64,000 bases of DNA from NCBI RefSeq assembly GCF_014696675.1, contig NZ_JACJQN010000009.1, forward strand, positions 179,217 through 243,216, read 5' to 3'. Origin of the DNA: Phormidium tenue FACHB-1052. Its GTDB lineage: Bacteria > Cyanobacteriota > Cyanobacteriia > Phormidesmidales > Phormidesmidaceae. The position numbers and the translations under genes are program-made. Shown piece by piece: positions 1 to 64,000 of this stretch. Within the stretch, counting starts at the first letter, position 1. Every line of letters begins with the position of its first letter. The notes under the pieces were generated by a model that did no database searches, was not told the origin of the DNA, and saw only the letters and a list, made by a program, of their open reading frames with translations.

Positions 1-948
1 GGTGCCAATCACACGACCCTGTGAGTCGAGGATGGACTGGTTGAAGTTGAACCCGTTCAGGTTGAACGCCATGGTGCTGATGCCCAAGGAGGTAAACCAG
101 ATGCCAATCACTGGCCACGCACCCAGGAAGAAGTGCAGTGAACGAGAGTTGTTGAAGCTGGCGTATTGGAAGATCAACCGACCGAAGTAGCCGTGGGCCG
201 CAACGATGTTGTAGGTCTCTTCTTCCTGACCAAACTTGTAGCCGTAGTTCTGTGACTCGGTCTCGGTGGTCTCACGCACCAGAGACGAGGTCACCAGCGA
301 ACCGTGCATGGCGGAGAACAGCGAACCACCGAACACACCGGCCACACCCAACATGTGGAAGGGGTGCATCAGGATGTTGTGCTCAGCCTGGAACACCAGC
401 ATGAAGTTGAAGGTACCGGAGATACCCAGAGGCATGCCGTCTGAGAAGGAGCCTTGACCCAGGGGGTAAATCAGGAACACGGCGGTTGCAGCAGCTACAG
501 GAGCGCTGTAAGCGACGCAGATCCAGGGGCGCATGCCCAGGCGGTAGGAAAGTTCCCACTCACGACCCATGTAGCAGAAGACGCCGATGAGGAAGTGGAA
601 AATTACCAACTGGTAAGGGCCACCGTTGTACAGCCACTCATCGAGGGAAGCGGCTTCCCAGATGGGGTAGAAGTGCAGGCCGATAGCGTTAGACGAGGGC
701 ACAACCGCACCAGAGATGATGTTGTTGCCGTACATCAAAGAGCCAGCTACGGGCTCACGGATGCCGTCGATGTCAACGGGAGGGGCGGCGATGAACGCGA
801 TGACGAAGCAAGCGGTCGCAGCGAGCAGCGTGGGGATCATCAGTACGCCGAACCAGCCCACATACAGGCGGTTCTCGGTGCTGGTCACCCACTGGCAAAA
901 CTGCTCCCACAGAGAGGCGCTCTCGCGCCGCTGTAGAGTCGTGGTCAT
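1..948 (-). CDS. psbA: Photosystem II reaction-centre D1 protein, C-terminus cut by window edge
   Basis: Encodes D1, the thylakoid core subunit that with D2 binds the P680 chlorophylls, pheophytin, QB and most Mn4CaO5 ligands. The reverse strand reads [20 protein letters not shown] at the N-terminus and continues collinearly through the five-helix D1 sequence to ...SQGRVIGT at codon 316. About 44 residues of the usual 360, including the processed tail, lie beyond base 1. Residue 130 is Glu (GREWELSYR), the signature of the high-light/stress D1 form rather than the Gln130 form. The start ATG is at 948, with AAGGA about 12 nt upstream. A sigma-70-like promoter lies upstream. Identification is secure; the isoform call rests on residue 130 alone. 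Confidence 0.98.
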
Positions 949-1023
949 GATGTATTAGTCCTTGGTATTTATCGATTCAAGGTACATGGGCCAACCGTTT
1001 AGATTTGTAACCCATGTGAGTAA

Positions 1024-1052
1024 ACCATACCGCAGTTATGGAGTTTTGTAAA
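1024..1052 (-). promoter_or_regulatory. Probable psbA promoter
   Basis: On the reverse strand TTTACA (1047-1052) and TATGGT (1024-1029) are separated by exactly 17 bases, a good sigma-70 type match, and lie about 75 bases upstream of the psbA ATG. This predicts a 5' leader of roughly 70 nt, as is usual for light-regulated psbA. The transcription start itself is inferred. Confidence 0.6.
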
Positions 1053-1173
1053 CAAACATTCTGTCGAAATTTAATTTCTAGGGTCGCTGAGGAGAAGGTG
1101 TATATTCTCGCATTAGCCCTGTACCCCTTGATTACATAGGATTTATCAGGGTCACCAGGCTATATAAAGATTC

Positions 1174-1193
1174 TGAGCTGCGATCGCAGCTCA
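1174..1193. repeat. 20-bp perfect palindrome built on a HIP1 site
   Basis: TGAGCTGCGATCGCAGCTCA is a perfect palindrome centred on the HIP1 octamer GCGATCGC, in the space between the cytM stop and the psbA promoter. It could fold as a terminator stem for cytM on the reverse strand, but no T-run follows it there. Confidence 0.5.
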
Positions 1194-1253
1194 GCCGCAA
1201 CCCGCCCATAATTCTCATAAAACTCTGTAACAATCAATCGCTGTAGAAAGTGG

Positions 1254-1643
1254 TTACAGCTTCTCTAGGTAAATCAATAGATCAGCCATGTCCTGAGGCT
1301 CGGGCTGAAACTGAGGCATGGGAGGGGTTTGACCGCTGATGACCTGTTTTATCAAGCCAACCTTGGTTTTGTGGTCAGACACACCCAACAACTTAGGCCC
1401 GACTTCGCCGGTAGCTTCAAGGCCGTGGCATACGGCACAGTTCATTTTAAAGATTGCTTCGCCTCGGCTGCCATTGCCCTCTAGGGAGAGCACCTGGTGA
1501 ACATAGGGATCAGCGGCCTGAGAATAGCGCACGGCTACAACGCTCAGCACAACCGCTGTTACCAAACCCACAGCAATCAAAGCAGCCTTCTTTAGCAGGC
1601 TGCTCAGGTCTTCGGTCTGCTTGTCTAGCGTTTCTTGTGCCAA
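1254..1643 (-). CDS. cytM: Cytochrome cM
   Basis: Small membrane-anchored c-type cytochrome of cyanobacteria, implicated in respiratory or photosynthetic electron flow and stress. Of 129 residues, about 19-43 form one hydrophobic anchor. A haem-binding CAVCH follows at about 70-74, and the distal Met ligand lies in the typical QTPPMPQFQP segment. The segment ISGQTPPMPQF and the C-terminal MADLLIYLE pattern match CytM specifically. The start codon is TTG at 1643 and no Shine-Dalgarno is visible, so the true start could be slightly internal. The gene is codirectional with psbA but separated by about 300 bases, so it is probably not an operon partner. Confidence 0.9.
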   Translation of the reverse strand: MAQETLDKQTEDLSSLLKKAALIAVGLVTAVVLSVVAVRYSQAADPYVHQVLSLEGNGSRGEAIFKMNCAVCHGLEATGEVGPKLLGVSDHKTKVGLIKQVISGQTPPMPQFQPEPQDMADLLIYLEKL

Positions 1644-2117
1644 GGGAGGAAATGTATTTTCAACTAAATGTTACGTACTTTTAAGAACCGAAAACCGGTT
1701 TGCCACAGAATCTTAAGGATTCTGTCTAGAGAATGCCCATTTTTGCGCCAAGTCATAGCCTACTCACCTCAGTGGTTGATCCTTTGGCCTGAGATAGTAC
1801 TTGTTAGTAGGTACTCCTCTCGCTGAGACCGCATTCGTCTACTTCAATGGGCCGTGCCGGTCTAGAAGCCAATGATTGGCCTACGGTGCGATGGCCTTGG
1901 GGAAACGGCCCAGCACTTGCGAAGAGATTGCGCCAGCGATCGTTGCCTGCTCAACAGCACGCCTGGCCTGTAACGAAGGTCAGCACTACTACCCATGATG
2001 CGGTTCAGATGGAGCAAACCTGGGTGGAGCCTCACGTCATTTAGCAGAGTCTGCTCTCGGTTTTGCGGTTAGGCACTTTTTCACTGCTGGGGTTTGCCTT
2101 TTCACAATTAAACTGTC
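1644..2117. other. Intergenic region without a convincing gene
   Basis: Upstream of cytM on the reverse strand. Open frames here are short, with no recognisable protein or start signals. I see no RNA gene or strong hairpin. It merges into the decayed coding region that follows. Confidence 0.5.
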
Positions 2118-2420
2118 ATGACCTCGTCTAGTGAAAGTACTCAGGGTTTTCAAGCCTCTCAGAGTTTTCTAGAGGCTCATTTTCACCCCACGTTCATTGT
2201 GAAATGTATCGTGCCGGAGCTGAAGGCAGAGGCTTTGTTTCAACAGTGGCATAACCGACTAGCAGAGGCAGCGAGCTAGTTTGAGGGTCATACTCGCGTC
2301 GATAGTGATCAATAGTTTGATTCCTTCATCAATTTTGACCTGAGCGGTGATGCCAAGGGTGAGGCAGATCTTGAGCTTTTGGCTACGCCCGGTCTACCGA
2401 CTGACGGCATTGCAAACTGA
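2118..2420 (+). pseudogene. Possible decayed gene with two in-frame stops
   Basis: From ATG 2118 the frame reads 53 protein-like codons to TAG (2277-2279). The same frame continues past a second TAG (2313-2315) to TGA at 2418 with protein-like composition (for example FINFDLSGDAKGEADLELL). The continuity of sensible sequence across two stops suggests a pseudogene. The family is not recognised. It overlaps in another frame with the small hydrophobic reading frame at 2350-2514, and the last part of the ancestral protein could have moved into that frame by a frameshift. Confidence 0.35.
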
Positions 2421-2514
2421 CCTAATTGGCGCTGGCCTGGTGTTTGCTGCTCTTGGTTTCATGGCCAACGTGTTCACCTATCTAACCTGGGAAAGCGGCT
2501 TAGGAAAAGAGTGA
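2350..2514 (+). CDS. Possible 54-residue single-span membrane protein
   Basis: ATG 2350 opens 54 codons ending in TGA 2512-2514. Residues 1-22 are basic (MPRVRQILSFWLRPVYRLTA). A clear membrane span of about 20 residues follows (DLIGAGLVFAALGFMANVF), then a short tail ending SGLGKE. The composition is typical of a genuine small membrane protein. No clear ribosome site precedes it. It may instead be the frameshifted end of the decayed gene starting at 2118. No family assigned. Confidence 0.4.
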   Translation: MPRVRQILSFWLRPVYRLTALQTDLIGAGLVFAALGFMANVFTYLTWESGLGKE

Positions 2515-2594
2515 TAAACAACCGAATTGGCCAATTGCTTTAAAGCAAGTTCCACAAATGGTTACACTACTCGCAGAAAAAAGCGGGTGGAGCT

Positions 2595-3482
2595 ATGGAG
2601 TCGAGCTTTTTAACGGCGGTTTTTTTGCCCCTGGCCTTGTTTGCGGTCATGCTGGGCATGGGGTTGGGGCTGAGAATTGATGATTTTACAAGGGTGTTGG
2701 TGTACCCCAAAGCAGTGGTGGTGGGGCTGCTGGCTCAGCTGGTAATGCTCCCGATTTTGGGGTTCGCGCTGGCGTCGATTTTTCCGCTGACTCCCGAGCT
2801 GGCGGTCGGGGTGATGATTTTAGCGGCCTGCCCTGGAGGGCCAACCTCAAACCTGATTACCTATCTGGCGCGGGGAAATGTGGCTCTGTCGATTACCCTG
2901 ACGGCGATGAGTAGCTTAATTACGGTGTTTACCATTCCCCTGGTGGTGAACCTGGCGATGGGGGCGTTTTTAGGCGAAGCTACTACTCTGAGTCTGCCGG
3001 TGGGGGCAACGGTGATTCAGATCGCCGTGATTACGCTGATTCCGGTAGCGATGGGCATGGCGCTGCACCACTACCGGCCAGGGTTCGCCGCCCAGGTGGA
3101 GCGGAGTGTTAAGTGGCTTTCATTGGGGTTGCTGGGGCTGATTATTGCGGGCCTGCTGGTACAGCAGCGGGCGAATGTGGTGGGCTTTTTTGCCCAGGTG
3201 GGCCTGGTGACGCTGGCGTTGAATCTGGCGGCGATGGCCTTGGGCTATGTCATTGCTGTAGCAGCTAAGCTCGATCGCCCCAGCGCCACGGCGATTACGG
3301 TGGAGGTAGGCATTCAGAATGGCACGCTGGCGATCGCCATTGCCAGCGCCCCCACCCTGCTCAACCAGCCAGACCTAGCGATTCCGGCGGCGATCTATAG
3401 CCTGCTGATGTTTGCCACGGGCGGGGCTTTTGCCGGGTGGGCCACCCGGCAAAGCTCAAGGGAACAAACTCCCGTTGGTTAA
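2595..3482 (+). CDS. Bile acid:sodium symporter family (BASS/SBF) transporter
   Basis: A 295-residue polytopic inner-membrane protein with about nine to ten hydrophobic segments covering nearly its whole length. The motif AACPGGPTSNLITYLARGN (about residues 76-94) is the conserved crossover region of the bile acid:Na+ symporter fold, and EVGIQNGTLA near residue 237 is the second conserved motif. Members move organic anions such as pyruvate or steroid-like acids with Na+; the substrate here cannot be read from sequence. GGTGGAG lies just before ATG 2595. A strong terminator follows 20 bases after the stop, so it is monocistronic. Confidence 0.85.
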   Translation: MESSFLTAVFLPLALFAVMLGMGLGLRIDDFTRVLVYPKAVVVGLLAQLVMLPILGFALASIFPLTPELAVGVMILAACPGGPTSNLITYLARGNVALSITLTAMSSLITVFTIPLVVNLAMGAFLGEATTLSLPVGATVIQIAVITLIPVAMGMALHHYRPGFAAQVERSVKWLSLGLLGLIIAGLLVQQRANVVGFFAQVGLVTLALNLAAMALGYVIAVAAKLDRPSATAITVEVGIQNGTLAIAIASAPTLLNQPDLAIPAAIYSLLMFATGGAFAGWATRQSSREQTPVG

Positions 3483-3501
3483 AGATCGTTTGCCTAGCAC
3501 A

Positions 3502-3534
3502 ATGCCCTGGGCCGCTATGGCCCAGGGCATTTTT
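3502..3534 (+). terminator. Rho-independent terminator of the SBF transporter gene
   Basis: Perfect 12-bp stem ATGCCCTGGGCC / GGCCCAGGGCAT with loop GCTAT, followed by TTTT. It sits between the plus-strand transporter and the reverse-strand gene ending at 3561, so it may work in both directions. Confidence 0.9.
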
Positions 3535-3560
3535 AGTACAAATCAGACGACCTGATTGAC

Positions 3561-3929
3561 CTAAGCGCCAACCAGACCAACAGAACTGAGGATGAAGTTG
3601 AGAATTGAACTGATGATGGCCAGGGCGATCGCGCCAAGAATCGCGCTCCAAATCCCGTAGCGCAGCCGGAAGCCCTCGATCAGCCAGGCGGCCAGGCCAA
3701 ACACAATGATCGCCCCAATCAGCGGAATCAGACCCAGACTGATGACAGCGAACCCAGTGCGCAGGGCGCTGGGAAAGAAACTCCAGAAACCGTTAAACGC
3801 ACCGATAATCGCGCCCCCCAGCAGCGCCTTGACGGGGCTATCAATTTCGACTCCAATGGGCGGAATCTTAGAAATAATCAGCAGGCTAATAGCCAGTACG
3901 ACGACACTAATTAAAAATCCAATCAGCAT
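3561..3929 (-). CDS. Phage-holin-IV-like (YvlD-type) small membrane protein
   Basis: A 122-residue protein made almost entirely of four hydrophobic helices separated by short loops. The PxxIGVEID segment after helix 1, the glycine-rich GGAIIGAFN and the helix-3 PLIGAIIVF pattern resemble the four-TM 'phage holin family' proteins common as chromosomal genes in cyanobacteria. These are not known to be lytic; their function is unknown. GAGGAG lies 10 bases before the ATG at 3929, fixing the start. No partner gene adjoins it. Confidence 0.65.
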   Translation of the reverse strand: MLIGFLISVVVLAISLLIISKIPPIGVEIDSPVKALLGGAIIGAFNGFWSFFPSALRTGFAVISLGLIPLIGAIIVFGLAAWLIEGFRLRYGIWSAILGAIALAIISSILNFILSSVGLVGA

Positions 3930-4182
3930 TGGTATTTCTCCTCACACAGGTAAACGATGGGGTTTGTCAGAACAGGAAAATTAGCTCAGAAGGGCGGCTG
4001 GCCCATGCACCTGAAATTATCGAGCATAGAATAGCAATTGCTACAGTTTTTCGCTTTATCTCGGGGAAATTGAGGTTAGGTTGGCTCTGGCGCGGTCTTT
4101 TACGCTTTAGGGCGCTTGATCTGAAGCTATCTATACCATGAACCTCTAGAGGACAATTGATTTGCCCCTGGTCTGGAGTTGG

Positions 4183-4713
4183 TTAAACTGCCAGCCCCAG
4201 GGCCGTGCCCATTTTGTTGAGCACATCGCTTTCTTTATCACTGATGCGGCTGGAGCCGATGCCTAAAATGCCGCCCTCCCGATGGGCCTCGGCAACCTTG
4301 GTGGCTACGCCAATTAGCCATTGCTTAAGTTCGCTGGCTTGCACCCCAGTAACTTTGGTGTCTAGAATGGCCGCGACCGTTTGCAGATGGGCGATCGCAT
4401 AGTCGCGCCCATCTTTAGCGCTTTTGAAGGTTTGCATCAGGCCCAGCAGTTCAAACTGTTTTTTAAGCAGCAGCTGCTCCCCAGCTAGCAGGTCGGCGGC
4501 ATCCAGTTCGGCAATGCTGCTGATCAGGGTTGGGGCCAGGTCGCCCACGGCATCGCTTTGCTGAATTGCGTCGGCGACAATGGCGACCCCAGACTTAACC
4601 TCCTGCAAAAACAAAATCGGGTCAACCCGATCGGCCAGGCAAACACCCATGACCGCCTGCATTGGAGCCTGAAGCAGCGCTGACCATTCCTCGGCAGTAA
4701 AGTTTTCTCGCAT
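4183..4713 (-). CDS. Conserved helical protein of unknown function
   Basis: 176 residues, predicted soluble and all-helical, with no signal peptide or membrane span. Visible features are a hydrophobic core segment (LQAPMQAVMGVCLADRVDP) and a Gly-rich patch EGGILGIGSSRISDKE near residues 147-162. That patch is followed by a short helix reminiscent of TerB-like helical bundle ends, but I cannot assign a family. It is transcribed alone, divergently from the EamA transporter, with 100 bases between them. Confidence 0.7.
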   Translation of the reverse strand: MRENFTAEEWSALLQAPMQAVMGVCLADRVDPILFLQEVKSGVAIVADAIQQSDAVGDLAPTLISSIAELDAADLLAGEQLLLKKQFELLGLMQTFKSAKDGRDYAIAHLQTVAAILDTKVTGVQASELKQWLIGVATKVAEAHREGGILGIGSSRISDKESDVLNKMGTALGLAV

Positions 4714-4816
4714 AAGAGCGCCCTGTCTTATTGCCTAAAGCTATGCCTAACCATATCGACCAAATATATGAAAACTCTAACGGCTTCCTACGTTACATCT
4801 CTGCTGAGGTTCGCCC

Positions 4817-5686
4817 ATGGCCCGTGCTACATCTGCCCTGCTTCAGGTACATGCGTCAGTGTTTTTGTTTGGGCTGGCGGGGTTGTTTGGCAAGTTTTTG
4901 GCGCTGCCCGCCACGGTGATTGTGCTAGGACGGACTGGGTTTGCCGCGTTGGCCTTGGGGTTGGCACTCGCCTTGGAGCAGCGGTCGGCTCGCCTGGGCA
5001 CCGGCAAAGATGGGGTGGGGATGGTCCTGCTGGGGGCGCTGCTGGCCTTTCACTGGGTAAGCTTTTTTCTCAGCATTCAGCTAGCGACGGTAGCAGTGGG
5101 GCTGCTAACATTTTCGAGCTTTCCGGTGTTTGTGACGGTGCTAGAGCCGCTGCTGTTTAAGACGACCTGGCGCTGGCGAGATGGGGCGATCGCGGCTTTA
5201 GTCGTGCTCGGCGTTGCCCTGGTAATTCCTGAATACCGGCTGGGATCGGCGACGACCCTGGGAGCAGTTTGGGGACTGCTGTCAGGGCTGTCGTTCGCGC
5301 TGCTGCAATTGCTCAATAAAGGCTACCGGCAGCGCTACTCGGCAGTGGCGATCGCGTTTTATCAAAACCTGTTTGCCTGCCTCAGCCTGCTGGTGGTCAC
5401 GCCGGTTCCGAGTCTGTCTCTCACCCCTGAAGAAGTGGGGCTACTGCTGGTGCTGGGGGTGCTATGTACGGCTCTGGCCCACACCTTATTTATCGAAAGC
5501 TTGGCGGTGCTGCGTACCCAAACCGCCAGCGTGATCAGCAGCTTAGAGACGGTTTATGGCATTGCCCTGGCGGCACTGCTGCTGGGCGAACGGCCCAACC
5601 TCCGTACCCTGGTGGGCGGGGCGGTTGTGTTAGGTACGACGCTCTGGGCGAGCTGGCCCGATCAATCGTCGTCAGAATCGGGCTAA
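4817..5686 (+). CDS. EamA/DMT-family transporter
   Basis: 289 residues forming ten hydrophobic segments arranged as two EamA repeats (about 8-140 and 145-280). The second repeat carries the typical [20 protein letters not shown] ending. Drug/metabolite transporters of this type export amino acids, nucleobases or other small metabolites; the substrate is not evident. ATG 4817 gives a conventional N-terminus. The gene is followed 16 bases later by the remnant of an arsenite pump, so the junction may mark a past deletion or rearrangement. Confidence 0.85.
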
Positions 5687-5702
5687 CCCAGGCCGCAAAA
5701 CG

Positions 5703-6044
5703 GTGAATGAACTCTCGCTAATTGCGGTGCCCTTGTTCATTCAAACCAACTTTATTTTTCTGATCACCTACGTGGCCGGGCAAAAGCTGGGGTTGGCCTA
5801 CGAAGATGCGGCCCCGGCGGCGCTGATTGGGGCGAGTAACCACTTTGAGGTGGCGATCGCCACGGCAGTCACCCTCTTTGGCCTCAACTCCGGGGCGGCC
5901 CTCGCCACCGTCGTGGGGGTGCTGATCGAGGTGCCCGTCATGCTCATGCTGGTGGAATTTTGCAAGCGCACCGCCTTCTGGTTTCCCCGCCATCCCGAGA
6001 CAGCCACCCTGCGGGATCCGCGCTGCATTCAGCCTAGCGAATAG
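5703..6044 (+). pseudogene. 3' remnant of an ACR3-family arsenite efflux pump
   Basis: The 113 residues match only the C-terminal third of ACR3-type As(III) exporters, which are normally about 350 residues. Visible are the conserved segments [21 protein letters not shown] and [22 protein letters not shown] with the final helix. The first six or so membrane helices, and the catalytic cysteine region, are absent. Directly upstream is an unrelated EamA gene. A protein of this length cannot form the ten-helix carrier, so it is called a truncated pseudogene. A broken arsH lies elsewhere in the window (32.0-32.7 kb), consistent with decay of a former arsenic-resistance set. Confidence 0.8.
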
Positions 6045-6229
6045 TTGCCCCTGCGAGTCTGGTTAGAAGACTTCCTGGGGAGTTGCAAGCTCACAGGGGG
6101 GCCTCCACCACTCATAGACGGTTCTCTAAACCACCGGCTTAAGCATAGGCATGAGGCCACCCACAACGGCCCTTTCTAGTCAAGCCCAGCAAGCTTTTCA
6201 CCAATCGGGCGGCCATCTCCGGACACTTT

Positions 6230-6270
6230 CTTAACCTCAGATTAATCTATAAAAAATCTTTTATTAATGT
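6230..6270 (+). promoter_or_regulatory. Pho box upstream of the pst operon
   Basis: Octamers CTTAACCT, ATTAATCT, AAAAATCT and ATTAATGT start at 6230, 6241, 6252 and 6263, each separated by 3 bases. This matches the cyanobacterial SphR/PhoB site (PyTTAAPyPyW repeated at 11-bp intervals). A -10-like TATTAT (about 6304-6309) follows at a suitable distance. It predicts induction of the pst genes under phosphate limitation through SphS-SphR. Confidence 0.85.
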
Positions 6271-6316
6271 TCGCTTGACCTTCTCTTGAAGCAGATACCT
6301 GATTATTATACCGGGC

Positions 6317-6349
6317 ATCAAATGCACGTTGGCGAATGGTGCATTTGAT
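6317..6349 (+). promoter_or_regulatory. Stable hairpin at the predicted 5' end of the pstS leader
   Basis: Perfect 11-bp inverted repeat ATCAAATGCAC (6317-6327) / GTGCATTTGAT (6339-6349) with an 11-nt loop. It begins about where transcription should start from the -10 element near 6304. No T-run follows, so it is not an obvious terminator. It could protect the roughly 300-nt pstS leader from decay, or be an operator. Confidence 0.5.
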
Positions 6350-6628
6350 TATATCTAAAACAGCTAAAGGTTATTTACAGTAATCTAAACGCGGTTACCA
6401 AGCCCATTTCATCTATAGATAAAGGTTGCCTTTTGCGGCATCCCATCGGTGATACAGTGTCAACAGACCCCCTTGAAAACGCACATCTTGTCTATCACAA
6501 AGCCCATTGGTGCGTTTGACAATTAGACCTTAAAAGCAATTGACAAAGGTTCTAACTATCTGGGTCAATGTAGCTGAAAATTTGCCGAATAAGTTCGTTA
6601 ACGCGTTGGATTTGGAGTGAGAAGAATC

Positions 6629-7675
6629 ATGGTTTTGAGTAAGAAAGTTTTGCGTGTAGGCTACTCCTCCGCATTGGTAGCAATGATGGCCAGTCTGGCC
6701 GCTTGCGGCGGTGGCTCTCAAACCGCAACTCCCGACGCTGGCACCACCGAAACCGCTGCTGGCTCTGAGCTATCGGGAACTGTTTTGGTAGACGGTTCCA
6801 GCACCGTTTTCCCCATCTCTGAAGCCATGGCTGAGGAATTTGGCACAGCTAACCCCGGCGTAGCGGTCACCGTTGGCGTATCGGGTACCGGCGGTGGCTT
6901 TAAGAAGTTTTGCGCGGGCGAAACCGACATTACTGGCGCGTCTCGCCCCATCAGTCAGGAAGAAATTGACCTCTGTGCTCAGGCCGGCATTGAGTATATC
7001 GAGCTGCCCATTGCTCTTGATGGTCTCACGGTGGTGGTCAACCCCGAGAATGATTTTGCGGAATGTCTCACTACTGACGAACTGCTAACCATATGGGAAC
7101 CCGAGGCCCAGGACAATATCACTAACTGGAACCAGGTTCGCGCTGACTTCCCCGATGCGCCCCTCGGCCTCTATGGTGCAGGCACCGACTCGGGTACCTA
7201 CGACTTCTTCATGGAAGCGATCGGTGCCGATGGCGAGAGCCGGGGCGACTACACCGCCAGCGAAGACGACAACGTGATTGTGCAGGGTGTCAGTAGCGAC
7301 ACCAACGGCCTTGGCTTCTTTGGTCTGGCCTATTTCATCGAAAACCAAGATAAGTTGAAGGCTGTGGCTATCGACAGCGGCAACGGCACTTGTGTAGAGC
7401 CCAGCGCTGAAACCGTTGCCGACGGCACCTACGTGCCCCTCTCTCGACCCGAGTTTATCTACGTCAAGCTAGATAAGGCAGATGACCCTGCTGTGGCAGC
7501 CTTTGTCAACTTCTACATCTCCCCCGACAATGCAGGCTTGGTAGATGAAGTTGGCTACGTCAGCGTACCCTCAGAGATCAATACCAAGGTCATTTCTCGC
7601 TTCGAGAACAAGACCACTGGCACCGTGTTTGAAGGCGGCTCCCCCATCGGCGTTAAGCTGGACGAAGTGCTCTAG
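6629..7675 (+). CDS. pstS: Phosphate ABC transporter substrate-binding lipoprotein
   Basis: Periplasmic-side phosphate-binding protein that delivers Pi to PstCA. ATG 6629 is preferred over an upstream in-frame GTG (6617) because GGAG (6614-6617) then sits 11 bases upstream. The 348-residue product starts with a lipoprotein signal ending at the lipobox SLAAC. The phosphate-binding core is visible in [38 protein letters not shown] and [12 protein letters not shown]. The C-terminus [13 protein letters not shown] is typical of cyanobacterial PstS/SphX. A Pho box and long leader precede it; an intrinsic terminator separates it from pstC. Confidence 0.95.
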
Positions 7676-7736
7676 GCCGATCGCTTAAACGCCCTCTGGC
7701 TCAGCCTTTTCTGAGGTTTAGCCGATCGAGTTCCTG

Positions 7737-7767
7737 GGGGCCAGCGTTGACTGGCCCCTTATTTTTT
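7737..7767 (+). terminator. Intra-operon terminator between pstS and pstC
   Basis: Stem GGGGCCAG / CTGGCCCC with 6-nt loop CGTTGA, followed by TTATTTTTT, 60 bases after pstS and just before pstC. Partial termination here would give more PstS than the membrane and ATPase subunits, as expected for a binding-protein transporter. Confidence 0.85.
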
Positions 7768-7780
7768 AGAGTTCTGTATC

Positions 7781-8716
7781 ATGACGACAAACTCTTTGCC
7801 GCCCGAGCCAAACAACCTCTGGCAACCCAACCGAGGGCTCAACAAATGGGTCGAACGTGCCTTTATCTGGCTATTTGGCCTGTTTGCCCTGATCTCCGTC
7901 GCTACCACCTTCGGCATTGTCCTCTCACTGCTGTTTGAGACCGTAGAGTTCTTCAAAGACGTTCCCCTGTGGAACTTCTTCACCGATCGACAGTGGACTC
8001 CTCTGTTTTCGAACCCGCAGTTCGGCATCATGGTGCTGCTGAGCGCCACATTTTTAACCTCGCTGATTGCCTTACTTGTAGCGGTGCCCCTGGGCCTGCT
8101 CTCGGCCATCTACCTCAGCGAATATGCCTCCCCTAAACTGCGCAAGTGGCTCAAGCCCGCCCTAGAGATTTTGGCAGGGGTGCCCACGGTGGTCTACGGC
8201 TACTTCGCGTTGCTCCTGGTTACGCCCTTTCTCCAGACGTTTATCCCTCAGCTGGGCGGGTTCAATGCACTGAGTGCAGGCATCGTCATGGGCATTGCCA
8301 TTACGCCGCTGATTGCCTCCCTGAGCGAAGACGCCATCTATGCTGTGCCCAGCGCTCTTCGGGATGGCTCCTACGCATTAGGTCTCACCAAGCGAGAGAC
8401 GATTTTTGGTGTGGTGCTGCCCGCCGCCCTTTCGGGCATTGTGGCCTCGGTGATTTTGGCCGTTTCTCGGGCCGTAGGCGAAACCATGATTGTTGCTCTA
8501 GCGGCGGGGCAAAACCCTCGCCTGGGGCTCAACCCCTTTGTGCCGGTCATGACCATGACCGCCTACATTGTGCAGGTCAGCCTGGGCGACACCCCAGCGG
8601 GCTCGATCGCCTTCAAATCCATCTTTGCGGTGGGGATGACGCTGTTTTTGCTCACCCTGATATTCAACATCATTAGCTTCTGGTTTGTGCGCAAGTTTCG
8701 GGAGACCTACGAATGA
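7781..8716 (+). CDS. pstC: Phosphate ABC transporter permease PstC
   Basis: 311-residue inner-membrane permease with six main helices, one half of the Pi channel. The EAA-type loop that docks on PstB is visible as [20 protein letters not shown] followed by [15 protein letters not shown]. The order downstream of pstS and the PstC-specific GxNPRLG segment distinguish it from PstA. ATG 7781 lies only 14 bases after the intra-operon terminator's T-run. The stop overlaps the pstA start by four bases (ATGA), indicating translational coupling. Confidence 0.95.
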
Positions 8717-9645
8717 CGCCCCTATCGTCTCAAACAAAACCTCTCGATGCCGGTTGGGATATTGAACAGAAACAGGTTCTCCATGCCCTAGGCCGCCGCC
8801 AGGGTATTGATCAGGGGTTTTCGTGGCTTGCCCTCTCAGCCGTCATTTTTTCGCTGTTTGTACTGGTGGTACTGCTCGCTGACGTACTCATTGACGGTGT
8901 ACCGGTTCTGAGCTGGAATTTTCTCACCAGCTTCCCTTCTCGCAAAGCCGAGACAGCTGGGGTTGTATCGGCCTTGGTAGGCACCATTTGGGTCATGGTG
9001 CTGGTGGCGCTGGTTACTTTCCCGATTGGAGTCGGGGCCGGTATTTTTCTCGAAGAGTTTGTGCCCGATAGCTGGCTGGCTCGGGCAATTGAGATCAACA
9101 TTTCTAACCTGGCTGGAGTCCCCTCCATCATCTACGGGTTGCTGGGTCTCCAGGTTTTTGTGCGCATTCTGTTTCCGATTACCCAAGGTCGCACGGTTTT
9201 AGCGGGGGCACTCACCCTGGCCCTGCTGGTGCTGCCCATCGTGATTATTGCCACTCGCGAAGCTCTGAGGGCTATTCCGGGAAGCCTACGGCAGGCGGGC
9301 TTTGCCCTAGGTGCTACTCGCTGGCAAGTGATTCGATCGCACATTTTCCCCCTGGCGCTGCCAGGTATTTTGACTGGGGTAATTTTGGCCCTGTCTCGGG
9401 CGATCGGCGAAACCGCCCCGCTGATTACCATTGGGGCGCTGACCTACATTCCCTTCCTGCCAGAGCTGTCGTTGAGGGGGTTACAGAGTCCGTTCACGGT
9501 GCTGCCCATTCAAATCTACAATTGGGTATCGAGGCCTCAGGCCGATTTCCATGCCCTGGCAGCGGGGGCCATCATCGTTCTAATGGTGATTTTGTTGCTG
9601 ATGAATGCCACCGCTATCTATCTGCGGAATCGCTTTCAAAAGTAG
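8713..9645 (+). CDS. pstA: Phosphate ABC transporter permease PstA
   Basis: 310-residue partner permease. After a polar N-terminal 35 residues come six helices. The docking loop reads [20 protein letters not shown] and is followed by [20 protein letters not shown], the PstA hallmark. Its start overlaps the pstC stop by 4 bases. The pstB ATG follows 40 bases after the stop. Together PstC-PstA form the membrane channel for high-affinity Pi import. Confidence 0.95.
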
Positions 9646-9685
9646 GGTTAGCGCAAGTTTTTTAGTTGCAGCGTAGAGTAACGTC

Positions 9686-10492
9686 ATGACTTCACAATCT
9701 GTCAGCCCAGTTGCTACTGAGGCTGCCTTGCGGGCTAAGAACGTCAGTGTGTACTACGGATCAACCCTAGCGGTACGGGATGTCAACCTTGACATTTTCA
9801 AGAACGAGATCACCGCTTTTATTGGGCCCTCGGGCTGTGGAAAGAGCACCCTTCTGCGCTGCTTCAACCGCACCAATGACCTCATTCCCGGAGCGCGGGT
9901 TGAGGGAAAGGCGATGTTCCACGGCACCGACCTATACGCCAAAGATATTGACCCGGTTTACGTGCGTCGCCGCATTGGCATGGTGTTTCAAAAACCCAAC
10001 CCATTTACCAAATCCATTTACGAAAATATTGCCTTTGCCGCTCGCATCAACGGCTACAAAGGTGACATGGATGAGCTGGTGGAAAACTCGCTGCGTCGGG
10101 CCGCCCTGTGGGACGAAGTCAAAGATAAGCTCAAGCAAAGCGGCCTTTCTCTGTCGGGTGGGCAGCAGCAGCGCCTCTGCATAGCTCGGGCGATCGCCAT
10201 TGAACCCGAAGTGATTTTGATGGATGAACCCTGCTCCGCCCTTGACCCGATCTCGACCCTTCAAATCGAAGAGCTGATGAAGGAGCTAGAGAGCCGCTAC
10301 ACCATCGTCATCGTCACCCACAACATGCAGCAGGCGTCGCGGATTTCTGACAAAACAGCATTCTTTAATGCCGAAGCTACCGAGTCTGGCAACAAAGTCG
10401 GCTACCTGGTGGAATACGGGGATACTGAGAAAATTTTCAATGACCCTAGCGAACAGGCGACCCAAGACTATGTGTCAGGCCGATTTGGTTAG
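9686..10492 (+). CDS. pstB: Phosphate ABC transporter ATP-binding protein
   Basis: 268-residue ATPase that powers PstSCA. It has Walker [10 protein letters not shown] (about residues 48-56), the PstB-specific FQKPNPF in the Q-loop, signature LSGGQQQR, Walker [14 protein letters not shown] and the H-loop VTHNMQQA. Its length is normal. It is the last gene of the pst operon, closed by a strong hairpin 55 bases downstream. No phoU adjoins it in this window. Confidence 0.97.
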
Positions 10493-10546
10493 TTAATTGA
10501 GGCGGTTTCAGGTTTTACTAAGAGCCTGCGGGATTGAAATTTGGAA

Positions 10547-10588
10547 TCCGGGTGCGCCATTGTCCCTCGTGACGCACCCGGACTTTTT
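10547..10588 (+). terminator. Terminator of the pst operon
   Basis: TCCGGGTGCG (10547-10556) pairs perfectly with CGCACCCGGA (10573-10582) across a 16-nt loop, followed by CTTTTTAG. It lies between the convergent pstB and speA genes. Confidence 0.85.
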
Positions 10589-10596
10589 AGTTGCAG

Positions 10597-12591
10597 CTAG
10601 GTCAAGTAAGTGTACTGACTGAGGCTGCGCTCGTAGTGCTGAATCAACAGCTGCGACTCTTCTAGGGTGATGCGGCTATCTTGCAGCGCCCGCTCCGATC
10701 GCTTGCGAATATTCTCAATCATGTCTTCGGCGTCGTACTGCACGTAGCCCAGCACCTCGGTCATGGTGTCGCCCTTGACCACCTGTTCCACTTGATAGCC
10801 CTTGGGGGTCATGTGAATATGGACGGCGTTGGTATCGCCAAATAGGTTGTGCAGGTTGCCCATAATCTCTTGATACGCCCCGCCGAGGAACATGCCCAGG
10901 TAATAGGGCTGGTCAAGCTTCAGCGGGTGCAGTTCCAAGACGTGCTTCACGTCGCGCAGGTCGATGAAGGTGGTGATTTTGCCGTCGCTGTCGCAGGTGA
11001 GGTCGGCCAGGGTGCCCCGGCAGCTCGGCTCTTCGTCGAGCCGGTGAATCGGCAAAATCGGGAACAGCTGCTCGATCGCCCATGTATCGGGCATCGACTG
11101 AAACACCGACAGGTTGATGTAGTAGATCGAGGCCAGGCTCTGGTGCAGCTCCTCAATGTCTTCGGGGATGTAGTCGGCATCGCTGACCACCGACAGCGCC
11201 TTGCGACAGCAGGCCCAAAACAGCCGCTCGGCCCGCGCTCGCGCCGACAGACTCAAATAGCCAAAGTTAAACAGGCTGATGGCTTCTTCTTTAAACTGCA
11301 CCGCGTCGTTGTACAGCTCTTGCACGGTGTTGGGGGTGAGGTTTTGGTAAATCTCGTACAGCTCGCGCAAAATCACGTGGTCGTCGTCACCGGGTACCGT
11401 CGGCTCCTCGTGGGAAGGGGCATCGCTGCTGCCCAGCACGTCAAAAACGAGCACAGATTGATGGGACACCAGTGCCCGCCCGCTCTCGCTGACCAAGGTA
11501 GGAACGGCGATCCCTTTGATGCGGCAGGCCTCCTGCACTTCGGCCACTACGTCATTGGCGTAGTTTTGGGTGCTGTAGTTTTTAGACGCGTAGAAGGTGG
11601 TTTTAGAGCCGTCGTAGTCCACGGCCAGGCCACCACCCACGTCTAAGTAGCGCATGCCCGCGCCCAGCTCCGCCAGCTCGACGTAGATGCGGCTGGCCTC
11701 CCGCAGGGCTTCCTTGACTACGCTAATGGCCGAAATCTGCGAGCCAATGTGAAAGTGCAACAGCTGAAGGCAGTCGAGCATGTTGGCCTGGCGCAGGCGA
11801 TCGACCACCGCGAGAATCTCGGGCACGGTGAGGCCAAACTTGGCGCGATCGCCCGCAGAGATCCCCCAGCGACCGCTGCCCTTAGTGCTGAGCTTGGCCC
11901 GCAGCCCGAGAACGGGGCGAATGTTGAGCCGCTGGCTGGCCTCGATGGCAATCTCTAGCTCATTCATCTGCTCGATAACGATGATCGGCTGCTGGCCGAG
12001 CCGCTGGCCCAGCATAGCGGTCTCGATGTAGTCCTTGTCTTTGTAGCCGTTGCAAATTAGCAATGCCCCCGGCGTGTCGAGGGTGGCCAAGGCGATCAGC
12101 AGCTCGGGTTTGGAGCCTGCTTCTAGGCCAAACTGGTAGGGCTTACCGTAGCGCACCACATCTTCGAGCAGCTGCCGCTGCTGGTTGCATTTGACCGGAA
12201 ACACCCCCCGATAGACGCCCGAGTATTTGTAGCGGGCGATCGCCTTGGCAAAACAGGCATTGATGCGCTCAATCCGGTCTTCGAGAATATCCGAAAAGCG
12301 AATCAGCAGGGGCAGGTTGAGGTTGCGCTGCTTGATCGCTTCCACTAACTCCAACAGATCGAGGGAGCCACCGCGATCGCCCCTCGGCGACACAGTCAAA
12401 TGGCCATCGGCATTGATCGAGAAGTAGGGCTCACCCCAGCTGTGAATGCGGTAGAGTTCCTCGCTGTCTTCAATCGTCCAGGGCGCGGTGACAGGTTCAG
12501 CGGATTGCAGCATATTCTCTAGGGTGGCCCGGTGCAGGCGAGGGGAGGGAGACAGGGAGGACGCCGAAGGCGGTTGCTGGGCCATATTCAT
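10597..12591 (-). CDS. speA: Biosynthetic arginine decarboxylase
   Basis: PLP-dependent decarboxylase converting arginine to agmatine for polyamine synthesis. The N-terminal WTIEDSEELYRIHSWGEPYFSI block, the PLP lysine region FPVKCNQQR, the GLEAGSKPELLIAL segment, the HFHIGSQ motif and the C-terminal GAYQEIMGNLHNLFGDTNAVH all match SpeA. The open frame extends 38 codons further up, to 12705. However, family proteins begin about 40 residues before WTIEDSEE, so ATG 12591 (or 12585) is preferred, giving about 664 residues. No Shine-Dalgarno is visible at either. It converges on pstB and is divergent from secA. Confidence 0.95.
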   Translation of the reverse strand: MNMAQQPPSASSLSPSPRLHRATLENMLQSAEPVTAPWTIEDSEELYRIHSWGEPYFSINADGHLTVSPRGDRGGSLDLLELVEAIKQRNLNLPLLIRFSDILEDRIERINACFAKAIARYKYSGVYRGVFPVKCNQQRQLLEDVVRYGKPYQFGLEAGSKPELLIALATLDTPGALLICNGYKDKDYIETAMLGQRLGQQPIIVIEQMNELEIAIEASQRLNIRPVLGLRAKLSTKGSGRWGISAGDRAKFGLTVPEILAVVDRLRQANMLDCLQLLHFHIGSQISAISVVKEALREASRIYVELAELGAGMRYLDVGGGLAVDYDGSKTTFYASKNYSTQNYANDVVAEVQEACRIKGIAVPTLVSESGRALVSHQSVLVFDVLGSSDAPSHEEPTVPGDDDHVILRELYEIYQNLTPNTVQELYNDAVQFKEEAISLFNFGYLSLSARARAERLFWACCRKALSVVSDADYIPEDIEELHQSLASIYYINLSVFQSMPDTWAIEQLFPILPIHRLDEEPSCRGTLADLTCDSDGKITTFIDLRDVKHVLELHPLKLDQPYYLGMFLGGAYQEIMGNLHNLFGDTNAVHIHMTPKGYQVEQVVKGDTMTEVLGYVQYDAEDMIENIRKRSERALQDSRITLEESQLLIQHYERSLSQYTYLT

Positions 12592-13045
12592 AGATGCAGG
12601 ATGCTCCGCTGGGTAGGTGCAAGGGGGCGGCGGCTGAAGGGTTTGCCAGTAAAAGGCGCGACCCAAATTGTAACAAAGAGCCATGCCGAAAGATTGTGGG
12701 AGCATGGGGGAATGGAGTTCTTAGTTTTGAAATTTTAGGGTTGAGTTAAGCTCCCTAAATTCAACATTCGACATTCAAAACTTTTCACTCCTTTGCAAGC
12801 CGCAGGTCAAAAGGCTAGGTCATTGCAAAGCCCAGGTTCAGGGGAGGGCGGCGATCGCAACCGACCCTACCCCCGACCAGCTCGCCCAACGGGCCAGGTG
12901 ATAGGATAGATAAGTACTTTTAGCCTACTCCTTAAACTGCTTGGGCGTTTTCCCGACCAGTTTTAGGTGCGGAGATCGCCCCTTGTTAGGCAGTCTCTAT
13001 TACGATTGACTAAGATGCAGTACCCTACGCTGATCGCCTGAATTC
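12592..13045. other. Divergent speA-secA promoter region
   Basis: About 450 bases holding the leaders of two divergent genes. The only structure I see is a short inverted repeat TTTAGGG / CCCTAAA near 12,735-12,760 and one HIP1-type site (GGCGATCGC near 12,850). No gene or clear sigma-70 promoter pair can be supported. Confidence 0.5.
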
Positions 13046-15835
<2,790 letters not shown>

Positions 15836-16084
15836 ATGGGTAGGTAAGTAGGCGGGTGGATGGGTCGGTGGGGCCTATCCACCATTGTTTTGCGCGCTGG
15901 GCCTTTGGCTAACTCAGTTTCCTGGCCCAGAGGTCTTTCCAAGAAAGTCAACTACGGTCAAAAATAGCGGGAACACCCTATCGATCGCCCCCCCGCTGTG
16001 GTGAACGCCGATCAGCAGTCGCCCTCTGGGCTATAGAACTGCTCCACCACTCCAGAAGAATGTGCCCTTGGCACCTATAGAAAA
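15836..16084. other. secA-psaC intergenic region
   Basis: Convergent space after secA. Apart from the psaC terminator at its far end I see no gene. No obvious T-tailed terminator serves secA on the plus strand. Confidence 0.45.
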
Positions 16085-16109
16085 CCCCTGGGGGAGTTAA
16101 TCCCAGGGG
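16081..16109 (-). terminator. psaC terminator
   Basis: On the reverse strand CCCCTGGG (16109-16102) pairs with CCCAGGGG (16092-16085), followed by TTTT, about 40 bases beyond the psaC stop. Confidence 0.75.
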
Positions 16110-16151
16110 CTGGAGCTTAATGACGATAACTATGGCTAGATAGCAGGGTGC

Positions 16152-16451
<300 letters not shown>

Positions 16452-16651
16452 TCAAAGGTAGGTCAAAACGGTCTATGCAGTAAGGGTTTCCTAATCTTTG
16501 ACCAGTCTATAGCGAGAGATTTCAGCTCTCATCGTCACCCCCCACAAACCTTAACGGATCGTAATATGGGCAAGGGTTGTGGCTCACAAACAGGATCCCT
16601 AACGTTTCCTATGTCGAGCGTTGTCATAACTTCGCTCAGGAGGCCCGACGG

Positions 16652-17353
16652 CTACCGTATCGACCCGCCTGACGTTAGCTCAACAGCGGCTTCGGCGTGG
16701 ATGCGGGTGGTGGGAAAGAGGGGCACCGCCGCCGTGGCATCGCCCACCAGTAACTCTAGCTCTGTACAGCCCAGTATCACTCCCTCAGCCCCGTTGTTGG
16801 CCAGTTGCTCACAGAGCGCGAGTACGGTCTGGCGGGAGGCAGGAGTGAACTGTCCTTGGCAAAGCTCGTCGTAAATAATCTGGTGAACGGCCTCGCGCCC
16901 GTTAGCATCGGGCACTAGCACCTCTAGGCCGTGCTGAATAAGGCGATCGCGGTAAAACCCCTCCTCCATGGTGAATCTAGTGCCGAGCAGGCCCACCCGC
17001 TGCATGCCCTGGGCCTTGACAGCAGTGGCGGTGACATCAGCGATGTGCAGCAAGGGAATCGAAATGCGGGCCTCGATCGCGTCAGCCACCCGGTGCATGG
17101 TGTTGGCGCAGATCAGCACCATGCTAGCTCCGGCCATTTGCAGCTTTTGGGCGGCTTCGACCAGAATGTCTGAAATCTCGGCCCAGTCACCCTGATGCTG
17201 AAGGGTGGCCAGATCGGCAAAATCGACTGAGAACATAATGATCTTGGCGGAGTGTAGACCGCCGCACCGCGCCCGCGTAGCCCGGTTGAGAATGCGGTAG
17301 TACTCTAGAGATGACTCCCAGCTCATGCCGCCAATCAGGCCAATGGTTTTCAT
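16652..17353 (-). CDS. Aspartate/glutamate racemase family protein
   Basis: Racemase fold of two alpha/beta domains, each giving one catalytic cysteine. These are visible as LICANTMH (about residue 85) and VILGCTELELL (about residue 196). The N-terminus MKTIGLIGGMSWESSLEYY is the standard start of the aspartate-racemase (YgeA-like) subfamily, so ATG 17353 is chosen over an in-frame ATG 15 bases upstream (17368). These enzymes interconvert L- and D-Asp or related amino acids without PLP, often for peptidoglycan or metabolite recycling. The substrate is not determinable. Single gene. Confidence 0.88.
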   Translation of the reverse strand: MKTIGLIGGMSWESSLEYYRILNRATRARCGGLHSAKIIMFSVDFADLATLQHQGDWAEISDILVEAAQKLQMAGASMVLICANTMHRVADAIEARISIPLLHIADVTATAVKAQGMQRVGLLGTRFTMEEGFYRDRLIQHGLEVLVPDANGREAVHQIIYDELCQGQFTPASRQTVLALCEQLANNGAEGVILGCTELELLVGDATAAVPLFPTTRIHAEAAVELTSGGSIR

Positions 17354-17511
17354 CGGAGGATGGGTCATAGGGCCACGGGTGAAAGTTCGTGCTTACGGTA
17401 CACCACCTTTCCGGAGTGATGGGTTAAGGTTGCGTAAATCTGCACAAGCCTGGCAGAGTTAAACGGATGGCCTCAGCCGCCGTTTTGACCATTGCCCCCT
17501 AAATTTGGCCT

Positions 17512-17871
17512 ATGACCGTTCCTTCTGATGCTGCTCCCTACGCGCCCCTCAGCGTTGAGGCTCTGGCTCAGCGCCTGGCCGAGGCTGACGCTGCGGTGCA
17601 GCTAATCGACGTCCGCGAACCTGCTGAGCTAGAGCTGGCCAGCCTGCCCGGCTTTGCCAACCTGCCCCTGAGCGAGTTTGCTGAATGGTCGGAAACCATT
17701 CACAGCCGCTTTGAGCGCGATCGCGAAACCATTGTGCTCTGCCACCACGGCGTGCGATCGGCCCAGATGTGCGGCTGGCTGGCCCAACAGGGCTTCACCC
17801 AGCTCAAGAATGTGACTGGCGGCATTGACGCCTATGCCATGATGGTCGATCGCACCGTGCCCCGCTACTAG
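17512..17871 (+). CDS. Rhodanese-like domain protein
   Basis: 119-residue single rhodanese domain. The DVREPAE motif (about residues 32-38) and the active-site loop LCHHGVRSAQM with the persulfide-accepting cysteine are intact. The following WLAQQGF...VTGGIDAY is typical. Small rhodaneses carry sulfane sulfur for detoxification or cofactor sulfuration. The gene lies 21 bases before the NACHT-type protein on the same strand, so the two are probably cotranscribed, though no functional link is known to me. Confidence 0.9.
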   Translation: MTVPSDAAPYAPLSVEALAQRLAEADAAVQLIDVREPAELELASLPGFANLPLSEFAEWSETIHSRFERDRETIVLCHHGVRSAQMCGWLAQQGFTQLKNVTGGIDAYAMMVDRTVPRY

Positions 17872-17892
17872 CCTGCTATTCGGGTTATCCCC

Positions 17893-19605
17893 ATGGTGAC
17901 GACTTTTCTGCGATCGCTGCTGCCTGGACAGCCTCCCACCGTGGCCAGCCTCAAGACCCTGGCCCAGGCGGTCAATGGGCAACTTGCGGCCCAGCGGGCA
18001 GGGCTGCCGCTGGTATCGCCGCGCCGCGATATTCCGATGAACTACCGGGTGTGGGGGCTGAAGTTTGGCAGCCAGGACAATGAAGTGCTGACTTCGGTGG
18101 AGGCGATCGCCGATCGGTTTCAGCGCGACGGCATCGACGGTCGCCTGCTGATTTTGGGTGAGGCGGGCGTCGGCAAAACCCACACCCTGCTAGCGGTGGG
18201 CGAACTACTGGCGAAGCGCAGCGGGCCGGTGCCGGTGCTGGTGGATGTCTCAGCCTGGACTGGGGAAACTATGCGCGAGTGGCTGATGGCCGCTCTGTGG
18301 CGCGATTACCGGGTAGCAAAATCCGACGCTCGCTATTGGATTGACAATGCCCAGCTCACGCTTTTGATCGATGGGTTTGACCACCTGCCCACCGCCCAAA
18401 AGCGCAGGTGCGCCGCTGCGATCGAAACCCTGCTGCGCAGCAACCCCAACCAAACCGCCCTGCTCTGCTGCCGTCGCCAGGTGCTCGAATCGTCGGGGTT
18501 AACCTTTGACCAGTTTAACGGCGGCATCAATATCATTCCCCTGGCGGCTCAGCAGGTCAAAGACTACGTGCTGGCCCAGAACCGGCCCGAGCTGTGGCCG
18601 GTGATCAAGGGCAGCAAGCTGCTTCAGCAGTTGGCCAGGCTGCCCCTGGTGTTAAACCTACTGGTGGCGATGCCCACCTTGGCGGTGCCCCCCCTGCGCA
18701 GTCGGGCCGACCTGGTACGGCGGTATCTGGATGAGGGGTTGGCTAAGGTAAAGGGCAATTCAGCTCAGCACCAAGCCGCCTTGGGATGGCTGGCCGAGCA
18801 GCTCAGCCAGCGTCCTCGCACCTTTTATTTAGATGACCTAGATCGGAGCTGGCTGCCCGAGCCACGCCAGTTGCTCTACCGGCTGCTGGTGGGAATAGCG
18901 ATCGCCCTGATTATGGGACTGGTAGGGGGCAACCTACTGCTGGGGGTGGCCCTGGGGCTAATGGCCTCTCAGATTGATCTGGAGAGTTTTCCCTATGTGC
19001 GGCTGGGAGTGGCGATCGCCCCCCTGGGCCGCCTAATTTCCCTAGCGCTTACCTGCGGCGGACTAGCCCTGGTGCTGGGTCTCGGGTTGGGCAGTGGGGC
19101 CGCCCTGGCGCTGAGCCCCTTTGGCCGTGGGGTCATCGGGTTTGGTGGGGCTGGAGCCGTAGGTGCCGTACTGGGTTGGAGCCTAGGTCTAGTCGGGCTG
19201 CTCCAGGGCGGAGTGCCTGGGGCGGCTCAAATTCGACAAACTCCCAATCAAGATGTGACCCTGGCCCTGCGGAATACGGTGGTGCTGGTGGCGGTACTGG
19301 GCGCGATTTTGGGGCTACTGCTGGTGCTACCGGCCATGGTGAGCGGCCAGCCGCCGCTGATGCTGTTGCCCCTCAGCCGCCTGAGGCTGATCGTAGGGTG
19401 CCTGGTGATTCTCGCCCTGTGGTTGTCTTTTAGCTTGCAGCACGGTCTGGTGCGGCTGCTGTTGGGCGGAAAGCAAGGTCTGCCCCAGGCAGCGCGCCCC
19501 TGGCTTGAGACCATGGTGACGGCTGGGCTGCTGCGGCGCGTCGGCGGCGGCTACAGCTTTGGCCACGAAGAGCTGCGTCAGGCGATGGTCGAAGACCAGC
19601 CCTAG
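17893..19605 (+). CDS. NACHT-type STAND NTPase with C-terminal membrane domain
   Basis: 570 residues. An N-terminal NTPase domain has Walker A GEAGVGKTHT at about 89-98, Walker B LLIDGFDHL at about 157-165 and a sensor-like LLCCRR at about 190, matching NACHT/STAND ATPases. After a helical lid (about 200-315) comes a long Gly/Leu-rich block with roughly five to seven membrane spans (about 325-525). It ends in a short winged-helix-like tail (VTAGLLRRVGGGYSFGHEEL). No repeat sensor domain is present. Such membrane NACHT proteins recur in cyanobacteria with unknown role; signalling is plausible, and defence is unproven for this one. Start ATG 17893. Confidence 0.8.
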   Translation: MVTTFLRSLLPGQPPTVASLKTLAQAVNGQLAAQRAGLPLVSPRRDIPMNYRVWGLKFGSQDNEVLTSVEAIADRFQRDGIDGRLLILGEAGVGKTHTLLAVGELLAKRSGPVPVLVDVSAWTGETMREWLMAALWRDYRVAKSDARYWIDNAQLTLLIDGFDHLPTAQKRRCAAAIETLLRSNPNQTALLCCRRQVLESSGLTFDQFNGGINIIPLAAQQVKDYVLAQNRPELWPVIKGSKLLQQLARLPLVLNLLVAMPTLAVPPLRSRADLVRRYLDEGLAKVKGNSAQHQAALGWLAEQLSQRPRTFYLDDLDRSWLPEPRQLLYRLLVGIAIALIMGLVGGNLLLGVALGLMASQIDLESFPYVRLGVAIAPLGRLISLALTCGGLALVLGLGLGSGAALALSPFGRGVIGFGGAGAVGAVLGWSLGLVGLLQGGVPGAAQIRQTPNQDVTLALRNTVVLVAVLGAILGLLLVLPAMVSGQPPLMLLPLSRLRLIVGCLVILALWLSFSLQHGLVRLLLGGKQGLPQAARPWLETMVTAGLLRRVGGGYSFGHEELRQAMVEDQP

Positions 19606-19885
19606 GGGCCAACGCACCGGAAAAAAAGAGAGCGATCGCTAACTCTGTTAGCTAGGCATCATCCCAATAGCGTGCTGACGCGTACAGTAGGCAGGGTTGT
19701 GGCCCGGCTGCTATGGGCTTTGTCTTCGACAGCGGTAGATTAGACCCGGGTTCTGGGTGGCTGTTACTGAGTGCTTGCTCTACTCAGGCCACTCTCAGAT
19801 CCATCGGCCAAAATTTACCAGATAGTGCTCGGTTAGCTGGCCTGAGGCTGCACCCGCCGCTTCTGCTCTTTACCGTCTTTCAGCC

Positions 19886-22201
19886 ATGCCGTCTCTATCG
19901 AGATCTGTTTCCCAACCGATCGACAAGGCTACATCGCGCCCGTCGGTTCGCTGGGCAACCTTGATTCTGGCCACCATTGTCGGACTCTCAGCAGCCATGG
20001 TGATGGCCTGGTTTGCAGGTGAGGCAAGAATTACCAAAATTTTTGCCCAGCTCCAGGTGTTGCAGAACCAGCCCCCGATGTGGCTTGAAGTACCGATGGT
20101 GGCGGCCCAATATCTGGTGGCCCCCACGGTGCTGCTGCTGCTGCTAGCTTTTGCCATTACCCGCATTTCGCCCCGGCCCCAGCCCTGGTCGCGGTGTATA
20201 GTGATTAGCATTTTGCTGGTTTTGGTGGCTCGCTATCTCGCCTGGCGCTGCCTCTCAACCCTAAACTTGGCCTCGCCCCTAGAGGGCACCTTTAGCCTGC
20301 TGCTGCTGGCAGTAGAGCTATTTGGCCTCGCCATCAGCGTTATTCAACTACTGCTGCTGCTGCGGGTGCGCGATCGCCGCACCCTGGCCGATAGGCTAGA
20401 GCACGATGTCAGCCAGGGGCACTATCAGCCCTGGGTAGACGTGTTTATTCCAACCTATGATGAACCAGCTTTTATCCTGCGCCGCACCGTGATCGGCTGC
20501 CAAGCGATGGATTATCCCCACAAAACCATATATCTGCTCGACGACACCCGCCGTTCTGAAATCAAAGCCCTGGCCGCTGAATTAGGCTGCCAGTATCTGA
20601 CTCGCCCCAACAACCACCACGCCAAAGCTGGCAACCTTAACCACGCCCTCGCACTCACCCAGGGAGAACTGATCGCCTCCTTTGATGCCGATTTCGTCCC
20701 AACTCGCAACTTTCTCTGCCGCACCGTTGGCTTTTTTCAACACCTCACGGTAGGGCTGGTGCAGACGCCCCAAAGTTTTTATAACTCCGACCCCATCGCC
20801 CGCAACCTGGGGCTAGAAGGGGTGCTGACCCCAGACGAAGAGGTCTTTTACCGCCAAATTCAGCCCATGCGAGATGGGTCGGGCAGCGTGGTCTGTGCCG
20901 GTACCTCGTTTGTGGTGCGCCGCAGCGCCTTAGAAGACAGCGGTGGCTTTGTCACCGAATCGCTCAGCGAAGACTACTTTACCGCCGTACGCCTATCAGC
21001 CCAAGGCAACGAGGTCATCTATTTGGACGAACAGCTCAGTGCGGGCCTGGCAGCGGAGAATATTTCAGCCCATGTCACCCAGCGGCTGCGGTGGGCCAGA
21101 GGCACCCTCCAGGCGTTTTTTATCGACTCCAATCCCCTGACTATTCCAGGGCTGACCCCCCTTCAGCGCCTAGGGCATTTAGAAGGGCTAATGAATCAGT
21201 TGGGCAGCATTCCTCGACTAGTGCTGTTGCTAATGCCATTGGCCTACTCATTTCTCAATGTGGTGCCGATTCAAGCCAACACCCGCGAAGTGCTGTATTT
21301 CTTTTTGCCCTACTACCTAGTGCAGCTCACCGTATTCGCCTGGCTCAACCACTATTCCCGCTCGGCGCTGATTTCTGATATTTACTCGGTGGTGCTGGTG
21401 TTTCCCTTGGCGGCCGCGGTAGTGCAAGCCCTGGTCAGACCCTTTTCAAAGGGTTTTGACGTCACCCCCAAGGGCACGTCAAACCAAAGGTTTCAGTTTA
21501 ATTGGCGGCTGAGCTTACCCCTGATCGTTTTGTTTGGGCTGACCGCCGTCAGCCTGTGGCGCAACCTAGGCCTCTGGCTGATGATCGGATGGGGCAGCGA
21601 GAGCTACGATCTCCAGGCCAAGGGGCTGGCCCTAGGCTGGATATGGAGTGCCTACAACCTGGCGATGATCGCGATCGCTCTACTAATTTTGCTCGATGTC
21701 CCTCGCCCCGACCCCCACGTGTGGCTCGATCTGCGCCGTGTAGTGAAGCTGTCGCCCCGCCTGAAACAGCCGGGGGCGGGGAGTCGTCCTAACCCCAGGC
21801 CCGCCGATCGCCCTGCACCCAAAACCTGGTGGGGCATGACCACGCTAATGTCAGAAGCCGGAGTCGAGGTGGCCCTCACCCAACCGGCGTCTTTGGAGCA
21901 TCCCCTCAGCGTAGGAATGGCAGTCGATCTAGAAATCGCCGAGGAGGCGATCGCCCTAGAGGGCATCGTCACCGCCATAGACTACCAAGACGAGTTGCCC
22001 CATCTGCGAGTGCAGTTTGGCCCCATGGCCCCCGCCACCTACCGCACCCTGGTCACCACTCTGTTTTGCCGCCCCGGCCAGTGGAAGCGGTGGAACAGCC
22101 CTGGCGAGCTGCGATCGATCGGGCTGCTGCTGCGGGTGCTGTTTTGGCCAAGATGGGCAAATGACCGCAGTTCCAAAGCGCTGCCGGTGGTCAAAGGGTA
22201 A
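19886..22201 (+). CDS. Cellulose synthase-like GT2 glycosyltransferase with C-terminal PilZ-like domain
   Basis: 771-residue processive membrane glycosyltransferase. Two to four N-terminal helices precede the GT-A catalytic domain, with LLDDT (about 217), SFDADF (about 265), SEDYF (about 360) and QRLRW (about 398), the D,D,D,QxxRW signature. Further helices follow, and from about 630 a PilZ-like domain. The PilZ linker contains RPADR (RxxxR), but the second c-di-GMP motif is degenerate (LMSEAG in place of D/NxSxxG). It resembles cyanobacterial CesA/XcsA-type enzymes making cellulose or a related beta-glucan for aggregation or biofilm. A DUF2283 gene follows; no bcsB or bcsC is adjacent. Confidence 0.87.
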   Translation: MPSLSRSVSQPIDKATSRPSVRWATLILATIVGLSAAMVMAWFAGEARITKIFAQLQVLQNQPPMWLEVPMVAAQYLVAPTVLLLLLAFAITRISPRPQPWSRCIVISILLVLVARYLAWRCLSTLNLASPLEGTFSLLLLAVELFGLAISVIQLLLLLRVRDRRTLADRLEHDVSQGHYQPWVDVFIPTYDEPAFILRRTVIGCQAMDYPHKTIYLLDDTRRSEIKALAAELGCQYLTRPNNHHAKAGNLNHALALTQGELIASFDADFVPTRNFLCRTVGFFQHLTVGLVQTPQSFYNSDPIARNLGLEGVLTPDEEVFYRQIQPMRDGSGSVVCAGTSFVVRRSALEDSGGFVTESLSEDYFTAVRLSAQGNEVIYLDEQLSAGLAAENISAHVTQRLRWARGTLQAFFIDSNPLTIPGLTPLQRLGHLEGLMNQLGSIPRLVLLLMPLAYSFLNVVPIQANTREVLYFFLPYYLVQLTVFAWLNHYSRSALISDIYSVVLVFPLAAAVVQALVRPFSKGFDVTPKGTSNQRFQFNWRLSLPLIVLFGLTAVSLWRNLGLWLMIGWGSESYDLQAKGLALGWIWSAYNLAMIAIALLILLDVPRPDPHVWLDLRRVVKLSPRLKQPGAGSRPNPRPADRPAPKTWWGMTTLMSEAGVEVALTQPASLEHPLSVGMAVDLEIAEEAIALEGIVTAIDYQDELPHLRVQFGPMAPATYRTLVTTLFCRPGQWKRWNSPGELRSIGLLLRVLFWPRWANDRSSKALPVVKG

Positions 22202-22276
22202 ACCATCCGCTCAGAAACACTCTATGATGGCGGCTAACACTACCCACTGCGCCTTTGTCGCCCTGCGCCCCAGCCT

Positions 22277-22498
22277 ATGCAGATCACCTACGACCCCGAT
22301 CGCGACATCCTGCAAATTGCCTTTAACCAGCGCGAAGTCGGTGAAACCGCCCGCATTTCGCCCAACCTCATTCTCGATTACGACGACGACGGCATGGTTG
22401 TGGGGCTGGAGCTACGCGAGGCCTCTCGCCGGGTTGATAGCCCCCTCTCAGTCACGTTTACCGTAGGCGACGCCGATCTCGAAAAGCCGCAGCCGTAG
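22277..22498 (+). CDS. DUF2283 domain protein
   Basis: 73 residues matching DUF2283 over its full length: MQITYDPDRDILQIAF..., then NLILDYDDDGMVVGLELREAS. These small beta-rich proteins occur widely in cyanobacteria, sometimes near toxin-antitoxin or regulatory loci; the function is unknown. It lies 75 bases downstream of the GT2-PilZ gene on the same strand. Confidence 0.85.
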   Translation: MQITYDPDRDILQIAFNQREVGETARISPNLILDYDDDGMVVGLELREASRRVDSPLSVTFTVGDADLEKPQP

Positions 22499-22589
22499 TG
22501 GCCCAGCACCTTTACCTGGGCTAGCTCCAAAGTGGATTGCATTTAGGGCCGTTATGAATTCAGTGGCGTAGGGCTGCAATCAGCGCAGC

Positions 22590-22615
22590 AAAAAAAAAGG
22601 GAGGCATGGCCTCCC
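22590..22615 (-). terminator. hspA terminator
   Basis: On the reverse strand GGGAGGC / GCCTCCC with a 3-nt loop (22599-22615) is followed by nine Ts (22598-22590), about 60 bases after the Hsp20 stop codon. Confidence 0.9.
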
Positions 22616-22676
22616 CAATCATCATGACTTACTCTCAATCGTTAACCGTTAGCGCAGAGACTTCTTCTGCTCTGCA

Positions 22677-23153
22677 CTAGGCTTCGCCCGCTTCAATGGC
22701 AGGGGCTTCAGTACCACCCAGACTGATTTTGACCACCTTATTGCGAGCCTCAACCACCTTGGGCAAGGTCAACGTCAGCACGCCGTGGGTAAAGTCGGCC
22801 ACAACCTTGTCATTTTGCACAGCGTCGGGCAGGTTAACCATGCGCTGGAAGCTGCCGTAGCGGGTGTCGTCGTAGAGCACCTGGGTGCCTTCTTCAGCAG
22901 AGGCTTCGGGAGCCTTGCGAACACCAGCAACAGACACGCTGTCAGCGGTTACCTGCACATCGAGGTCAGCAGCGGTGACGCCCACTAGGTGAGCCGTCAA
23001 CACGAACTCATGGCCGTGGTCAACTAAGCGAATGGCAGGAGCCCAATCGGTCTTGGTCAGCGCTTCACTGGTGAGATCGCCAAAGGCATCGTTAATCTGA
23101 CGGCGGATGGCGTTGATTTCAGTAATGGGGTCTAGGTAGCGACGAATAATCAT
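22677..23153 (-). CDS. hspA: Small heat-shock protein, Hsp20/alpha-crystallin family
   Basis: 158-residue ATP-independent holdase that binds unfolding proteins and thylakoid membranes under heat and light stress. The N-terminus MIIRRYLDPITEINAIRRQ is typical of cyanobacterial HspA. The alpha-crystallin domain (about 38-140) ends with DFTHGVLTLTLPKV, the conserved GxLxLxLPK motif. AGGAGGT lies 9 bases before the ATG. The leader GC content and the exposed strong ribosome site would suit an RNA thermometer, but I could not identify a pairing partner with confidence. It has its own terminator. Confidence 0.95.
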   Translation of the reverse strand: MIIRRYLDPITEINAIRRQINDAFGDLTSEALTKTDWAPAIRLVDHGHEFVLTAHLVGVTAADLDVQVTADSVSVAGVRKAPEASAEEGTQVLYDDTRYGSFQRMVNLPDAVQNDKVVADFTHGVLTLTLPKVVEARNKVVKISLGGTEAPAIEAGEA

Positions 23154-23722
23154 GGGTATTTAACCTCCTGGTACTTGCCTTTTCAAACCGTTAAAGTCAA
23201 TCGGGTCAAGCGTTTGAGCTTTCGCTCTCTACAGTTACTATGGTGCGACAGGATCACCTATATCTAAAGGGGTAGGAACCCTACTGCAATGGCGAACTTC
23301 CCTCCCGTACTGGGCTGTGGGGTGAACCGTACCAGGGGCGATCGCGCTCTCAAGTACTGCGGGGGGAGCATTTGCTATTGCCATGGCAAGGCGGTCTGAC
23401 GCCTCAGAGTCTCCGCGAGTGCCTTAGCAATATGGTCATTAGTTAGTGGGGCGTAGGCAGGTTACGTTGCCAAAATCGTAACTCCGCTCTATCGAGCATA
23501 AAACTGAACGGTAGAACCGCCGCGACCCAATGCGGTTGAATGACCGCGATTTTGGGAAGCGAGCAGAGTAAAGTCTCTAGCTAAACTACACAAACGTCTT
23601 TGCCAAACCACCGCTTGCTGAAGTGAGGGATAGGGATTCAGGATTAGACGCTAAGCCTCTAAACAGGTTCTCCGAGGAAATGCTGAGTACATTTGCTCAT
23701 TAGTTTAAGTTATCAAATCAAC
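23154..23722. other. Long intergenic region upstream of hspA
   Basis: Contains the reverse-strand hspA leader and promoter (no confident -35/-10 pair identified) and otherwise unremarkable sequence. No reading frame with protein-like content was found on either strand. Confidence 0.45.
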
Positions 23723-23744
23723 ACACAATCAGTGGAGATTGTGT
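23723..23744. promoter_or_regulatory. Operator-like inverted repeat
   Basis: ACACAATC (23723-23730) and GATTGTGT (23737-23744) form a perfect 8-bp dyad with a 6-nt spacer. It ends at the -35 position of the putative small-RNA promoter. The geometry suits a dimeric HTH regulator; which one is unknown. Confidence 0.45.
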
Positions 23745-23779
23745 TAATGAAAATCTGTACTTGTTGTTACAATGGGAGA

Positions 23780-23931
23780 CGGAGGAGATGAGAGCCCTCC
23801 AGCGGAAAAATTATCTAACCTCCGACGCTGCAAAAAGCGCTGGGTTTTTGGATGGTTTCTTCCAGATTGAGAGAACAACGTAGATATTTAGTATCACCCA
23901 CATCGGCTTCCCTAGGGAGCCGATTTTTTTT
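23780..23931 (+). ncRNA. Candidate small RNA with its own promoter and terminator
   Basis: A perfect Rho-independent terminator on the plus strand (23902-23931) has no plus-strand gene upstream: the preceding plus gene ends at 22498 and the intervening hspA is on the other strand. Upstream lies TACAAT (23768-23773) with a weak -35 TTAATG 18 bases earlier, placing a start near 23,780 and a transcript of about 150 nt. Internal pairings include CCAGCG with CGCTGG and GGAG with CTCC. No protein-coding frame fits. I do not recognise it as tmRNA, RNase P RNA or a riboswitch; a 6S-type or regulatory RNA is possible. Confidence 0.5.
23902..23931 (+). terminator. Rho-independent terminator of the candidate small RNA
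   Basis: ATCGGCTT-CCCTAGGG-AGCCGAT forms a palindromic stem followed by eight Ts on the plus strand only. The reverse strand has no T-run after the stem, so it does not serve the CocE-type gene. Confidence 0.85.
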
Positions 23932-23955
23932 ATTCTTTACGATCGCGATCGCCCT

Positions 23956-25671
23956 TCACTCTGCCTCTAGAGGTAACTTCACGCAGGACGGGTAAACCGG
24001 CCCGTGGGCCAGGGTTACGGTAACAATCTGATGGTCTATTTGGGCGCAGTCCCCCGGCCTCGCCCCGGTACCACTATTCACCGCATAGGCCGGAAAACAT
24101 GACGACGCTACGCTTAGCCGCAGGCGGTGACCAGGGGCCAGGGTACAGGCGGTGGGCTGTAGGGGCAGCGTCACCTTTTGAGGGCCAGGATTGGCCATAT
24201 CGGGATTATTAACCCGGCACTGCCCCTGGGTAAGGTTAATTACCCGACCATCGCCATACAATTCTGAAAGCACCACGCTGAGGTCAAAGCTGAGCGCATC
24301 GGCCCGGCAGTAGAGGGTAGCGATCGCCGTTCCCACCAGCGTCAGCCCTTCAGTCAAAGGAGCAGTCGTATAGGTCAGTACGTCGGAGCGGCTGTCGATC
24401 GCCCCTCGGGCGAAGGGGCCAGAGGGCAAGCCGCAGTGGCCACCCAGGGAGGGCACCGGTCGCCAGGGATCGTGCACAATCACGTCCTCAGTCGGGGATG
24501 CAGGTTGGCCCTGGAGCTGAAACAGGTGAGGACTAAGCAGACCGTCATCCTCGCGCATCCCCGCCAAGCCGCTGCTGCTGAGGTAGAAGGGTTGGTTAGG
24601 GTTGTCCGGCCAGCGATCGCGCCCCTGCCACTGGTTTACCCCCATCACAAACAGCTGAACAGGAGCTTGATCGACCATTTCCGAGGGAGAATCTTTCAAA
24701 AACCGATCGAACCAGCGAATTTGCAGGCGATCGATGGGGCTGTCGGCCTCTGGGCCAAAATCCACCGCTCCCACCCGGCGGCTCCAGGGCAGGTGTCCCC
24801 AGGGGCCAATCCACAGGGCTTGGGGGGCGCTGCCTCTGGACACCATTTGCTGATAGAGGCGCAGATCGCCCCTCAGATAAGGGTCGTACCAGCCACCGAT
24901 GTGCAGCATCGGCAAATCCACCTCGGCTAAATCTGGCTTGAGCGCTTGCCAGTAGTCGTCGGGCTGAGGGCGATCGAGCCACTGGTGAAAGAAAGAATCG
25001 GGCGCATAGGTCTTCAGCACCTGGGGCCGAGCAGGAACAGCATCGCCCAGGGGTAGGGCATGGGCAGCCTGTCTCAGCGCCTGATATGCCACTGCATCCT
25101 GCTTCAGACGAGCGGTTTCGGCAGCGAGCTGAAGCGCCCAGCCCAGACCAATTTGCAGGGGCAAAGCTCCATTTTCGTAGGCCCAGTCAGCATAGAGGTC
25201 GTAGCCCACCATGGCTGGAGCGATCGCCCTTAGCGCAGACGGCTGCTTCGCCGCCGCATATAGCTGGGTCATCCCTTGATAGGAAAACCCATACATACCG
25301 ACCTTCCCACTGCTTTGGGGAAGGTTTGCCGCCCACTGCACTGTGGCATAGCCGTCGTCGGCCTCGTGGCAAAACAGGTCAAACTCGCCACCGGAGGTAC
25401 CCCGCCCCCGAACATCTTGAATCACCACAATGTAGCCGTGGCTGGCGTACCAGGTGGGGTGAGCATAGACCACAGTGGAGGCGATCGCCCGACCGTAGGG
25501 CTGCCGCATCAACAACACCGGAAATAGCCCCTCGCCAATGGGGTAGTACCCATCGGCATCGAGATGAATTGCCTTCCCCTCGACCTCTCCGTCCGGGGAG
25601 GGCAGCACCAGGGTTAGGGGTTGCGGGGGCGCAACAGCGTAGAGGCCGGGGGTGAGCAAGGGTTTACACAA
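23956..25671 (-). CDS. CocE/NonD-type alpha/beta hydrolase (X-Pro dipeptidyl-peptidase S15 family)
   Basis: 571-residue serine hydrolase. The N-terminal catalytic domain has the GRGTSGG oxyanion-region motif and nucleophile GFSYQGMTQ (Ser near residue 151). A cap domain follows, then a C-terminal jelly-roll domain with FDLSVVLSELYGDGRVINLTQG and the final PGHRLRLSVASSCFPAYAVN. Family enzymes hydrolyse acyl esters or amides (cocaine esterase, glutaryl acylase, X-Pro peptides); the substrate here is unknown. No in-frame ATG is near the start; TTG 25671 is the most likely initiator. It stands alone, its stop about 25 bases from the small-RNA terminator. Confidence 0.87.
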   Translation of the reverse strand: MCKPLLTPGLYAVAPPQPLTLVLPSPDGEVEGKAIHLDADGYYPIGEGLFPVLLMRQPYGRAIASTVVYAHPTWYASHGYIVVIQDVRGRGTSGGEFDLFCHEADDGYATVQWAANLPQSSGKVGMYGFSYQGMTQLYAAAKQPSALRAIAPAMVGYDLYADWAYENGALPLQIGLGWALQLAAETARLKQDAVAYQALRQAAHALPLGDAVPARPQVLKTYAPDSFFHQWLDRPQPDDYWQALKPDLAEVDLPMLHIGGWYDPYLRGDLRLYQQMVSRGSAPQALWIGPWGHLPWSRRVGAVDFGPEADSPIDRLQIRWFDRFLKDSPSEMVDQAPVQLFVMGVNQWQGRDRWPDNPNQPFYLSSSGLAGMREDDGLLSPHLFQLQGQPASPTEDVIVHDPWRPVPSLGGHCGLPSGPFARGAIDSRSDVLTYTTAPLTEGLTLVGTAIATLYCRADALSFDLSVVLSELYGDGRVINLTQGQCRVNNPDMANPGPQKVTLPLQPTACTLAPGHRLRLSVASSCFPAYAVNSGTGARPGDCAQIDHQIVTVTLAHGPVYPSCVKLPLEAE

Positions 25672-25739
25672 CGGTAGGATGCTGGCCCTAACGGGGAATG
25701 GTGGGCGGTACCCACCCTACGGTACCGAAAGGAGTGCCC

Positions 25740-26225
25740 CTAGGGATAGGGGGAATCGTGACGGCCCAAGACAGCCAGATCTTCATCGTCTAGCTCGACG
25801 GGGGTGCCGCTGCGAATCAGCTCAGCAAAATCTTCATTGGGCACCATAATGCATAGGGTATAGAGCCGAGTAGAGCCAGTATTTTCAACCACGTGCACGC
25901 CGCTGGGAGGCACCAAGATGCTGTCTCCTGCCTGAATAGCAACGGTTTTGCCGTCGCAGGTAGCACAGCCTTCGCCCTTGAGCACAAAGAACATTTCAAC
26001 GGCAACCTGGTGGCGGTTGGGGGGTGTTTTGCCGCCAACGTCAAAAATTTCGACGCAGTAGGTTAGCGACATATTGGCAACAGTGGGGTCAAACACTAGG
26101 GCCAGGCGGTTGCTATCGCCAGGACTTATGCGAAAAGCCTGGTAATCCTTCGGCGACTTGTACACCGGCACGACGCAGCTAGTAGGCAACGAGCAGGTTA
26201 GGGAGTCCATAACCACAGTATCCAT
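25740..26225 (-). CDS. Cupin-domain protein
   Basis: 161 residues with a single cupin_2 barrel. The first metal-motif region reads VGGKTPPNRHQVAVEMFFVLKG and the second reads GDSILVPPSGVHVVENTG. His and Glu positions expected to bind a metal are present (H, E and H), although the first motif is shortened. Cyanobacterial relatives are uncharacterised cupins. It overlies the 5' end of the gene remnant on the opposite strand (from 26228). Confidence 0.8.
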   Translation of the reverse strand: MDTVVMDSLTCSLPTSCVVPVYKSPKDYQAFRISPGDSNRLALVFDPTVANMSLTYCVEIFDVGGKTPPNRHQVAVEMFFVLKGEGCATCDGKTVAIQAGDSILVPPSGVHVVENTGSTRLYTLCIMVPNEDFAELIRSGTPVELDDEDLAVLGRHDSPYP

Positions 26226-26227
26226 AA

Positions 26228-26596
26228 CCGGTTGGCCTAACGGAACGGCATGACTATGCTAAACAGACTCCCGCACAGATCACAGTAGCTCACCGTACCG
26301 TTCATAAAAAGTTGCCTAACCCAGAGGTTCCCATCGCAGCCAAAACTACACATTTAAGCGGGCAGGAATGGCTCCAGCGGTTGGCGACTCAGCGCTGTAA
26401 CCTTCGGACTCTAAAGAGATCGCGTAGGTTCTTTATGAAGTCCCTGGCTGAGGCAGTTTAGGGTTACGCTAAACCTCAGTATCCCCATCTAGCTGTGGTG
26501 CTAGGCCATCGGGGAAAGCTAGAAACGCCTGGGTTGCTCTACTACCGCTATCGACACAACTCATTCTCCAGGTCTACGGTTACTCCCTTGGTCTAA
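26228..26596 (+). pseudogene. 5'-truncated gene remnant with an internal amber codon
   Basis: One frame reads continuously from 26228 to TAA 26594-26596 except for TAG at 26459-26461. Both sides are strongly protein-like: TTHLSGQEWLQRLATQR and KRSRRFFMKSLAEAV before the stop, then GYAKPQYPHLAVVLGHRGKL and ETPGLLYYRYRHNSFS after it. A single C-to-T change (CAG to TAG) would explain the stop. No start codon exists in frame before a stop at 26225, so the 5' end is also lost. Family not identified. It ends 8 bases before the response-regulator gene. Confidence 0.65.
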
Positions 26597-26604
26597 AGCG
26601 CAGC

Positions 26605-27738
26605 ATGATCGACATCCTCATCATTGAGCACGATGCCGCCACAGAGCAGTTTTTGGTTAGCGCTCTCAAGCAGCAGGGTTACAGCATCACCACCGCCCGC
26701 AGCGGGGCAGAAGGCCTCACCCTGGCCGAAAAGCTGCTGCCGGGGGTGATTATCTGCGACTGGAATATTCCGGGCACCATTGATGGGCTGGCTATTTGCC
26801 AAGCCCTCAAGCATCACCCGGTGCTCTCGATTACGTCTCTGCTGCTGCTGACGGCCCGCTACAGCACCGCCGACCGAGTCAAAGGGCTAGAGATGGGGGC
26901 CGACGACCTGCTCTCGAAGCCGGTGGACATCAATGAGCTCAATGCCCGGGTGCGGGCGGGGCTGCGCATCTACCAGCTCACCCAAGATCTGCGCCAGCAA
27001 AAGCAGCGGATGGAAGCTGAAATGGCGGAAGCGGAGGGCTATGTGCGATCGCTCCTGCCCGACGATCAAGAGGGTAGAGTGCCCATCCAGTCGCGGTTTT
27101 TGCCCTCTCAGCAGCTCGGCGGCGACTGCTATGACTACTACTGGCTCGACCCCGACTATCTGGTGATGTATTTGCTCGATGTCTCAGGCCACGGGCTGGG
27201 GTCAGCGCTGCTCTCCACCTCGGTGCTAAATGTGCTGCGCGCTCAGTCGCTGCCCGATGTCAGCTTCTACCGCCCCGAAAAAGTGCTGCGGGCGCTGAAC
27301 GAAACCTTTCAGATGAGCGATCAGAACCAAAAATATTTCACCATCTGGTACGGTGTGCTCAACTGCGCCAACCGCCAGCTGCTCTACGCCAGCGCGGGCC
27401 ACCCCCCCGCAGTGCTGGTGTCAATCGATGGCGACCAAAATGTGACTACCACCCGCCTGCGCACCCCCGGCATGCCCGTGGGCATGTTGCCCGAGGCCAA
27501 GTACCAGTGGCAGCGCTGCCAGCTGCCCCCCAACAGCAGCCTTTATTTATTCAGCGATGGCCTCTACGAGGTGCTGCAAGACAATCAGCAGTACCTCGGA
27601 TTAGATAATTTTGTGGATTTGCTGGCCGTGGCCAAGCGCGAGCGCAGCATCGACCACATCCTCGATACCGTAATTAAGTGTCAGGCAGGGGAGGTCGCCA
27701 GCGACGATATGTCTTTAATGATGGTCAACTTAGACTAG
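26605..27738 (+). CDS. Response regulator fused to PP2C-type (RsbU/SpoIIE) phosphatase
   Basis: 377 residues. The receiver domain (about 1-122) has acidic pocket D10, phosphoacceptor D52 in IICDWNIPG, T83 and K105 in LLSKPVD. A coiled linker follows (RQQKQRMEAEMAEAEGYVRS). The PP2C/SpoIIE domain (about 160-375) has GGDCYDYY, DVSGHGLGSALLS, SAGHPPAVL and the final SDDMSLMMV, giving the metal-binding aspartates. The family's role is dephosphorylating STAS-domain anti-sigma antagonists in partner switching, here gated by phosphorylation of the receiver. The gene faces a STAS protein across a 120-base gap, a likely substrate. Confidence 0.93.
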   Translation: MIDILIIEHDAATEQFLVSALKQQGYSITTARSGAEGLTLAEKLLPGVIICDWNIPGTIDGLAICQALKHHPVLSITSLLLLTARYSTADRVKGLEMGADDLLSKPVDINELNARVRAGLRIYQLTQDLRQQKQRMEAEMAEAEGYVRSLLPDDQEGRVPIQSRFLPSQQLGGDCYDYYWLDPDYLVMYLLDVSGHGLGSALLSTSVLNVLRAQSLPDVSFYRPEKVLRALNETFQMSDQNQKYFTIWYGVLNCANRQLLYASAGHPPAVLVSIDGDQNVTTTRLRTPGMPVGMLPEAKYQWQRCQLPPNSSLYLFSDGLYEVLQDNQQYLGLDNFVDLLAVAKRERSIDHILDTVIKCQAGEVASDDMSLMMVNLD

Positions 27739-27776
27739 TCTTCAGCCGCATAAATAATAAAGGGGCTTTCCCAAGG

Positions 27777-27831
27777 GTGTCAGGTTTTAGGTATAGGTTT
27801 GGGGCTAACTCTTATACCTGAAACCTGACAC
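27777..27831. repeat. Long intergenic hairpin between convergent genes
   Basis: GTGTCAGGTTTTAGGTATA (27777-27795) and TATACCTGAAACCTGACAC (27813-27831) are reverse complements except for one G:T-type mismatch, with a 17-nt loop. It probably acts as a bidirectional transcription barrier for the phosphatase and STAS genes. Confidence 0.8.
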
Positions 27832-27857
27832 TTTGCACCCCTTATTAGTATCTAAAT

Positions 27858-28196
27858 CTAGGACACTTTGAGCTTGGCATCTTCAAAGGCCTGACGGTTT
27901 TCATAAATTTCAAACACTCGATCCATACTGGTCAATTCAAACAGCATACGAACCTGATCGTTCATAGAGCAAATGCAAAAGCTGTGGTTGAGCGATCGCG
28001 CCTTTTTAAGCAGTACAACCAGTGTGCCTAGACCCGAGCTGTCGATAAAGGTAATGTCTTTTAAGTCAACTAAAATGGCCTCGACCCCTTCATCGAGCAG
28101 TGCCTCCACAGAGGCACGAAACTCTTCGGCTTTGGTGCTGTCTAAAATACCGGCAGGCTCAATAACTTGAACGTTAGAACTCATAATAAAAATCAC
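27858..28196 (-). CDS. STAS-domain anti-sigma factor antagonist
   Basis: 112 residues forming a single SpoIIAA-like STAS domain. The phosphorylatable serine lies in the conserved LKDITFIDSSGLGTLVVLLK (about residues 47-66). In partner switching the unphosphorylated antagonist sequesters an anti-sigma kinase or another target. The PP2C phosphatase encoded convergently just upstream on the other strand is the obvious activator; no RsbW-type kinase is present in the window. The frame begins ATG 28196; a second Met at codon 5 (28184) could be the true start. Confidence 0.9.
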   Translation of the reverse strand: MIFIMSSNVQVIEPAGILDSTKAEEFRASVEALLDEGVEAILVDLKDITFIDSSGLGTLVVLLKKARSLNHSFCICSMNDQVRMLFELTSMDRVFEIYENRQAFEDAKLKVS

Positions 28197-28242
28197 TATC
28201 TAAAATTAACAACTGTTTGGTAGACAGCACTCAGCCCATTAG

Positions 28243-29343
28243 CTAAATCATAGCCAATGCTGGGGAGTATATAGCCCTGGGGGTGCGATCGCGGTCGATT
28301 TCTACCACTAGGTTAACGTGTTCGCCATCGCGCTTGAGAGCTTCAATAAACAGCTCCGGGTGCAGGGCGCACCAGAAATACTCCACAAACGCATCGATGG
28401 TGGCATCGCTCATGCCGGTTTTGCCCTGGGCCTTCATTTGGTGTTCGGCGTCTTTGCGCCACTGTTTGCTCAGGCGGTAGTCGGCTGGGCACAGCACCAT
28501 CAGGCGATCGAGACAGTCCCACAGGGGCAGGTAGGTGGCGAGTTCAGCGTTCATGTCGCGGGCAAACTGGCGGTCGGCAGCAGTGACAATGGGCTCCGGG
28601 GCCTGGTCAAACTGAGCCGGATCGATGGGGCGCGCCCCTAAAAACCAGCCCTCAAACAGCAGAATATCTACATCCTGCACCCACTCGGGGTCGGTGCGAT
28701 CGCCCTCGCCGCCGTGCAGCGATTTGTCGAACCGAGGCAGGGCCACAGCCGCCCCCGCCCCCGCCGCTCGAATCTGGTTCAGGGTAGCCAGGCCTAGGTC
28801 GATGTCGTGGGTGCCCGGTGGCCCACGCCACCGCAGCCGGGGGTCAACCTGAATCAGCACCTGGCGATCGCGGTAGGTTTTGTAAATATCGTCGATCGAA
28901 AGACCCACTGCCCGGTAGCCCATCACCTGGAGAATGTGCTGCAAAATCAGAGTCAGGGTAGTTTTTCCCGTGCCCTGCCCGCCGAGCACCCCCTGAATTA
29001 GCGGGCCAGGCTGAGTGTCGCGGGCCTGTTTGAGGGTTAGGGCCAGGGGTAGCCACAGCCGCCAGTAGAGCCCGAGGTAGTGCTCCATTGGCGCGGCGGG
29101 CAAGGGCAATGTGTCGTGGTGGGCTACTAGAGTTCGCAGCCAGCCCAGGCGCTCCTCGATCTGGGCCATGCCATTCTCAGCGGTAATGCCCCAGGCCGCG
29201 GCCTGTCTGGGGTCGGCCAGTTCCCAGGCCAGCAGTTGCTGACGCTGGGCGTCGTCGAGGGCGCTGCCCGCCAGGTGGGCGGTGAGCAGGGGCGCGATCG
29301 CAAAATCTGTCGCAAAATTCGCTGAAGTTGTCGAGTCTGCCAT
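28243..29343 (-). CDS. glyK: D-glycerate 3-kinase, plant/cyanobacterial type
   Basis: P-loop kinase that phosphorylates D-glycerate to 3-phosphoglycerate, the last step of the photorespiratory C2 cycle. Walker A GVLGGQGTGKTTLT is followed by SIDDIYKTYRDRQ, GPPGTHDIDLG, LPRFDKSLHGGEGDR and DILLFEGWFLGARP, all diagnostic for plant-type GLYK. The frame is open to 29418, but that would overlap the upstream gene by about 65 bases. ATG 29343 lies 10 bases after the upstream stop and gives a 366-residue protein of normal length. It probably forms a two-gene transcript with the DUF3352 gene. Confidence 0.9.
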   Translation of the reverse strand: MADSTTSANFATDFAIAPLLTAHLAGSALDDAQRQQLLAWELADPRQAAAWGITAENGMAQIEERLGWLRTLVAHHDTLPLPAAPMEHYLGLYWRLWLPLALTLKQARDTQPGPLIQGVLGGQGTGKTTLTLILQHILQVMGYRAVGLSIDDIYKTYRDRQVLIQVDPRLRWRGPPGTHDIDLGLATLNQIRAAGAGAAVALPRFDKSLHGGEGDRTDPEWVQDVDILLFEGWFLGARPIDPAQFDQAPEPIVTAADRQFARDMNAELATYLPLWDCLDRLMVLCPADYRLSKQWRKDAEHQMKAQGKTGMSDATIDAFVEYFWCALHPELFIEALKRDGEHVNLVVEIDRDRTPRAIYSPALAMI

Positions 29344-29353
29344 CACTGCATCG

Positions 29354-31075
29354 TCACGGTTGGTTGCTGAGCTGCACCAGAATGCTGCCGGTCTGCATCG
29401 CATCACTGCGATCGCCACTGACCAGCGTAATCTGTTGTAGATGCTTGAGGGCGGGCTGGGCCGCCGTGCTCCACAGCCGCCACCGGGGCAGCTGGGCGGC
29501 TAAGCGAGCCTGAACCTGCGGCCAGTCGATATGCACATAGCCGGTGCTGGGGCCAGACACCTGGGCCACTTGCGACCACCAGGCCGGGCGCTGCCGGGGT
29601 ACAGCAGCGGGGTGAATGACGGCATCTAGCGTGGCGGGGGAGGCGGCCAGTGCCTCGTACTGATCGACCTGGGCATGTAGACCCGCCACCTCGGCCACCA
29701 CCTGCAAGGGCTGTGCCCCCCGTGTTTTGGGTAGGGCCAAGCGAGTCCAGGCGATCGCCGGAGTGCCCCGCAGATCTAGCGACCCAACCCCCAGGCCCCT
29801 TTCCTGGGCTACAGCAGTCATCCCATCAAGCGCTGCGGCCAGGGTTGCGCTCTGGGGAGCGACCACTAACCAATCGGGCGAGCCGGTTTCAGCCGTCCCT
29901 ACTCCCACCCCATAGGCGCGATCTACTCCTGTCTGGAGGAGATCCATCGCGCCCTGGCCCAGCGCACCATCAATCAACTTGGCTAATGGAAAGCTGCCGT
30001 CCCCCCCAGGGGAGATCAGGGCCAGCAGGGGATCGAGCCGCTGCCCCAGGGTTGCTAAGTCAGTTCCCACGGCGGCTACCGCCAGGGAATCTGGCAGGTA
30101 GGGCACAATACCTTCCCAATCGGCTGACCTGGCCCGCTGAGGATGGAGGCGATGCCCCTGGGCGGCCAGCAGCGCCGTGTGGCCCACTAGCCCCTCACGG
30201 GAGAGCTGCCACGACATCAGCCCCCAGCCCACTTGGTCATCAGCGGCTCCCAGTTCACCCAGTCCCACTGCCGCCCTAGCAGGCTTGCTCTCGGGGTTGA
30301 GCCACTGGCTGACCGCAGGCAGGTTCAGCGCTAGCAGCGCCACCCGCTGACTGGGCAGCTCCCGCAGGGCAGTTTTATAACGGCGATCGCTTTGGAGATT
30401 GAGATCGGTAGACTGGGCAGCAGTGAGGGCTTGGCGCAACACGTCGGGGTGATTGGCCGCCAGTACATAGCGGTTGGCCACTAGAGCCGTGGCTAGCTGG
30501 GCAATTTCTTCTCTAGAGGATTGCGGAGTTGCCCGCCGCGCGTAAATTAGGCGGTTGCCCGAAAATTCTTCAAAGGTGAGGGCGTCACCAGCGATCGCGC
30601 GGTTTTGCCAGTACAGCTCTAGCGCCGCCTGGGCTGCCGCGCTGTCGTTGCAAGCCAGGGCCACCAAGTAGCCAGGAGCGGTGCCATTGGTGGGGTCTTG
30701 GTCGAGGTCGGGGGTCACCATGGCGGCGGTCACCTCTTCCCCTAGCCAGGGCTGGATGTCGCGGCTGTAGCTGAGGCCGGTGTTGGCCAAGAGCGCTTGC
30801 TCAATTAGTTCTTGATCGCGGCGAGTTTCCTGGCGCAGGCGGGGGGCAGCCAGGTATTCCCACAGGTTGGCGAGGCGATCGGGACGCACCAGCACCGAGG
30901 CGACAACGGGCGACTGCTTGGGCACAAATTGCAGCGCCAGCGGCTGAGCCTGGCCACCGCGCTCAATCAGATACAGGGGTGTATTGAGGGTTAACCGCCC
31001 CAGCAGGCCCAACCCCAGCACCAGCACCAGCCCGGCGACAATGGCGAGGGGACGAATAAACGAGCGAAACTTCAT
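29354..31075 (-). CDS. DUF3352 membrane-anchored protein
   Basis: 573 residues. A basic N-terminus is followed by one hydrophobic helix (about 10-30), then a large extracytoplasmic domain matching DUF3352: LQFVPKQSPVVASVLVRPDRL, repeated beta/alpha units and ALNLPAVSQWL. This family is widespread in cyanobacteria and of unknown function. ATG 31075 is preferred to the GTG three codons earlier. It lies 10 bases upstream of the glycerate kinase start, on the same strand. Confidence 0.85.
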   Translation of the reverse strand: MKFRSFIRPLAIVAGLVLVLGLGLLGRLTLNTPLYLIERGGQAQPLALQFVPKQSPVVASVLVRPDRLANLWEYLAAPRLRQETRRDQELIEQALLANTGLSYSRDIQPWLGEEVTAAMVTPDLDQDPTNGTAPGYLVALACNDSAAAQAALELYWQNRAIAGDALTFEEFSGNRLIYARRATPQSSREEIAQLATALVANRYVLAANHPDVLRQALTAAQSTDLNLQSDRRYKTALRELPSQRVALLALNLPAVSQWLNPESKPARAAVGLGELGAADDQVGWGLMSWQLSREGLVGHTALLAAQGHRLHPQRARSADWEGIVPYLPDSLAVAAVGTDLATLGQRLDPLLALISPGGDGSFPLAKLIDGALGQGAMDLLQTGVDRAYGVGVGTAETGSPDWLVVAPQSATLAAALDGMTAVAQERGLGVGSLDLRGTPAIAWTRLALPKTRGAQPLQVVAEVAGLHAQVDQYEALAASPATLDAVIHPAAVPRQRPAWWSQVAQVSGPSTGYVHIDWPQVQARLAAQLPRWRLWSTAAQPALKHLQQITLVSGDRSDAMQTGSILVQLSNQP

Positions 31076-31084
31076 TGACCTCAC

Positions 31085-31475
31085 GCCTGAAACCCAAAAA
31101 CACCCACAGCGCGATTGCCCACGCCGACTAATTCTCCCTAGTGTATGGCCCTTCGATACCCGTAATGCCTCGGATGCCAGCGGGCTGTTTAGAAATTAAA
31201 CAATGTAAATTTTCGGATTTCTAGAATTTAGCGAGAAAATCGCGCCAATTTGCTTGATTATGGCCATTTTAAGCAATTCGCCATCAGCTTAGAAGGGCGA
31301 TCGCTGCTGCCCTCAACTAAGACAATCCCAGCCAAATGCTGTAGGTAGCCTTAAAACTGGCCAAATCCAGCGGCATTAAGGCCTGTCCTAGCATTATGGC
31401 CCTATAGATACAGTTTTTGGGGTAAACTATGCCGCACTCTTCTGACCTACGACGGTTTGCTGCTCTATCGGCCCT
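31085..31475. other. Intergenic region upstream of the DUF3352 gene
   Basis: About 390 bases, partly A+T-rich near 31,190-31,270. Holds the promoter region of the DUF3352-glyK pair on the reverse strand and of a possible 31-residue peptide on the plus strand. Nothing else supported. Confidence 0.4.
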
Positions 31476-31571
31476 GTGTTTCCTTTAGTGATCTGTGCCC
31501 TGCTCTGCCTGGCACTCATTCTGATTGGGGGACTTGACCAACGCCGCCACCGTGCCTCCAGCCTCAGCTAA
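31476..31571 (+). CDS. Possible 31-residue single-span membrane peptide
   Basis: GTG 31476 to TAA 31571 encodes one hydrophobic segment (FPLVICALLCLALILIGGL) followed by a basic tail DQRRHRASSLS. The topology resembles small thylakoid or transporter-associated subunits, but it matches none of the known Psb, Psa or Pet miniproteins that I recall. It fits exactly into the space before the convergent lipoprotein gene. No clear ribosome site. Confidence 0.3.
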   Translation: MFPLVICALLCLALILIGGLDQRRHRASSLS

Positions 31572-31576
31572 CCCTG

Positions 31577-31987
31577 CTACTCCCAGTTCACCGGCTGAAT
31601 GCGATCGACGTAATCGAGGTTGGCTAGCTCGATCAGGATGTCTTGGTGGTTGGTCTGGTAGGTGTTGCCAATGGTCAGCACCTCATCCTCACCGCAGCCA
31701 ATGCGCCCTCGGCTCTGCGGAAAAAACTGCGCTGAAGGGTCGATGGCGCTCACCGCCTGGGTGTAGGCACCGCCCGCAGGAATACAAAACTCATAATCGA
31801 GCGATCGCTTGCCGTCAGTGGGGCCAGAGAGTCCATTTTCGTCCAAAGTGCCCAGATCAAAGGCAATTTTGTTGATTGCGCTGCTGTGGTCTGCGGAGGG
31901 CGCAGGCTGGCAGGCAAAAGCCAGGGCTAGAACCGCTGCCCCCAGGGATAGGGCGATGCTGGAGCGTGGGCGGAGAAATAGGGACAT
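31577..31987 (-). CDS. Putative lipoprotein of unknown function
   Basis: 136 residues beginning with a basic n-region and hydrophobic signal that ends in LAFACQ, a lipobox with lipidated cysteine at about residue 26. The mature part is small and soluble. It contains two further cysteines (EFCIPAG and RIGCGEDE) that could form a disulfide. The segment EVLTIGNTYQTNHQDILIEL is protein-like, but I recognise no family. It lies 24 bases downstream of the broken arsH on the same strand. Confidence 0.7.
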   Translation of the reverse strand: MSLFLRPRSSIALSLGAAVLALAFACQPAPSADHSSAINKIAFDLGTLDENGLSGPTDGKRSLDYEFCIPAGGAYTQAVSAIDPSAQFFPQSRGRIGCGEDEVLTIGNTYQTNHQDILIELANLDYVDRIQPVNWE

Positions 31988-32011
31988 GGAGCTAACGCTG
32001 GTTGAGGGTGC

Positions 32012-32674
32012 TCAGGCTTGGCTAGGGGCGGTGCCGATAGATTGGCTGACAATGGCTTGAGCCTGCTTTTCAGTCGCGGCCTTGCGCTCGCTGTGGCGAT
32101 CGGTGAGATAGTCCACTTGGTCGCGCAGCAGCAGAGTGAATTTGTAGAGTTCTTCCATTACGTCGATGACGCGATCGCGGTAGGCCGAGTCTTTCATCGT
32201 GCCATCGTCGTCAAATTCCTGGTAGGCCTTGGGCACCGATGACTGGTTAGGAATCGTAAACATCCGCATCCACCGACCCAGCACCCGTAGCGTGTTGACC
32301 GCATTGAAAGACTGCGACCCGCCGCTCACCTGCATCACCGCCAGGGTTTTGCCTTGGGTAGGTCGCACCGCTCCTAAACTCAGCGGTATCCAGTCGATCT
32401 GGTGCTTCATCAGGCCACTGATATTGCCGTGCAGCTCGGGGCTTGACCACACCTGCCCCTCCGACCACAGCACGAGATCCCGCAGCTATTGCACCTTGGG
32501 GTGGTCGTCAGGTACGCTGCCATGAATCGGCAGATCGTGGGGATGAAAGAAGCGCACCTCAGCCCCAAAGCCCTCAATAATTCTGGCGGCTTCTTCGGCT
32601 AGCAGCCGACTGTAGGAGCGATCGCGTAACGAACCGTAGAGAAATAAAATCCTCGGCTTGTGGTCAAAGCTCAT
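32012..32674 (-). pseudogene. arsH: arsH interrupted by a single amber codon
   Basis: Across 220 codons the frame reads as a complete ArsH, an NADPH:FMN flavoprotein that oxidises trivalent organoarsenicals. Visible are [20 protein letters not shown] at the flavin site, [28 protein letters not shown] and [18 protein letters not shown]. Codon 63 is TAG (32486-32488) where ArsH has Glu (DHPKVQ-stop-LRDLVLW). One substitution would restore it. Downstream sequence is otherwise undegraded, so the nonsense change may be recent, suppressed, or a sequencing error. The C-terminal part has an internal start (32473), but it lacks the flavin phosphate loop. Confidence 0.85.
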
Positions 32675-32688
32675 GGGTTCTCATCTAT

Positions 32689-33345
32689 CTACTTATCTAG
32701 GTGAGTGCCGATGAGGCAGGCTCCGGTCAGGCTAACACCATCAAGTCGGGTGCTGGAGAGATCAGCGCAGAGCAGATTGGCACCGCCGAGAGAGGCTCCC
32801 GACAAATTGGCCTGACGCAGATCGGCCTCTTCTAAATTCGCGTTGTCTAGTCGCGCCCCTTGCAAGTCGGTCTGGGAGAGGTCGGCCCCCTTCAGGTTGG
32901 TATCGCTGAGGTTGGCCCCTCGCAGGTCGGCACCGCGCAGATCAACCCCTTGCAGGTTTACCCCCATCAGGTTGCAGCCACTCAAGAAGGCTCCGGCCAG
33001 GCTGACGCCGCCCAAGCGCGCCCCCATCAGATTTGCGCCCCGCAAGTTTGCGCCTCGCAGGTCGGCTCCTGTCATGTCGCACTGCATCAGGTTCGCGCCC
33101 CACAGATTGGCCCGCAGGTCGGCCCCCACGAGGCTGGCACCCATCAGGTTAGCCCCTTCTAAGTGAGCTTTGACCAGGGAGGTGCGGCTTAAGTTGGCCC
33201 CCACCAGGGTCGCCCCGGCTAGGTAGAGACCCGCCAGGTCAGCACCAGAGAGGTCTTCATCTTCCAGATCAGCCCCGGCCAGGTGACGGAGCTTGCCCGA
33301 TCGCAGGGCGGCAATATCTATAGAGTCGCTGGGCACAGAGGTCAT
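32689..33345 (-). CDS. Pentapeptide-repeat protein
   Basis: 218 residues, nearly all tandem A(D/N)LXX repeats (for example GADLRGANLRGANLMGARLG), forming a right-handed quadrilateral beta-helix of about 35 pentapeptides. The frame is open to 33414, but ATG 33345 has AGGA just upstream and avoids overlapping the preceding gene's end (33359). Cyanobacteria carry many such proteins; roles are mostly unknown (some bind gyrase). The 14-base spacing suggests cotranscription with the DICT/HD-GYP-like gene. Confidence 0.9.
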   Translation of the reverse strand: MTSVPSDSIDIAALRSGKLRHLAGADLEDEDLSGADLAGLYLAGATLVGANLSRTSLVKAHLEGANLMGASLVGADLRANLWGANLMQCDMTGADLRGANLRGANLMGARLGGVSLAGAFLSGCNLMGVNLQGVDLRGADLRGANLSDTNLKGADLSQTDLQGARLDNANLEEADLRQANLSGASLGGANLLCADLSSTRLDGVSLTGACLIGTHLDK

Positions 33346-33358
33346 TCCTGGGAGGGCA

Positions 33359-34750
33359 CTATCGAGGGAGCAGTTCAGAGGAGGCGGGAAAGACCGAAGC
33401 TTGGTCAGCCACATCAGGGTTCAACAACCCCGACCCCAAGGTAATTTTAGTCGGTATTGTGGGCAGGCTCATCCCCTGCTGGAGACCCATCACCATTAGC
33501 CCTAAAATCTCGACAAGTTTGGGATCCCATCGCTGACCAGCTTCGGCCTGACAGGTGGTGAGCACGTCACTCAGCAGAGACATGTCGGTCTCGGCGGGGT
33601 CTTGACCGTGGCGAGCCTGGGCCGCCCGCCGCTGAAATTCTGCCACCAGCGCCAGCATGCGCGACTCTAGAGGCACCGCATCACCGACAAGGCCAGCCGG
33701 GTAGCCGCTGCCATCCCAGCATTCGCCCTGGTGGGCAATGATGGCCGCCACCGCCCGCATGCGAGGCATCAGCCGCAGCGCCTGCACCTCAGGAATCAGC
33801 GGGCAGCTTGGCCCATCGTCGGCCAGGGCCGCCAGGTCAGGGGCCGGGGCAATGCGGTGCAGCATGCCCGCCAGGCGCAGCCGCTGGAGCTGCCAGGCGG
33901 GCAGGTCAAGTAGCTGGCCCATCATTTCTAGCAGCGCCACCACTTCGCTCGCGGCCATGGGGTTGACCGGGTCGCTGAGATCCACCAGTTGGGCCATGCG
34001 CAAAAACGCCTGTAGCTCGTTGGAGAGCAGGTTTTGGTCGAGGTCATCAACCACGCTAAAGGCGAGGTTGCCCTGAAGGTCATTGCGGCTGTTTTGCAGG
34101 TAGTGCACCACCTGGGCCACGGTATGGCTCACAACCGCAGGCTCGTCACTGCGGAGGGCAGGGTTTTGCTGCTTGAGGGTGGCCAGGTGGTCGGCTAACT
34201 GCGCCTGAAGGGTTGGGTTATAGCGACCCACGTGGGCGATCGCCAGCTCCACCGTTTCGCTCACCAGAGCCGAGTCAAAGGTCCAAAACCCGTAGAACTT
34301 GCGCTCCAGGTCGTGCTCGGGGATGCCCGTCTTGCCATAGTCTGATTCTGACAGTTCCTGACACAGCACCATGGCAGTGTAGTCGGGAGAAAAAATTATC
34401 AGGTGCCATTCTTCGGCCACCGGGTCGTTGTCAGCCAAATCGACAAGGGCCACGTTCTCACGCTGACTGGTGGGGTGGTCGTGGAAGCCAGCCTCGGGTG
34501 AGGCCATGATCACAATTTGCTGGGCAACGTCTGCGATCGCGCTGTAGCGATCGGCCTCTTCTAAATACCACTTACCCCGCTGAAAGGCCGTCACCACCAA
34601 GGGGGCCGAGCCAGAGGTCAAAATACAGTCTTCTAGGGCGTGGCAAAGAGCGACCAGGGTATTTTTGTAGTAGACGCCATAGTTGAGCGGTGTCGTATCT
34701 GGCTCAGTGCGACCATCCACCAACTGCTTTAATATTGACCCCTCCAGCAT
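33359..34750 (-). CDS. DICT sensory domain fused to a degenerate HD-GYP-like domain
   Basis: 463 residues. The N-terminal half (about 1-180) has the layout of DICT domains found in cyanobacterial diguanylate cyclases and two-component proteins. The C-terminal half carries IIAHQGECWDGSGYPAGLVG, the GYP-loop of HD-GYP phosphodiesterases, and PLESRMLALVAEF. However, the preceding HD metal motif is not intact (LAGMLHRIAPAPDL in place of LHDIGK). It may therefore bind rather than hydrolyse cyclic-di-GMP, or be inactive. ATG 34750. The pentapeptide gene follows on the same strand. Confidence 0.7.
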   Translation of the reverse strand: MLEGSILKQLVDGRTEPDTTPLNYGVYYKNTLVALCHALEDCILTSGSAPLVVTAFQRGKWYLEEADRYSAIADVAQQIVIMASPEAGFHDHPTSQRENVALVDLADNDPVAEEWHLIIFSPDYTAMVLCQELSESDYGKTGIPEHDLERKFYGFWTFDSALVSETVELAIAHVGRYNPTLQAQLADHLATLKQQNPALRSDEPAVVSHTVAQVVHYLQNSRNDLQGNLAFSVVDDLDQNLLSNELQAFLRMAQLVDLSDPVNPMAASEVVALLEMMGQLLDLPAWQLQRLRLAGMLHRIAPAPDLAALADDGPSCPLIPEVQALRLMPRMRAVAAIIAHQGECWDGSGYPAGLVGDAVPLESRMLALVAEFQRRAAQARHGQDPAETDMSLLSDVLTTCQAEAGQRWDPKLVEILGLMVMGLQQGMSLPTIPTKITLGSGLLNPDVADQASVFPASSELLPR

Positions 34751-34789
34751 CGCAATCCCCTATAGTTCTATTGCCTGTAACCCTTGTAT

Positions 34790-36403
34790 TCAGGATGATA
34801 ACGCAGCCAGTGGGCGGCGGTCAGCCTCGATTGGCGCGCTCAAGGCCTCCTCTAAAGGAGCCAGCCCCAGGCGCTCTTCCAGAATGTCCATCACCTCGCG
34901 ACCAAAGTCGTCAGGGTTGCGCTGCCACGCCTCTAGACACACCTCGCCAAAAAACGATCCCAGCGGTTCTGGGTTCCACAACAGCTTCTTCGACACCCAG
35001 GGCAGGTGGATATCGAGGGGGTTGTAGTCGCGCTTGAGCATGTCTTTTTCAAAGGCATACTCCTCCAGGTGGGTGTGGGGCTGAAGGCCAATGAAGAAAA
35101 TTGCTGGCTCCACCTTGTCGCGGCCAAACACCGCTTCTAGGGCGCGGTGGTAGGCCAGGGTTTGACGAATGGTTTCGGGCCGCTCGTCAATCACATTAAA
35201 GGAGTAGTTGACCGACACCAGGTCGTTAAACCCCGCCGCTTTGAGGTCTTTGCAGTTTTGCAGCACCGTGCGCAGGTTGTAGCCCATGCGCATTTTGCGC
35301 ACCAGTTCTTGCGAACCGCTGGTGATGCCGATCTCAAAATAGTTCATGCCGGTGTCAGCCATCAGCTTGCAGAGCTTAGGTGTCAGGTTGTCGGCGCGGA
35401 TGTAGGCGGCCCAGTGAATATCGGTCATGCCCGCGTCGAGAATCTTCTCCAGCAATTCCTCCGCATCCTTCATAAACCGGCGAGCCGGGATGAACTGGGC
35501 ATCGGTAAACCAAAAATTGCGCACGCCTCGCTTGTAGAGCTGCTGCATTTCGGCCACCACCTCCTCGGCAGGGTTGATGCGCACCTGCTTGCCCTCAACC
35601 ACCGTATAGACGCAGTAGCAGCAGTTGTGGGGGCAACCCCGCTTGGTCTGCACACCAATGTAGAAATCCTGGTCTTGCAGGTAATAGCCAAACTCGGGCC
35701 AGATCGCCTCGATATAGTCGTAGTTGCAGGCGGTTTTTTCGAGCGGGGCGGGCTCTTCGTGGATCAGGCGATCGCGTGGCGTTGTCTCCCCAGCAATGTA
35801 GCAGCGCTGATCAGAAAAATCTTCGCCCCTCAGAATTCGCTCTAACAGCATTTCCCCCTCACCCACGGAGATGATCGTGCCTTTAGGTAGCCGGTTGTGG
35901 AGCTGCTCATAGAACACGCTCACCGCGCCGCCACCGACGACGGTAGTGACCTGCTGGGAGTAACGCTGGGCACGCTTAAAGCCGCGCTTGATCAACCCCT
36001 GGTTGCGCCACAGTTCGGCCAGGTAGGTAGTGGCCATCCGCAGGCCGCCCAGGGCACCCCGCGCCTTTAAAAAGAGGTTACGAGCGTAGAAAAATTCAAA
36101 GGCGTTTTGCAGCGGATTGCCCCCGCGACCGCCGACCGGGGCAAAAATCTGAATATCTCGCCAGGAGAACACCAGCAGGGTGGGCTTAAAGTCGTCAATG
36201 CAGCGATCGAGGGCAGCGCCATAGTCGAGGGGCGGCACGGCACCGAGATCAAAGATGCGCTGTTCTAAATGGGGAAATAGTTTGTGCACATGGTCGGCCA
36301 GGTAAACCACCCCGATGGGGAAGATGGGGTTACAGGGCAGCCGCACGTAGAGCACACGGGCCTGGCTGGCGGTAGTAGAGGGCATGCTTCTCAGGCTTGA
36401 CAT
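34790..36403 (-). CDS. B12-binding-domain radical SAM protein
   Basis: 537 residues. The N-terminal B12-binding-like Rossmann domain (VLYVRLPCNPIFPIGVVYLA; VTTVVGGGAVSVFY) is followed by a radical SAM barrel with CPHNCCYC (CxxxCxxC, about residues 257-264). IGITSGSQELVRKMRMGYN is typical of this superfamily. It resembles the cyanobacterial group often annotated as photosystem II high-light-acclimation radical SAM protein; that name is from memory and the reaction is unknown. ATG 36403. The next gene on the same strand starts 40 bases downstream. Confidence 0.8.
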   Translation of the reverse strand: MSSLRSMPSTTASQARVLYVRLPCNPIFPIGVVYLADHVHKLFPHLEQRIFDLGAVPPLDYGAALDRCIDDFKPTLLVFSWRDIQIFAPVGGRGGNPLQNAFEFFYARNLFLKARGALGGLRMATTYLAELWRNQGLIKRGFKRAQRYSQQVTTVVGGGAVSVFYEQLHNRLPKGTIISVGEGEMLLERILRGEDFSDQRCYIAGETTPRDRLIHEEPAPLEKTACNYDYIEAIWPEFGYYLQDQDFYIGVQTKRGCPHNCCYCVYTVVEGKQVRINPAEEVVAEMQQLYKRGVRNFWFTDAQFIPARRFMKDAEELLEKILDAGMTDIHWAAYIRADNLTPKLCKLMADTGMNYFEIGITSGSQELVRKMRMGYNLRTVLQNCKDLKAAGFNDLVSVNYSFNVIDERPETIRQTLAYHRALEAVFGRDKVEPAIFFIGLQPHTHLEEYAFEKDMLKRDYNPLDIHLPWVSKKLLWNPEPLGSFFGEVCLEAWQRNPDDFGREVMDILEERLGLAPLEEALSAPIEADRRPLAALSS

Positions 36404-36813
36404 ATATCTTCACGATAACACCGTCTTCTTCTCAGGATAGGGGAAGCTGACAAATCTCCTCCTCAGCAAACCGGGAACTCGTCGGGGCGATTCGACCGGT
36501 AGCGGCGGCGTAAGCCCCTGCAGGCGAGACCAGGCCGATCTGAGGTCGCAGAATCGTGGTATAAAAACACTGTTAAGATTTTCCGCAACGCTTTACGCTG
36601 CCTGTTTCAGACTGCCTTGAAGTTTGAGTTAGGGTCTGGCGACGGACAGCAGCCCTGGGCCAAAGCTCAGCAGTTGCGAAATATAAAGCATTGTGTTCAA
36701 TTATTTTGAATAGTTAAGGTGCTGCGGGGGTTGGTAGTCGCCTTTACAACAGCCGGGGATCGCTAGGTGTTACGCTTTGCGGGTGATTCTTGCAATATTG
36801 CCGTAAAGCATCA
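36404..36813. other. Intergenic region between divergent genes
   Basis: Contains divergent promoter regions for the radical SAM gene and the DUF1830 gene. An A+T-rich stretch near 36,555-36,585 is the most promoter-like part. No gene or strong hairpin seen. Confidence 0.4.
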
Positions 36814-37179
36814 ATGGCACAAATCCTTGATCCCCTTCCCTCCGATGGCCAGAGCCAGGTGCTCTGCTGCTATGTCAATGCCACCAGTAAAATTCAGGTT
36901 GCTCGCATAACCAACGTGCCCGATTGGTACTTTGAGCGGGTCGTGTTTCCGGGGCAGCGGCTGCTTTTTGAAACGGTTCCCAAGGCTCTCCTAGAGATTC
37001 ATACGGGCATGATGGCTAGCGCCATTTTGTCGGACAGCATCCCTTGCGAACGGTTGCAGATCGATGCTCCAGAACCCGTGGGTTTTGAGCCCGCCTCAAG
37101 TGATGAGCTTGAGGCGAGTCGATTAGCAGCCACCCTAGATGAGCCTGCACCGGCAGTAGCCATTTCACCCGCCAGCTAG
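36814..37179 (+). CDS. DUF1830 protein
   Basis: 121 residues. The central CCYVNATSKIQVARITNVPD and WYFERVVFPGQRLLFETVP, followed by GMMASAILSDSIPCERL, match the cyanobacteria-specific DUF1830 family along its whole length; the tail is a low-complexity acidic extension. The function is unknown. ATG 36814 is preferred to a TTG eight codons earlier. Confidence 0.85.
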   Translation: MAQILDPLPSDGQSQVLCCYVNATSKIQVARITNVPDWYFERVVFPGQRLLFETVPKALLEIHTGMMASAILSDSIPCERLQIDAPEPVGFEPASSDELEASRLAATLDEPAPAVAISPAS

Positions 37180-37315
37180 TTCGGTAGACTGAAGGTGTGG
37201 TGCGCTGAGCCCTGGCGATAGCGTTTTGGCGTAGCTTGATAGCGGGCTGAAGGTCGAACTTCTAGCTTCCCTATGCCACCAGGGCACAGCTGTTGGTGAC
37301 ATTTAGGGATGAGCC

Positions 37316-37753
37316 GTGAATTTACCTTCATTTCTATGGCTATGGCGGATCGCCGCTTGGTCTATGGGCCTTACACTGACGGCCTATTTCTTGCTGGCCG
37401 TTACGGGTGGGGTATTGTTTTACACCCGCTCTAATGACCAAGAGCGCTCGTCCTGGCTGCGACCGCTACATATTGTTTTGGGTACAGGGGCAGTCAGCTT
37501 GGTTTTAGTGCTGCTCGCCATCGGGGTGGTTGGCACCCTAGGGGAATATGGTCGGCTGGGCCATTCGGTACACCTGCTGTTTGGGCTGACGGTGGTGGGG
37601 CTGGTGCTGGCCTCGGCCTGGAGCGCTAGTCGTATTGCTGTAGAACGACCTTGGGCGCGATCGCTCCATGTCACCCTCAACAGTGCCCTGGGGGTAGCGC
37701 TGGCTGCTGCCGGGCTCTCCGGTTGGCAGGTGGTGCAAAAGTATCTACCTTAA
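37316..37753 (+). CDS. DUF4079-like four-helix membrane protein
   Basis: 145 residues with four membrane helices: WSMGLTLTAYFLLAVTGGVL, LHIVLGTGAVSLVLVLLAIG, HLLFGLTVVGLVLASAW and LNSALGVALAAAGLSGW. Histidines in helices 2 to 4 (RPLHIVLG, GHSVHLL, SLHVTLNS) recall the DUF4079/cytochrome b561-like fold and could bind haem; this is inference. The start is GTG 37316, preceded by AGGGATG. Confidence 0.7.
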   Translation: MNLPSFLWLWRIAAWSMGLTLTAYFLLAVTGGVLFYTRSNDQERSSWLRPLHIVLGTGAVSLVLVLLAIGVVGTLGEYGRLGHSVHLLFGLTVVGLVLASAWSASRIAVERPWARSLHVTLNSALGVALAAAGLSGWQVVQKYLP

Positions 37754-37831
37754 AGGAGAAAACCCGAAGGTCTAGTCCGTTCAGCGCTGGCCGTAAGGGC
37801 CTGTACCCCTTAGCTCAGATCCTGGATTGGT

Positions 37832-38401
37832 ATGGTTGAGTCTTCGCCTTTGGCCCCGTCCTCTACAGCCCCTCAAATCTTTCACATTTCGCCGCTGATT
37901 CGCCTGACGCTGCTGCTGCTCTACCTGGCGCTGATGGGGCCTTTGCCATTTTTGGCCCAGGCTACCGACGCAGCGGTGTCGCCTACGGCTTTGGCCGTTG
38001 GTATTGGGCTGGGTGGTCTGGGAATTTACGGCGCGCTGGGTCAGCGGGTCGAGGTGGATAGCGACGGCATTCGCGTGGCTTACCCGGTGTGGATTCGCTG
38101 GCTGTTTCGCGGTGGGTGGCGTCTGTCGTGGCGCGAGGCCCAGGCTTTAAAGCCCCGCTCGACCGGGCAAGGAGGCATCGTGTATTACTTTGTGGGGGCC
38201 GATCAGCAGGCCTACCTGCTGCCGATGCGGGTGGCGGGTTTTGCCCGTTTACTGGGCCTAGTTGAAATCTACACCGATCTCGACACCCAGGATATTAGAC
38301 CCCTGGCCCAGCCCTGGATGTACTTTATTTTGCTGGGGTTTACCCTGCTGCTGCTGCTGGTCGATGGTTGGACGATTACGACTGCGCTGCAAATGGGCTA
38401 G
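37832..38401 (+). CDS. Conserved membrane protein with PH-like central domain
   Basis: 189 residues: two N-terminal helices (about 23-70), a beta-rich central domain beginning GQRVEVDSDGIRVAYPVWIR and one C-terminal helix (about 163-185). The middle part resembles bacterial PH-type domains of small membrane proteins, but I cannot name the family. It follows the DUF4079-like gene by 78 bases on the same strand. Confidence 0.65.
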   Translation: MVESSPLAPSSTAPQIFHISPLIRLTLLLLYLALMGPLPFLAQATDAAVSPTALAVGIGLGGLGIYGALGQRVEVDSDGIRVAYPVWIRWLFRGGWRLSWREAQALKPRSTGQGGIVYYFVGADQQAYLLPMRVAGFARLLGLVEIYTDLDTQDIRPLAQPWMYFILLGFTLLLLLVDGWTITTALQMG

Positions 38402-38580
38402 GCGATCGCAGGCGCTGGGCCTGTCGTCGGATAGCGTTACACAGCAAGGCAGTATTTCATGGGGCCGAGCCGCAGTAAACCGGGCGATCGCCCATCGGGC
38501 GGTATATTAAACCCAGAGTATTTGCCCATGATTACCGCGCTGTCAGCGGCTCTGCGATCGCTGCACTATCAACCCAGGCT

Positions 38581-39684
38581 ATGACCCCACCGCCTATTCT
38601 TCGCCTCGATGCCATTACGAAACGCTATAGCCCTCAAATACCGCCAGCGGTAGACCGGGTCAGCCTCAGCCTAGGGCAGGGAGAGATTTTAGGGTTATTA
38701 GGGCCATCGGGCTGCGGCAAAACCACGCTGCTGCGGCTGATTGCGGGGTTTGAGAAACCCGATGGTGGCACCCTCTACCTGGGCAGCCAGCCCGTGGGCG
38801 GCACGACCTGGCTACCGCCCGAGCGCCGCGATGTGGGCATCGTGTTTCAGGACTACGCCCTGTTTCCCCACCTGACGGTGGAGCAGAATGTCGCCTTTGG
38901 CCTCCAGCGGCGCGATCGCAAAGGACGGTCAGCTACCTCTGATCTCCAGCAGCGCACCGCTGAGGCGATCGCCCTGGTAGGGCTAGAAACCCTAACCCAC
39001 CGCTTTCCCCATGAGCTGTCAGGCGGTCAGCAGCAGCGGGTGGCCCTGGCCCGCGCTTTGGCCCCGCGTCCGGCGATCATTTTGCTGGATGAGCCCTTTA
39101 GCAACCTGGATGTGCAGGTGCGGCTGTACCTGCGCCAGGAGGTGCGCGACATTTTGCGCCAGGTGGGGGCATCCTGCGTCTTCGTCACCCACGACCAGGA
39201 AGAAGCCCTGGCCCTGGCCGATCGCGTTGCCGTCATGCACCAGGGTCAGCTAGAGCAAATTGATACGCCCGAGGCCATCTACGGCCAGCCCACCTCGCGG
39301 TTTGTCGCGGAGTTTGTCACCCAGGCCAACTTTTTGCCCGCCCAACCCAGCCCCCAGGGTTGGCAGACCGAGGTGGGCTGCTTTGGGTCAGCCAGTGCTG
39401 AGGCCAGCCAGGCTGACCTGATGGTGCGCCAAGAAGACATGGCGCTGGTGGAAGATGCCCAGGGCGCGGTGGTGGTGCGCGATCGCCAGTTTCTAGGCCG
39501 AGAATATAAGTACTGTCTGCAAACCCCCTCGGGGCAATTGCTCTACGCTCGACTGCCGATGACGAGCGCGATCGAGGTGGGCAGCCGGGTGCAGATCACC
39601 GTGCCATCCCAGCGGTTGCGTCTCTACAGCCCCCAGGCGATTGGATCGCACAGCCCGCTTTCGACTCCCTCCCCTCGTCGGTAG
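38581..39684 (+). CDS. ABC transporter ATP-binding protein, Fe3+/spermidine type
   Basis: 367-residue ATPase of the FbpC/FutC-PotA class. It has Walker A GPSGCGKTT (about 42-50), Q-loop IVFQDYALFPHLTVEQNV, signature LSGGQQQR, Walker B IILLDEPFSNLD and H-loop FVTHDQEEAL. A C-terminal TOBE-like regulatory region follows (about 245-350; LMVRQEDMALV, GREYKYCLQTPSG). The FPHLTVEQNVAFGL pattern favours ferric-iron importers (FutC), but PotA-like function cannot be excluded. No permease or binding-protein gene is adjacent, so its partners must lie elsewhere. Confidence 0.85.
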   Translation: MTPPPILRLDAITKRYSPQIPPAVDRVSLSLGQGEILGLLGPSGCGKTTLLRLIAGFEKPDGGTLYLGSQPVGGTTWLPPERRDVGIVFQDYALFPHLTVEQNVAFGLQRRDRKGRSATSDLQQRTAEAIALVGLETLTHRFPHELSGGQQQRVALARALAPRPAIILLDEPFSNLDVQVRLYLRQEVRDILRQVGASCVFVTHDQEEALALADRVAVMHQGQLEQIDTPEAIYGQPTSRFVAEFVTQANFLPAQPSPQGWQTEVGCFGSASAEASQADLMVRQEDMALVEDAQGAVVVRDRQFLGREYKYCLQTPSGQLLYARLPMTSAIEVGSRVQITVPSQRLRLYSPQAIGSHSPLSTPSPRR

Positions 39685-39795
39685 CGATCGCCCCAATACC
39701 GCCCAGCACCAGCGTTTTGCAGTATGGTTACGCTTAGATTCTGCAAGCGGCTTCCTCGCTGCTCTAGCCCCTGTTTTATCGTTTCAGGTGATTCC

Positions 39796-40476
39796 ATGAA
39801 TTGGGTTTTTCAACGCGTTTGCCTATCGCTGGCCCCGGTGGCGCTGTTGAGCGCTACCTCTGCCCTAGCCGCAGCCCCAGCCCAGCCCATCGCCGCAACG
39901 CCCCTACCGCAAACCTGGCTGGCCCAGGCAGGCACCATCGAAACGGTGCTGCTGTTTGAGACTGAATCGATGGTCGTGCGCGTCTATCGCAGCGGCAGCG
40001 GTCTATTTATGAATCTCTATAACAAGGCCACCGATGTGGTAGAACTGCGGGCTGCCCCCACCCAGCTCGTGCCCAGCACCCGCGACCAGACGGTCTACAG
40101 AGCCGGAGGCGAGGCCCAGCGCTTTGCCCGCATCAACGTACTGGGCGAGACCGAGCTAGAAATTTTGGCCGCCAATGGCAATGTTGTGCTCAAAGAGCCT
40201 GGCTTTAATGCTGTAGTCAGGGTGTCTTCCGGCTCGACCGACTTTCGCGGCAACAACTTTGCCCCCGGCACGTCGGCGATCGTGCTATCGGCAGAAGCGG
40301 CTCGGCTGCGATCGGCCCCGCGCTTGGGCAGCACCATTCTGGCCGCAGCTCCCCGTCGCGCTGTAGTGGAGGTGCTCGATCGCGGCGGCAACCCAGAAGA
40401 CGGCTTTATTTGGTATCAGGTCAACTACGACGGCACCACCGGCTGGGTGCGGGGCGACCTGCTTCAGCCCAGCTAG
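39796..40476 (+). CDS. Secreted SH3-domain protein
   Basis: 226 residues. ATG 39796 gives a classic signal peptide (MNWVFQRVCLSLAPVALLSA...ALAAA), whereas the frame's first ATG at 39724 adds a non-signal stretch. The mature protein has a beta-rich N-terminal domain (VLLFETESMVVRVYRSGSGL) and a C-terminal bacterial SH3 domain (AARLRSAPRLGSTILAAA... YDGTTGWVRGDLL). Proteins of this layout sit in the periplasm or cell wall. Its stop overlaps that of the convergent MBL gene. Confidence 0.8.
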   Translation: MNWVFQRVCLSLAPVALLSATSALAAAPAQPIAATPLPQTWLAQAGTIETVLLFETESMVVRVYRSGSGLFMNLYNKATDVVELRAAPTQLVPSTRDQTVYRAGGEAQRFARINVLGETELEILAANGNVVLKEPGFNAVVRVSSGSTDFRGNNFAPGTSAIVLSAEAARLRSAPRLGSTILAAAPRRAVVEVLDRGGNPEDGFIWYQVNYDGTTGWVRGDLLQPS

Positions 40477-41405
40477 GACGGCAACTCAGCTGATTCAGCA
40501 CCGAGTTCTAGGGTCATGCCCTCACGGGCCAGGCTGGCCTGGGCAAACCTGGCCTGCACCTGACGCTCTAGCTGATCGAGCTGATCGTCGCTGTGGCACG
40601 GGTTGTGGTGAAACAGCACCAGACGCTTAACCTGGCTCGCCTGGGCTACCTCAATGCCCATATGCCAGGGCACAACGCCAGTCCCACTGGGGTCTGAGTA
40701 GGCCACATCGGCGTAGGTGCCGTCAAAGACTAAGACATCGGCCCCGCTGGACAGCATCAGCAGATTGGGATCAACGCTGGTTTGGTTTGGGTCGGTGTCG
40801 GTGGCATAGATCAGCACGCGATCGCCCCAGCTGACCCGGTAGCCCAGGGCGCTAGTGTGGCGGTTCAGGCTCCAGGGTTCGACCAAGACATCGCCCAGGG
40901 CGATCGCATCTCCCGCCGCAATGTTGTGAAAGGTCATGGCAGCGGCCATCGTTTGCAGTGGCTTAGAAAAGTTAGGCCGCAGCATTTGTTCCGTGAGGCG
41001 CTGTTTGATGGAGGCTCCATTGAGGGCTTGGGCACCGTAGATATCGAGCTGAGTCGCCGGGGCAAAGGCCGGGGCAAAGAAGGGAAAGCCCTGAATCCGA
41101 TCCCACTGGGTGTGGGTAAAGAAAAGATGGGCGGCTACGGGCTGCTCTTGGGCCATGAGGTGGCGACCCAGCACCCAAAGTCCGGTGCCGCCGTCAAAAA
41201 TCAGCCGGTGACCGCCCACCTGCACCTCAACGCAGGCCGTGTTGCCGCCGTAGCGCACCGTATCTGCCCCCGGTGCCGGAATGTTGCCCCGCACTCCCCA
41301 AAAGGTGAGCCGAAAGACCGGCGCTGGAACAGCGACCCCAGGCTGGGACGCGGCTTCAGACTGGGCAGCAAATAGGGCATCGGAAGGGCTAGCGATATTG
41401 GCCAT
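40473..41405 (-). CDS. MBL-fold protein with altered metal-binding motif
   Basis: 310 residues of metallo-beta-lactamase fold resembling the PhnP/RNase Z-like branch: LTFWGVRGNIPAPGADTVRYG, LIFDGGTGL, and later YATDTDPN and LVLFHHNPCHSDDQLD. The usual HxHxDH motif reads H98-T-Q100-W-D102-R103, so the second and last histidines are replaced by Gln and Arg. Relatives read HTHWDHIQGFPFF; here it is HTQWDRIQGFPFF. A mononuclear site or a non-hydrolytic role is possible. ATG 41405. It overlaps the convergent SH3 gene's stop by three bases. Confidence 0.85.
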   Translation of the reverse strand: MANIASPSDALFAAQSEAASQPGVAVPAPVFRLTFWGVRGNIPAPGADTVRYGGNTACVEVQVGGHRLIFDGGTGLWVLGRHLMAQEQPVAAHLFFTHTQWDRIQGFPFFAPAFAPATQLDIYGAQALNGASIKQRLTEQMLRPNFSKPLQTMAAAMTFHNIAAGDAIALGDVLVEPWSLNRHTSALGYRVSWGDRVLIYATDTDPNQTSVDPNLLMLSSGADVLVFDGTYADVAYSDPSGTGVVPWHMGIEVAQASQVKRLVLFHHNPCHSDDQLDQLERQVQARFAQASLAREGMTLELGAESAELPS

Positions 41406-41659
41406 GCAAATTCAACGTTTCACCAAGTTTAGACGGCGATTCATTGCGGCGCACCCCGATAGCCAAACGTAGAGGGTGGTTCTTGTCACGCCTGTAGAGG
41501 ATCCATCGTAAAAGCTTTAATTAGTTTACTCTCCCGATCGAACTTAGCATTCCCCAACCGATTTCCCTGACGGCCCGCCCCTGGGTAACGCTTCGGCCAT
41601 TTGACCGATTTCAAATCCGGCTGAGGAGAACTCTTGCCCGTTGGCGGCGAGTTCCGGCG

Positions 41660-42277
41660 TCAAATCGGCGGGGAGGGCAAATCGTCGTTGGGTTCACCAG
41701 CATAAAGGTGGTAGGCCTGCCGCAGCCGTTCTAGGGCACGCTGCCCGCGCTTGCGCAGTGTCGCTAGAGAGGCCCACTCTTCACCGGCTGCCACCAGTTT
41801 GGTCTGCACCTGGGGCCAGGTGAGGCCTTCAACCACCTTCCACTGAATCAGGTGGCGATCGCCCGGCGACAGAGCGGCGAGGGCTTGCAGCACCAAGGCG
41901 ATGGCGTTGGCAATCATCTGATCATCCACCGTCGCCGGGTCGCTGGCAGCGGCCTCTTGCTCCATCAGTTCATCAAATGCCACTGCCAGGTAACGCTGGC
42001 GATCGCGCTTGCACTCGCGAATGATGTTGTAGGCCGTGCGCCGCATCCACGCCTTGGGCTGGCGAATGTGCTCCTGGTTTTGCTGAGTGTAGCGAACGCC
42101 GCGCAGGTAGGCCTCGACGAAAATGTCGATTTCGGTGATGTGGGCTTGCAGCCCAAACTGCTGAATGGTGCGCTTGATAAAGGCTAGTAGCGATCGAGCA
42201 TGGGGGTTGTTGGGTTTGAGCAGAAGCTGCACATCCTGGTTAAACTGCTGCGTTTCGGACGGGGGGTGAGACGGCAT
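41660..42277 (-). CDS. Sigma-70 family RNA polymerase sigma factor (ECF-like)
   Basis: 205 residues. A region-2-like segment (about 45-105: DIFVEAYLRGVRYTQQN, QPKAWMRRTAYNIIRECKR) contains the AWMRR..YN pattern of -10 recognition. A region-4-like HTH follows (about 128-190: LQALAALSPGDRHLIQWKVVEGLTWPQV). The lack of regions 1 and 3 marks a group 3/4 factor. Cyanobacteria have several of these; I cannot match it to a named Sig protein. No anti-sigma gene adjoins it. Confidence 0.8.
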   Translation of the reverse strand: MPSHPPSETQQFNQDVQLLLKPNNPHARSLLAFIKRTIQQFGLQAHITEIDIFVEAYLRGVRYTQQNQEHIRQPKAWMRRTAYNIIRECKRDRQRYLAVAFDELMEQEAAASDPATVDDQMIANAIALVLQALAALSPGDRHLIQWKVVEGLTWPQVQTKLVAAGEEWASLATLRKRGQRALERLRQAYHLYAGEPNDDLPSPPI

Positions 42278-42569
42278 GACTCTGGGTAGATGACCAGCGG
42301 TTAAGTTCTAATGTAGCGGCATCAAGTTTTTATGAAGCGTGAAGTTTCCGGACAGAAATTCATAGTTCTCTAAAAACGACTGTGTGACTCTGATTACAAA
42401 GCCGACCGCCACCCCATCGACTTACCTGCTCAAGTCAGCCTGCCTCAGCCTGCTAAACCCGTTTTTCTAGTTGTAAGAGTATCTCTGTATGGTGGGGCAA
42501 ACCCAGAGCAGAGCGAGCCACCCTCTGCGACAATGGGCAGTACTTCCGTCATCGCGATTTGGCTGTTCC

Positions 42570-43046
42570 ATGGCTCATACCATTACCCTGCACGAATCTC
42601 ACCTGCAAACCCTCGACCTGACCCCCGCCAGGGAGGTAATCGAGCCACTGCTGGCGGAAGGTAAGGTGCTCAACAGCGAGCTTTGCCTGCGGTTTGTTGT
42701 CGAGATCAGCCGCGACCCTACTGACCCCCGCGAGCTATCAGAGCTGCCGGAGGTCAGATTGTGGTTTATTCGCCTAGATACCTACTACCCCTGGTTGCCC
42801 CTGGTTCTAGATTGGGAGGCGGGCGAGCTGGGGCGCTATGCTGCAATGCTGGTGCCCCATCAGTTCAGCCCGACCGAGGGCATTCGCTACAACCCGGAAG
42901 GGCTAGAGATTTTTATGATGACGAAGATTTTCGTCATTGCCGCCTGGCTCAAGGGGCAGGGCATTACCCAATACACCCGGCTAAAGTTTATGACCCAGAT
43001 GCTGGGCTATGAAATCGACGATGGGTTGTTTGAGCTGCTGGCTTGA
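42570..43046 (+). CDS. CRR6-family NdhI maturation factor
   Basis: 158 residues matching CRR6/DUF1817, the factor needed to assemble the NdhI-containing arm of the photosynthetic NDH-1 complex in cyanobacteria and chloroplasts. Family blocks seen are LRFVVEISRDPTDPRELSE, IRLDTYYPWLPLVLDW, YAAMLVPHQFSPTEGIRYNP and EIFMMTKIFVIAAWLKGQG. ATG 42570 fits the family start (MAHTITLHESHL); the frame's earlier GTG/ATG codons add unrelated sequence. Single gene. Confidence 0.9.
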   Translation: MAHTITLHESHLQTLDLTPAREVIEPLLAEGKVLNSELCLRFVVEISRDPTDPRELSELPEVRLWFIRLDTYYPWLPLVLDWEAGELGRYAAMLVPHQFSPTEGIRYNPEGLEIFMMTKIFVIAAWLKGQGITQYTRLKFMTQMLGYEIDDGLFELLA

Positions 43047-43073
43047 GAGAAAAAGGGGAAAGGTTTCGGGTGC

Positions 43074-43107
43074 AAGGTGCTATGTACAGTCCTACACCCA
43101 GCACCTT
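43074..43107. repeat. Intergenic hairpin between convergent genes
   Basis: AAGGTGCT (43074-43081) pairs with AGCACCTT (43100-43107), with additional imperfect pairing outside and inside (GGGTG, CACCC). Lies between the CRR6 stop and the convergent membrane-protein gene; probably a bidirectional terminator-like structure. Confidence 0.6.
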
Positions 43108-43117
43108 AAACCCTGAC

Positions 43118-43846
43118 TTACACCAAGATCTCTGTAGGAGCAGATCGCTTGGTTTCGTAATAACGGCAGGCAAAGTAGCCGACGCTGTAGATCAGCGATG
43201 TATCGGTGGCAATACCCAGCACAGCACCCAGCCCCGGAATCAGCTCTACAATGCTCAGCCCCGATTTGACCATGCCACCGGTAGTCGATGACAACAGCCA
43301 GATCGCTAGCACTTCGCCACGGCGATCGTTGTCGGTGGGCGAATAGCCATAGATGGTGGCGATGCGGTAGATCATGTTGGCCTGAAGGGCGGCGACCGCA
43401 CCAATATCAACCAAGGTGAGGGCAAAGGCCACAGGGGGCACAAAGTTGGTAGCTAGGCCTACGCCTGCGGCTTTGAGGGCGGTTTCGGCCATCACCCGCT
43501 GGGCTAGAGTGCGCTTATTCTCTTGGGGATACTGCTGGCGGAGTTCATCCACCTGCGATCGCACCTCTACCACATTCACCTGACCTAGCGCCGCCAGCAG
43601 CACCCTCATGCCGGGTATCGACGTGGCGTACTGAATAAAGGGCAAACTAGCGATCGGGCCAACCACGCTGCCTACGGTGGCTGTCACCGGCTCTAAAAAG
43701 GGCTGAAGCCTCGACAACAGAGCATTGCCAGTGTTGGCAGTCATGTTGTCGAGCACCGTGACGACAGCCTGCATCACCTGGGTTACGGCCTGAAAGGTGT
43801 CGCGGGTCTGGTCATTCGAGTTGGCGCTGGGGGATGGGGTCGTCAC
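43118..43846 (-). CDS. Conserved membrane-associated protein, DUF697/EcsC-like
   Basis: 242 residues. The first 45 are polar. A hydrophobic Gly/Pro-containing block follows (PFIQYATSIPGMRVLLAALG), then ATNFVPPVAFALTLVDIGAVAALQANMIYRIATIYGY and a final glycine-rich hairpin (IVELIPGLGAVLGIATDT). The helical hairpins and the MIYRIATIYGY motif resemble DUF697/EcsC-type proteins, but assignment is tentative. The start is GTG 43846 with AGAGG upstream. Confidence 0.65.
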   Translation of the reverse strand: MTTPSPSANSNDQTRDTFQAVTQVMQAVVTVLDNMTANTGNALLSRLQPFLEPVTATVGSVVGPIASLPFIQYATSIPGMRVLLAALGQVNVVEVRSQVDELRQQYPQENKRTLAQRVMAETALKAAGVGLATNFVPPVAFALTLVDIGAVAALQANMIYRIATIYGYSPTDNDRRGEVLAIWLLSSTTGGMVKSGLSIVELIPGLGAVLGIATDTSLIYSVGYFACRYYETKRSAPTEILV

Positions 43847-43928
43847 GGAAAGTCGCCTCTAGATCGCGTAGCGTTATATCAATTTGATAGCGGATTCTAT
43901 CGAGGCGCTGCATCCGTCCTAAGCAAGG

Positions 43929-44768
43929 TCACAGGGGCGTAATTAAAAGCTCGCCAATTTTGCCTCGACGCCCAGCCCGGGAGTTAATCGCCCGCGCCGC
44001 CAGAATTGGATGCATCGTAAACCCCTGGTAAAGCTCGCGGATAAACTCGCAGTCGGAGTTCGACAGCATCACCCGCTGCCCCTGGTTAGCTAAGGTGCGA
44101 AACACCATTGCCAGACGCTCTTGGTCGTCCCCGGTAAAGCCGTAGCGGCTGTAGCCCGTAAAGCTGCTGGTAGAGCTGAGGGGGTGGTAGGGCGGATCAA
44201 AGTAGACAAAGTCGCCTGGAGAGAGCGATCGCTCTAGCAGCATTTCAAACGAAAACGTTTGAATCTCAGCGGTTTGCAGCGCTGCCGAGGCCGCTCGCAG
44301 CAGCGATGGGTCGCAGATGGTGGGGTTTTTGTAGCTGCCTACCGGCACGTTGAAATGCCCCTGGGAATTTTCGCGGTAGAGGCCGTTGTAGCAGGTCTTG
44401 TTGAGGTAGATCAGGCGGGCGGCGCGCTCCACGGGCGATCGCAAATTTTGCCGCTGGCGCACCTGGTAGTAGTAGTCGGGGTTGTGGCGACGCTGGTGAT
44501 CCCACAGGTGACGAATCAGCGTTTCGACCCGGTCGCGCACACAGCAGTAAACGTTGACCAGCTCGGGGTTAATATCCCCCAGCACCGCCCGTCGCGCCCG
44601 CCCCACCAAATGAAAGAACATCGCCCCACCGCCCAAAAACGGTTCGTAGTAGGTATCGATCACCGTGGGCAAAAACGGCTCGTACTGACTGAGCAAACGA
44701 CCTTTACCGCCCGCCCATTTGAGAAAAGGGCGGGGGTGTAACGTCGGGGGTGCAGAGAGGGCAACTGT
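43929..44768 (-). CDS. Dam-family DNA (adenine-N6) methyltransferase
   Basis: 279 residues of the D12 class: motif X/I FLKWAGGKGRLL, YEPFLGGGAMFFHL, the NKTCYNGLYREN segment, and catalytic motif IV YFDPPYHPLS. This class methylates GATC in Dam enzymes. The GATC core of the abundant HIP1 octamers makes GATC a likely target, but specificity is inferred. The frame extends to a GTG at 44843; GTG 44768 is preferred because relatives start about 15 residues before FLKWAGG and a TATAGT element lies upstream. No restriction endonuclease gene adjoins, so it looks like a solitary methylase. Confidence 0.88.
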   Translation of the reverse strand, partial: TVALSAPPTLHPRPFLKWAGGKGRLLSQYEPFLPTVIDTYYEPFLGGGAMFFHLVGRARRAVLGDINPELVNVYCCVRDRVETLIRHLWDHQRRHNPDYYYQVRQRQNLRSPVERAARLIYLNKTCYNGLYRENSQGHFNVPVGSYKNPTICDPSLLRAASAALQTAEIQTFSFEMLLERSLSPGDFVYFDPPYHPLSSTSSFTGYSRYGFTGDDQERLAMVFRTLANQGQRVMLSNSDCEFIRELYQGFTMHPILAARAINSRAGRRGKIGELLITPL

Positions 44769-44843
44769 CACAGAACTGCTTAAGATCAAATGTACTTGTT
44801 TAAAGAATCTCCCAACTATAGCAAAGCTCAGCCGGAGCAGCAC

Positions 44844-44881
44844 CCTTTTGTCGTGGGTTAGGCCTTTTGTCGTGGGTTAGG
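44844..44881. repeat. Perfect 19-bp tandem duplication
   Basis: CCTTTTGTCGTGGGTTAGG occurs at 44844-44862 and again, without spacer, at 44863-44881. It lies in the divergent promoter region between the methylase and DUF751 genes. Confidence 0.9.
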
Positions 44882-44958
44882 ATGTAAAACGAGTTAAATT
44901 CAGAGTCAGTGCGCTGGGCTTTGCGCGCATTGGCCCCTAAAGCCCCTAGTCTGACGCC

Positions 44959-45156
44959 ATGAAAGATTTTTTTGACAACATCTCTCGCTATCCGCGCTAC
45001 TTTATTTCCTTCACCCTGGGCGTTTTTTTTAACGCTGCCCAGCCCCTAGTGCCGCTGCTGAAGCAACCCACCACGGCGATCGCGCTGATTGGTGCCCTGG
45101 TGGCCGGCTTTTTGTTTCTCACCTTTACCCTGCGGGCAATGCTGGGCCTAGGTTAA
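44959..45156 (+). CDS. DUF751 (Ycf33-like) small membrane protein
   Basis: 65 residues: MKDFFDNISRYPRYFISFTL followed by GVFFNAAQPLVPLLKQP and a second membrane helix (AIALIGALVAGFLFLTFTLR). This matches DUF751/Ycf33 of cyanobacteria and algal plastids; function unknown. It lies 27 bases before rbfA on the same strand, the usual cyanobacterial arrangement. Confidence 0.88.
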   Translation: MKDFFDNISRYPRYFISFTLGVFFNAAQPLVPLLKQPTTAIALIGALVAGFLFLTFTLRAMLGLG

Positions 45157-45183
45157 TAACGTCACCTTCAGGAGTACAGACCG

Positions 45184-45609
45184 ATGCCAAATAATCGTCG
45201 CGTTGAGCGGGTGGCCTCTCTCATTAAACGAGAAATTAGCCAGATGATGATGCTCGACATCAAAGATGACCGCGTGGGGGCGGGCATGGTCAGCGTTACC
45301 GATGTCGATGTGTCGGGCGACCTGCAACACGCCAAGGTGTTTGTCAGCATCTATGGCACCCCCGAAGCCAAAGCCGAAACCATGGAGGGCCTCCACGCCG
45401 CCACCGGCTTTGTACGCAGCGAACTGGGCCAGCGGCTGCGCCTGCGACGCACCCCCGAAATTATCTTTAAAGAAGATGTGGGCATGGAACGCGGCACCAA
45501 TGTGCTGAACTTGATCAATCAGCTCAGCCGGGAGCGAGCCGAAAAGGGCATAACCGACGAATTTGACGAAGACCCAACCGCACCGTCTGCCGCCCAGGAG
45601 GAGGAGTGA
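45184..45609 (+). CDS. rbfA: Ribosome-binding factor A
   Basis: 141-residue KH-like protein that matures the 5' end of 16S rRNA in the 30S subunit, important in the cold. [38 protein letters not shown] and [18 protein letters not shown] are diagnostic. AGGAG precedes ATG 45184. The acidic C-terminal codons (QEEE) form an AGGAGGAG ribosome site for the next gene, whose GTG overlaps the rbfA stop (GTGA). Confidence 0.96.
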
Positions 45610-47285
45610 GCGGGGTCATTGCTACCTCCCGGCTGCCCGCTCCCGAACGTCTGTCCCTACCGGAACAGGTTGCTCAAATGGTGGTGGTGCGGGCGTCAGG
45701 CCACTTATTTGACCACGAAATTCGCTACCCCGCCTGGGAAGCCGACAGCGCCACCCTCACCCGCTACGTCGAAGAACTGGGCGTGGGCGGGGTGATTTTG
45801 CTGGGGGGCAGCGCCGCCGAAGTGGGGCTCAAAACCCAGGCGCTCCAGGCCCAGGCCCGCATTCCGCTGCTGATGGCCGCCGATGTGGAAGAGGGGGTGG
45901 GTCAGCGGTTTAGCGGGGCCACCTGGTTTCCGCCGCCCATGGCATTGTCAGCGGTGGCCGATCGCAACACCACCGCCGCCCTGGCCTATGCCGAAGCCTT
46001 TGGGGCCGCCACCGCCGCCGAAGCGTTGGCGATTGGCCTCAACTGGGTGCTAGCCCCGGTCGTGGATGTTAACAACAATCCTGCCAACCCGGTGATTAAC
46101 GTGCGGGCCTTCGGCGCTGGGCTGGAACGAGTCAGCACCCTGACCCAGGCTTTTATTCGCGGCGCACAGACTCAGCCGGTGCTCACTGCCGCCAAGCATT
46201 TTCCCGGCCACGGCGACACCGCCACCGACTCCCATCTTGATCTGCCGGTGCTGCCCCACAGCCGCGATCGCCTTCACGAACTAGAGCTAGCACCGTTTCG
46301 AGCTGCGATCGCCGCTGGGGTAGACAGCATCATGACAGCCCATCTGCAAATTCCGGCCCTAGATGCCCGCCTGCCCGCTACCCTTTCGCCCGCCACCCTC
46401 ACCGGGCTACTGCGCCAGGAGCTTGGCTTCGACGGGCTGATTGTGACTGATGCCCTGATTATGGGGGCGATCGCCAACACCTATGGCCCCTATGAAGCGG
46501 CGGTGCTGGCGGTGGAAGCCGGTGCCGACGTGCTGCTCATGCCCGGCGACCCTGAAGGAACGATCGCAGCAGTAATAGAAGCCGTGAATTGCGGGCGCAT
46601 CGACCCAGCGCGCATCACGGCCAGCGTAGAGCGTCTTTGGCGGGCCAAGCAAAAGGCCGCTCCGGCCCTGCTGCCCGACGGGGCTGGCCACGCCTGGGAG
46701 CACCTGCCGCCGCCCCCGGTAAACTTAGCCGCCGTGGCCCAGCCCGCCACCCGTCAGCTCGCCGCCGACATCCTCACCGCATCAATGACGGTGCAAGGCC
46801 AGATCGTCCCCAGCACCGCCGCTGACCCCGGCCACAATATTGTGGTGGTCGATGATGCGATCGGCTGCCGCTTTTTAGAGCGCACGGCAGCGGCCCTCAC
46901 CTGGCCCCAGCGCCACCACTACCACCTCAAGCTGGTCGATACCCAGGGTTGCCAGCATTGGCCCCAGGGCGAGGGAGAATTCTCGGTTGAGCAAAACCTG
47001 CGGCCTAGCCTGGTGCAGATTTTTGTGCGGGGCAACCCCTTTCGCGGCTCCGCCCAACTCCTACAGCTGGCAACAGCCTGGCTAGAGACTCTGCAATCGG
47101 CCCAACTGCTGCGCGGAGTTATTATCTACGGCAGTCCTTATGCTATGGATCAACTTCAGCCCTACCTAAAGCAAGTGCCCCACGGCTTTACCTACGGGCA
47201 AATGCCCCTGGCCCAGAGCTTGATTTTGCCCACCCTGCTGCCCGAGCCGTTGGCAATGTCTGACTGCCAAGAGTTCACCGATTAG
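45606..47285 (+). CDS. Glycoside hydrolase family 3 protein (NagZ-like)
   Basis: 559 residues. The N-terminal TIM barrel (about 1-350) carries [14 protein letters not shown] (about 196-209), the NagZ His-Asp acid/base loop, and nucleophile Asp in [12 protein letters not shown] (about 279). It therefore likely removes beta-GlcNAc from peptidoglycan fragments, or is a related glycosidase. An additional C-terminal domain (about 390-555, alpha/beta) is absent from the 340-residue enterobacterial NagZ, as in two-domain GH3 enzymes. GTG 45606 overlaps rbfA by 4 bases, implying translational coupling. Confidence 0.9.
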
Positions 47286-47535
47286 CAAGAACAAAAAGAA
47301 AAGAGCGACCAGAAAATGCGAGTCTCTACCCGTTTTAGCCAGGGTTCGCACCGAGCAGGCATTGTCAGCGGGTTTTTGGCCAAATTTTCGCTCTATATGG
47401 CTGTGTCTCTGGCCGCCATTCATCAGCAAACGTGAAGAGCTGTATCAGTTTTTTATAGTTTTATTGCTTTGCATTGAGCAATCCTGGGTAGTTACACCAT
47501 GCTTAATGTATCGCCTGCTACCTTTTGGTAACGTC

Positions 47536-47982
47536 ATGTTCTCTGAGTCGTCCCTAGCACCCCGCTACTGCCTCGATGATGAGTCACCCTGGCTCAGAGG
47601 TATTGACCCGCTGCGTCGCTACTGGATCTGCGTCAACGGCGACCCGCGATCGCTGCGGATGATGTCTGGGTTAGTCACCCAGAGCGAAGCGGCCTTTAAA
47701 CAGGCAATTCGCAGCTTTAGAAGCTTAGCCATTGGCCAAGAACTGACCCTGCCCGCCGGTCTGAGCGACCGCCTCACCATTCACTGCGTAGCTGAGAACT
47801 GCTACGCGATCGCCGATTGCTCGACCGGGGCCGAAGTGTGGCACCTATTCGACACCGAATCGCTAGAGTCACTGCTGCTGACCGCTCACCCCGATTGGCA
47901 ATGCGCGCCTCAGCATTTGAATCTGGGGCGATCGCTGCTCACCGCCGCCTGGGGGCAGCCATCGGTACCTAGAGCTGCCTAG
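47536..47982 (+). CDS. Conserved hypothetical protein
   Basis: 148 residues from ATG 47536; the frame extends further upstream (47362), but that part is hydrophobic and unlike a protein start. The product is soluble with no signal: APRYCLDDESPWLRGIDPLR, then an all alpha/beta segment ending WQCAPQHLNLGRSLLTAAWG. Four to five cysteines are spread through it. I do not recognise a family. Confidence 0.55.
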   Translation: MFSESSLAPRYCLDDESPWLRGIDPLRRYWICVNGDPRSLRMMSGLVTQSEAAFKQAIRSFRSLAIGQELTLPAGLSDRLTIHCVAENCYAIADCSTGAEVWHLFDTESLESLLLTAHPDWQCAPQHLNLGRSLLTAAWGQPSVPRAA

Positions 47983-47992
47983 GGTATTGGTT

Positions 47993-48406
47993 CTAGCCGC
48001 GATCGAGCTGCATCAGCTCTTGCAGCGACGCCATCAGCTTAATCTCAGCCGACTGAATGGTATCTGCCGTCGTCAGCGCAAACGTCCAGCGCACGCCAAC
48101 AGTGAACAGCAGCGTTTTCACATGACCTCTGACCACCACGCGCTGGGTACCGTCAGCGTCCATTTCGCTCTCAATCTCGACCGGCGTGGCGCGCATAGAT
48201 ACGGCCTCGGCTTGCAGATAGGTATAAACGGCCTCGGCCCCGACAATCGGTTCTTCAAAGGGAGCCAGCAAAAGGCCATCGGCTGCAAACAGAGTCGCTA
48301 CAGCGCGGTAGTCTTCAGCGTTGAAACCCGCAAAGTAGCCGTCAACGGCAGAGGACACCGTCCTTAGGTTTAGGGGTGCTTCAGCAGTGCGCGTGGCCAT
48401 AGTCAT
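47993..48406 (-). CDS. Orange carotenoid protein C-terminal-domain homologue (CTDH), NTF2 fold
   Basis: 137 residues aligning with the NTF2-like C-terminal domain of OCP: YFAGFNAEDYRAVATLFAAD, LAPFEEPIVGAEAVYTYLQA and the beta-sheet end VKTLLFTVGVRWTFAL...AEIKLMASLQELMQL. The Trp in the VRWTF strand corresponds to a carotenoid-contacting residue. CTDH proteins bind ketocarotenoids and deliver them to HCP/OCP. The sequence contains no cysteine at all, so it cannot form the disulfide of the cysteine-containing CTDH clade. No OCP or HCP gene is in the window. A plain SnoaL-like role is the alternative. Confidence 0.75.
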   Translation of the reverse strand: MTMATRTAEAPLNLRTVSSAVDGYFAGFNAEDYRAVATLFAADGLLLAPFEEPIVGAEAVYTYLQAEAVSMRATPVEIESEMDADGTQRVVVRGHVKTLLFTVGVRWTFALTTADTIQSAEIKLMASLQELMQLDRG

Positions 48407-48585
48407 CCTCCAGAGATGAATGGTTTTACGATACGGGGCAAAATCGGGTAGAGCGTCTATCCCTTGACAGACTAAATAAAAATTGAGTTCCCTGGGGGCA
48501 CTCTGCGATCGCCCGCAAACGAACGTTCTAGGAGAAAATAGGGAGGCTGATTCGCCGATCTGTCCTTTAGCCCTTAAGCCCAGCC

Positions 48586-49656
48586 GTGACCCAAGCCATG
48601 CCCGTTACCACCGCTCAAGACTGGTCAGCCCTTTTGCAGCGCCTCATCCTGGGAGAATCACTCAGCCAGGATGAGGCCGAAACCCTGATGCGCGGCTGGC
48701 TCAGCGAAGCAATTCCCGAGGTGGTGTCGGGCGGGCTGCTGGCAGTGCTCCAGGCCAAGGGCGTCTCCGCCGACGAGCTGGCGGGCATGGCGCGGGTGCT
48801 CCAGGGGCAATCCCTCGGCGGTGAAGGCAAAATTCACCATCTCACCCCCTGCATCGACACCTGCGGCACTGGGGGCGACGGGGCTCACACCTTTAATATT
48901 TCCACCTGCGTGGCGTTTGTCGCGGCGGCAGCGGGGGTGCGGGTGGCCAAGCACGGCAACCGCTCGGCCTCTAGCAAAGTGGGGTCTGCCGATGTGCTCG
49001 AAGCCCTGGGCGTCAACCTGGGGGCCGACCCCGATCGGGCCAAAGCGGCGCTGGATGAGGTAGGTGTCACCTTCTTGTTTGCCCGAGGCTGGCATCCGGC
49101 GATGAAAGCGGTGGCCCCCCTGCGCAGCACCCTCAAGGTGCGCACGGTGTTTAACCTGTTGGGGCCATTGGTCAACCCGCTACAGCCCACCGGCCAAGTG
49201 ATCGGCGTCTATGACTCAGCGGTGGTGCCCGCTATGGCCGAAGCCTTAAATCAGTTGGGCATTCCCCAGGCGATTGTCCTCCACGGGCGTGAGCGGCTGG
49301 ATGAGGCCGGGCTGGGCGATCTAACCGACATTTCAGTGGTTGAGAACGGCGAGGTGACGAGCACTGCGATCGATCCCCAGGCTCTGGGCTTAGCTGCGGC
49401 TCCCCTCAACGCTCTGCGCGGCGGCGAGGTGGCGGAAAACGTGGCGATTATGACAGCAATTCTTCAGGGCAAAGGCACCCAGGCCCAGCGGGATGTGGTG
49501 GCCCTAAACGCGGCCCTGGCACTCAAAGTGGGCGAAAAGGTGAAAGGTGAGTCGTTAGAAGCCTCGATCGCCGAGGGCATTACCCTGGCGAAAGACATTC
49601 TCGCCAGCGGAGCCGCCTGGGAAAAGCTGCAAGCCCTGGTGACGTTCCTCGCTTAA
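48586..49656 (+). CDS. trpD: Anthranilate phosphoribosyltransferase
   Basis: 356 residues. Second step of tryptophan synthesis, joining anthranilate to PRPP. The PRPP/Mg loop [17 protein letters not shown] (about 90-106), [20 protein letters not shown], and the anthranilate site region [11 protein letters not shown] and [14 protein letters not shown] are intact. Start GTG 48586 or ATG 48598 four codons later; neither has a clear ribosome site. Not clustered with other trp genes. Its 180-base upstream region has TTGACA near 48,463, but no aromatic leader peptide of the kind seen before aroF. Confidence 0.95.
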
Positions 49657-49696
49657 GGCTTCTGCTGGGCTTCGCCTCGTTCAGTCAACAAAACCC

Positions 49697-49900
49697 TCAG
49701 CCATCGGGAAATTGCCAGCAGGGGATGTGCTCGACCCGGCGGCTGCCGCAGGTGCAAACCAGATTCTCGTCGTCGGAGGCCATCCAGGTCTCGTCGCAGT
49801 CGCGGCAGTGGCAGAGAATGTTGTTGAGGTTAGCCTGGGCCAGGCCAAAACGCCAGCGTTCTAGCTCGTCGGGGGTGAAGTGGGAGGGGGAGTCGGCCAT
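49697..49900 (-). CDS. Small zinc-ribbon protein
   Basis: 67 residues. The middle carries ILCHCRDCDETWMAS and LVCTCGSRRVEHIPCW, giving a C-x-C-x2-C ... C-x-C arrangement likely to bind zinc. The conserved-looking N-terminus (SHFTPDELERWRFGLAQANL) is helical. Function unknown; small zinc-ribbon proteins may be regulators. ATG 49900. Confidence 0.7.
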   Translation of the reverse strand: MADSPSHFTPDELERWRFGLAQANLNNILCHCRDCDETWMASDDENLVCTCGSRRVEHIPCWQFPDG

Positions 49901-49960
49901 GGGGCGAAAGAGAGAAAAGGTAAGAACGAAGAGGGCAGAGCCAGCTTTTGGTGGCAGAGG

Positions 49961-50593
49961 CTAAAAGCCTGAGTTGTACCGTACCCATTCCAACATGATG
50001 TCGAGTTTGCGGGCGACGATCGCACCTGCCAAAAAGCCCATGCCATGGCCCACCCATGACTTGCCGCGCTGGAGTGGCAGCAGCCCCCACAGGGCACTGC
50101 CGTAGAGCAGGCCGACGACTACAGCAGCGGCGATCGCCCCTGGACTTCTTTCAAAATAGCCCCGCAGCAGCAGATAGCCGAGGTAGCCAAACACCACGCC
50201 GCTGGCCCCCAGGTGGCGAGTGCCGGGGCGGCCCAGCAGCCAAATGCCCACACCGCTAAACACCCAGCAAAACACCGTGACTAACCCCAGCACCTCTAGC
50301 CCCTGAAGCAAAATCACGGTGCCCAAGATGACCAGAGGGCCAGAGTTAGCCGCCAAGTGGCCAAAGTCGCCATGGAGTAGCGGGGCCACCGCAATACCCG
50401 GCAGCCCGTCTAAACTGCGGGGTGCGATGCTGAGTTTGTTCAATACCCGCCGCCCGGTGACAAAATCCACCACGGCCAGTGCCCACATCAGCACCAGCAG
50501 ATAGGCCAGCAGCGAAATTCCCTGGCGAAAGCCATCGGGCAAAACGATTTGGTCGAAGGAAAACAAGGCGATCGCAGCCGCAACTAAACTCAC
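49961..50593 (-). CDS. Rhomboid-family intramembrane serine protease
   Basis: 210 residues with about six membrane helices. Motifs are LLHGDFGHLAANSGPLVILG in the L1/helix 2 region, GASGVVFGYLGYLLLRG with nucleophile Ser, and helix 6 WVGHGMGFLAGAI with the dyad His. The open frame extends upstream into the preceding gene, but GTG 50593 has GAAGG upstream and sits 5 bases after that gene's stop, so it is chosen. Rhomboids cut transmembrane substrates; the substrate is unknown. Likely cotranscribed with nnr. Confidence 0.87.
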   Translation of the reverse strand: MSLVAAAIALFSFDQIVLPDGFRQGISLLAYLLVLMWALAVVDFVTGRRVLNKLSIAPRSLDGLPGIAVAPLLHGDFGHLAANSGPLVILGTVILLQGLEVLGLVTVFCWVFSGVGIWLLGRPGTRHLGASGVVFGYLGYLLLRGYFERSPGAIAAAVVVGLLYGSALWGLLPLQRGKSWVGHGMGFLAGAIVARKLDIMLEWVRYNSGF

Positions 50594-50598
50594 GCCCT

Positions 50599-52170
50599 TC
50601 AGGCTAGCACCTGGGCCAGCACCGGATTTAAGTATTGAGCTAACTGGGTGCCATCGACCCCTAGTTCGGTGCGATCGCGGGCAGCGGCACGAGCCCCCTG
50701 ACCGTGCCACCAGGCTCCCACAAGCGCCGCATCCAGAGCTGAGTTAAAGGAATCGTCGGCATCTGAGGCCATCGCCTGGGCCAGCAGACCGCCAATTAAG
50801 CCGGTCAGCACATCGCCGCTGCCGCCCCGAGCCAGCGCCGGGGTGCTTTCGGGAATGTACCAAAGGGTGCCGTTGGGATGGGCGATCGCCGTACAGGCTC
50901 CCTTTAGCAGCACCACCGCTCCGCTCTGGGCAGCAGCCTGCTGCACCGCCGCACCGCCGTCCCCAGAATTCTCTAGCTGTTCAGGAAACAGCCGTTTAAA
51001 CTCGCCTCGGTGAGGCGTTAGCACTGTGGGTGACTGCCGCTGTTTCAAGGTCTCAATCGTGCCTAGATCCGCTAAGCCATTGAGGCCATCGGCATCGAGC
51101 AACAGCGGTGTCTGGCTCTGTAAAACGGCCTTCACCACTTTCCCTGCGTGACGGCTCAGCCCTGGGCCACAGGCGATCGCGCTGTAGCGGCTCAGGTCTA
51201 GGGTGTCGGGCAGATGGGCGATCGCCCCTTCTGTAGTTTCTGGGCAACCTACCACCAGCGCTTCAGGAATTTGAGCCACCACCATCAACCTTAGCGACTC
51301 CGGCACCGCCAGGGTCAGCATCCCCACCCCGCTTGCTCTGGCCCCCAACGCCGCTAACAAAGCTGCCCCGGCGTAGGGCCGCGACCCGGCCACCAGCAGC
51401 AAATGCCCCACTCGATACTTGTGGGTGTTGGGCTGGCGCGGCAGGGGTAGTTTCTCGCGGATGGTCGCCAGGGTGGCCCGCCACACCGAGGGGACGTTCT
51501 CCAACCCGGCCTCTATGGCCTGGGGGGGAATATCAAAACCAATCAAATGGGGCTGCCCTAGGTAGGCCAGCGATTCCTCTTGGCAAAAGGCCCGCTTCCA
51601 CATGCCCAGACAGAGGGTATGGGTGGCCTGCACTGCAATACCTAACGCCTCACCCGTATCGGTGTGCAGCCCCGAGGGCAGGTCAATGCTGACCACCGGA
51701 CGATTTGCCGCATTGATCGCTGCCACCGCGTCGGCCATAGCACCTTCAACCGAGCGCTCTAGGCCGAAGCCAAACAAGCCATCAATGAGCACATCCCAGG
51801 GATCTAGCGTTTCCACCGCCTTCACCACTGGAATGCCCAAATACCCTATAAACCGCAGGTGGTCAGCTGTCAGGGGCTTCAGGCGATCGGCAGGGCTGCA
51901 CACCTGCACCTGATAACTTTGCGCCGCCAATTCCCGAGCTATCACCAAAGCGTCGCCGCCGTTGTGACCTGGCCCCGCCACCACAGCGATCCGAGGATAG
52001 CGCTGGAGCGGGAACTGACCCACCACCCAGGCGGCAATGCGGCCCGCCACCTTTTCCATCAGCGCGGCTACGGGCATACCGGCCTCAAACAGGCGGCCTT
52101 CAATGGCCCGCATTTGCTCAGCGGTGACAATGCGATCGCGAAATTCACAGCTCATGGGCTTATCAAACAA
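50599..52170 (-). CDS. nnr: Bifunctional NAD(P)HX epimerase / ADP-dependent NAD(P)HX dehydratase
   Basis: 523-residue fusion repairing hydrated NADH and NADPH. The N-terminal YjeF_N epimerase domain (about 1-225) has AVVAGPGHNGGDALVIAREL and SIDLPSGLHTDTG. The C-terminal ribokinase-like dehydratase (about 235-515) has HKYRVGHLLLVAGSRPYAGA, TPHRGEF and ALARGGSGDVLTGLIGGLLA. Length and order are standard for the fused enzyme. ATG 52170 or Met6. The rhomboid gene follows after a 5-base gap. Confidence 0.96.
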   Translation of the reverse strand: MFDKPMSCEFRDRIVTAEQMRAIEGRLFEAGMPVAALMEKVAGRIAAWVVGQFPLQRYPRIAVVAGPGHNGGDALVIARELAAQSYQVQVCSPADRLKPLTADHLRFIGYLGIPVVKAVETLDPWDVLIDGLFGFGLERSVEGAMADAVAAINAANRPVVSIDLPSGLHTDTGEALGIAVQATHTLCLGMWKRAFCQEESLAYLGQPHLIGFDIPPQAIEAGLENVPSVWRATLATIREKLPLPRQPNTHKYRVGHLLLVAGSRPYAGAALLAALGARASGVGMLTLAVPESLRLMVVAQIPEALVVGCPETTEGAIAHLPDTLDLSRYSAIACGPGLSRHAGKVVKAVLQSQTPLLLDADGLNGLADLGTIETLKQRQSPTVLTPHRGEFKRLFPEQLENSGDGGAAVQQAAAQSGAVVLLKGACTAIAHPNGTLWYIPESTPALARGGSGDVLTGLIGGLLAQAMASDADDSFNSALDAALVGAWWHGQGARAAARDRTELGVDGTQLAQYLNPVLAQVLA

Positions 52171-52172
52171 AC

Positions 52173-52210
52173 AATAGGCGACGGACTTTTAATGCAATCC
52201 ATCGCCTATT
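52173..52210. repeat. Inverted repeat between two reverse-strand genes
   Basis: AATAGGCGA (52173-52181) and TCGCCTATT (52202-52210) are perfect reverse complements with a 20-nt loop. On the reverse strand the stem is followed by TTGTTTGTTT, so it may be a weak terminator of the gene ending at 52240. Confidence 0.6.
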
Positions 52211-52239
52211 GATCCTATGGGTTTATCGCCTAGCCGTAT

Positions 52240-53157
52240 CTATCGCTGAAAGAAAACCCGGCTGTTGCCCAGGCCTGACTGGTGATAGAAATCGTTCCAA
52301 CGGTTAGCCAAGCCTCGATCGGCAAAGGGGCCAACTGCGACGTGGGGGCCACGGGGTTCTGTGCGCTGCTGCACGCGATCAGGCGGGGTTCCGAGCTGAA
52401 TCACCTGACTGCTCACAGTGCCCAAGCTTGAAGCGTCGGTGGGAATGACCACATAATAGGGCGCGCTAGCCGACTCAGTCATTGGCGGAGCCGATGTCGG
52501 GGGCGCCATGATTTCCCCAGCGGGAGGCGCAGCCGGCACGCCATAGTTAAGTTCTTGACCAAACTCCACATTCCCCGCAGTCGAAGGCAGCGCGGCGACA
52601 CCCGGCGGCAGGGCTGGCACGGGCACAGCCGTCACCGCAGCCTGGGGAAACGCCGCATCGGGCAGGGGTGGCAAATCGCCATTGGACGCATAAACGTTGT
52701 TGGGCAGCGCAGCCGTTTGAGAATAGTAGGGCACAGCCGCCGCTACCTGGGCCATCTCAGCCCTGACCCCAAGCGCCCCTAGATCGGTAATGCGCTGCTG
52801 GGCATTGCCGGTCATGTTAAACCGCCCCGCCTGAATCACCGATCGCCCCTGAAACGAGGTGCGAAAGGCCGTCGGCTCCACCAGACGCACCTGGCTTAGC
52901 GTGGCGTCGCTGGTGTCGCCAACGTAGATTAAATACTGCTGGCCACTGCTGGGGGGCACCTGCTGGGGCATAGCCGCCCCAGGCACAGGTACCGCCCCAG
53001 CGGGTAGCGGCGGCACAACTTCATAACCCTGGGTCATGCCCTGGGACGCCGTGCTAATTACCGCAGTGACGGCGATCGCTACCACCGCTGCCATCTTTAG
53101 GGGCAGCCTGCGCCCGCAGCTACTCCATATCCCCAACCAACTGTTCTGCATTGCCAT
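52240..53157 (-). CDS. Secreted Pro/Ala-rich protein with SPOR-like segments
   Basis: 305 residues. After a signal or anchor segment (about 20-40), the protein is proline- and alanine-rich. It contains two similar modules: GQQYLIYVGDTSDATLSQVR...GRSVIQAGRFN with AQQRITDLGALGVRAEM, and YYVVIPTDASSLGTVSSQV with GPHVAVGPFADRGLANRWND. The pattern (beta, alpha, beta with QAGRF/VGPF and Q..A..) resembles SPOR-like peptidoglycan-binding domains. AGGAG precedes ATG 53157. Role inferred as envelope-associated; not recognised precisely. Confidence 0.65.
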   Translation of the reverse strand: MAMQNSWLGIWSSCGRRLPLKMAAVVAIAVTAVISTASQGMTQGYEVVPPLPAGAVPVPGAAMPQQVPPSSGQQYLIYVGDTSDATLSQVRLVEPTAFRTSFQGRSVIQAGRFNMTGNAQQRITDLGALGVRAEMAQVAAAVPYYSQTAALPNNVYASNGDLPPLPDAAFPQAAVTAVPVPALPPGVAALPSTAGNVEFGQELNYGVPAAPPAGEIMAPPTSAPPMTESASAPYYVVIPTDASSLGTVSSQVIQLGTPPDRVQQRTEPRGPHVAVGPFADRGLANRWNDFYHQSGLGNSRVFFQR

Positions 53158-53160
53158 CAC

Positions 53161-53729
53161 GACTCCTGCCCATTACTCGTATGGTGAACCGGTAGACGGT
53201 CAAGCATCAACGACTTTTTGCCCGTCCTCTATATGCCTTGAGGATGTTAGCGCAGATTTGAAAAACCGCATCGTTCCAGCCCAATCTTTTAGCTGGCACA
53301 GACTATCCACTGCTTCTGTGATGCAAATCACCGGTTACAAGCTGCAACATCACCGGAACAGATGCCTATGAGTCACCCGTGGGGGTTGTGACATTTCTTA
53401 CCATAGATGCAACCTGCAACAGTAAGCGCTATGGCTAAGCCCTGCGGCAAACCCCTCAAAACCAATCCGTTTACAACCCAGCGCAATCCACATACGGGGG
53501 AATGGCACGTGGTAAAGATTCACCCCAGGAGTCGTCGATAATTCCTGGGGATGACCATAGCAAAAACTCTGATCAGAACACTGTACTGGGTCAGACCCAT
53601 CCCTCCGCACTCAGTCGTGTATCTGCGATCGAGAAGGAAGTAAGTCTTCAAACCGCTCTAACCAGAGCCAGGACCACTGGGCTATAGTGTGGGCTCATTC
53701 CGTCTGCGGAACGCGTTCACACCACTGCC
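53161..53729. other. Intergenic region with a short inverted repeat
   Basis: About 570 bases between divergent genes. CCCCAGGA (53523-53530) and TCCTGGGG (53543-53550) form a perfect 8-bp dyad without a T-run. A 61-codon frame at 53502-53687 has plausible hydrophilic composition but no ribosome site or recognised family. No other gene or RNA is supported. Confidence 0.4.
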
Positions 53730-54677
53730 ATGCGCCAACTCTATTCCCCCATTGAGCCCTACCATGCCGAATACTTAGCGGTATCAGAACGGCATCGGCT
53801 TTACGTAGAGCAGGTCGGCAACCCTAAGGGTAAACCGGTGATATTTTTGCACGGCGGGCCGGGAGGTGGCAGCAACCCGACCTACCGGCAGTTTTTTGAT
53901 CCCGATCGCTGGCGCGTTGTGCTGTTTGACCAGCGGGGTTGCGGCAAAAGTTTGCCCCACGCTGATCTAGAAGACAACACCACCTGGGCTTTGGTTAGCG
54001 ACATCGAGAAAATTCGCGTTCATCTAGGTATTGACCAATGGACCGTGTTTGGCGGCAGTTGGGGCAGCACCCTAGCGCTGGCCTACGCTCAAACCCACCC
54101 CGATCGCTGCCAGGGGCTAATTTTGCGCGGCATTTTTACCCTGCGCCAGCGAGAGATTAGCTGGTTTTACCAGTCAGGGGCCAGCTTCATCTATCCCGAT
54201 GCTTGGGAGCAGTATCTCGCCCCCATTCCCGAGGGCGAGCGGCATGATTTGGTCAAGGCCTACTACCGCCGCCTCACCAGCGACAATCTCAAAGAGCGAC
54301 TGACCGCCGCCCGCGCCTGGGCCGTATGGGAAGCCAGCACCAGTAAGCTCGTGCAAGACCCCGGCCTGCTACACCACTTCAGCGAAGACGAGTTTGCCGT
54401 CGCCTTTGCCCGCATCGAGTGCCACTACTTCATCAATCGCGGCTTTTTCGAAACCGACGACCACATCCTCAGCCAGGTACACCGCATTCGCCACATTCCC
54501 GGCGTCATTGTGCAGGGTCGCTACGATGTGGTGTGCCCCGCCACCACCGCCTGGGAATTGCACCGGGCTTGGCCCGAAGCCCGATTTGTCATGGTGCAAG
54601 AGGCCGGCCATTCAGCTATGGAGCCAGGTATTGCCGATGCGCTGATTGAGGCGACGGATGAGTTTGCGCGGCGGTGA
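53730..54677 (+). CDS. pip: Proline iminopeptidase
   Basis: 315-residue alpha/beta hydrolase (peptidase S33) that releases N-terminal proline. HGGPGGGSNPTYRQFFDP (oxyanion region), DQRGCGKSLPHADLEDNTTW, nucleophile GGSWGSTLALAYAQ (Ser near 109), the Asp region VQGRYDVVCP and the His in QEAGHSAMEPG complete the catalytic triad. Start ATG 53730. Single gene, ended by a strong intergenic hairpin. Confidence 0.95.
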   Translation: MRQLYSPIEPYHAEYLAVSERHRLYVEQVGNPKGKPVIFLHGGPGGGSNPTYRQFFDPDRWRVVLFDQRGCGKSLPHADLEDNTTWALVSDIEKIRVHLGIDQWTVFGGSWGSTLALAYAQTHPDRCQGLILRGIFTLRQREISWFYQSGASFIYPDAWEQYLAPIPEGERHDLVKAYYRRLTSDNLKERLTAARAWAVWEASTSKLVQDPGLLHHFSEDEFAVAFARIECHYFINRGFFETDDHILSQVHRIRHIPGVIVQGRYDVVCPATTAWELHRAWPEARFVMVQEAGHSAMEPGIADALIEATDEFARR

Positions 54678-54750
54678 GGAAAGTGAGAGAGGGCAAAGAT
54701 GAGGAAGTTGAGAAGATAGGGGGATGAGGAACTGTAGATGCTGAGTAGAT

Positions 54751-54805
54751 AAGTGCAAAATTCAAAATTGAGAGTTCAAAATTTTGCACTTTGAATTTTG
54801 CACTT
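54751..54805. repeat. Perfect 16-bp intergenic inverted repeat
   Basis: AAGTGCAAAATTCAAA (54751-54766) and TTTGAATTTTGCACTT (54790-54805) pair perfectly. A third, internal AAAATTTTGCAC copy could pair alternatively. Lies between the convergent pip gene and the gene at 54836. Confidence 0.85.
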
Positions 54806-54835
54806 TACCCATCCACCTGCCTACCCTCTCCCCCA

Positions 54836-55321
54836 CTATCCCAATACCCGCCGGGCAATCCACCGCTGCACGCTCCACAGCCCTCCGGCGACTATGGCTC
54901 CTAGCCACAGCCCCCGGCCTAGCTGGGTTTGCCCGTCGAGCAAGCACCATCCACCCAGAATTGCCAAACCCAGGGTGCTGCTCGCTACGGTGGTCAGCAT
55001 AGCCCGTAGGGCATCGTGGGTAGCTACCACTTGGCTGGCTAAATCGTCTGAGGGCGCACGGGCCGCTAAGGTCTTCGAGGCGGCCTGAAATGATTCGTAG
55101 CTGGCCGCCTCGACCTGATAGTAGGTACCTAGCTCGTCATCCCGCAGGGCGGAGACGGTGTAGAGACCGAACTGTTTGGCCTGGGCGATCGCATCGCGAA
55201 TTTGCCGCCGGGTAGCGATTGGCCCTAAAGCCTCAAACACTGACTGGCGGTAGACCCCGGTTTTGGCCATGGTCAACACGCGATCTGTGAGGTCTAAAGT
55301 AGAGGAAGAGGCGGCATTCAC
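54836..55321 (-). CDS. Conserved hypothetical protein with C-terminal membrane hairpin
   Basis: 161 residues. The N-terminal half is soluble with a winged-helix-like pattern (GVYRQSVFEALGPIATRRQIRDAI, KQFGLYTVSALRDDELGTYY). The C-terminal half has two membrane helices (TTVASSTLGLAILGGWCLL and GLWLGAIVAGGLWSVQRW) and a basic end. I recognise no family. ATG 55321. Confidence 0.65.
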   Translation of the reverse strand: MNAASSSTLDLTDRVLTMAKTGVYRQSVFEALGPIATRRQIRDAIAQAKQFGLYTVSALRDDELGTYYQVEAASYESFQAASKTLAARAPSDDLASQVVATHDALRAMLTTVASSTLGLAILGGWCLLDGQTQLGRGLWLGAIVAGGLWSVQRWIARRVLG

Positions 55322-55466
55322 GGGGTTTATCCACTCCTAGGCCAATCTTCGACCAACGCACAACTTGTACTACTTGATAGTACGAAAAAACCAGCGATTA
55401 ACACATCCTTTACGAAGTGCCAATTGCCCTGACGATATCCGGGTTGGCGTCGGCTAATTCACGCCC

Positions 55467-56141
55467 TTAACCCATCCAACCCATCAGCCCATAGGCTAGA
55501 GCCGCACTCCCCAGCGGCACCGTGAGGTTGTCGAGGCCGTAGAACGAGAGGGTTTCGAGCAGGGTGGCGGCGATCGCCACCACCACCGCCGTTGCCCACA
55601 CCGCCCCAGTAAACCCCGCCGTCAGCCCCAGCACCAGCAAAACCACCAGCAAGCTAGCCAGGGCCATGGTCAAACTACCCTCCCAACTCTTCTGGTTGCC
55701 AAAAATCTTGTAGGGATGGCGGCCAAAGTTTTGCCCCACTAAGGCGGCCAAACCATCTCCCCAAGTCATGACCAAAATGCCAAGGGCAGCGTACTGCGGT
55801 AGGCCCAAGGGCCAGAAAACTGCTGTCAGTACCCCAATGCTGACAGCGTAAAAAAAAGTACCCAAACTGTTGCGACCTACACCGTCAACCCCCGGCAAAA
55901 TTGGCAGCCGGTACGACAGCAGTGCTACGCCGCTAAACACGACAGAGGCCGCTATACCCATCCAAGCGGGAGTATGCAGCCACCACGCCAGCAAAATTAC
56001 GTGACCTGCCCCAATATGGACGATTTTTCGGGTAATTTCGGTAGCGAAGTGGCCGGTGCGACGCACCCCTTCAGCCACTCCCCCAACTACTGCCAGCCAG
56101 GCGGCTACCAGTCCAATTTGCACAAGCGCAGTAGCCATCAT
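55467..56141 (-). CDS. Phytol/polyprenol kinase-like CTP-dependent membrane kinase
   Basis: 224 residues with about seven membrane helices. Motifs of the dolichol kinase/phosphatidate cytidylyltransferase-like family are TRKIVHIGAGH, RNSLGTFFYAVSIGVL, VMTWGDGLAALVGQNFG and FGNQKSWEGSLTM. Cyanobacterial and plant members (VTE5-like) phosphorylate phytol released from chlorophyll for tocopherol and phylloquinone synthesis; a farnesol/geranylgeraniol kinase is an alternative. ATG 56141 or 56138. Divergent from pyrH with 58 bases between. Confidence 0.82.
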   Translation of the reverse strand: MMATALVQIGLVAAWLAVVGGVAEGVRRTGHFATEITRKIVHIGAGHVILLAWWLHTPAWMGIAASVVFSGVALLSYRLPILPGVDGVGRNSLGTFFYAVSIGVLTAVFWPLGLPQYAALGILVMTWGDGLAALVGQNFGRHPYKIFGNQKSWEGSLTMALASLLVVLLVLGLTAGFTGAVWATAVVVAIAATLLETLSFYGLDNLTVPLGSAALAYGLMGWMG

Positions 56142-56199
56142 GGCAGGGGAAGCAAGTATAGTGGTGTGGGACTTCTAGACCTTACTACACCAACTTCCT

Positions 56200-56928
56200 A
56201 TGGATAAACCTTATAAGCGAGTGCTGCTAAAACTTAGCGGCGAAGCCCTTATGGGCGACATGGACTACGGCATCGATCCTAACGTAGTAGAAACCATCGC
56301 GGCTGAGATCGCCGAGGTGATTAAAGAAGAGATCGAAATCGCCGTGGTGGTGGGTGCTGGCAACATCTTTCGCGGCATTAAAGGCTCCGCTGCCGGGATG
56401 GATCGAGCCACCGCCGACTACATCGGCATGATCGCCACGGTAATGAATGCCATGACCCTGCAAGACTCGCTAGAGCGCATGGGGGTGCCGACTCGGGTAC
56501 AGACGGCGATCGCCATGCAAGAGGTCGCCGAGCCCTACATCCGCCGCCGTGCCATTCGCCACCTGGAGAAAAACCGGGTGGTTATTTTTGGGGCAGGCTC
56601 CGGCAATCCCTTCTTTACTACCGACACTACCGCCGCGCTACGGGCGGCGGAGATCAACGCCGAGGTGGTGTTCAAAGCAACCAAGGTTGACGGCGTCTAC
56701 GATTCTGATCCTAAAATTAATCCTAACGCCAAGCGCTTTCGCACCCTCACCTACGGGTATGTGCTGCAGAACGATCTAAAAGTGATGGACAGCACCGCGA
56801 TCGCCCTCTGTAAGGACAACAACATCCCTATCATGGTATTTGACCTGTCAGTGCCGGGAAACATCAAGCGGGCGCTGATGGGCGAATCTATCGGCACGAT
56901 TGTAGGAGAGTCTTGTGATGTCAGTTGA
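56200..56928 (+). CDS. pyrH: UMP kinase
   Basis: 242-residue hexameric bacterial UMP kinase (UMP + ATP to UDP). [54 protein letters not shown] and [19 protein letters not shown] are intact, giving nucleotide and UMP sites. Standard length. The 3' end overlaps the frr start by a few bases, and the frr ribosome site (AGGAG, 56904-56908) is inside its coding region. The pyrH-frr pair is conserved in cyanobacteria. Confidence 0.97.
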
Positions 56929-57478
56929 CGATATTTTGCTCGAAACCGAAGACCAGATGCAGAAGTCTATCGAGGCGACCCAGCGCAACTTCAACACCAT
57001 TCGCACGGGGCGCGCCAATTCCTCGCTGCTCGATCGCATCGAGATTGACTACTACGGTGCCCAGACTCCCCTCAGGCAGATGGCCAACATCTCCATCCCT
57101 GACTCCACCACGCTGATGATTCAGCCCTACGACGCCAGCAGCCTCACCACCATCGAAAAAGCCATTTCGATGTCTGACGTGGGTCTCACCCCCAACAACG
57201 ATGGCCGGGTAATTCGCCTCAACATTCCACCGTTGACCAGCGAGCGCCGCAAAGAATTTGTCAAAACGGCGGGCAAAGTAGCTGAAGAAGGCCGCGTTTC
57301 CATTCGCAACCAGCGCCGCAACGGCATCGACGCGGTCAAAAAGCTAGAGAAGGCCAGCGATATCTCCGAAGACGAGTCGCGCGATGCCCAGGATGAAATT
57401 CAAAAGCTCACCGACAAGTACATCGCCAAGCTCGACGAAGCCCTAGCCGCCAAAGAAAAAGACATTATGACTGTGTGA
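56918..57478 (+). CDS. frr: Ribosome recycling factor
   Basis: 186-residue two-domain factor that splits post-termination ribosomes with [58 protein letters not shown] and [19 protein letters not shown] are diagnostic. ATG 56918 is chosen, 9 bases after AGGAG; a GTG one codon upstream is the alternative. A hairpin CGCGATCCCTCGT / ACGAGGTCGCG follows the stop, without a T-run. Confidence 0.97.
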
Positions 57479-57508
57479 TGGCTTGTGGAGACGCGATCCC
57501 TCGTGTCT

Positions 57509-57670
57509 CTACGAGGTCGCGCCTTTAGGTCTGACAAAATAGGCAAAGTGCATAGGGTAGCCATCAGCGTAGAGCTTATCGACTTGGTTTTGGGCGATGG
57601 CTTGGCTTTGAAACACATCTAAAACGGTCTCTCGACCATTGGCGTAGCGAACGCAAAGTTCCCAAATCAT
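57509..57670 (-). CDS. 53-residue conserved-looking small protein
   Basis: ATG 57670 to TAG 57511-57509 encodes 53 residues. The N-terminus is MIWELCVRYANGRETVLDVF; the C-terminal part reads LYADGYPMHFAYFVRPKG. AGGG lies about 8 bases before the ATG. The alternation suggests an alpha/beta fold: strand, helix with QAIAQNQVDKL, strand. It occupies the space between frr and the aroF leader, convergent to frr. No family is known to me, but composition, ribosome site and placement all support a real gene. Confidence 0.65.
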   Translation of the reverse strand: MIWELCVRYANGRETVLDVFQSQAIAQNQVDKLYADGYPMHFAYFVRPKGATS

Positions 57671-57859
57671 GGTGATTTCCCTAATGGCGGTCTGAAGCGT
57701 TGGTGCGTTGACAGGCCTGACTTTACGATGACTTCATGCAGGCCAAGTGTCCTCATCCTAGGTTTATCAACTGAGGATGTACTCCGAGAAATCCACGAAC
57801 TTAGACCGGCAACCTGCCGGAGATTCTGGGCTAGGCACAACTGAATTTTCTCACCCCGG

Positions 57860-57888
57860 TTGACGCTCCCTGGCAGCCCTGTTAGATT
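57860..57888 (+). promoter_or_regulatory. Promoter of the aroF leader
   Basis: TTGACG (57860-57865) and TAGATT (57883-57888) are separated by exactly 17 bases. The start should be near 57,895, about 20 bases before the first leader-peptide ATG. Everything from here to the aroF ATG would form one leader of about 350 nt. Confidence 0.75.
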
Positions 57889-57916
57889 GCAGATACGTTT
57901 CAGTCTTTCTCCAGCA

Positions 57917-57976
57917 ATGACCGCGACCGTAAGAGCATTTTATTTTTGGTGGCAGCCGTCGGTTCACAGGTCGTGA
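57917..57976 (+). CDS. Aromatic leader peptide 1 of the aroF attenuator
   Basis: ATG 57917 to TGA 57974-57976 encodes the 19-residue MTATVRAFYFWWQPSVHRS. Five consecutive codons (8-12) specify Phe, Tyr, Phe, Trp, Trp, the three end products of the pathway that aroF opens. Its last codons (57960-57970) form the first arm of an antiterminator stem. A ribosome finishing at the stop would cover that arm; one stalled at the first aromatic codons would leave it free. No Shine-Dalgarno is visible. The role is inferred from sequence architecture. Confidence 0.8.
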   Translation: MTATVRAFYFWWQPSVHRS

Positions 57977-58007
57977 GCACCATTTGTGTTGCCAACCTTG
58001 TGAACCG
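57960..58007 (+). promoter_or_regulatory. Antiterminator stem of attenuator 1
   Basis: CGGTTCACAGG (57960-57970, inside leader peptide 1) pairs with CCTTGTGAACCG (57996-58007), 11 pairs with one bulged T. The 3' arm shares AACCG (58003-58007) with the left arm of terminator 1, so the two structures exclude each other. Confidence 0.75.
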
Positions 58008-58036
58008 CAGAGCTTACCCTCTGCGGTTTTGTTTTT
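58003..58036 (+). terminator. Attenuator terminator 1
   Basis: Perfect 10-bp stem AACCGCAGAG / CTCTGCGGTT with 6-nt loop, followed by TTGTTTTTTG. It ends a transcript that contains no gene other than leader peptide 1, which marks it as a conditional terminator upstream of aroF. Confidence 0.85.
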
Positions 58037-58071
58037 TGTTTGATCCCTTAGCCCTGTTTTCTTTAACCGCT

Positions 58072-58137
58072 ATGCAAATCTCCATCACCAATTGGTACTA
58101 CGGATTTTTTTACACCACCGGGTCAGGCTTGTGGTGA
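58072..58137 (+). CDS. Aromatic leader peptide 2 of the aroF attenuator
   Basis: ATG 58072 to TGA 58135-58137 encodes 21 residues beginning MQISITN. Then come Trp8-Tyr9-Tyr10, Gly, Phe12-Phe13-Tyr14 and, after TTGSGL, a terminal Trp21. The aromatic run starts at residue 8, exactly as in leader 1. Codons 16-19 (ACC GGG TCA GGC) contain the first arm of the second antiterminator. The same reading logic applies: stalling at W8-Y10 frees the arm, while completion to the stop masks it. A longer upstream extension of this frame exists, but it would run through terminator 1 and lacks a good start. Confidence 0.8.
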   Translation: MQISITNWYYGFFYTTGSGLW

Positions 58138-58168
58138 TAGGTCTTCCTATGCCCTTTACCTGACCCGG
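58118..58168 (+). promoter_or_regulatory. Antiterminator stem of attenuator 2
   Basis: CCGGGTCAGG (58118-58127, inside leader peptide 2) pairs perfectly with CCTGACCCGG (58159-58168). The 3' arm shares ACCCGG with the left arm of terminator 2, so formation of one excludes the other. Confidence 0.8.
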
Positions 58169-58195
58169 AGCCGCAAGCTTCGGGTTTTTTGTTTT
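58163..58195 (+). terminator. Attenuator terminator 2
   Basis: ACCCGGAGC (58163-58171) and GCTTCGGGT (58177-58185) form a 9-position stem with one G:T pair and loop CGCAA, followed by a T-run (58185-58190, then GTTTT). Located 53 bases before the aroF ATG. Confidence 0.85.
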
Positions 58196-58247
58196 CTACT
58201 GCGACCTGTTCTTCAACCCCCAAACCGTTCTTTACCCTTTTTTCACT

Positions 58248-59150
58248 ATGAAAGACGCCGTTTTGACCCGTAAATCTAGCCCTGACCACCGCTCGGTGGT
58301 GGCCCTCACTGATACCGTCGCCATTGGTGGCGACACCCTACTGATTGTGGGCGGCCCCTGCGCTGTCGAAAGCGCCGAGCAGATGGAGCAGGTGGCCCAC
58401 CATCTGGCCCCCACCCCCGTGCAGGCGCTGCGGGGCGGGGTCTTCAAGCCGCGCACGTCGCCCTACGCCTTCCAGGGCATGGGAGAGGCCGGGCTGCGGA
58501 TTTTAGACGACATTCGGCAGCGGTTTCAGATGCCGGTGATCTCTGAGGTGATGGCCATGGATCAAATTCCCGCGATGGTGGCCCAGGTGGATGTGTTGCA
58601 GGTGGGCAGCCGCAACATGCAGAACTTTGACCTGCTAAAGGCCCTGGGCCGCATCGACAAGCCGGTGCTGCTCAAGCGCGGGCTGGCCGCCACCGTCGAA
58701 GAATTTGTCATGGCGGCGGAATACATTCTCAGCCACGGCAACCCCAACGTGATTCTCTGCGAGCGGGGCATTCGCAGCTTTGATACCTACACCCGCAATG
58801 TGCTTGACCTGGGGGCGGTAGTGGCCCTAAAACAACTCACCCACCTGCCGGTGATGGTAGACCCCAGCCATGCCGCCGGTAAGCGCGAGCTAGTACCTGC
58901 TCTGGCGCGGGCGGCGATCGCCGCTGGGGCCGATGGGCTAATCGTCGAGTGCCACCCGGTGCCCAATAAGTCTGTGTCAGATGCCCGCCAAGCCCTTACC
59001 CTAGAGGAGATGGTTTTGCTAGCCCGCAGCCTCGACCCCATTGCGGCAGCTCTGGGTCGCCGCTTAGCCACCGATGGTGACGCGATCGCTGGTGCCACTG
59101 CTTTCAAGGCGTCAGATCGGCCTCTGGCAGGAACTGCGATCGCCGCCTAA
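58248..59150 (+). CDS. aroF: 3-deoxy-7-phosphoheptulonate (DAHP) synthase
   Basis: 300-residue type I DAHP synthase of the AroF/AroA-gamma subgroup, condensing PEP with erythrose 4-phosphate at the entry to the shikimate pathway. LLIVGGPCAVESAEQM, RGGVFKPRTSPYAFQG, MQNFDLLKALG, PVLLKRGLAATVEEF, ILCERGIRSFDTYTRN and VMVDPSHAAGKRELV supply substrate and metal sites. No long N-terminal regulatory domain (ACT or chorismate mutase) is present. Control by end products may therefore lie chiefly in the tandem attenuator upstream. ATG 58248; no Shine-Dalgarno seen. Confidence 0.96.
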   Translation: MKDAVLTRKSSPDHRSVVALTDTVAIGGDTLLIVGGPCAVESAEQMEQVAHHLAPTPVQALRGGVFKPRTSPYAFQGMGEAGLRILDDIRQRFQMPVISEVMAMDQIPAMVAQVDVLQVGSRNMQNFDLLKALGRIDKPVLLKRGLAATVEEFVMAAEYILSHGNPNVILCERGIRSFDTYTRNVLDLGAVVALKQLTHLPVMVDPSHAAGKRELVPALARAAIAAGADGLIVECHPVPNKSVSDARQALTLEEMVLLARSLDPIAAALGRRLATDGDAIAGATAFKASDRPLAGTAIAA

Positions 59151-59255
59151 ATCAGCCTCATCAGCATTCGCAATAGGTGCCATTAGCAAAGACCGCTGTC
59201 ATTGGGCTTCATATTTTGTTACAACATAAGGGGAATTAGGTTGGTAATAACCTCT

Positions 59256-60050
59256 ATGTTTGGTGGCTTTACCGGGTTTCAGTCCAAAGGATCCAATGAC
59301 TTTGGCGAAAGGATGATTAACTCTGTGGCTACCCAGTCGCTGCGTCACCTATTTAGCCGCAGCGATGCTGTGGAAGTAGCGGTGCGCTGCTCTCCCTCCA
59401 GCAAGCTGCTTCAGGGCACCATCGATAGCTTTCGCATGGAAGGTCGCGGCCTCGTCATTCGCAAAGAATTTGAGGCGTCCGAGATGATGTTTGAGACCGA
59501 TACGGTGTCGATTGACGTCGGCTCAGCGATCGGCGGCAAAATTCGCCTGCGCCAGCCCACCCAGGCGGTGGCCCAGGTGACGCTAAACGAAGACGCCATC
59601 AACCGCGCCTTTGAGGCCGAGCTGGTGCGTCAGCACCTCGAAGGGGTCACTGATGAGGCGGTCACCTCCCTCTCGGGGGGCGACCCGGTCACCTTTCGGG
59701 ATATCAACATCACGCTGCTGCCCAACCAGGCCGTCAAGATTACGGCTAAGACCGATTTGCCCAACCACAAGGATGTACCCATTCAAATGTCGGCCCAGGT
59801 CACGGTCGAAAAGCGGCGGCGAATTATTTTCGCCAACGCAGAATTTTTGCCCGAGGGTGTTCCCGAAGCGCTGACATCCATCTCAGAAACTTTAACCAAA
59901 GGCTTTGCAGAGGTGCTCAACCGCATGGTCGACCTAGAGCGCTTTAACCTCGACGGGGTGCTGCTGCGGGTCAACCGCTTAGAAACCCAGGGTAAACAGC
60001 TAGTATTTAGCGGCTATGCCCAGATTGAACACTTTCCCGGCACAGTGTAG
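59256..60050 (+). CDS. DUF2993 (LmeA-like) protein
   Basis: 264 residues. The pattern MINSVATQSLRHLFSRSDAVEV, SFRMEGRGLVIRKEFEASEM, VSIDVGSAIGGKIRLRQPTQ and AQVTLNEDAINRAF matches DUF2993 proteins, which in actinobacteria include the lipid-binding LmeA. Here no signal peptide is evident. ATG 59256 starts at MFGGFTGFQSK; the frame is open to 59202, but that extension is unlikely. Cyanobacterial members are uncharacterised. Confidence 0.85.
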   Translation: MFGGFTGFQSKGSNDFGERMINSVATQSLRHLFSRSDAVEVAVRCSPSSKLLQGTIDSFRMEGRGLVIRKEFEASEMMFETDTVSIDVGSAIGGKIRLRQPTQAVAQVTLNEDAINRAFEAELVRQHLEGVTDEAVTSLSGGDPVTFRDINITLLPNQAVKITAKTDLPNHKDVPIQMSAQVTVEKRRRIIFANAEFLPEGVPEALTSISETLTKGFAEVLNRMVDLERFNLDGVLLRVNRLETQGKQLVFSGYAQIEHFPGTV

Positions 60051-60072
60051 GGGATGAGGGTTTTAGGTCTGT

Positions 60073-60109
60073 GGTTCAAGGGGTAGCCTTGTGCCCTTTA
60101 CCTTGAACC
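60073..60109. repeat. Intergenic hairpin
   Basis: GGTTCAAGG (60073-60081) and CCTTGAACC (60101-60109) pair perfectly, with further partial pairing inside. Lies between the DUF2993 and ExbB-like genes (same strand); no T-run. Confidence 0.65.
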
Positions 60110-60165
60110 GTAAATCGACCAAGGCCAGTATCATAGTTGGGTTCTTGGGTTAGGGCAGCGGCGCT

Positions 60166-60825
60166 ATGGGTAACTGGTTTGCGGCAGGGGGCGTTGTCAT
60201 GTGGCCGCTGCTGCTGTGTTCGCTGCTGACCCTGACCCTTGCTGTGGAGCGAAGCTGGTTTTGGCTACAAATTGGCCGCGAGCAGCAAGGGCTGGTGCCC
60301 CAGGTACTCAATACGTTTAACCAGAATCCCCAGCGGGCGATCGCTAAACTCAAGCAGCACCAGCAGTTGCCCATTGCCCGCATTTTTCTGGCCGCCCTCA
60401 CCCTGAGCGATGCCACCCCCGAAGAATTTCGCCTGGCCCTAGAGAGTGCCGCCCAGGCCGAGTTGCCGGTGCTCAAGCGCTTCCAAACCCTGTTTGAAAC
60501 CGTGGTGGGGATTGCACCGCTGTTGGGGCTGCTCGGGACGGTGCTCGGGCTGATGCAGACGTTTTCGACCCTGAAACTGGGCGATACCGGTGGCCCCGCC
60601 GCCAGTGGCGTTACCGCTGGGGTGAGCGAAGCCCTGATCTCTACGGCGGCGGGGCTGGTAGTTGCTCTCGTCGCGCTGCTGTTGACCAACCTGTTTCAGG
60701 GGCTGTATCGCCGCCAGCGGGCGTTCATTCAAGAGGCGGGGGGCAAGCTAGAGATTCTTCATCGCCGCGCCCAGCGCCAGGGGTCGATAAGTTCCAATGT
60801 CTTTTTGCCGGGGAGCCTGCCATGA
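60166..60825 (+). CDS. MotA/TolQ/ExbB-family proton channel protein
   Basis: 219 residues with an N-terminal helix (about 5-30), a cytoplasmic loop, and two closely spaced helices carrying ETVVGIAPLLGLLGTVLGLM and GVTAGVSEALISTAAGLVVA, the ExbB/TolQ signature. Such proteins form the pmf-driven motor with an ExbD/TolR partner to energise outer-membrane transport or envelope maintenance. No exbD follows here. Its stop overlaps the start of the flavoprotein gene by four bases (ATGA). Confidence 0.88.
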   Translation: MGNWFAAGGVVMWPLLLCSLLTLTLAVERSWFWLQIGREQQGLVPQVLNTFNQNPQRAIAKLKQHQQLPIARIFLAALTLSDATPEEFRLALESAAQAELPVLKRFQTLFETVVGIAPLLGLLGTVLGLMQTFSTLKLGDTGGPAASGVTAGVSEALISTAAGLVVALVALLLTNLFQGLYRRQRAFIQEAGGKLEILHRRAQRQGSISSNVFLPGSLP

Positions 60826-62099
60826 GGGATGGTGGTCTTAGGCCGTCGGGATCAGCCCAGCGTGCGGCAGTGATTGTAGTAGGGGCTGGGGCGGCGGGGC
60901 TGTTTGGGGCGATCGCCTGTGCCGAAGCCAACCCTGGCCAGTCTATCCATATTTTTGAGGCGGGGCGCGCCCCCCTGGCCAAGGTGAGAATTTCGGGCGG
61001 CGGGCGCTGCAACGTCACCCATGCCTGTTTTGACCCAGCGGTGCTAGTGAACCACTACCCGCGCGGCGGCAATTCCCTGCGCGGCCCCTTCAGCCGCTTT
61101 CAGCCCCAGGACACGGTGGCCTGGTTTGAGCAGCGGGGGGTGCGGCTCAAAACCGAGGCCGATGGCCGCATGTTCCCGACCACCGACGACTCGGGCACCA
61201 TCGTTGACTGCCTGCTGGGGGAAGCCCACAGATTAGGCATCAAAATTCACACCAGCCAGGCGATCGCCCAAATTCACCACGACGACGAGGGCTTTTGGCT
61301 GACGACACGGGCTGGGGCCGAGTGGCACTGCGATCGCCTGCTGTTGGCCACCGGCAGCAGCCCTGGTGGCTACCGCCTGGCCCTCAAGCTGGGACACGAC
61401 TTGGTGCCGCCCGTGCCCTCGCTATTCACCTTCAACATCCCTGACCCGGTGCTGCACGACCTGGCGGGAGTTTCGGTTGAGACCGTCCACCTCAGCCTGG
61501 GGCTGGAAAATTCCCCGGCGCTTACCCAGAGCGGGCCGCTGCTAATTACCCACTGGGGCATGAGCGGTCCGGCGGTGCTCAAGCTCTCTGCGTATGGGGC
61601 GGTGGGGCTGCACCGCCAGCGCTATCGAGCGACGCTGACGGTGAACTGGCTACCGGCCCTCAAGCAAGACCAGGTGCGGCAAAAGCTAACCAGCCTCAAG
61701 CAAGAGCAGGGCAAGCGGCAGGTGGCGGCGTTTTCACCGTTTCCAGAACTGTCGCGGCGGCTGTGGCAGTATTTGGTTCAGCACCGGGCCAAGGTGAGCA
61801 CTCAGCTAAACTGGGCCGACCTGTCTAAGGGGCAGGTACAAGCGCTGGTGACAGAGCTAACGCGGGGGGAATATGCGATCGCAGGCAAAGGCGTCTTCAA
61901 AGATGAATTTGTCACCTGTGGTGGCATTCCTCTACCTGAGGTCAACTTCAAAACCCTGGAGAGCCGTCGCTGCCCAGGGCTCTACCTAGCAGGTGAAATT
62001 CTCAACATCGACGGCATCACAGGCGGTTTCAACTTTCAAAACGCCTGGACTACGGGCTGGCTAGCGGGGCAAGCCATGGCCGCAGCCCAGCGTCAGTAG
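60822..62099 (+). CDS. HI0933/YhiN-family FAD-dependent oxidoreductase
   Basis: 425 residues. The N-terminal dinucleotide fold VIVVGAGAAGLFGAIACAE is followed by the family marker LAKVRISGGGRCNVTHA. Later come GRMFPTTDDSGTIVDCLL, LLLATGSSPGG, THWGMSGPAVLKLSA and the C-terminal FAD site YLAGEILNIDGITGGFNFQN. This family is widely annotated as aminoacetone oxidase-like or NAD(P)/FAD oxidoreductase; the reaction is unsettled. It overlaps the ExbB-like gene by 4 bases, so the two are translationally coupled. Confidence 0.9.
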   Translation: MRDGGLRPSGSAQRAAVIVVGAGAAGLFGAIACAEANPGQSIHIFEAGRAPLAKVRISGGGRCNVTHACFDPAVLVNHYPRGGNSLRGPFSRFQPQDTVAWFEQRGVRLKTEADGRMFPTTDDSGTIVDCLLGEAHRLGIKIHTSQAIAQIHHDDEGFWLTTRAGAEWHCDRLLLATGSSPGGYRLALKLGHDLVPPVPSLFTFNIPDPVLHDLAGVSVETVHLSLGLENSPALTQSGPLLITHWGMSGPAVLKLSAYGAVGLHRQRYRATLTVNWLPALKQDQVRQKLTSLKQEQGKRQVAAFSPFPELSRRLWQYLVQHRAKVSTQLNWADLSKGQVQALVTELTRGEYAIAGKGVFKDEFVTCGGIPLPEVNFKTLESRRCPGLYLAGEILNIDGITGGFNFQNAWTTGWLAGQAMAAAQRQ

Positions 62100-62107
62100 A
62101 CTAAGCA

Positions 62108-62239
62108 CTACTTCAGCAGCAGAGAGTTGGTCATAACCGGCCCATTAGAGTTTCGAAATAGCGGTTCGTAGGTGTAGTCAACATTTGCGGAGAGGGCCAA
62201 GATGTTGAGTTCCGCCTGGTCACCCCTTAAGAAAAACGG
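62108..62239 (-). pseudogene. Possible C-terminal gene fragment
   Basis: On the reverse strand the frame from 62239 to TAG 62110-62108 reads PFFLRGDQAELNILALSANV then DYTYEPLFRNSNGPVMTNSL and LLK. This looks like the end of a protein, but an in-frame stop lies immediately upstream and no start codon is present. It is probably the residue of a deleted gene at the edge of the A+T-rich segment. No family recognised. Confidence 0.35.
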
Positions 62240-62565
62240 CTAAGTGCCATAAGTTTAGTACACGTGACCTGAATCAACCATAGAACACAAAATGAGTGGT
62301 TGATAAGATACTTGAGGTGGCAAAGCCCCAAGCTGGGAATAACTATACTAAAGCTTGAAGCCTTGATCATTAACTATGAGATGTGAAGGCCCCTAGCTCT
62401 GCCAAGACCTGCAAGCTAAGATTTTCACGCCTGAATAAGGCTCTTATTCATTCAAATTACACAAACATATGACCATAGAAATCATAAGCTAACTTGATTC
62501 ATTTCAAGGCTTCAAACTTTGTTTAAACATAGCAATATTTTTACGGCCATTTTTCAATCAGGATC
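62240..62565. other. A+T-rich intergenic region
   Basis: Noticeably richer in A+T than the rest of the window, with no gene found. Presumably holds the promoter of the coiled-coil protein gene. The composition shift begins here and suggests acquired DNA. Confidence 0.45.
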
Positions 62566-63825
62566 ATGACATACCTACTTTTACTTCTTTCAATTGGACT
62601 CATTGCAGCCTTAATCCTAACGCTCAAAAAGCTTCAAAATCAGAGATATCAAACTTTCATAGCCGAACATGAGTTAGTAGAATCTAATAAAAAAATCAAA
62701 ACCATTCAACAAAAATATAATGCTTTTGCTGAACACGAAGAATCGCTTAGGCAATCAGATCTCCGAATTAGACATCTTCAAGAACAGTTAAAATTTTCTC
62801 AAAAACAGCTTGATAGCCTACAAGTCAATTCGTTTGCCGAATCAAAATCAGAGATAGATAAAACTAAAGCAGACTGTGAAGACATAAACAAATCAAGACA
62901 AAAAGAAGCGAGCTTAATACAGGAAGCCAACCATGAAATCGAAGCCCTAAGGCAAGAAGCTAGATATCTAAAGCAAAAAGCCAGGAAAGAATCAGAAGAC
63001 ATAAAAAAGCAGGCTGAACAAGAAATTGAGGGTTTAAGACAAGAAGCTGATCGAGAGGTTAAATACTTAAAGCAAAAAGCTGAGCGAGAAGTAGAAAACC
63101 TAAGAAAAAAATACAAACAGAAGTCTGAAGCTTCAAAGCGAGAGATTCAGCAGTTCAGACAAAATGCCAAGCAGGACATCGAAATCTTAAGGCAAGAAGC
63201 CGAACTAGAAGTTGATCTCTTAAGGGAAGAATCCGATGAGCTAAGGCAAACTATAAAAGAAAAGTCTGAGGAACTGAATCAATTAACCAACAAATTGCAT
63301 GAAATTCTAGAGAATAAAATAGAAGAATTTCAAGAAAGTGGGAAGGGAAGGAGAAGGAAAGAAGGTTTCAATCAGTCATTCAGGATCGAAGCTCAAAACA
63401 TGGTGATGACTGATTTGATTGTGGATCAAGAAAATAGAGTCATCTTCCAATCATTAGAGGAAGATTTCTATCCGCAAGAGAGAAGGGAAATAATTATTGC
63501 CACCCTCAGAGGCTCTCGTGAAAATATTCGTCAAAATAGCCGAAGTCAACACATAATAGATGACATTATTTCTAATAATATTTGCTGTGACAATGGAAAG
63601 GCTATCAAGACGGAAGTTCAAAATCTATTCCGAAACTACACACGCATGAATTCGAGAACAAGAAAGTCGCTCGAAAGCATGGGTTTTGAGATAGTTTCCG
63701 AAAAAAATCACTACAAAATTGTTTTTCACGGGGATAATCGATACACGATTAGTTTTGCTAAAACTCCTAGTGATTGGCGTACAGGAAGAAACATAGCAAG
63801 AGACATTTGCAACCTGCTGCTGTAG
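62566..63825 (+). CDS. Membrane-anchored coiled-coil protein of unknown function
   Basis: 419 residues. One N-terminal membrane helix (about 3-20, LLLLLSIGLIAALILTL) is followed by a long charged coiled coil (about 30-265). Part of it shows a recurring unit of the form E-I-E-x-L-R-Q-E-A-x-x-x-(V/L)-K-x-L-K-Q-K-A. A globular C-terminal domain (about 270-419) includes FRIEAQNMVMTDLIVDQENR and ends HYKIVFHGDNRYTISFAKTP then SDWRTGRNIARDICNLL. That ending has a faint resemblance to small dsRBD-like HicA folds; this is speculative. A/T-ending codons differ sharply from all neighbours, indicating transfer. Start ATG 62566. Confidence 0.75.
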   Translation: MTYLLLLLSIGLIAALILTLKKLQNQRYQTFIAEHELVESNKKIKTIQQKYNAFAEHEESLRQSDLRIRHLQEQLKFSQKQLDSLQVNSFAESKSEIDKTKADCEDINKSRQKEASLIQEANHEIEALRQEARYLKQKARKESEDIKKQAEQEIEGLRQEADREVKYLKQKAEREVENLRKKYKQKSEASKREIQQFRQNAKQDIEILRQEAELEVDLLREESDELRQTIKEKSEELNQLTNKLHEILENKIEEFQESGKGRRRKEGFNQSFRIEAQNMVMTDLIVDQENRVIFQSLEEDFYPQERREIIIATLRGSRENIRQNSRSQHIIDDIISNNICCDNGKAIKTEVQNLFRNYTRMNSRTRKSLESMGFEIVSEKNHYKIVFHGDNRYTISFAKTPSDWRTGRNIARDICNLLL

Positions 63826-63923
63826 CATTCAGATTAAAATGGCTGTGCAGATCACGGCCCTTAGATAGTTTTTTGCTCAACCGAGTAGATAAAAGTATAG
63901 GGTGCATCCCAGTCTTGCGAGAC

Positions 63924-64000
63924 TCATTTTGAGAAGTAATTGTTTAGATACGCGCACCGCTGTCGCAGCACTTGTTGCACGTTGTCTTCGTCCCACTGAG
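63924..64000 (-). CDS. C-terminal end of a gene running off the window
   Basis: On the reverse strand the frame from the window edge to TGA 63926-63924 reads QWDEDNVQQVLRQRCAYLNN then YFSK, a plausible protein C-terminus. Only 24 codons are visible, so neither identity nor reality can be settled. Confidence 0.35.
   Translation of the reverse strand, partial: QWDEDNVQQVLRQRCAYLNNYFSK

Follow-up and report, generated by a model that had tools for sequence, protein, structure and literature searches.

In E. coli, trp and phe are governed by leader-peptide (ribosome-mediated) transcription attenuators. Leaders of this general kind have been reported before aroF as well: in Corynebacterium glutamicum, a single leader with Phe-Tyr-Phe is described (PMC4046766), and in Acholeplasma, the uORFC-13-1 motif, found by comparison, is presented as a candidate Phe-sensing leader frame with a terminator (PMC8632094). 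Two attenuator units have been predicted for the aromatic supraoperon of Streptococcus pneumoniae (PMC1173090), while the rimP leader of some Gammaproteobacteria is reported to carry a second terminator in tandem (PMC2965389). Tandem leader-peptide attenuators also have a precedent outside the cyanobacteria, and the closest is the mgtCBR leader of Salmonella, whose published account gives ATP and proline as the signals, an additive response, and stem-loops that do not resemble intrinsic terminators (PMC3641672). A literature search, mostly at title level, found no leader-peptide attenuator in any cyanobacterium and, in agreement with the earlier note on this DNA, no tandem attenuator of the kind considered here in that group.

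The locus we analyzed lies before aroF in a window of 64,000 nt from Phormidium tenue FACHB-1052 (contig NZ_JACJQN010000009.1). As in E. coli trp and phe and in C. glutamicum aroF, it has a short frame with codons for the pathway products, a mutually exclusive antiterminator and terminator, and a biosynthetic target. Unlike those systems, it is cyanobacterial, has two complete modules in series, holds codons for Phe, Tyr, and Trp in both of them, and follows a three-strand design in which the peptide's 3' codons form the antiterminator arm. The Acholeplasma motif differs in being a single module from another lineage, with at least one Phe codon named (PMC8632094). The S. pneumoniae supraoperon and rimP likewise have two predicted units for one operon, and the streptococcal case also concerns aromatic synthesis, but these are other phyla and the accounts consulted do not mention paired aromatic leader peptides (PMC1173090, PMC2965389). 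ermBL and ermBL2 are two leader peptides in one 5' region; unlike here, they are described as serving antibiotic-triggered translational attenuation, not amino-acid-dependent transcription termination (PMC8274638). With mgtCBR as described, the locus shares two short frames in one leader, each apparently an attenuator, but the aroF gates have amino acid codons in common and intrinsic-type terminators, and they precede a biosynthetic gene in 14 sampled families. On the comparative evidence below, the aroF leader very probably comprises two ribosome-type attenuators in series, likely acting as two successive checks of the translation of a Phe/Tyr/Trp-rich peptide.

Layout of the aroF leader

The sequence upstream of aroF reads, in order, promoter-like site, leader 1, terminator 1, leader 2, and terminator 2 (Table 1; coordinates here and below are positions in the window). 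All elements named in the earlier note, namely the promoter-like site, two aromatic-rich frames, exclusive structures, and aroF, are present. In both modules the 3' end of the leader pairs with the 5' arm of the terminator, and therefore the antiterminator and terminator are mutually exclusive. The R1:R2 helix has 10 pairs in module 1, one of them G-U, and 10 perfect pairs in module 2. Inspection by eye found no clear Shine-Dalgarno site before either leader in the window.

Table 1. Elements of the aroF upstream region and the gene itself
Feature	Position	Strand	Details
Promoter-like site TTGACG-N17-TAGATT	57860..57888	+	9/12 matches; predicted start near 57895
Leader frame 1, MTATVRAFYFWWQPSVHRS, then stop	57917..57976	+	ATG start; codons TTT TAT TTT TGG TGG; 19 aa
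Module 1 antiterminator arm R1 (GGTTCACAGG)	57961..57970	+	within leader-1 codons
Module 1 antiterminator arm R2 (CTTGTGAACC)	57997..58006	+	overlaps terminator 1 5' arm
Terminator 1	58002..58037	+	hairpin 58002-58029, then T-rich tail
Leader frame 2, MQISITNWYYGFFYTTGSGLW, then stop	58072..58137	+	ATG start; contains W-Y-Y-G-F-F-Y
Module 2 antiterminator arm R1 (CCGGGTCAGG)	58118..58127	+	within leader-2 codons
Module 2 antiterminator arm R2 (CCTGACCCGG)	58159..58168	+	overlaps terminator 2 5' arm
Terminator 2	58162..58195	+	hairpin 58162-58186, then T-rich tail
aroF, DAHP synthase of B. subtilis-like catalytic type	58248..59150	+	without N-terminal FXD domain

Chance expectation was evaluated on both strands of the 64-kb window, with cut-offs of -10 kcal/mol or better for terminators and -15 or better for antiterminators. 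Six short frames had at least 5 aromatic residues in 9, and exactly two of the six also passed both cut-offs: the two aroF leaders. Across 20 dinucleotide-shuffled versions of the window, the averages were 2.2 dense frames, 0 with a terminator, and 0 with an antiterminator too. Within 57500-58500, hairpins alone (2 found vs. 1.4 expected) and the promoter site alone (1 found vs. 0.5 expected) were ordinary. The weight rests on the combination of elements and on conservation, not on single hairpins or the promoter site.

Conservation across relatives

We collected 143 loci, which yielded 129 regions after removal of exact repeats (the window's own included); three regions cut by contig ends (L031, L038, and L060) were dropped, leaving 126 usable regions, among which the leader-1 stretch is distinct in 122. 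Leader 1 was found in all 126 (121 by rule, 5 picked by eye) and leader 2 in 124 (123 by rule, 1 picked by eye). Codons for F, Y, and W occurred in 126, 124, and 126 of the 126 leader 1 regions and in 124, 121, and 124 of the 124 leader 2 regions. Core codons were aromatic in 576/630 cases for leader 1, compared with 479.5 expected (sd 5.6) when the letters were dealt anew, and in 605/658 for leader 2, compared with 491.4 (sd 6.2), an excess that picking leaders by aromatic density favours; the leader 2 count covers the 94 whose C-terminal form is the common one, and the window's own leader 2 has a different form. No stop codons were observed in the core codons of either leader. F, Y, and W swap freely at the core positions, where few other residues are permitted, and the leader-2 peptide had no Pfam or NCBIfam match. 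A promoter-like site with at least 9/12 matches lay upstream of leader 1 in 59/125 regions (window included), compared with 9.6% of shuffles, and none was seen in 59 inter-module stretches of at least 40 bases.

The short predicted leader frames would thus carry codons of the regulated amino acids under codon-level selection, as in an attenuator. A search of 57500-58500 against all families of Rfam 15, with E up to 5, returned one chance match on the minus strand and no T-box or other family. Given that empty aroF strand, the codon-level selection for aromatic residues, and the conserved pairing inside reading frames, we find it scarcely credible that the leader is a metabolite riboswitch, T-box, or protein-dependent attenuator in which the aromatic frames are incidental, even though tandem T-boxes exist. 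Tandem riboswitches are likewise known, as described for metE of B. clausii (PMC3641672).

RNA models of module 1 (R1) and module 2 (R2) were built from stretches starting 24 bases before the leader end, which use little of the aromatic run. They matched 77/80 and 76/80 named loci on the aroF strand, with the R1 match 5' of the R2 match at every locus that had both; the three named loci without a match to either model have fewer than 110 bases of upstream sequence each. We then considered 388 genomes sampled from the class, P. tenue FACHB-1052 among them, of which 142 carry this short aroF. The models alone gave 131 genomes with both matches, and hence the tandem layout in which both leader frames come with a separate attenuator, 7 with R1 only, 4 with R2 only, and 0 with neither. 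In the final tally, 133 genomes had both modules, 6 had module 1 only, 2 had module 2 only, none had neither, and one further genome combined a sequence-replaced first module with a second module. The earlier note would have been refuted had the aromatic runs and competing stems not been conserved in relatives; the comparison was run and conservation was found. Support comes from about 130 genomes across 14 sampled families.

Eight of the 142 genomes have a single module, so one module can suffice. It remains improbable that a single module regulates throughout, with the other a constitutive or vestigial terminator behind a decayed leader, because both modules are retained in 133/142 genomes and the aligned subsets keep aromatic codons and exclusive helices in both, where a vestigial module would decay.

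All strong model matches with inspected surroundings lay at aroF, its remnant, or its cut end. Two genomes without an aroF match had R1 only: G170 has an aroF remnant fused to module 1, and G175 an apparent decayed leader. Three others (G036, G164, and G295) had both modules and no aroF match; their contigs stop no more than about 430 bases past module 2, and aroF would therefore be cut off. Weak matches were considered as possible copies before other genes at ten places in nine genomes, plus G083 and G243, a check that covered the second R2 match in 5/12 genomes with two and 6/13 genomes with a weak R2 match only and no short aroF. By eye, none had an aromatic leader with an R1 arm, and they resemble ordinary terminators.

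Competing helices and predicted stalling

Covariation was evaluated in alignment A1, which contains all of the 61 selected representatives except L030, and thus 60, and alignment A2, which contains all 61. Antiterminator 1 was paired in 94.5% of cells, with both-side changes in 8/11 pairs; the corresponding values were 98.8% and 5/10 for terminator 1 and 93.3% and 5/10 for terminator 2. Covariation exceeded all slid controls for both module 1 helices and terminator 2. For antiterminator 2 it was weak: both-side changes occurred in 2/9 pairs, which 303/500 shuffles reach, and there were 8 further pair types, which 500/500 shuffles reach. For all four helices, related sequences can exceed such shuffles without structure. 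In 4/60 aligned sequences, a change of H to R in the leader peptide (CAC to CGC) was accompanied by the matching T-to-C change in R2. The module 2 R1 register of the window is, by eye, common to close relatives, and most others have it nearer the stop codon. An R1 arm also pairs better with its own R2 than with the R2 of another genome, at -26.4 vs. -21.9 in module 1 (n=124) and -20.4 vs. -17.5 in module 2 (n=107). These duplex statistics and the folding statistics below cover 124/126 module-1 and 107/124 module-2 cases, as the terminator finder failed on the rest, several of which were picked up by the RNA model. Each module thus pairs an exclusive antiterminator with an intrinsic-type terminator, with weak covariation for antiterminator 2, and two structures per module are under selection in the aroF leader.

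The terminator 1 stem is near-invariant beyond the need for pairing (columns 65-70 are unchanged in 57-60 of 60), as might be expected if the terminated leader RNA or the peptides acted in trans, as a small RNA or regulatory peptide, with aroF attenuation secondary; a trans-acting leader peptide is described for S. meliloti, peTrpL (PMC7298713). We consider this very unlikely, since in L172 a different sequence occupies all of module 1 while the architecture is retained (duplex -22.7, terminator -12.6), the inspected strong matches all lie at aroF, its remnant, or its cut end, and F, Y, and W interchange freely in the leaders.

Each module was folded with a ribosome placed on the leader and assumed to cover 13 bases counted from its A-site codon. 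In folds that stop short of the terminator 3' arm, R2 was bound to R1 in 117/124 cases of module 1 and 106/107 of module 2 when the ribosome stalled on the middle aromatic codon, compared with 0/124 and 0/107 when it stood at the stop codon. Stall sites predicted to keep R2 paired with R1 made up 555/772 aromatic codons of leader 1 and 757/836 of leader 2. The last aromatic codon of leader 1 is predicted to open gate 1 in 2/124 only, and the last two positions of its aromatic run have mean values of 0.33 and 0.04. At equilibrium with the full terminator made, the terminator usually wins despite the stalled ribosome: when the stall fell on the middle aromatic codon, the antiterminator exceeded 0.5 in 23/124 cases of module 1 and 36/107 of module 2, and with the first aromatic codon of the window's module 1 in the A site, the terminator had 0.93 and the antiterminator 0.06. 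The attenuation model therefore depends on co-transcriptional order. In these folds most aromatic codons, leader 1's last excepted, are placed where a stall would open the gate, and equilibrium folding is less favourable.

Proposed control of DAHP synthase

AroF, which we take to be a class I-beta DAHP synthase, belongs to the pathway of the amino acids that would be sensed. Its only Pfam matches were PF00793 and a weak NeuB match; TIGR01361 scored above cut-off, PRK08673 was matched from position 71 of 338, and the best solved relatives were 1zco, 3pg8, 4grs, and 1rzm. The suggestion that the enzyme has no obvious regulatory domain held, as FXD is absent from it and present in 5/6 long paralogs scanned. 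Upstream of the long paralogs, 27 of 41 listed places were checked. There, 26/27 had no candidate leader and 4/27 had a frame of 4 aromatics in 9; at L147, a strong U-tailed hairpin followed the frame in a fold, with a poor terminator finder score, and the other three had no terminator after them. This pattern hints that RNA-level control is traded against allostery: the attenuated enzyme is without FXD, and the long paralogs checked are mostly without a leader.

With charged Phe-, Tyr-, and Trp-tRNAs plentiful, the ribosome would reach the stop codon and cover R1, and the terminator would form. A ribosome stalled in the aromatic run would leave R1 free to capture R2 before the terminator 3' arm is made, and RNA polymerase would proceed to a similar second gate. 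A complete aroF transcript would require both gates to open. Readthrough would then come close to multiplying two similar probabilities, and we infer a multiplicative response. Compared with a single gate, such readthrough could give a steeper response and lower leak, and a DAHP synthase without an allosteric domain would be controlled chiefly by the pair. By their codons, the modules would not sense different signals as in mgtCBR; both hold codons for F, Y, and W, and they are therefore better seen as a doubled gate for a single signal than as an AND combining separate signals. We lean, with moderate confidence, toward a broader reading: in much of the oxygenic cyanobacteria, entry to the shikimate pathway would be under a class-wide series attenuator pair, in which the same three-amino-acid sensor appears twice and the readthroughs multiply, a steep, low-leak switch that replaces allosteric control of a DAHP synthase with no regulatory domain.

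Why two gates for one signal would be kept has several candidate answers: the readthroughs might multiply, the dynamic range might widen, or ribosomes might stall at different positions. Natural genomes with module 1 only or module 2 only offer ready-made comparisons, and deleting or retuning both gates is an obvious handle on aromatic production in cyanobacteria. If the broader reading is true, cyanobacteria would gain their first documented ribosome-mediated attenuation system, which would also be the first attenuator pair in series to read one signal.

Layout and chance expectation of the two modules

The earlier note described a promoter, two frames dense in aromatic codons, each followed by a pair of mutually exclusive hairpins, and then aroF (DAHP synthase), and all of these elements are present in the window. 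Each module comprises a leader frame, an antiterminator and a terminator. The upstream half of the antiterminator (arm R1) lies inside the leader codons, while its downstream half (arm R2) reaches into the terminator's 5' arm in both modules, so the antiterminator and terminator of one module are mutually exclusive.

Features upstream of aroF in the window
Feature	Position	Strand	Remark
Promoter-like site	57860-57888	+	First of the elements, 5' to 3'
Leader frame 1	57917-57976	+	
Antiterminator 1	57961-57970 with 57997-58006		First arm in leader 1
Terminator 1	58002-58029	+	U-tailed hairpin
Leader frame 2	58072-58137	+	
Antiterminator 2	58118-58127 with 58159-58168		First arm in leader 2
Terminator 2	58162-58186	+	U-tailed hairpin
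aroF	58248-59150	+	

Judged alone, each of the hairpins and the promoter site was no better than chance. Both strands of the window were scanned for frames in which 5 or more of 9 residues are aromatic and that also have a downstream terminator and a possible antiterminator. Six aromatic frames were found, and exactly two, leaders 1 and 2, had all of these features; 20 dinucleotide shuffles of the window gave a mean of 2.2 aromatic frames, none with a terminator. A 53-aa frame on the minus strand (57509-57670), between frr and the aroF leader, is possibly a real small gene.

Conservation among cyanobacterial genomes

Upstream regions were drawn from 80 named GTDB loci, 30 loci of the window's own genome and related genomes, and 33 further upstream stretches. 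This gave 129 regions, counting the window's own, of which 126 were long enough and 122 had a distinct leader 1 stretch. The aromatic runs and competing stems, on whose conservation the earlier note had staked its reading, are conserved and carry the marks of codon and RNA selection described below: leader 1 was found in 126/126 usable regions (121 by rule, 5 chosen by eye) and leader 2 in 124/126 (123 by rule, 1 by eye). Of the 80 named loci, the covariance model of module 1 matched 77 and that of module 2 matched 76; wherever both matched, the order was module 1, module 2, aroF on one strand.

In a sample of 388 genomes of the class, including the window's own, the short aroF (the window's form of the gene) was found in 142, the module 1 model in 143 and the module 2 model in 151. 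All of the short-aroF genomes matched at least one model: 131 both, 7 only module 1 and 4 only module 2. Reading these 11 exceptions showed both modules in G342, module 2 and, at a contig edge, the end of module 1 in G348, a replaced first module in G116, module 1 only in G339 and in five members of a single family (f11), and module 2 only in G268 and G364. The corrected counts are thus 133 genomes with both modules, one with a replaced first module, six with module 1 only and two with module 2 only; genomes with both modules are spread over 14 families. The 246 genomes lacking a short-aroF match gave 5 module 1 and 16 module 2 matches, mostly weak. Ten of the weak extra matches, with the weak module 2 hits covered in part, were inspected by eye as possible further modules and look like plain terminators. 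In a phylum-wide sample of 292 genomes, a single match fell outside the class, and it was weak and palindromic.

Several loci depart from the usual layout. In G116 (locus L172), a leader 321 bases upstream of aroF encodes the peptide MNNFRFNFWFVEGT from a GTG start; its sequence is wholly different from the usual module 1, yet it keeps the architecture of aromatic codons, antiterminator and terminator. In G170 (L186), module 1 without its terminator joins directly onto a broken aroF fragment, and no second module was seen at this locus. A contig labelled Candidatus Obscuribacter (L075) has a cyanobacterial-type aroF (66% AroF identity) with both leader frames, matched by the module 1 model and not by the module 2 model, reflecting either wrong binning or transfer.

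Selection on codons and on RNA structure

Phe, Tyr and Trp codons fill 576/630 positions in the five core codons of leader 1, against 479.5 expected when second and third codon letters are reshuffled within their columns (sd 5.6; highest value in 500 trials 497), and 605/658 in seven such codons of leader 2, for which the 94 leaders sharing the common C-terminal form were used (491.4 expected, sd 6.2, highest value 509); the leaders were themselves chosen by aromatic density. The same loci are recovered by the RNA models, to which the aromatic run contributes little. No stops were observed in the core codons, where 11.6 (leader 1) and 16.8 (leader 2) were expected. Because Phe, Tyr and Trp swap for one another at the core sites while Cys, Ser and Leu are almost absent, the alignments indicate that both leaders are under selection for the reading frame and for aromatic character as such.

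At the RNA level, the covariation score of all four helices exceeded that of every slid version; relatedness by itself can be enough to beat the shuffles. Antiterminator 1 (94.5% of cells paired; both-side changes in 8/11 pairs) was equalled by 0/500 shuffles on any of five measures, as was terminator 1 (98.8%; 5/10 pairs). For terminator 2 (93.3%; 5/10 pairs), 8/500 shuffles matched the count of pairs with both-side changes and 57/500 the number of pair types. Antiterminator 2 (89.9% paired) had a covariation score reached by 0/500 shuffles, with both-side changes in only 2/9 pairs (303/500 shuffles equal) and pair types equalled by 500/500. This weakness is due in part to register, since the window and its close relatives place arm R1 further from the stop codon. 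A His to Arg change in leader 1 (CAC to CGC) is compensated by T to C in arm R2 in 4 of 60 aligned sequences. Arm R1 paired better with its own arm R2 than with that of another genome (-26.4 vs -21.9 in module 1; -20.4 vs -17.5 in module 2), and shuffled R1 arms gave -13.7 and -13.1, being as good as the original in 0.3% and 8% of cases.

Two further observations concern module 1. In terminator 1, the upper stem (GCAGA/TCTGC; columns 65-70 of the 60-sequence alignment) is nearly invariant and lies outside the antiterminator; as aligned, this exceeds what pairing alone explains, and the leader RNA left by termination might act in trans or bind a partner. A number of Nostocales loci, such as L015, L036 and L048, have, by eye, a small extra hairpin (TTTCC...GGAAA) between the leader 1 stop and arm R2, possibly a pause site.

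Predicted gating and its relation to the enzyme

To model the gates, RNA ending just before the 3' arm of the terminator was folded with a ribosome footprint assumed to extend 13 bases beyond the first base of the codon in the A site, and arm R2 was counted as held by arm R1 at values above 0.5.

Regions in which arm R2 is predicted to be held by arm R1
Ribosome position	Module 1	Module 2
None	124/124	85/107
First aromatic codon	124/124	105/107
Middle aromatic codon	117/124	106/107
Last aromatic codon	2/124	84/107
Stop codon	0/124	0/107

A stall is predicted to keep arm R2 held at 555/772 aromatic codons of leader 1 and 757/836 of leader 2; the final two run positions of leader 1 lie too far along for this (means 0.33 and 0.04). 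With the terminator complete and the RNA at equilibrium, the antiterminator stayed above 0.5 in only 23/124 and 36/107 regions for modules 1 and 2 when the ribosome was stalled at the middle codon, and a stall at the first codon of the window's module 1 gave terminator at 0.93; with the ribosome at the stop codon, the terminator formed in 124/124 and 107/107. Because this equilibrium is less favourable, the mechanism needs the antiterminator to form first, which the order of transcription would allow. Without translation, the leader is predicted to be read through; in E. coli, by contrast, an untranslated trp leader favours the terminator.

AroF matches PF00793 (DAHP synthase domain), aligns to PRK08673 only from position 71 of 338, and gives no match to the FXD domain up to an E of 0.001, which bears out the suggestion that it lacks an obvious regulatory domain. 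The FXD domain is allosteric. FXD (PF18152) was found in 5/6 scanned N-termini of the longer paralogs, four above the curated cut-off, and a candidate attenuator preceded only one of the 27 long paralogs examined (41 listed), so attenuation appears to go with the enzyme that has no extra FXD domain. That single candidate (L147, in G081) consists of the frame MKNSQFWYSFTFRSATGVRHRSG and, after it, a strong hairpin with a U tail; the matched part of the long-type DAHP synthase lies 467 bases downstream. A further DAHP synthase, of the E. coli aroFGH type, is encoded on contig C18 of the window's own genome (L202), with no aromatic leader frames on the gene's own strand in the locus examined; no type II DAHP synthase was found in this genome.

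Among the matches listed in our search of openly licensed papers, with subscription journals mostly outside its scope, none describes this leader or any other leader-peptide attenuator in cyanobacteria. Lopatovskaya et al. (2010) is said to be a comparative survey of attenuation. Reliable data on attenuation in cyanobacteria were stated to be absent in 2016 (PMC4833913), and the polymerase peaks reported close to the starts of genes in Synechococcus elongatus were distinguished by their authors from canonical attenuation (PMC3219970). Other papers propose single aroF leaders for C. glutamicum (PMC4046766) and Acholeplasma (PMC8632094), and mention two attenuator units in the Streptococcus pneumoniae aromatic supraoperon (PMC1173090) and a tandem terminator in some rimP leaders (PMC2965389). 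The tandem attenuators of Salmonella mgtCBR, called a "singular example", differ in that they respond to two distinct signals, act additively and have stems that are not like those of intrinsic terminators (PMC3641672).

Promoter-like sites scoring at least 9/12 were found upstream of leader 1 in 59/125 regions, against 9.6% in shuffles, with 17-base spacing in all 40 sites listed; between the modules, none was found in the 59 stretches that measured at least 40 bases, against 3.7% in shuffles. This distribution fits a single transcript, without proving one. The leaders are a real, conserved feature that, as judged from the alignments, is under selection at both the codon and the RNA level, and they are best explained by ribosome-mediated attenuation in series, a reading in which we place high confidence. 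Because both leaders hold Phe, Tyr and Trp in nearly every region, the two gates would respond to a single signal, and their effect on aroF would be the product of two similar readthrough probabilities, not an AND of separate signals.
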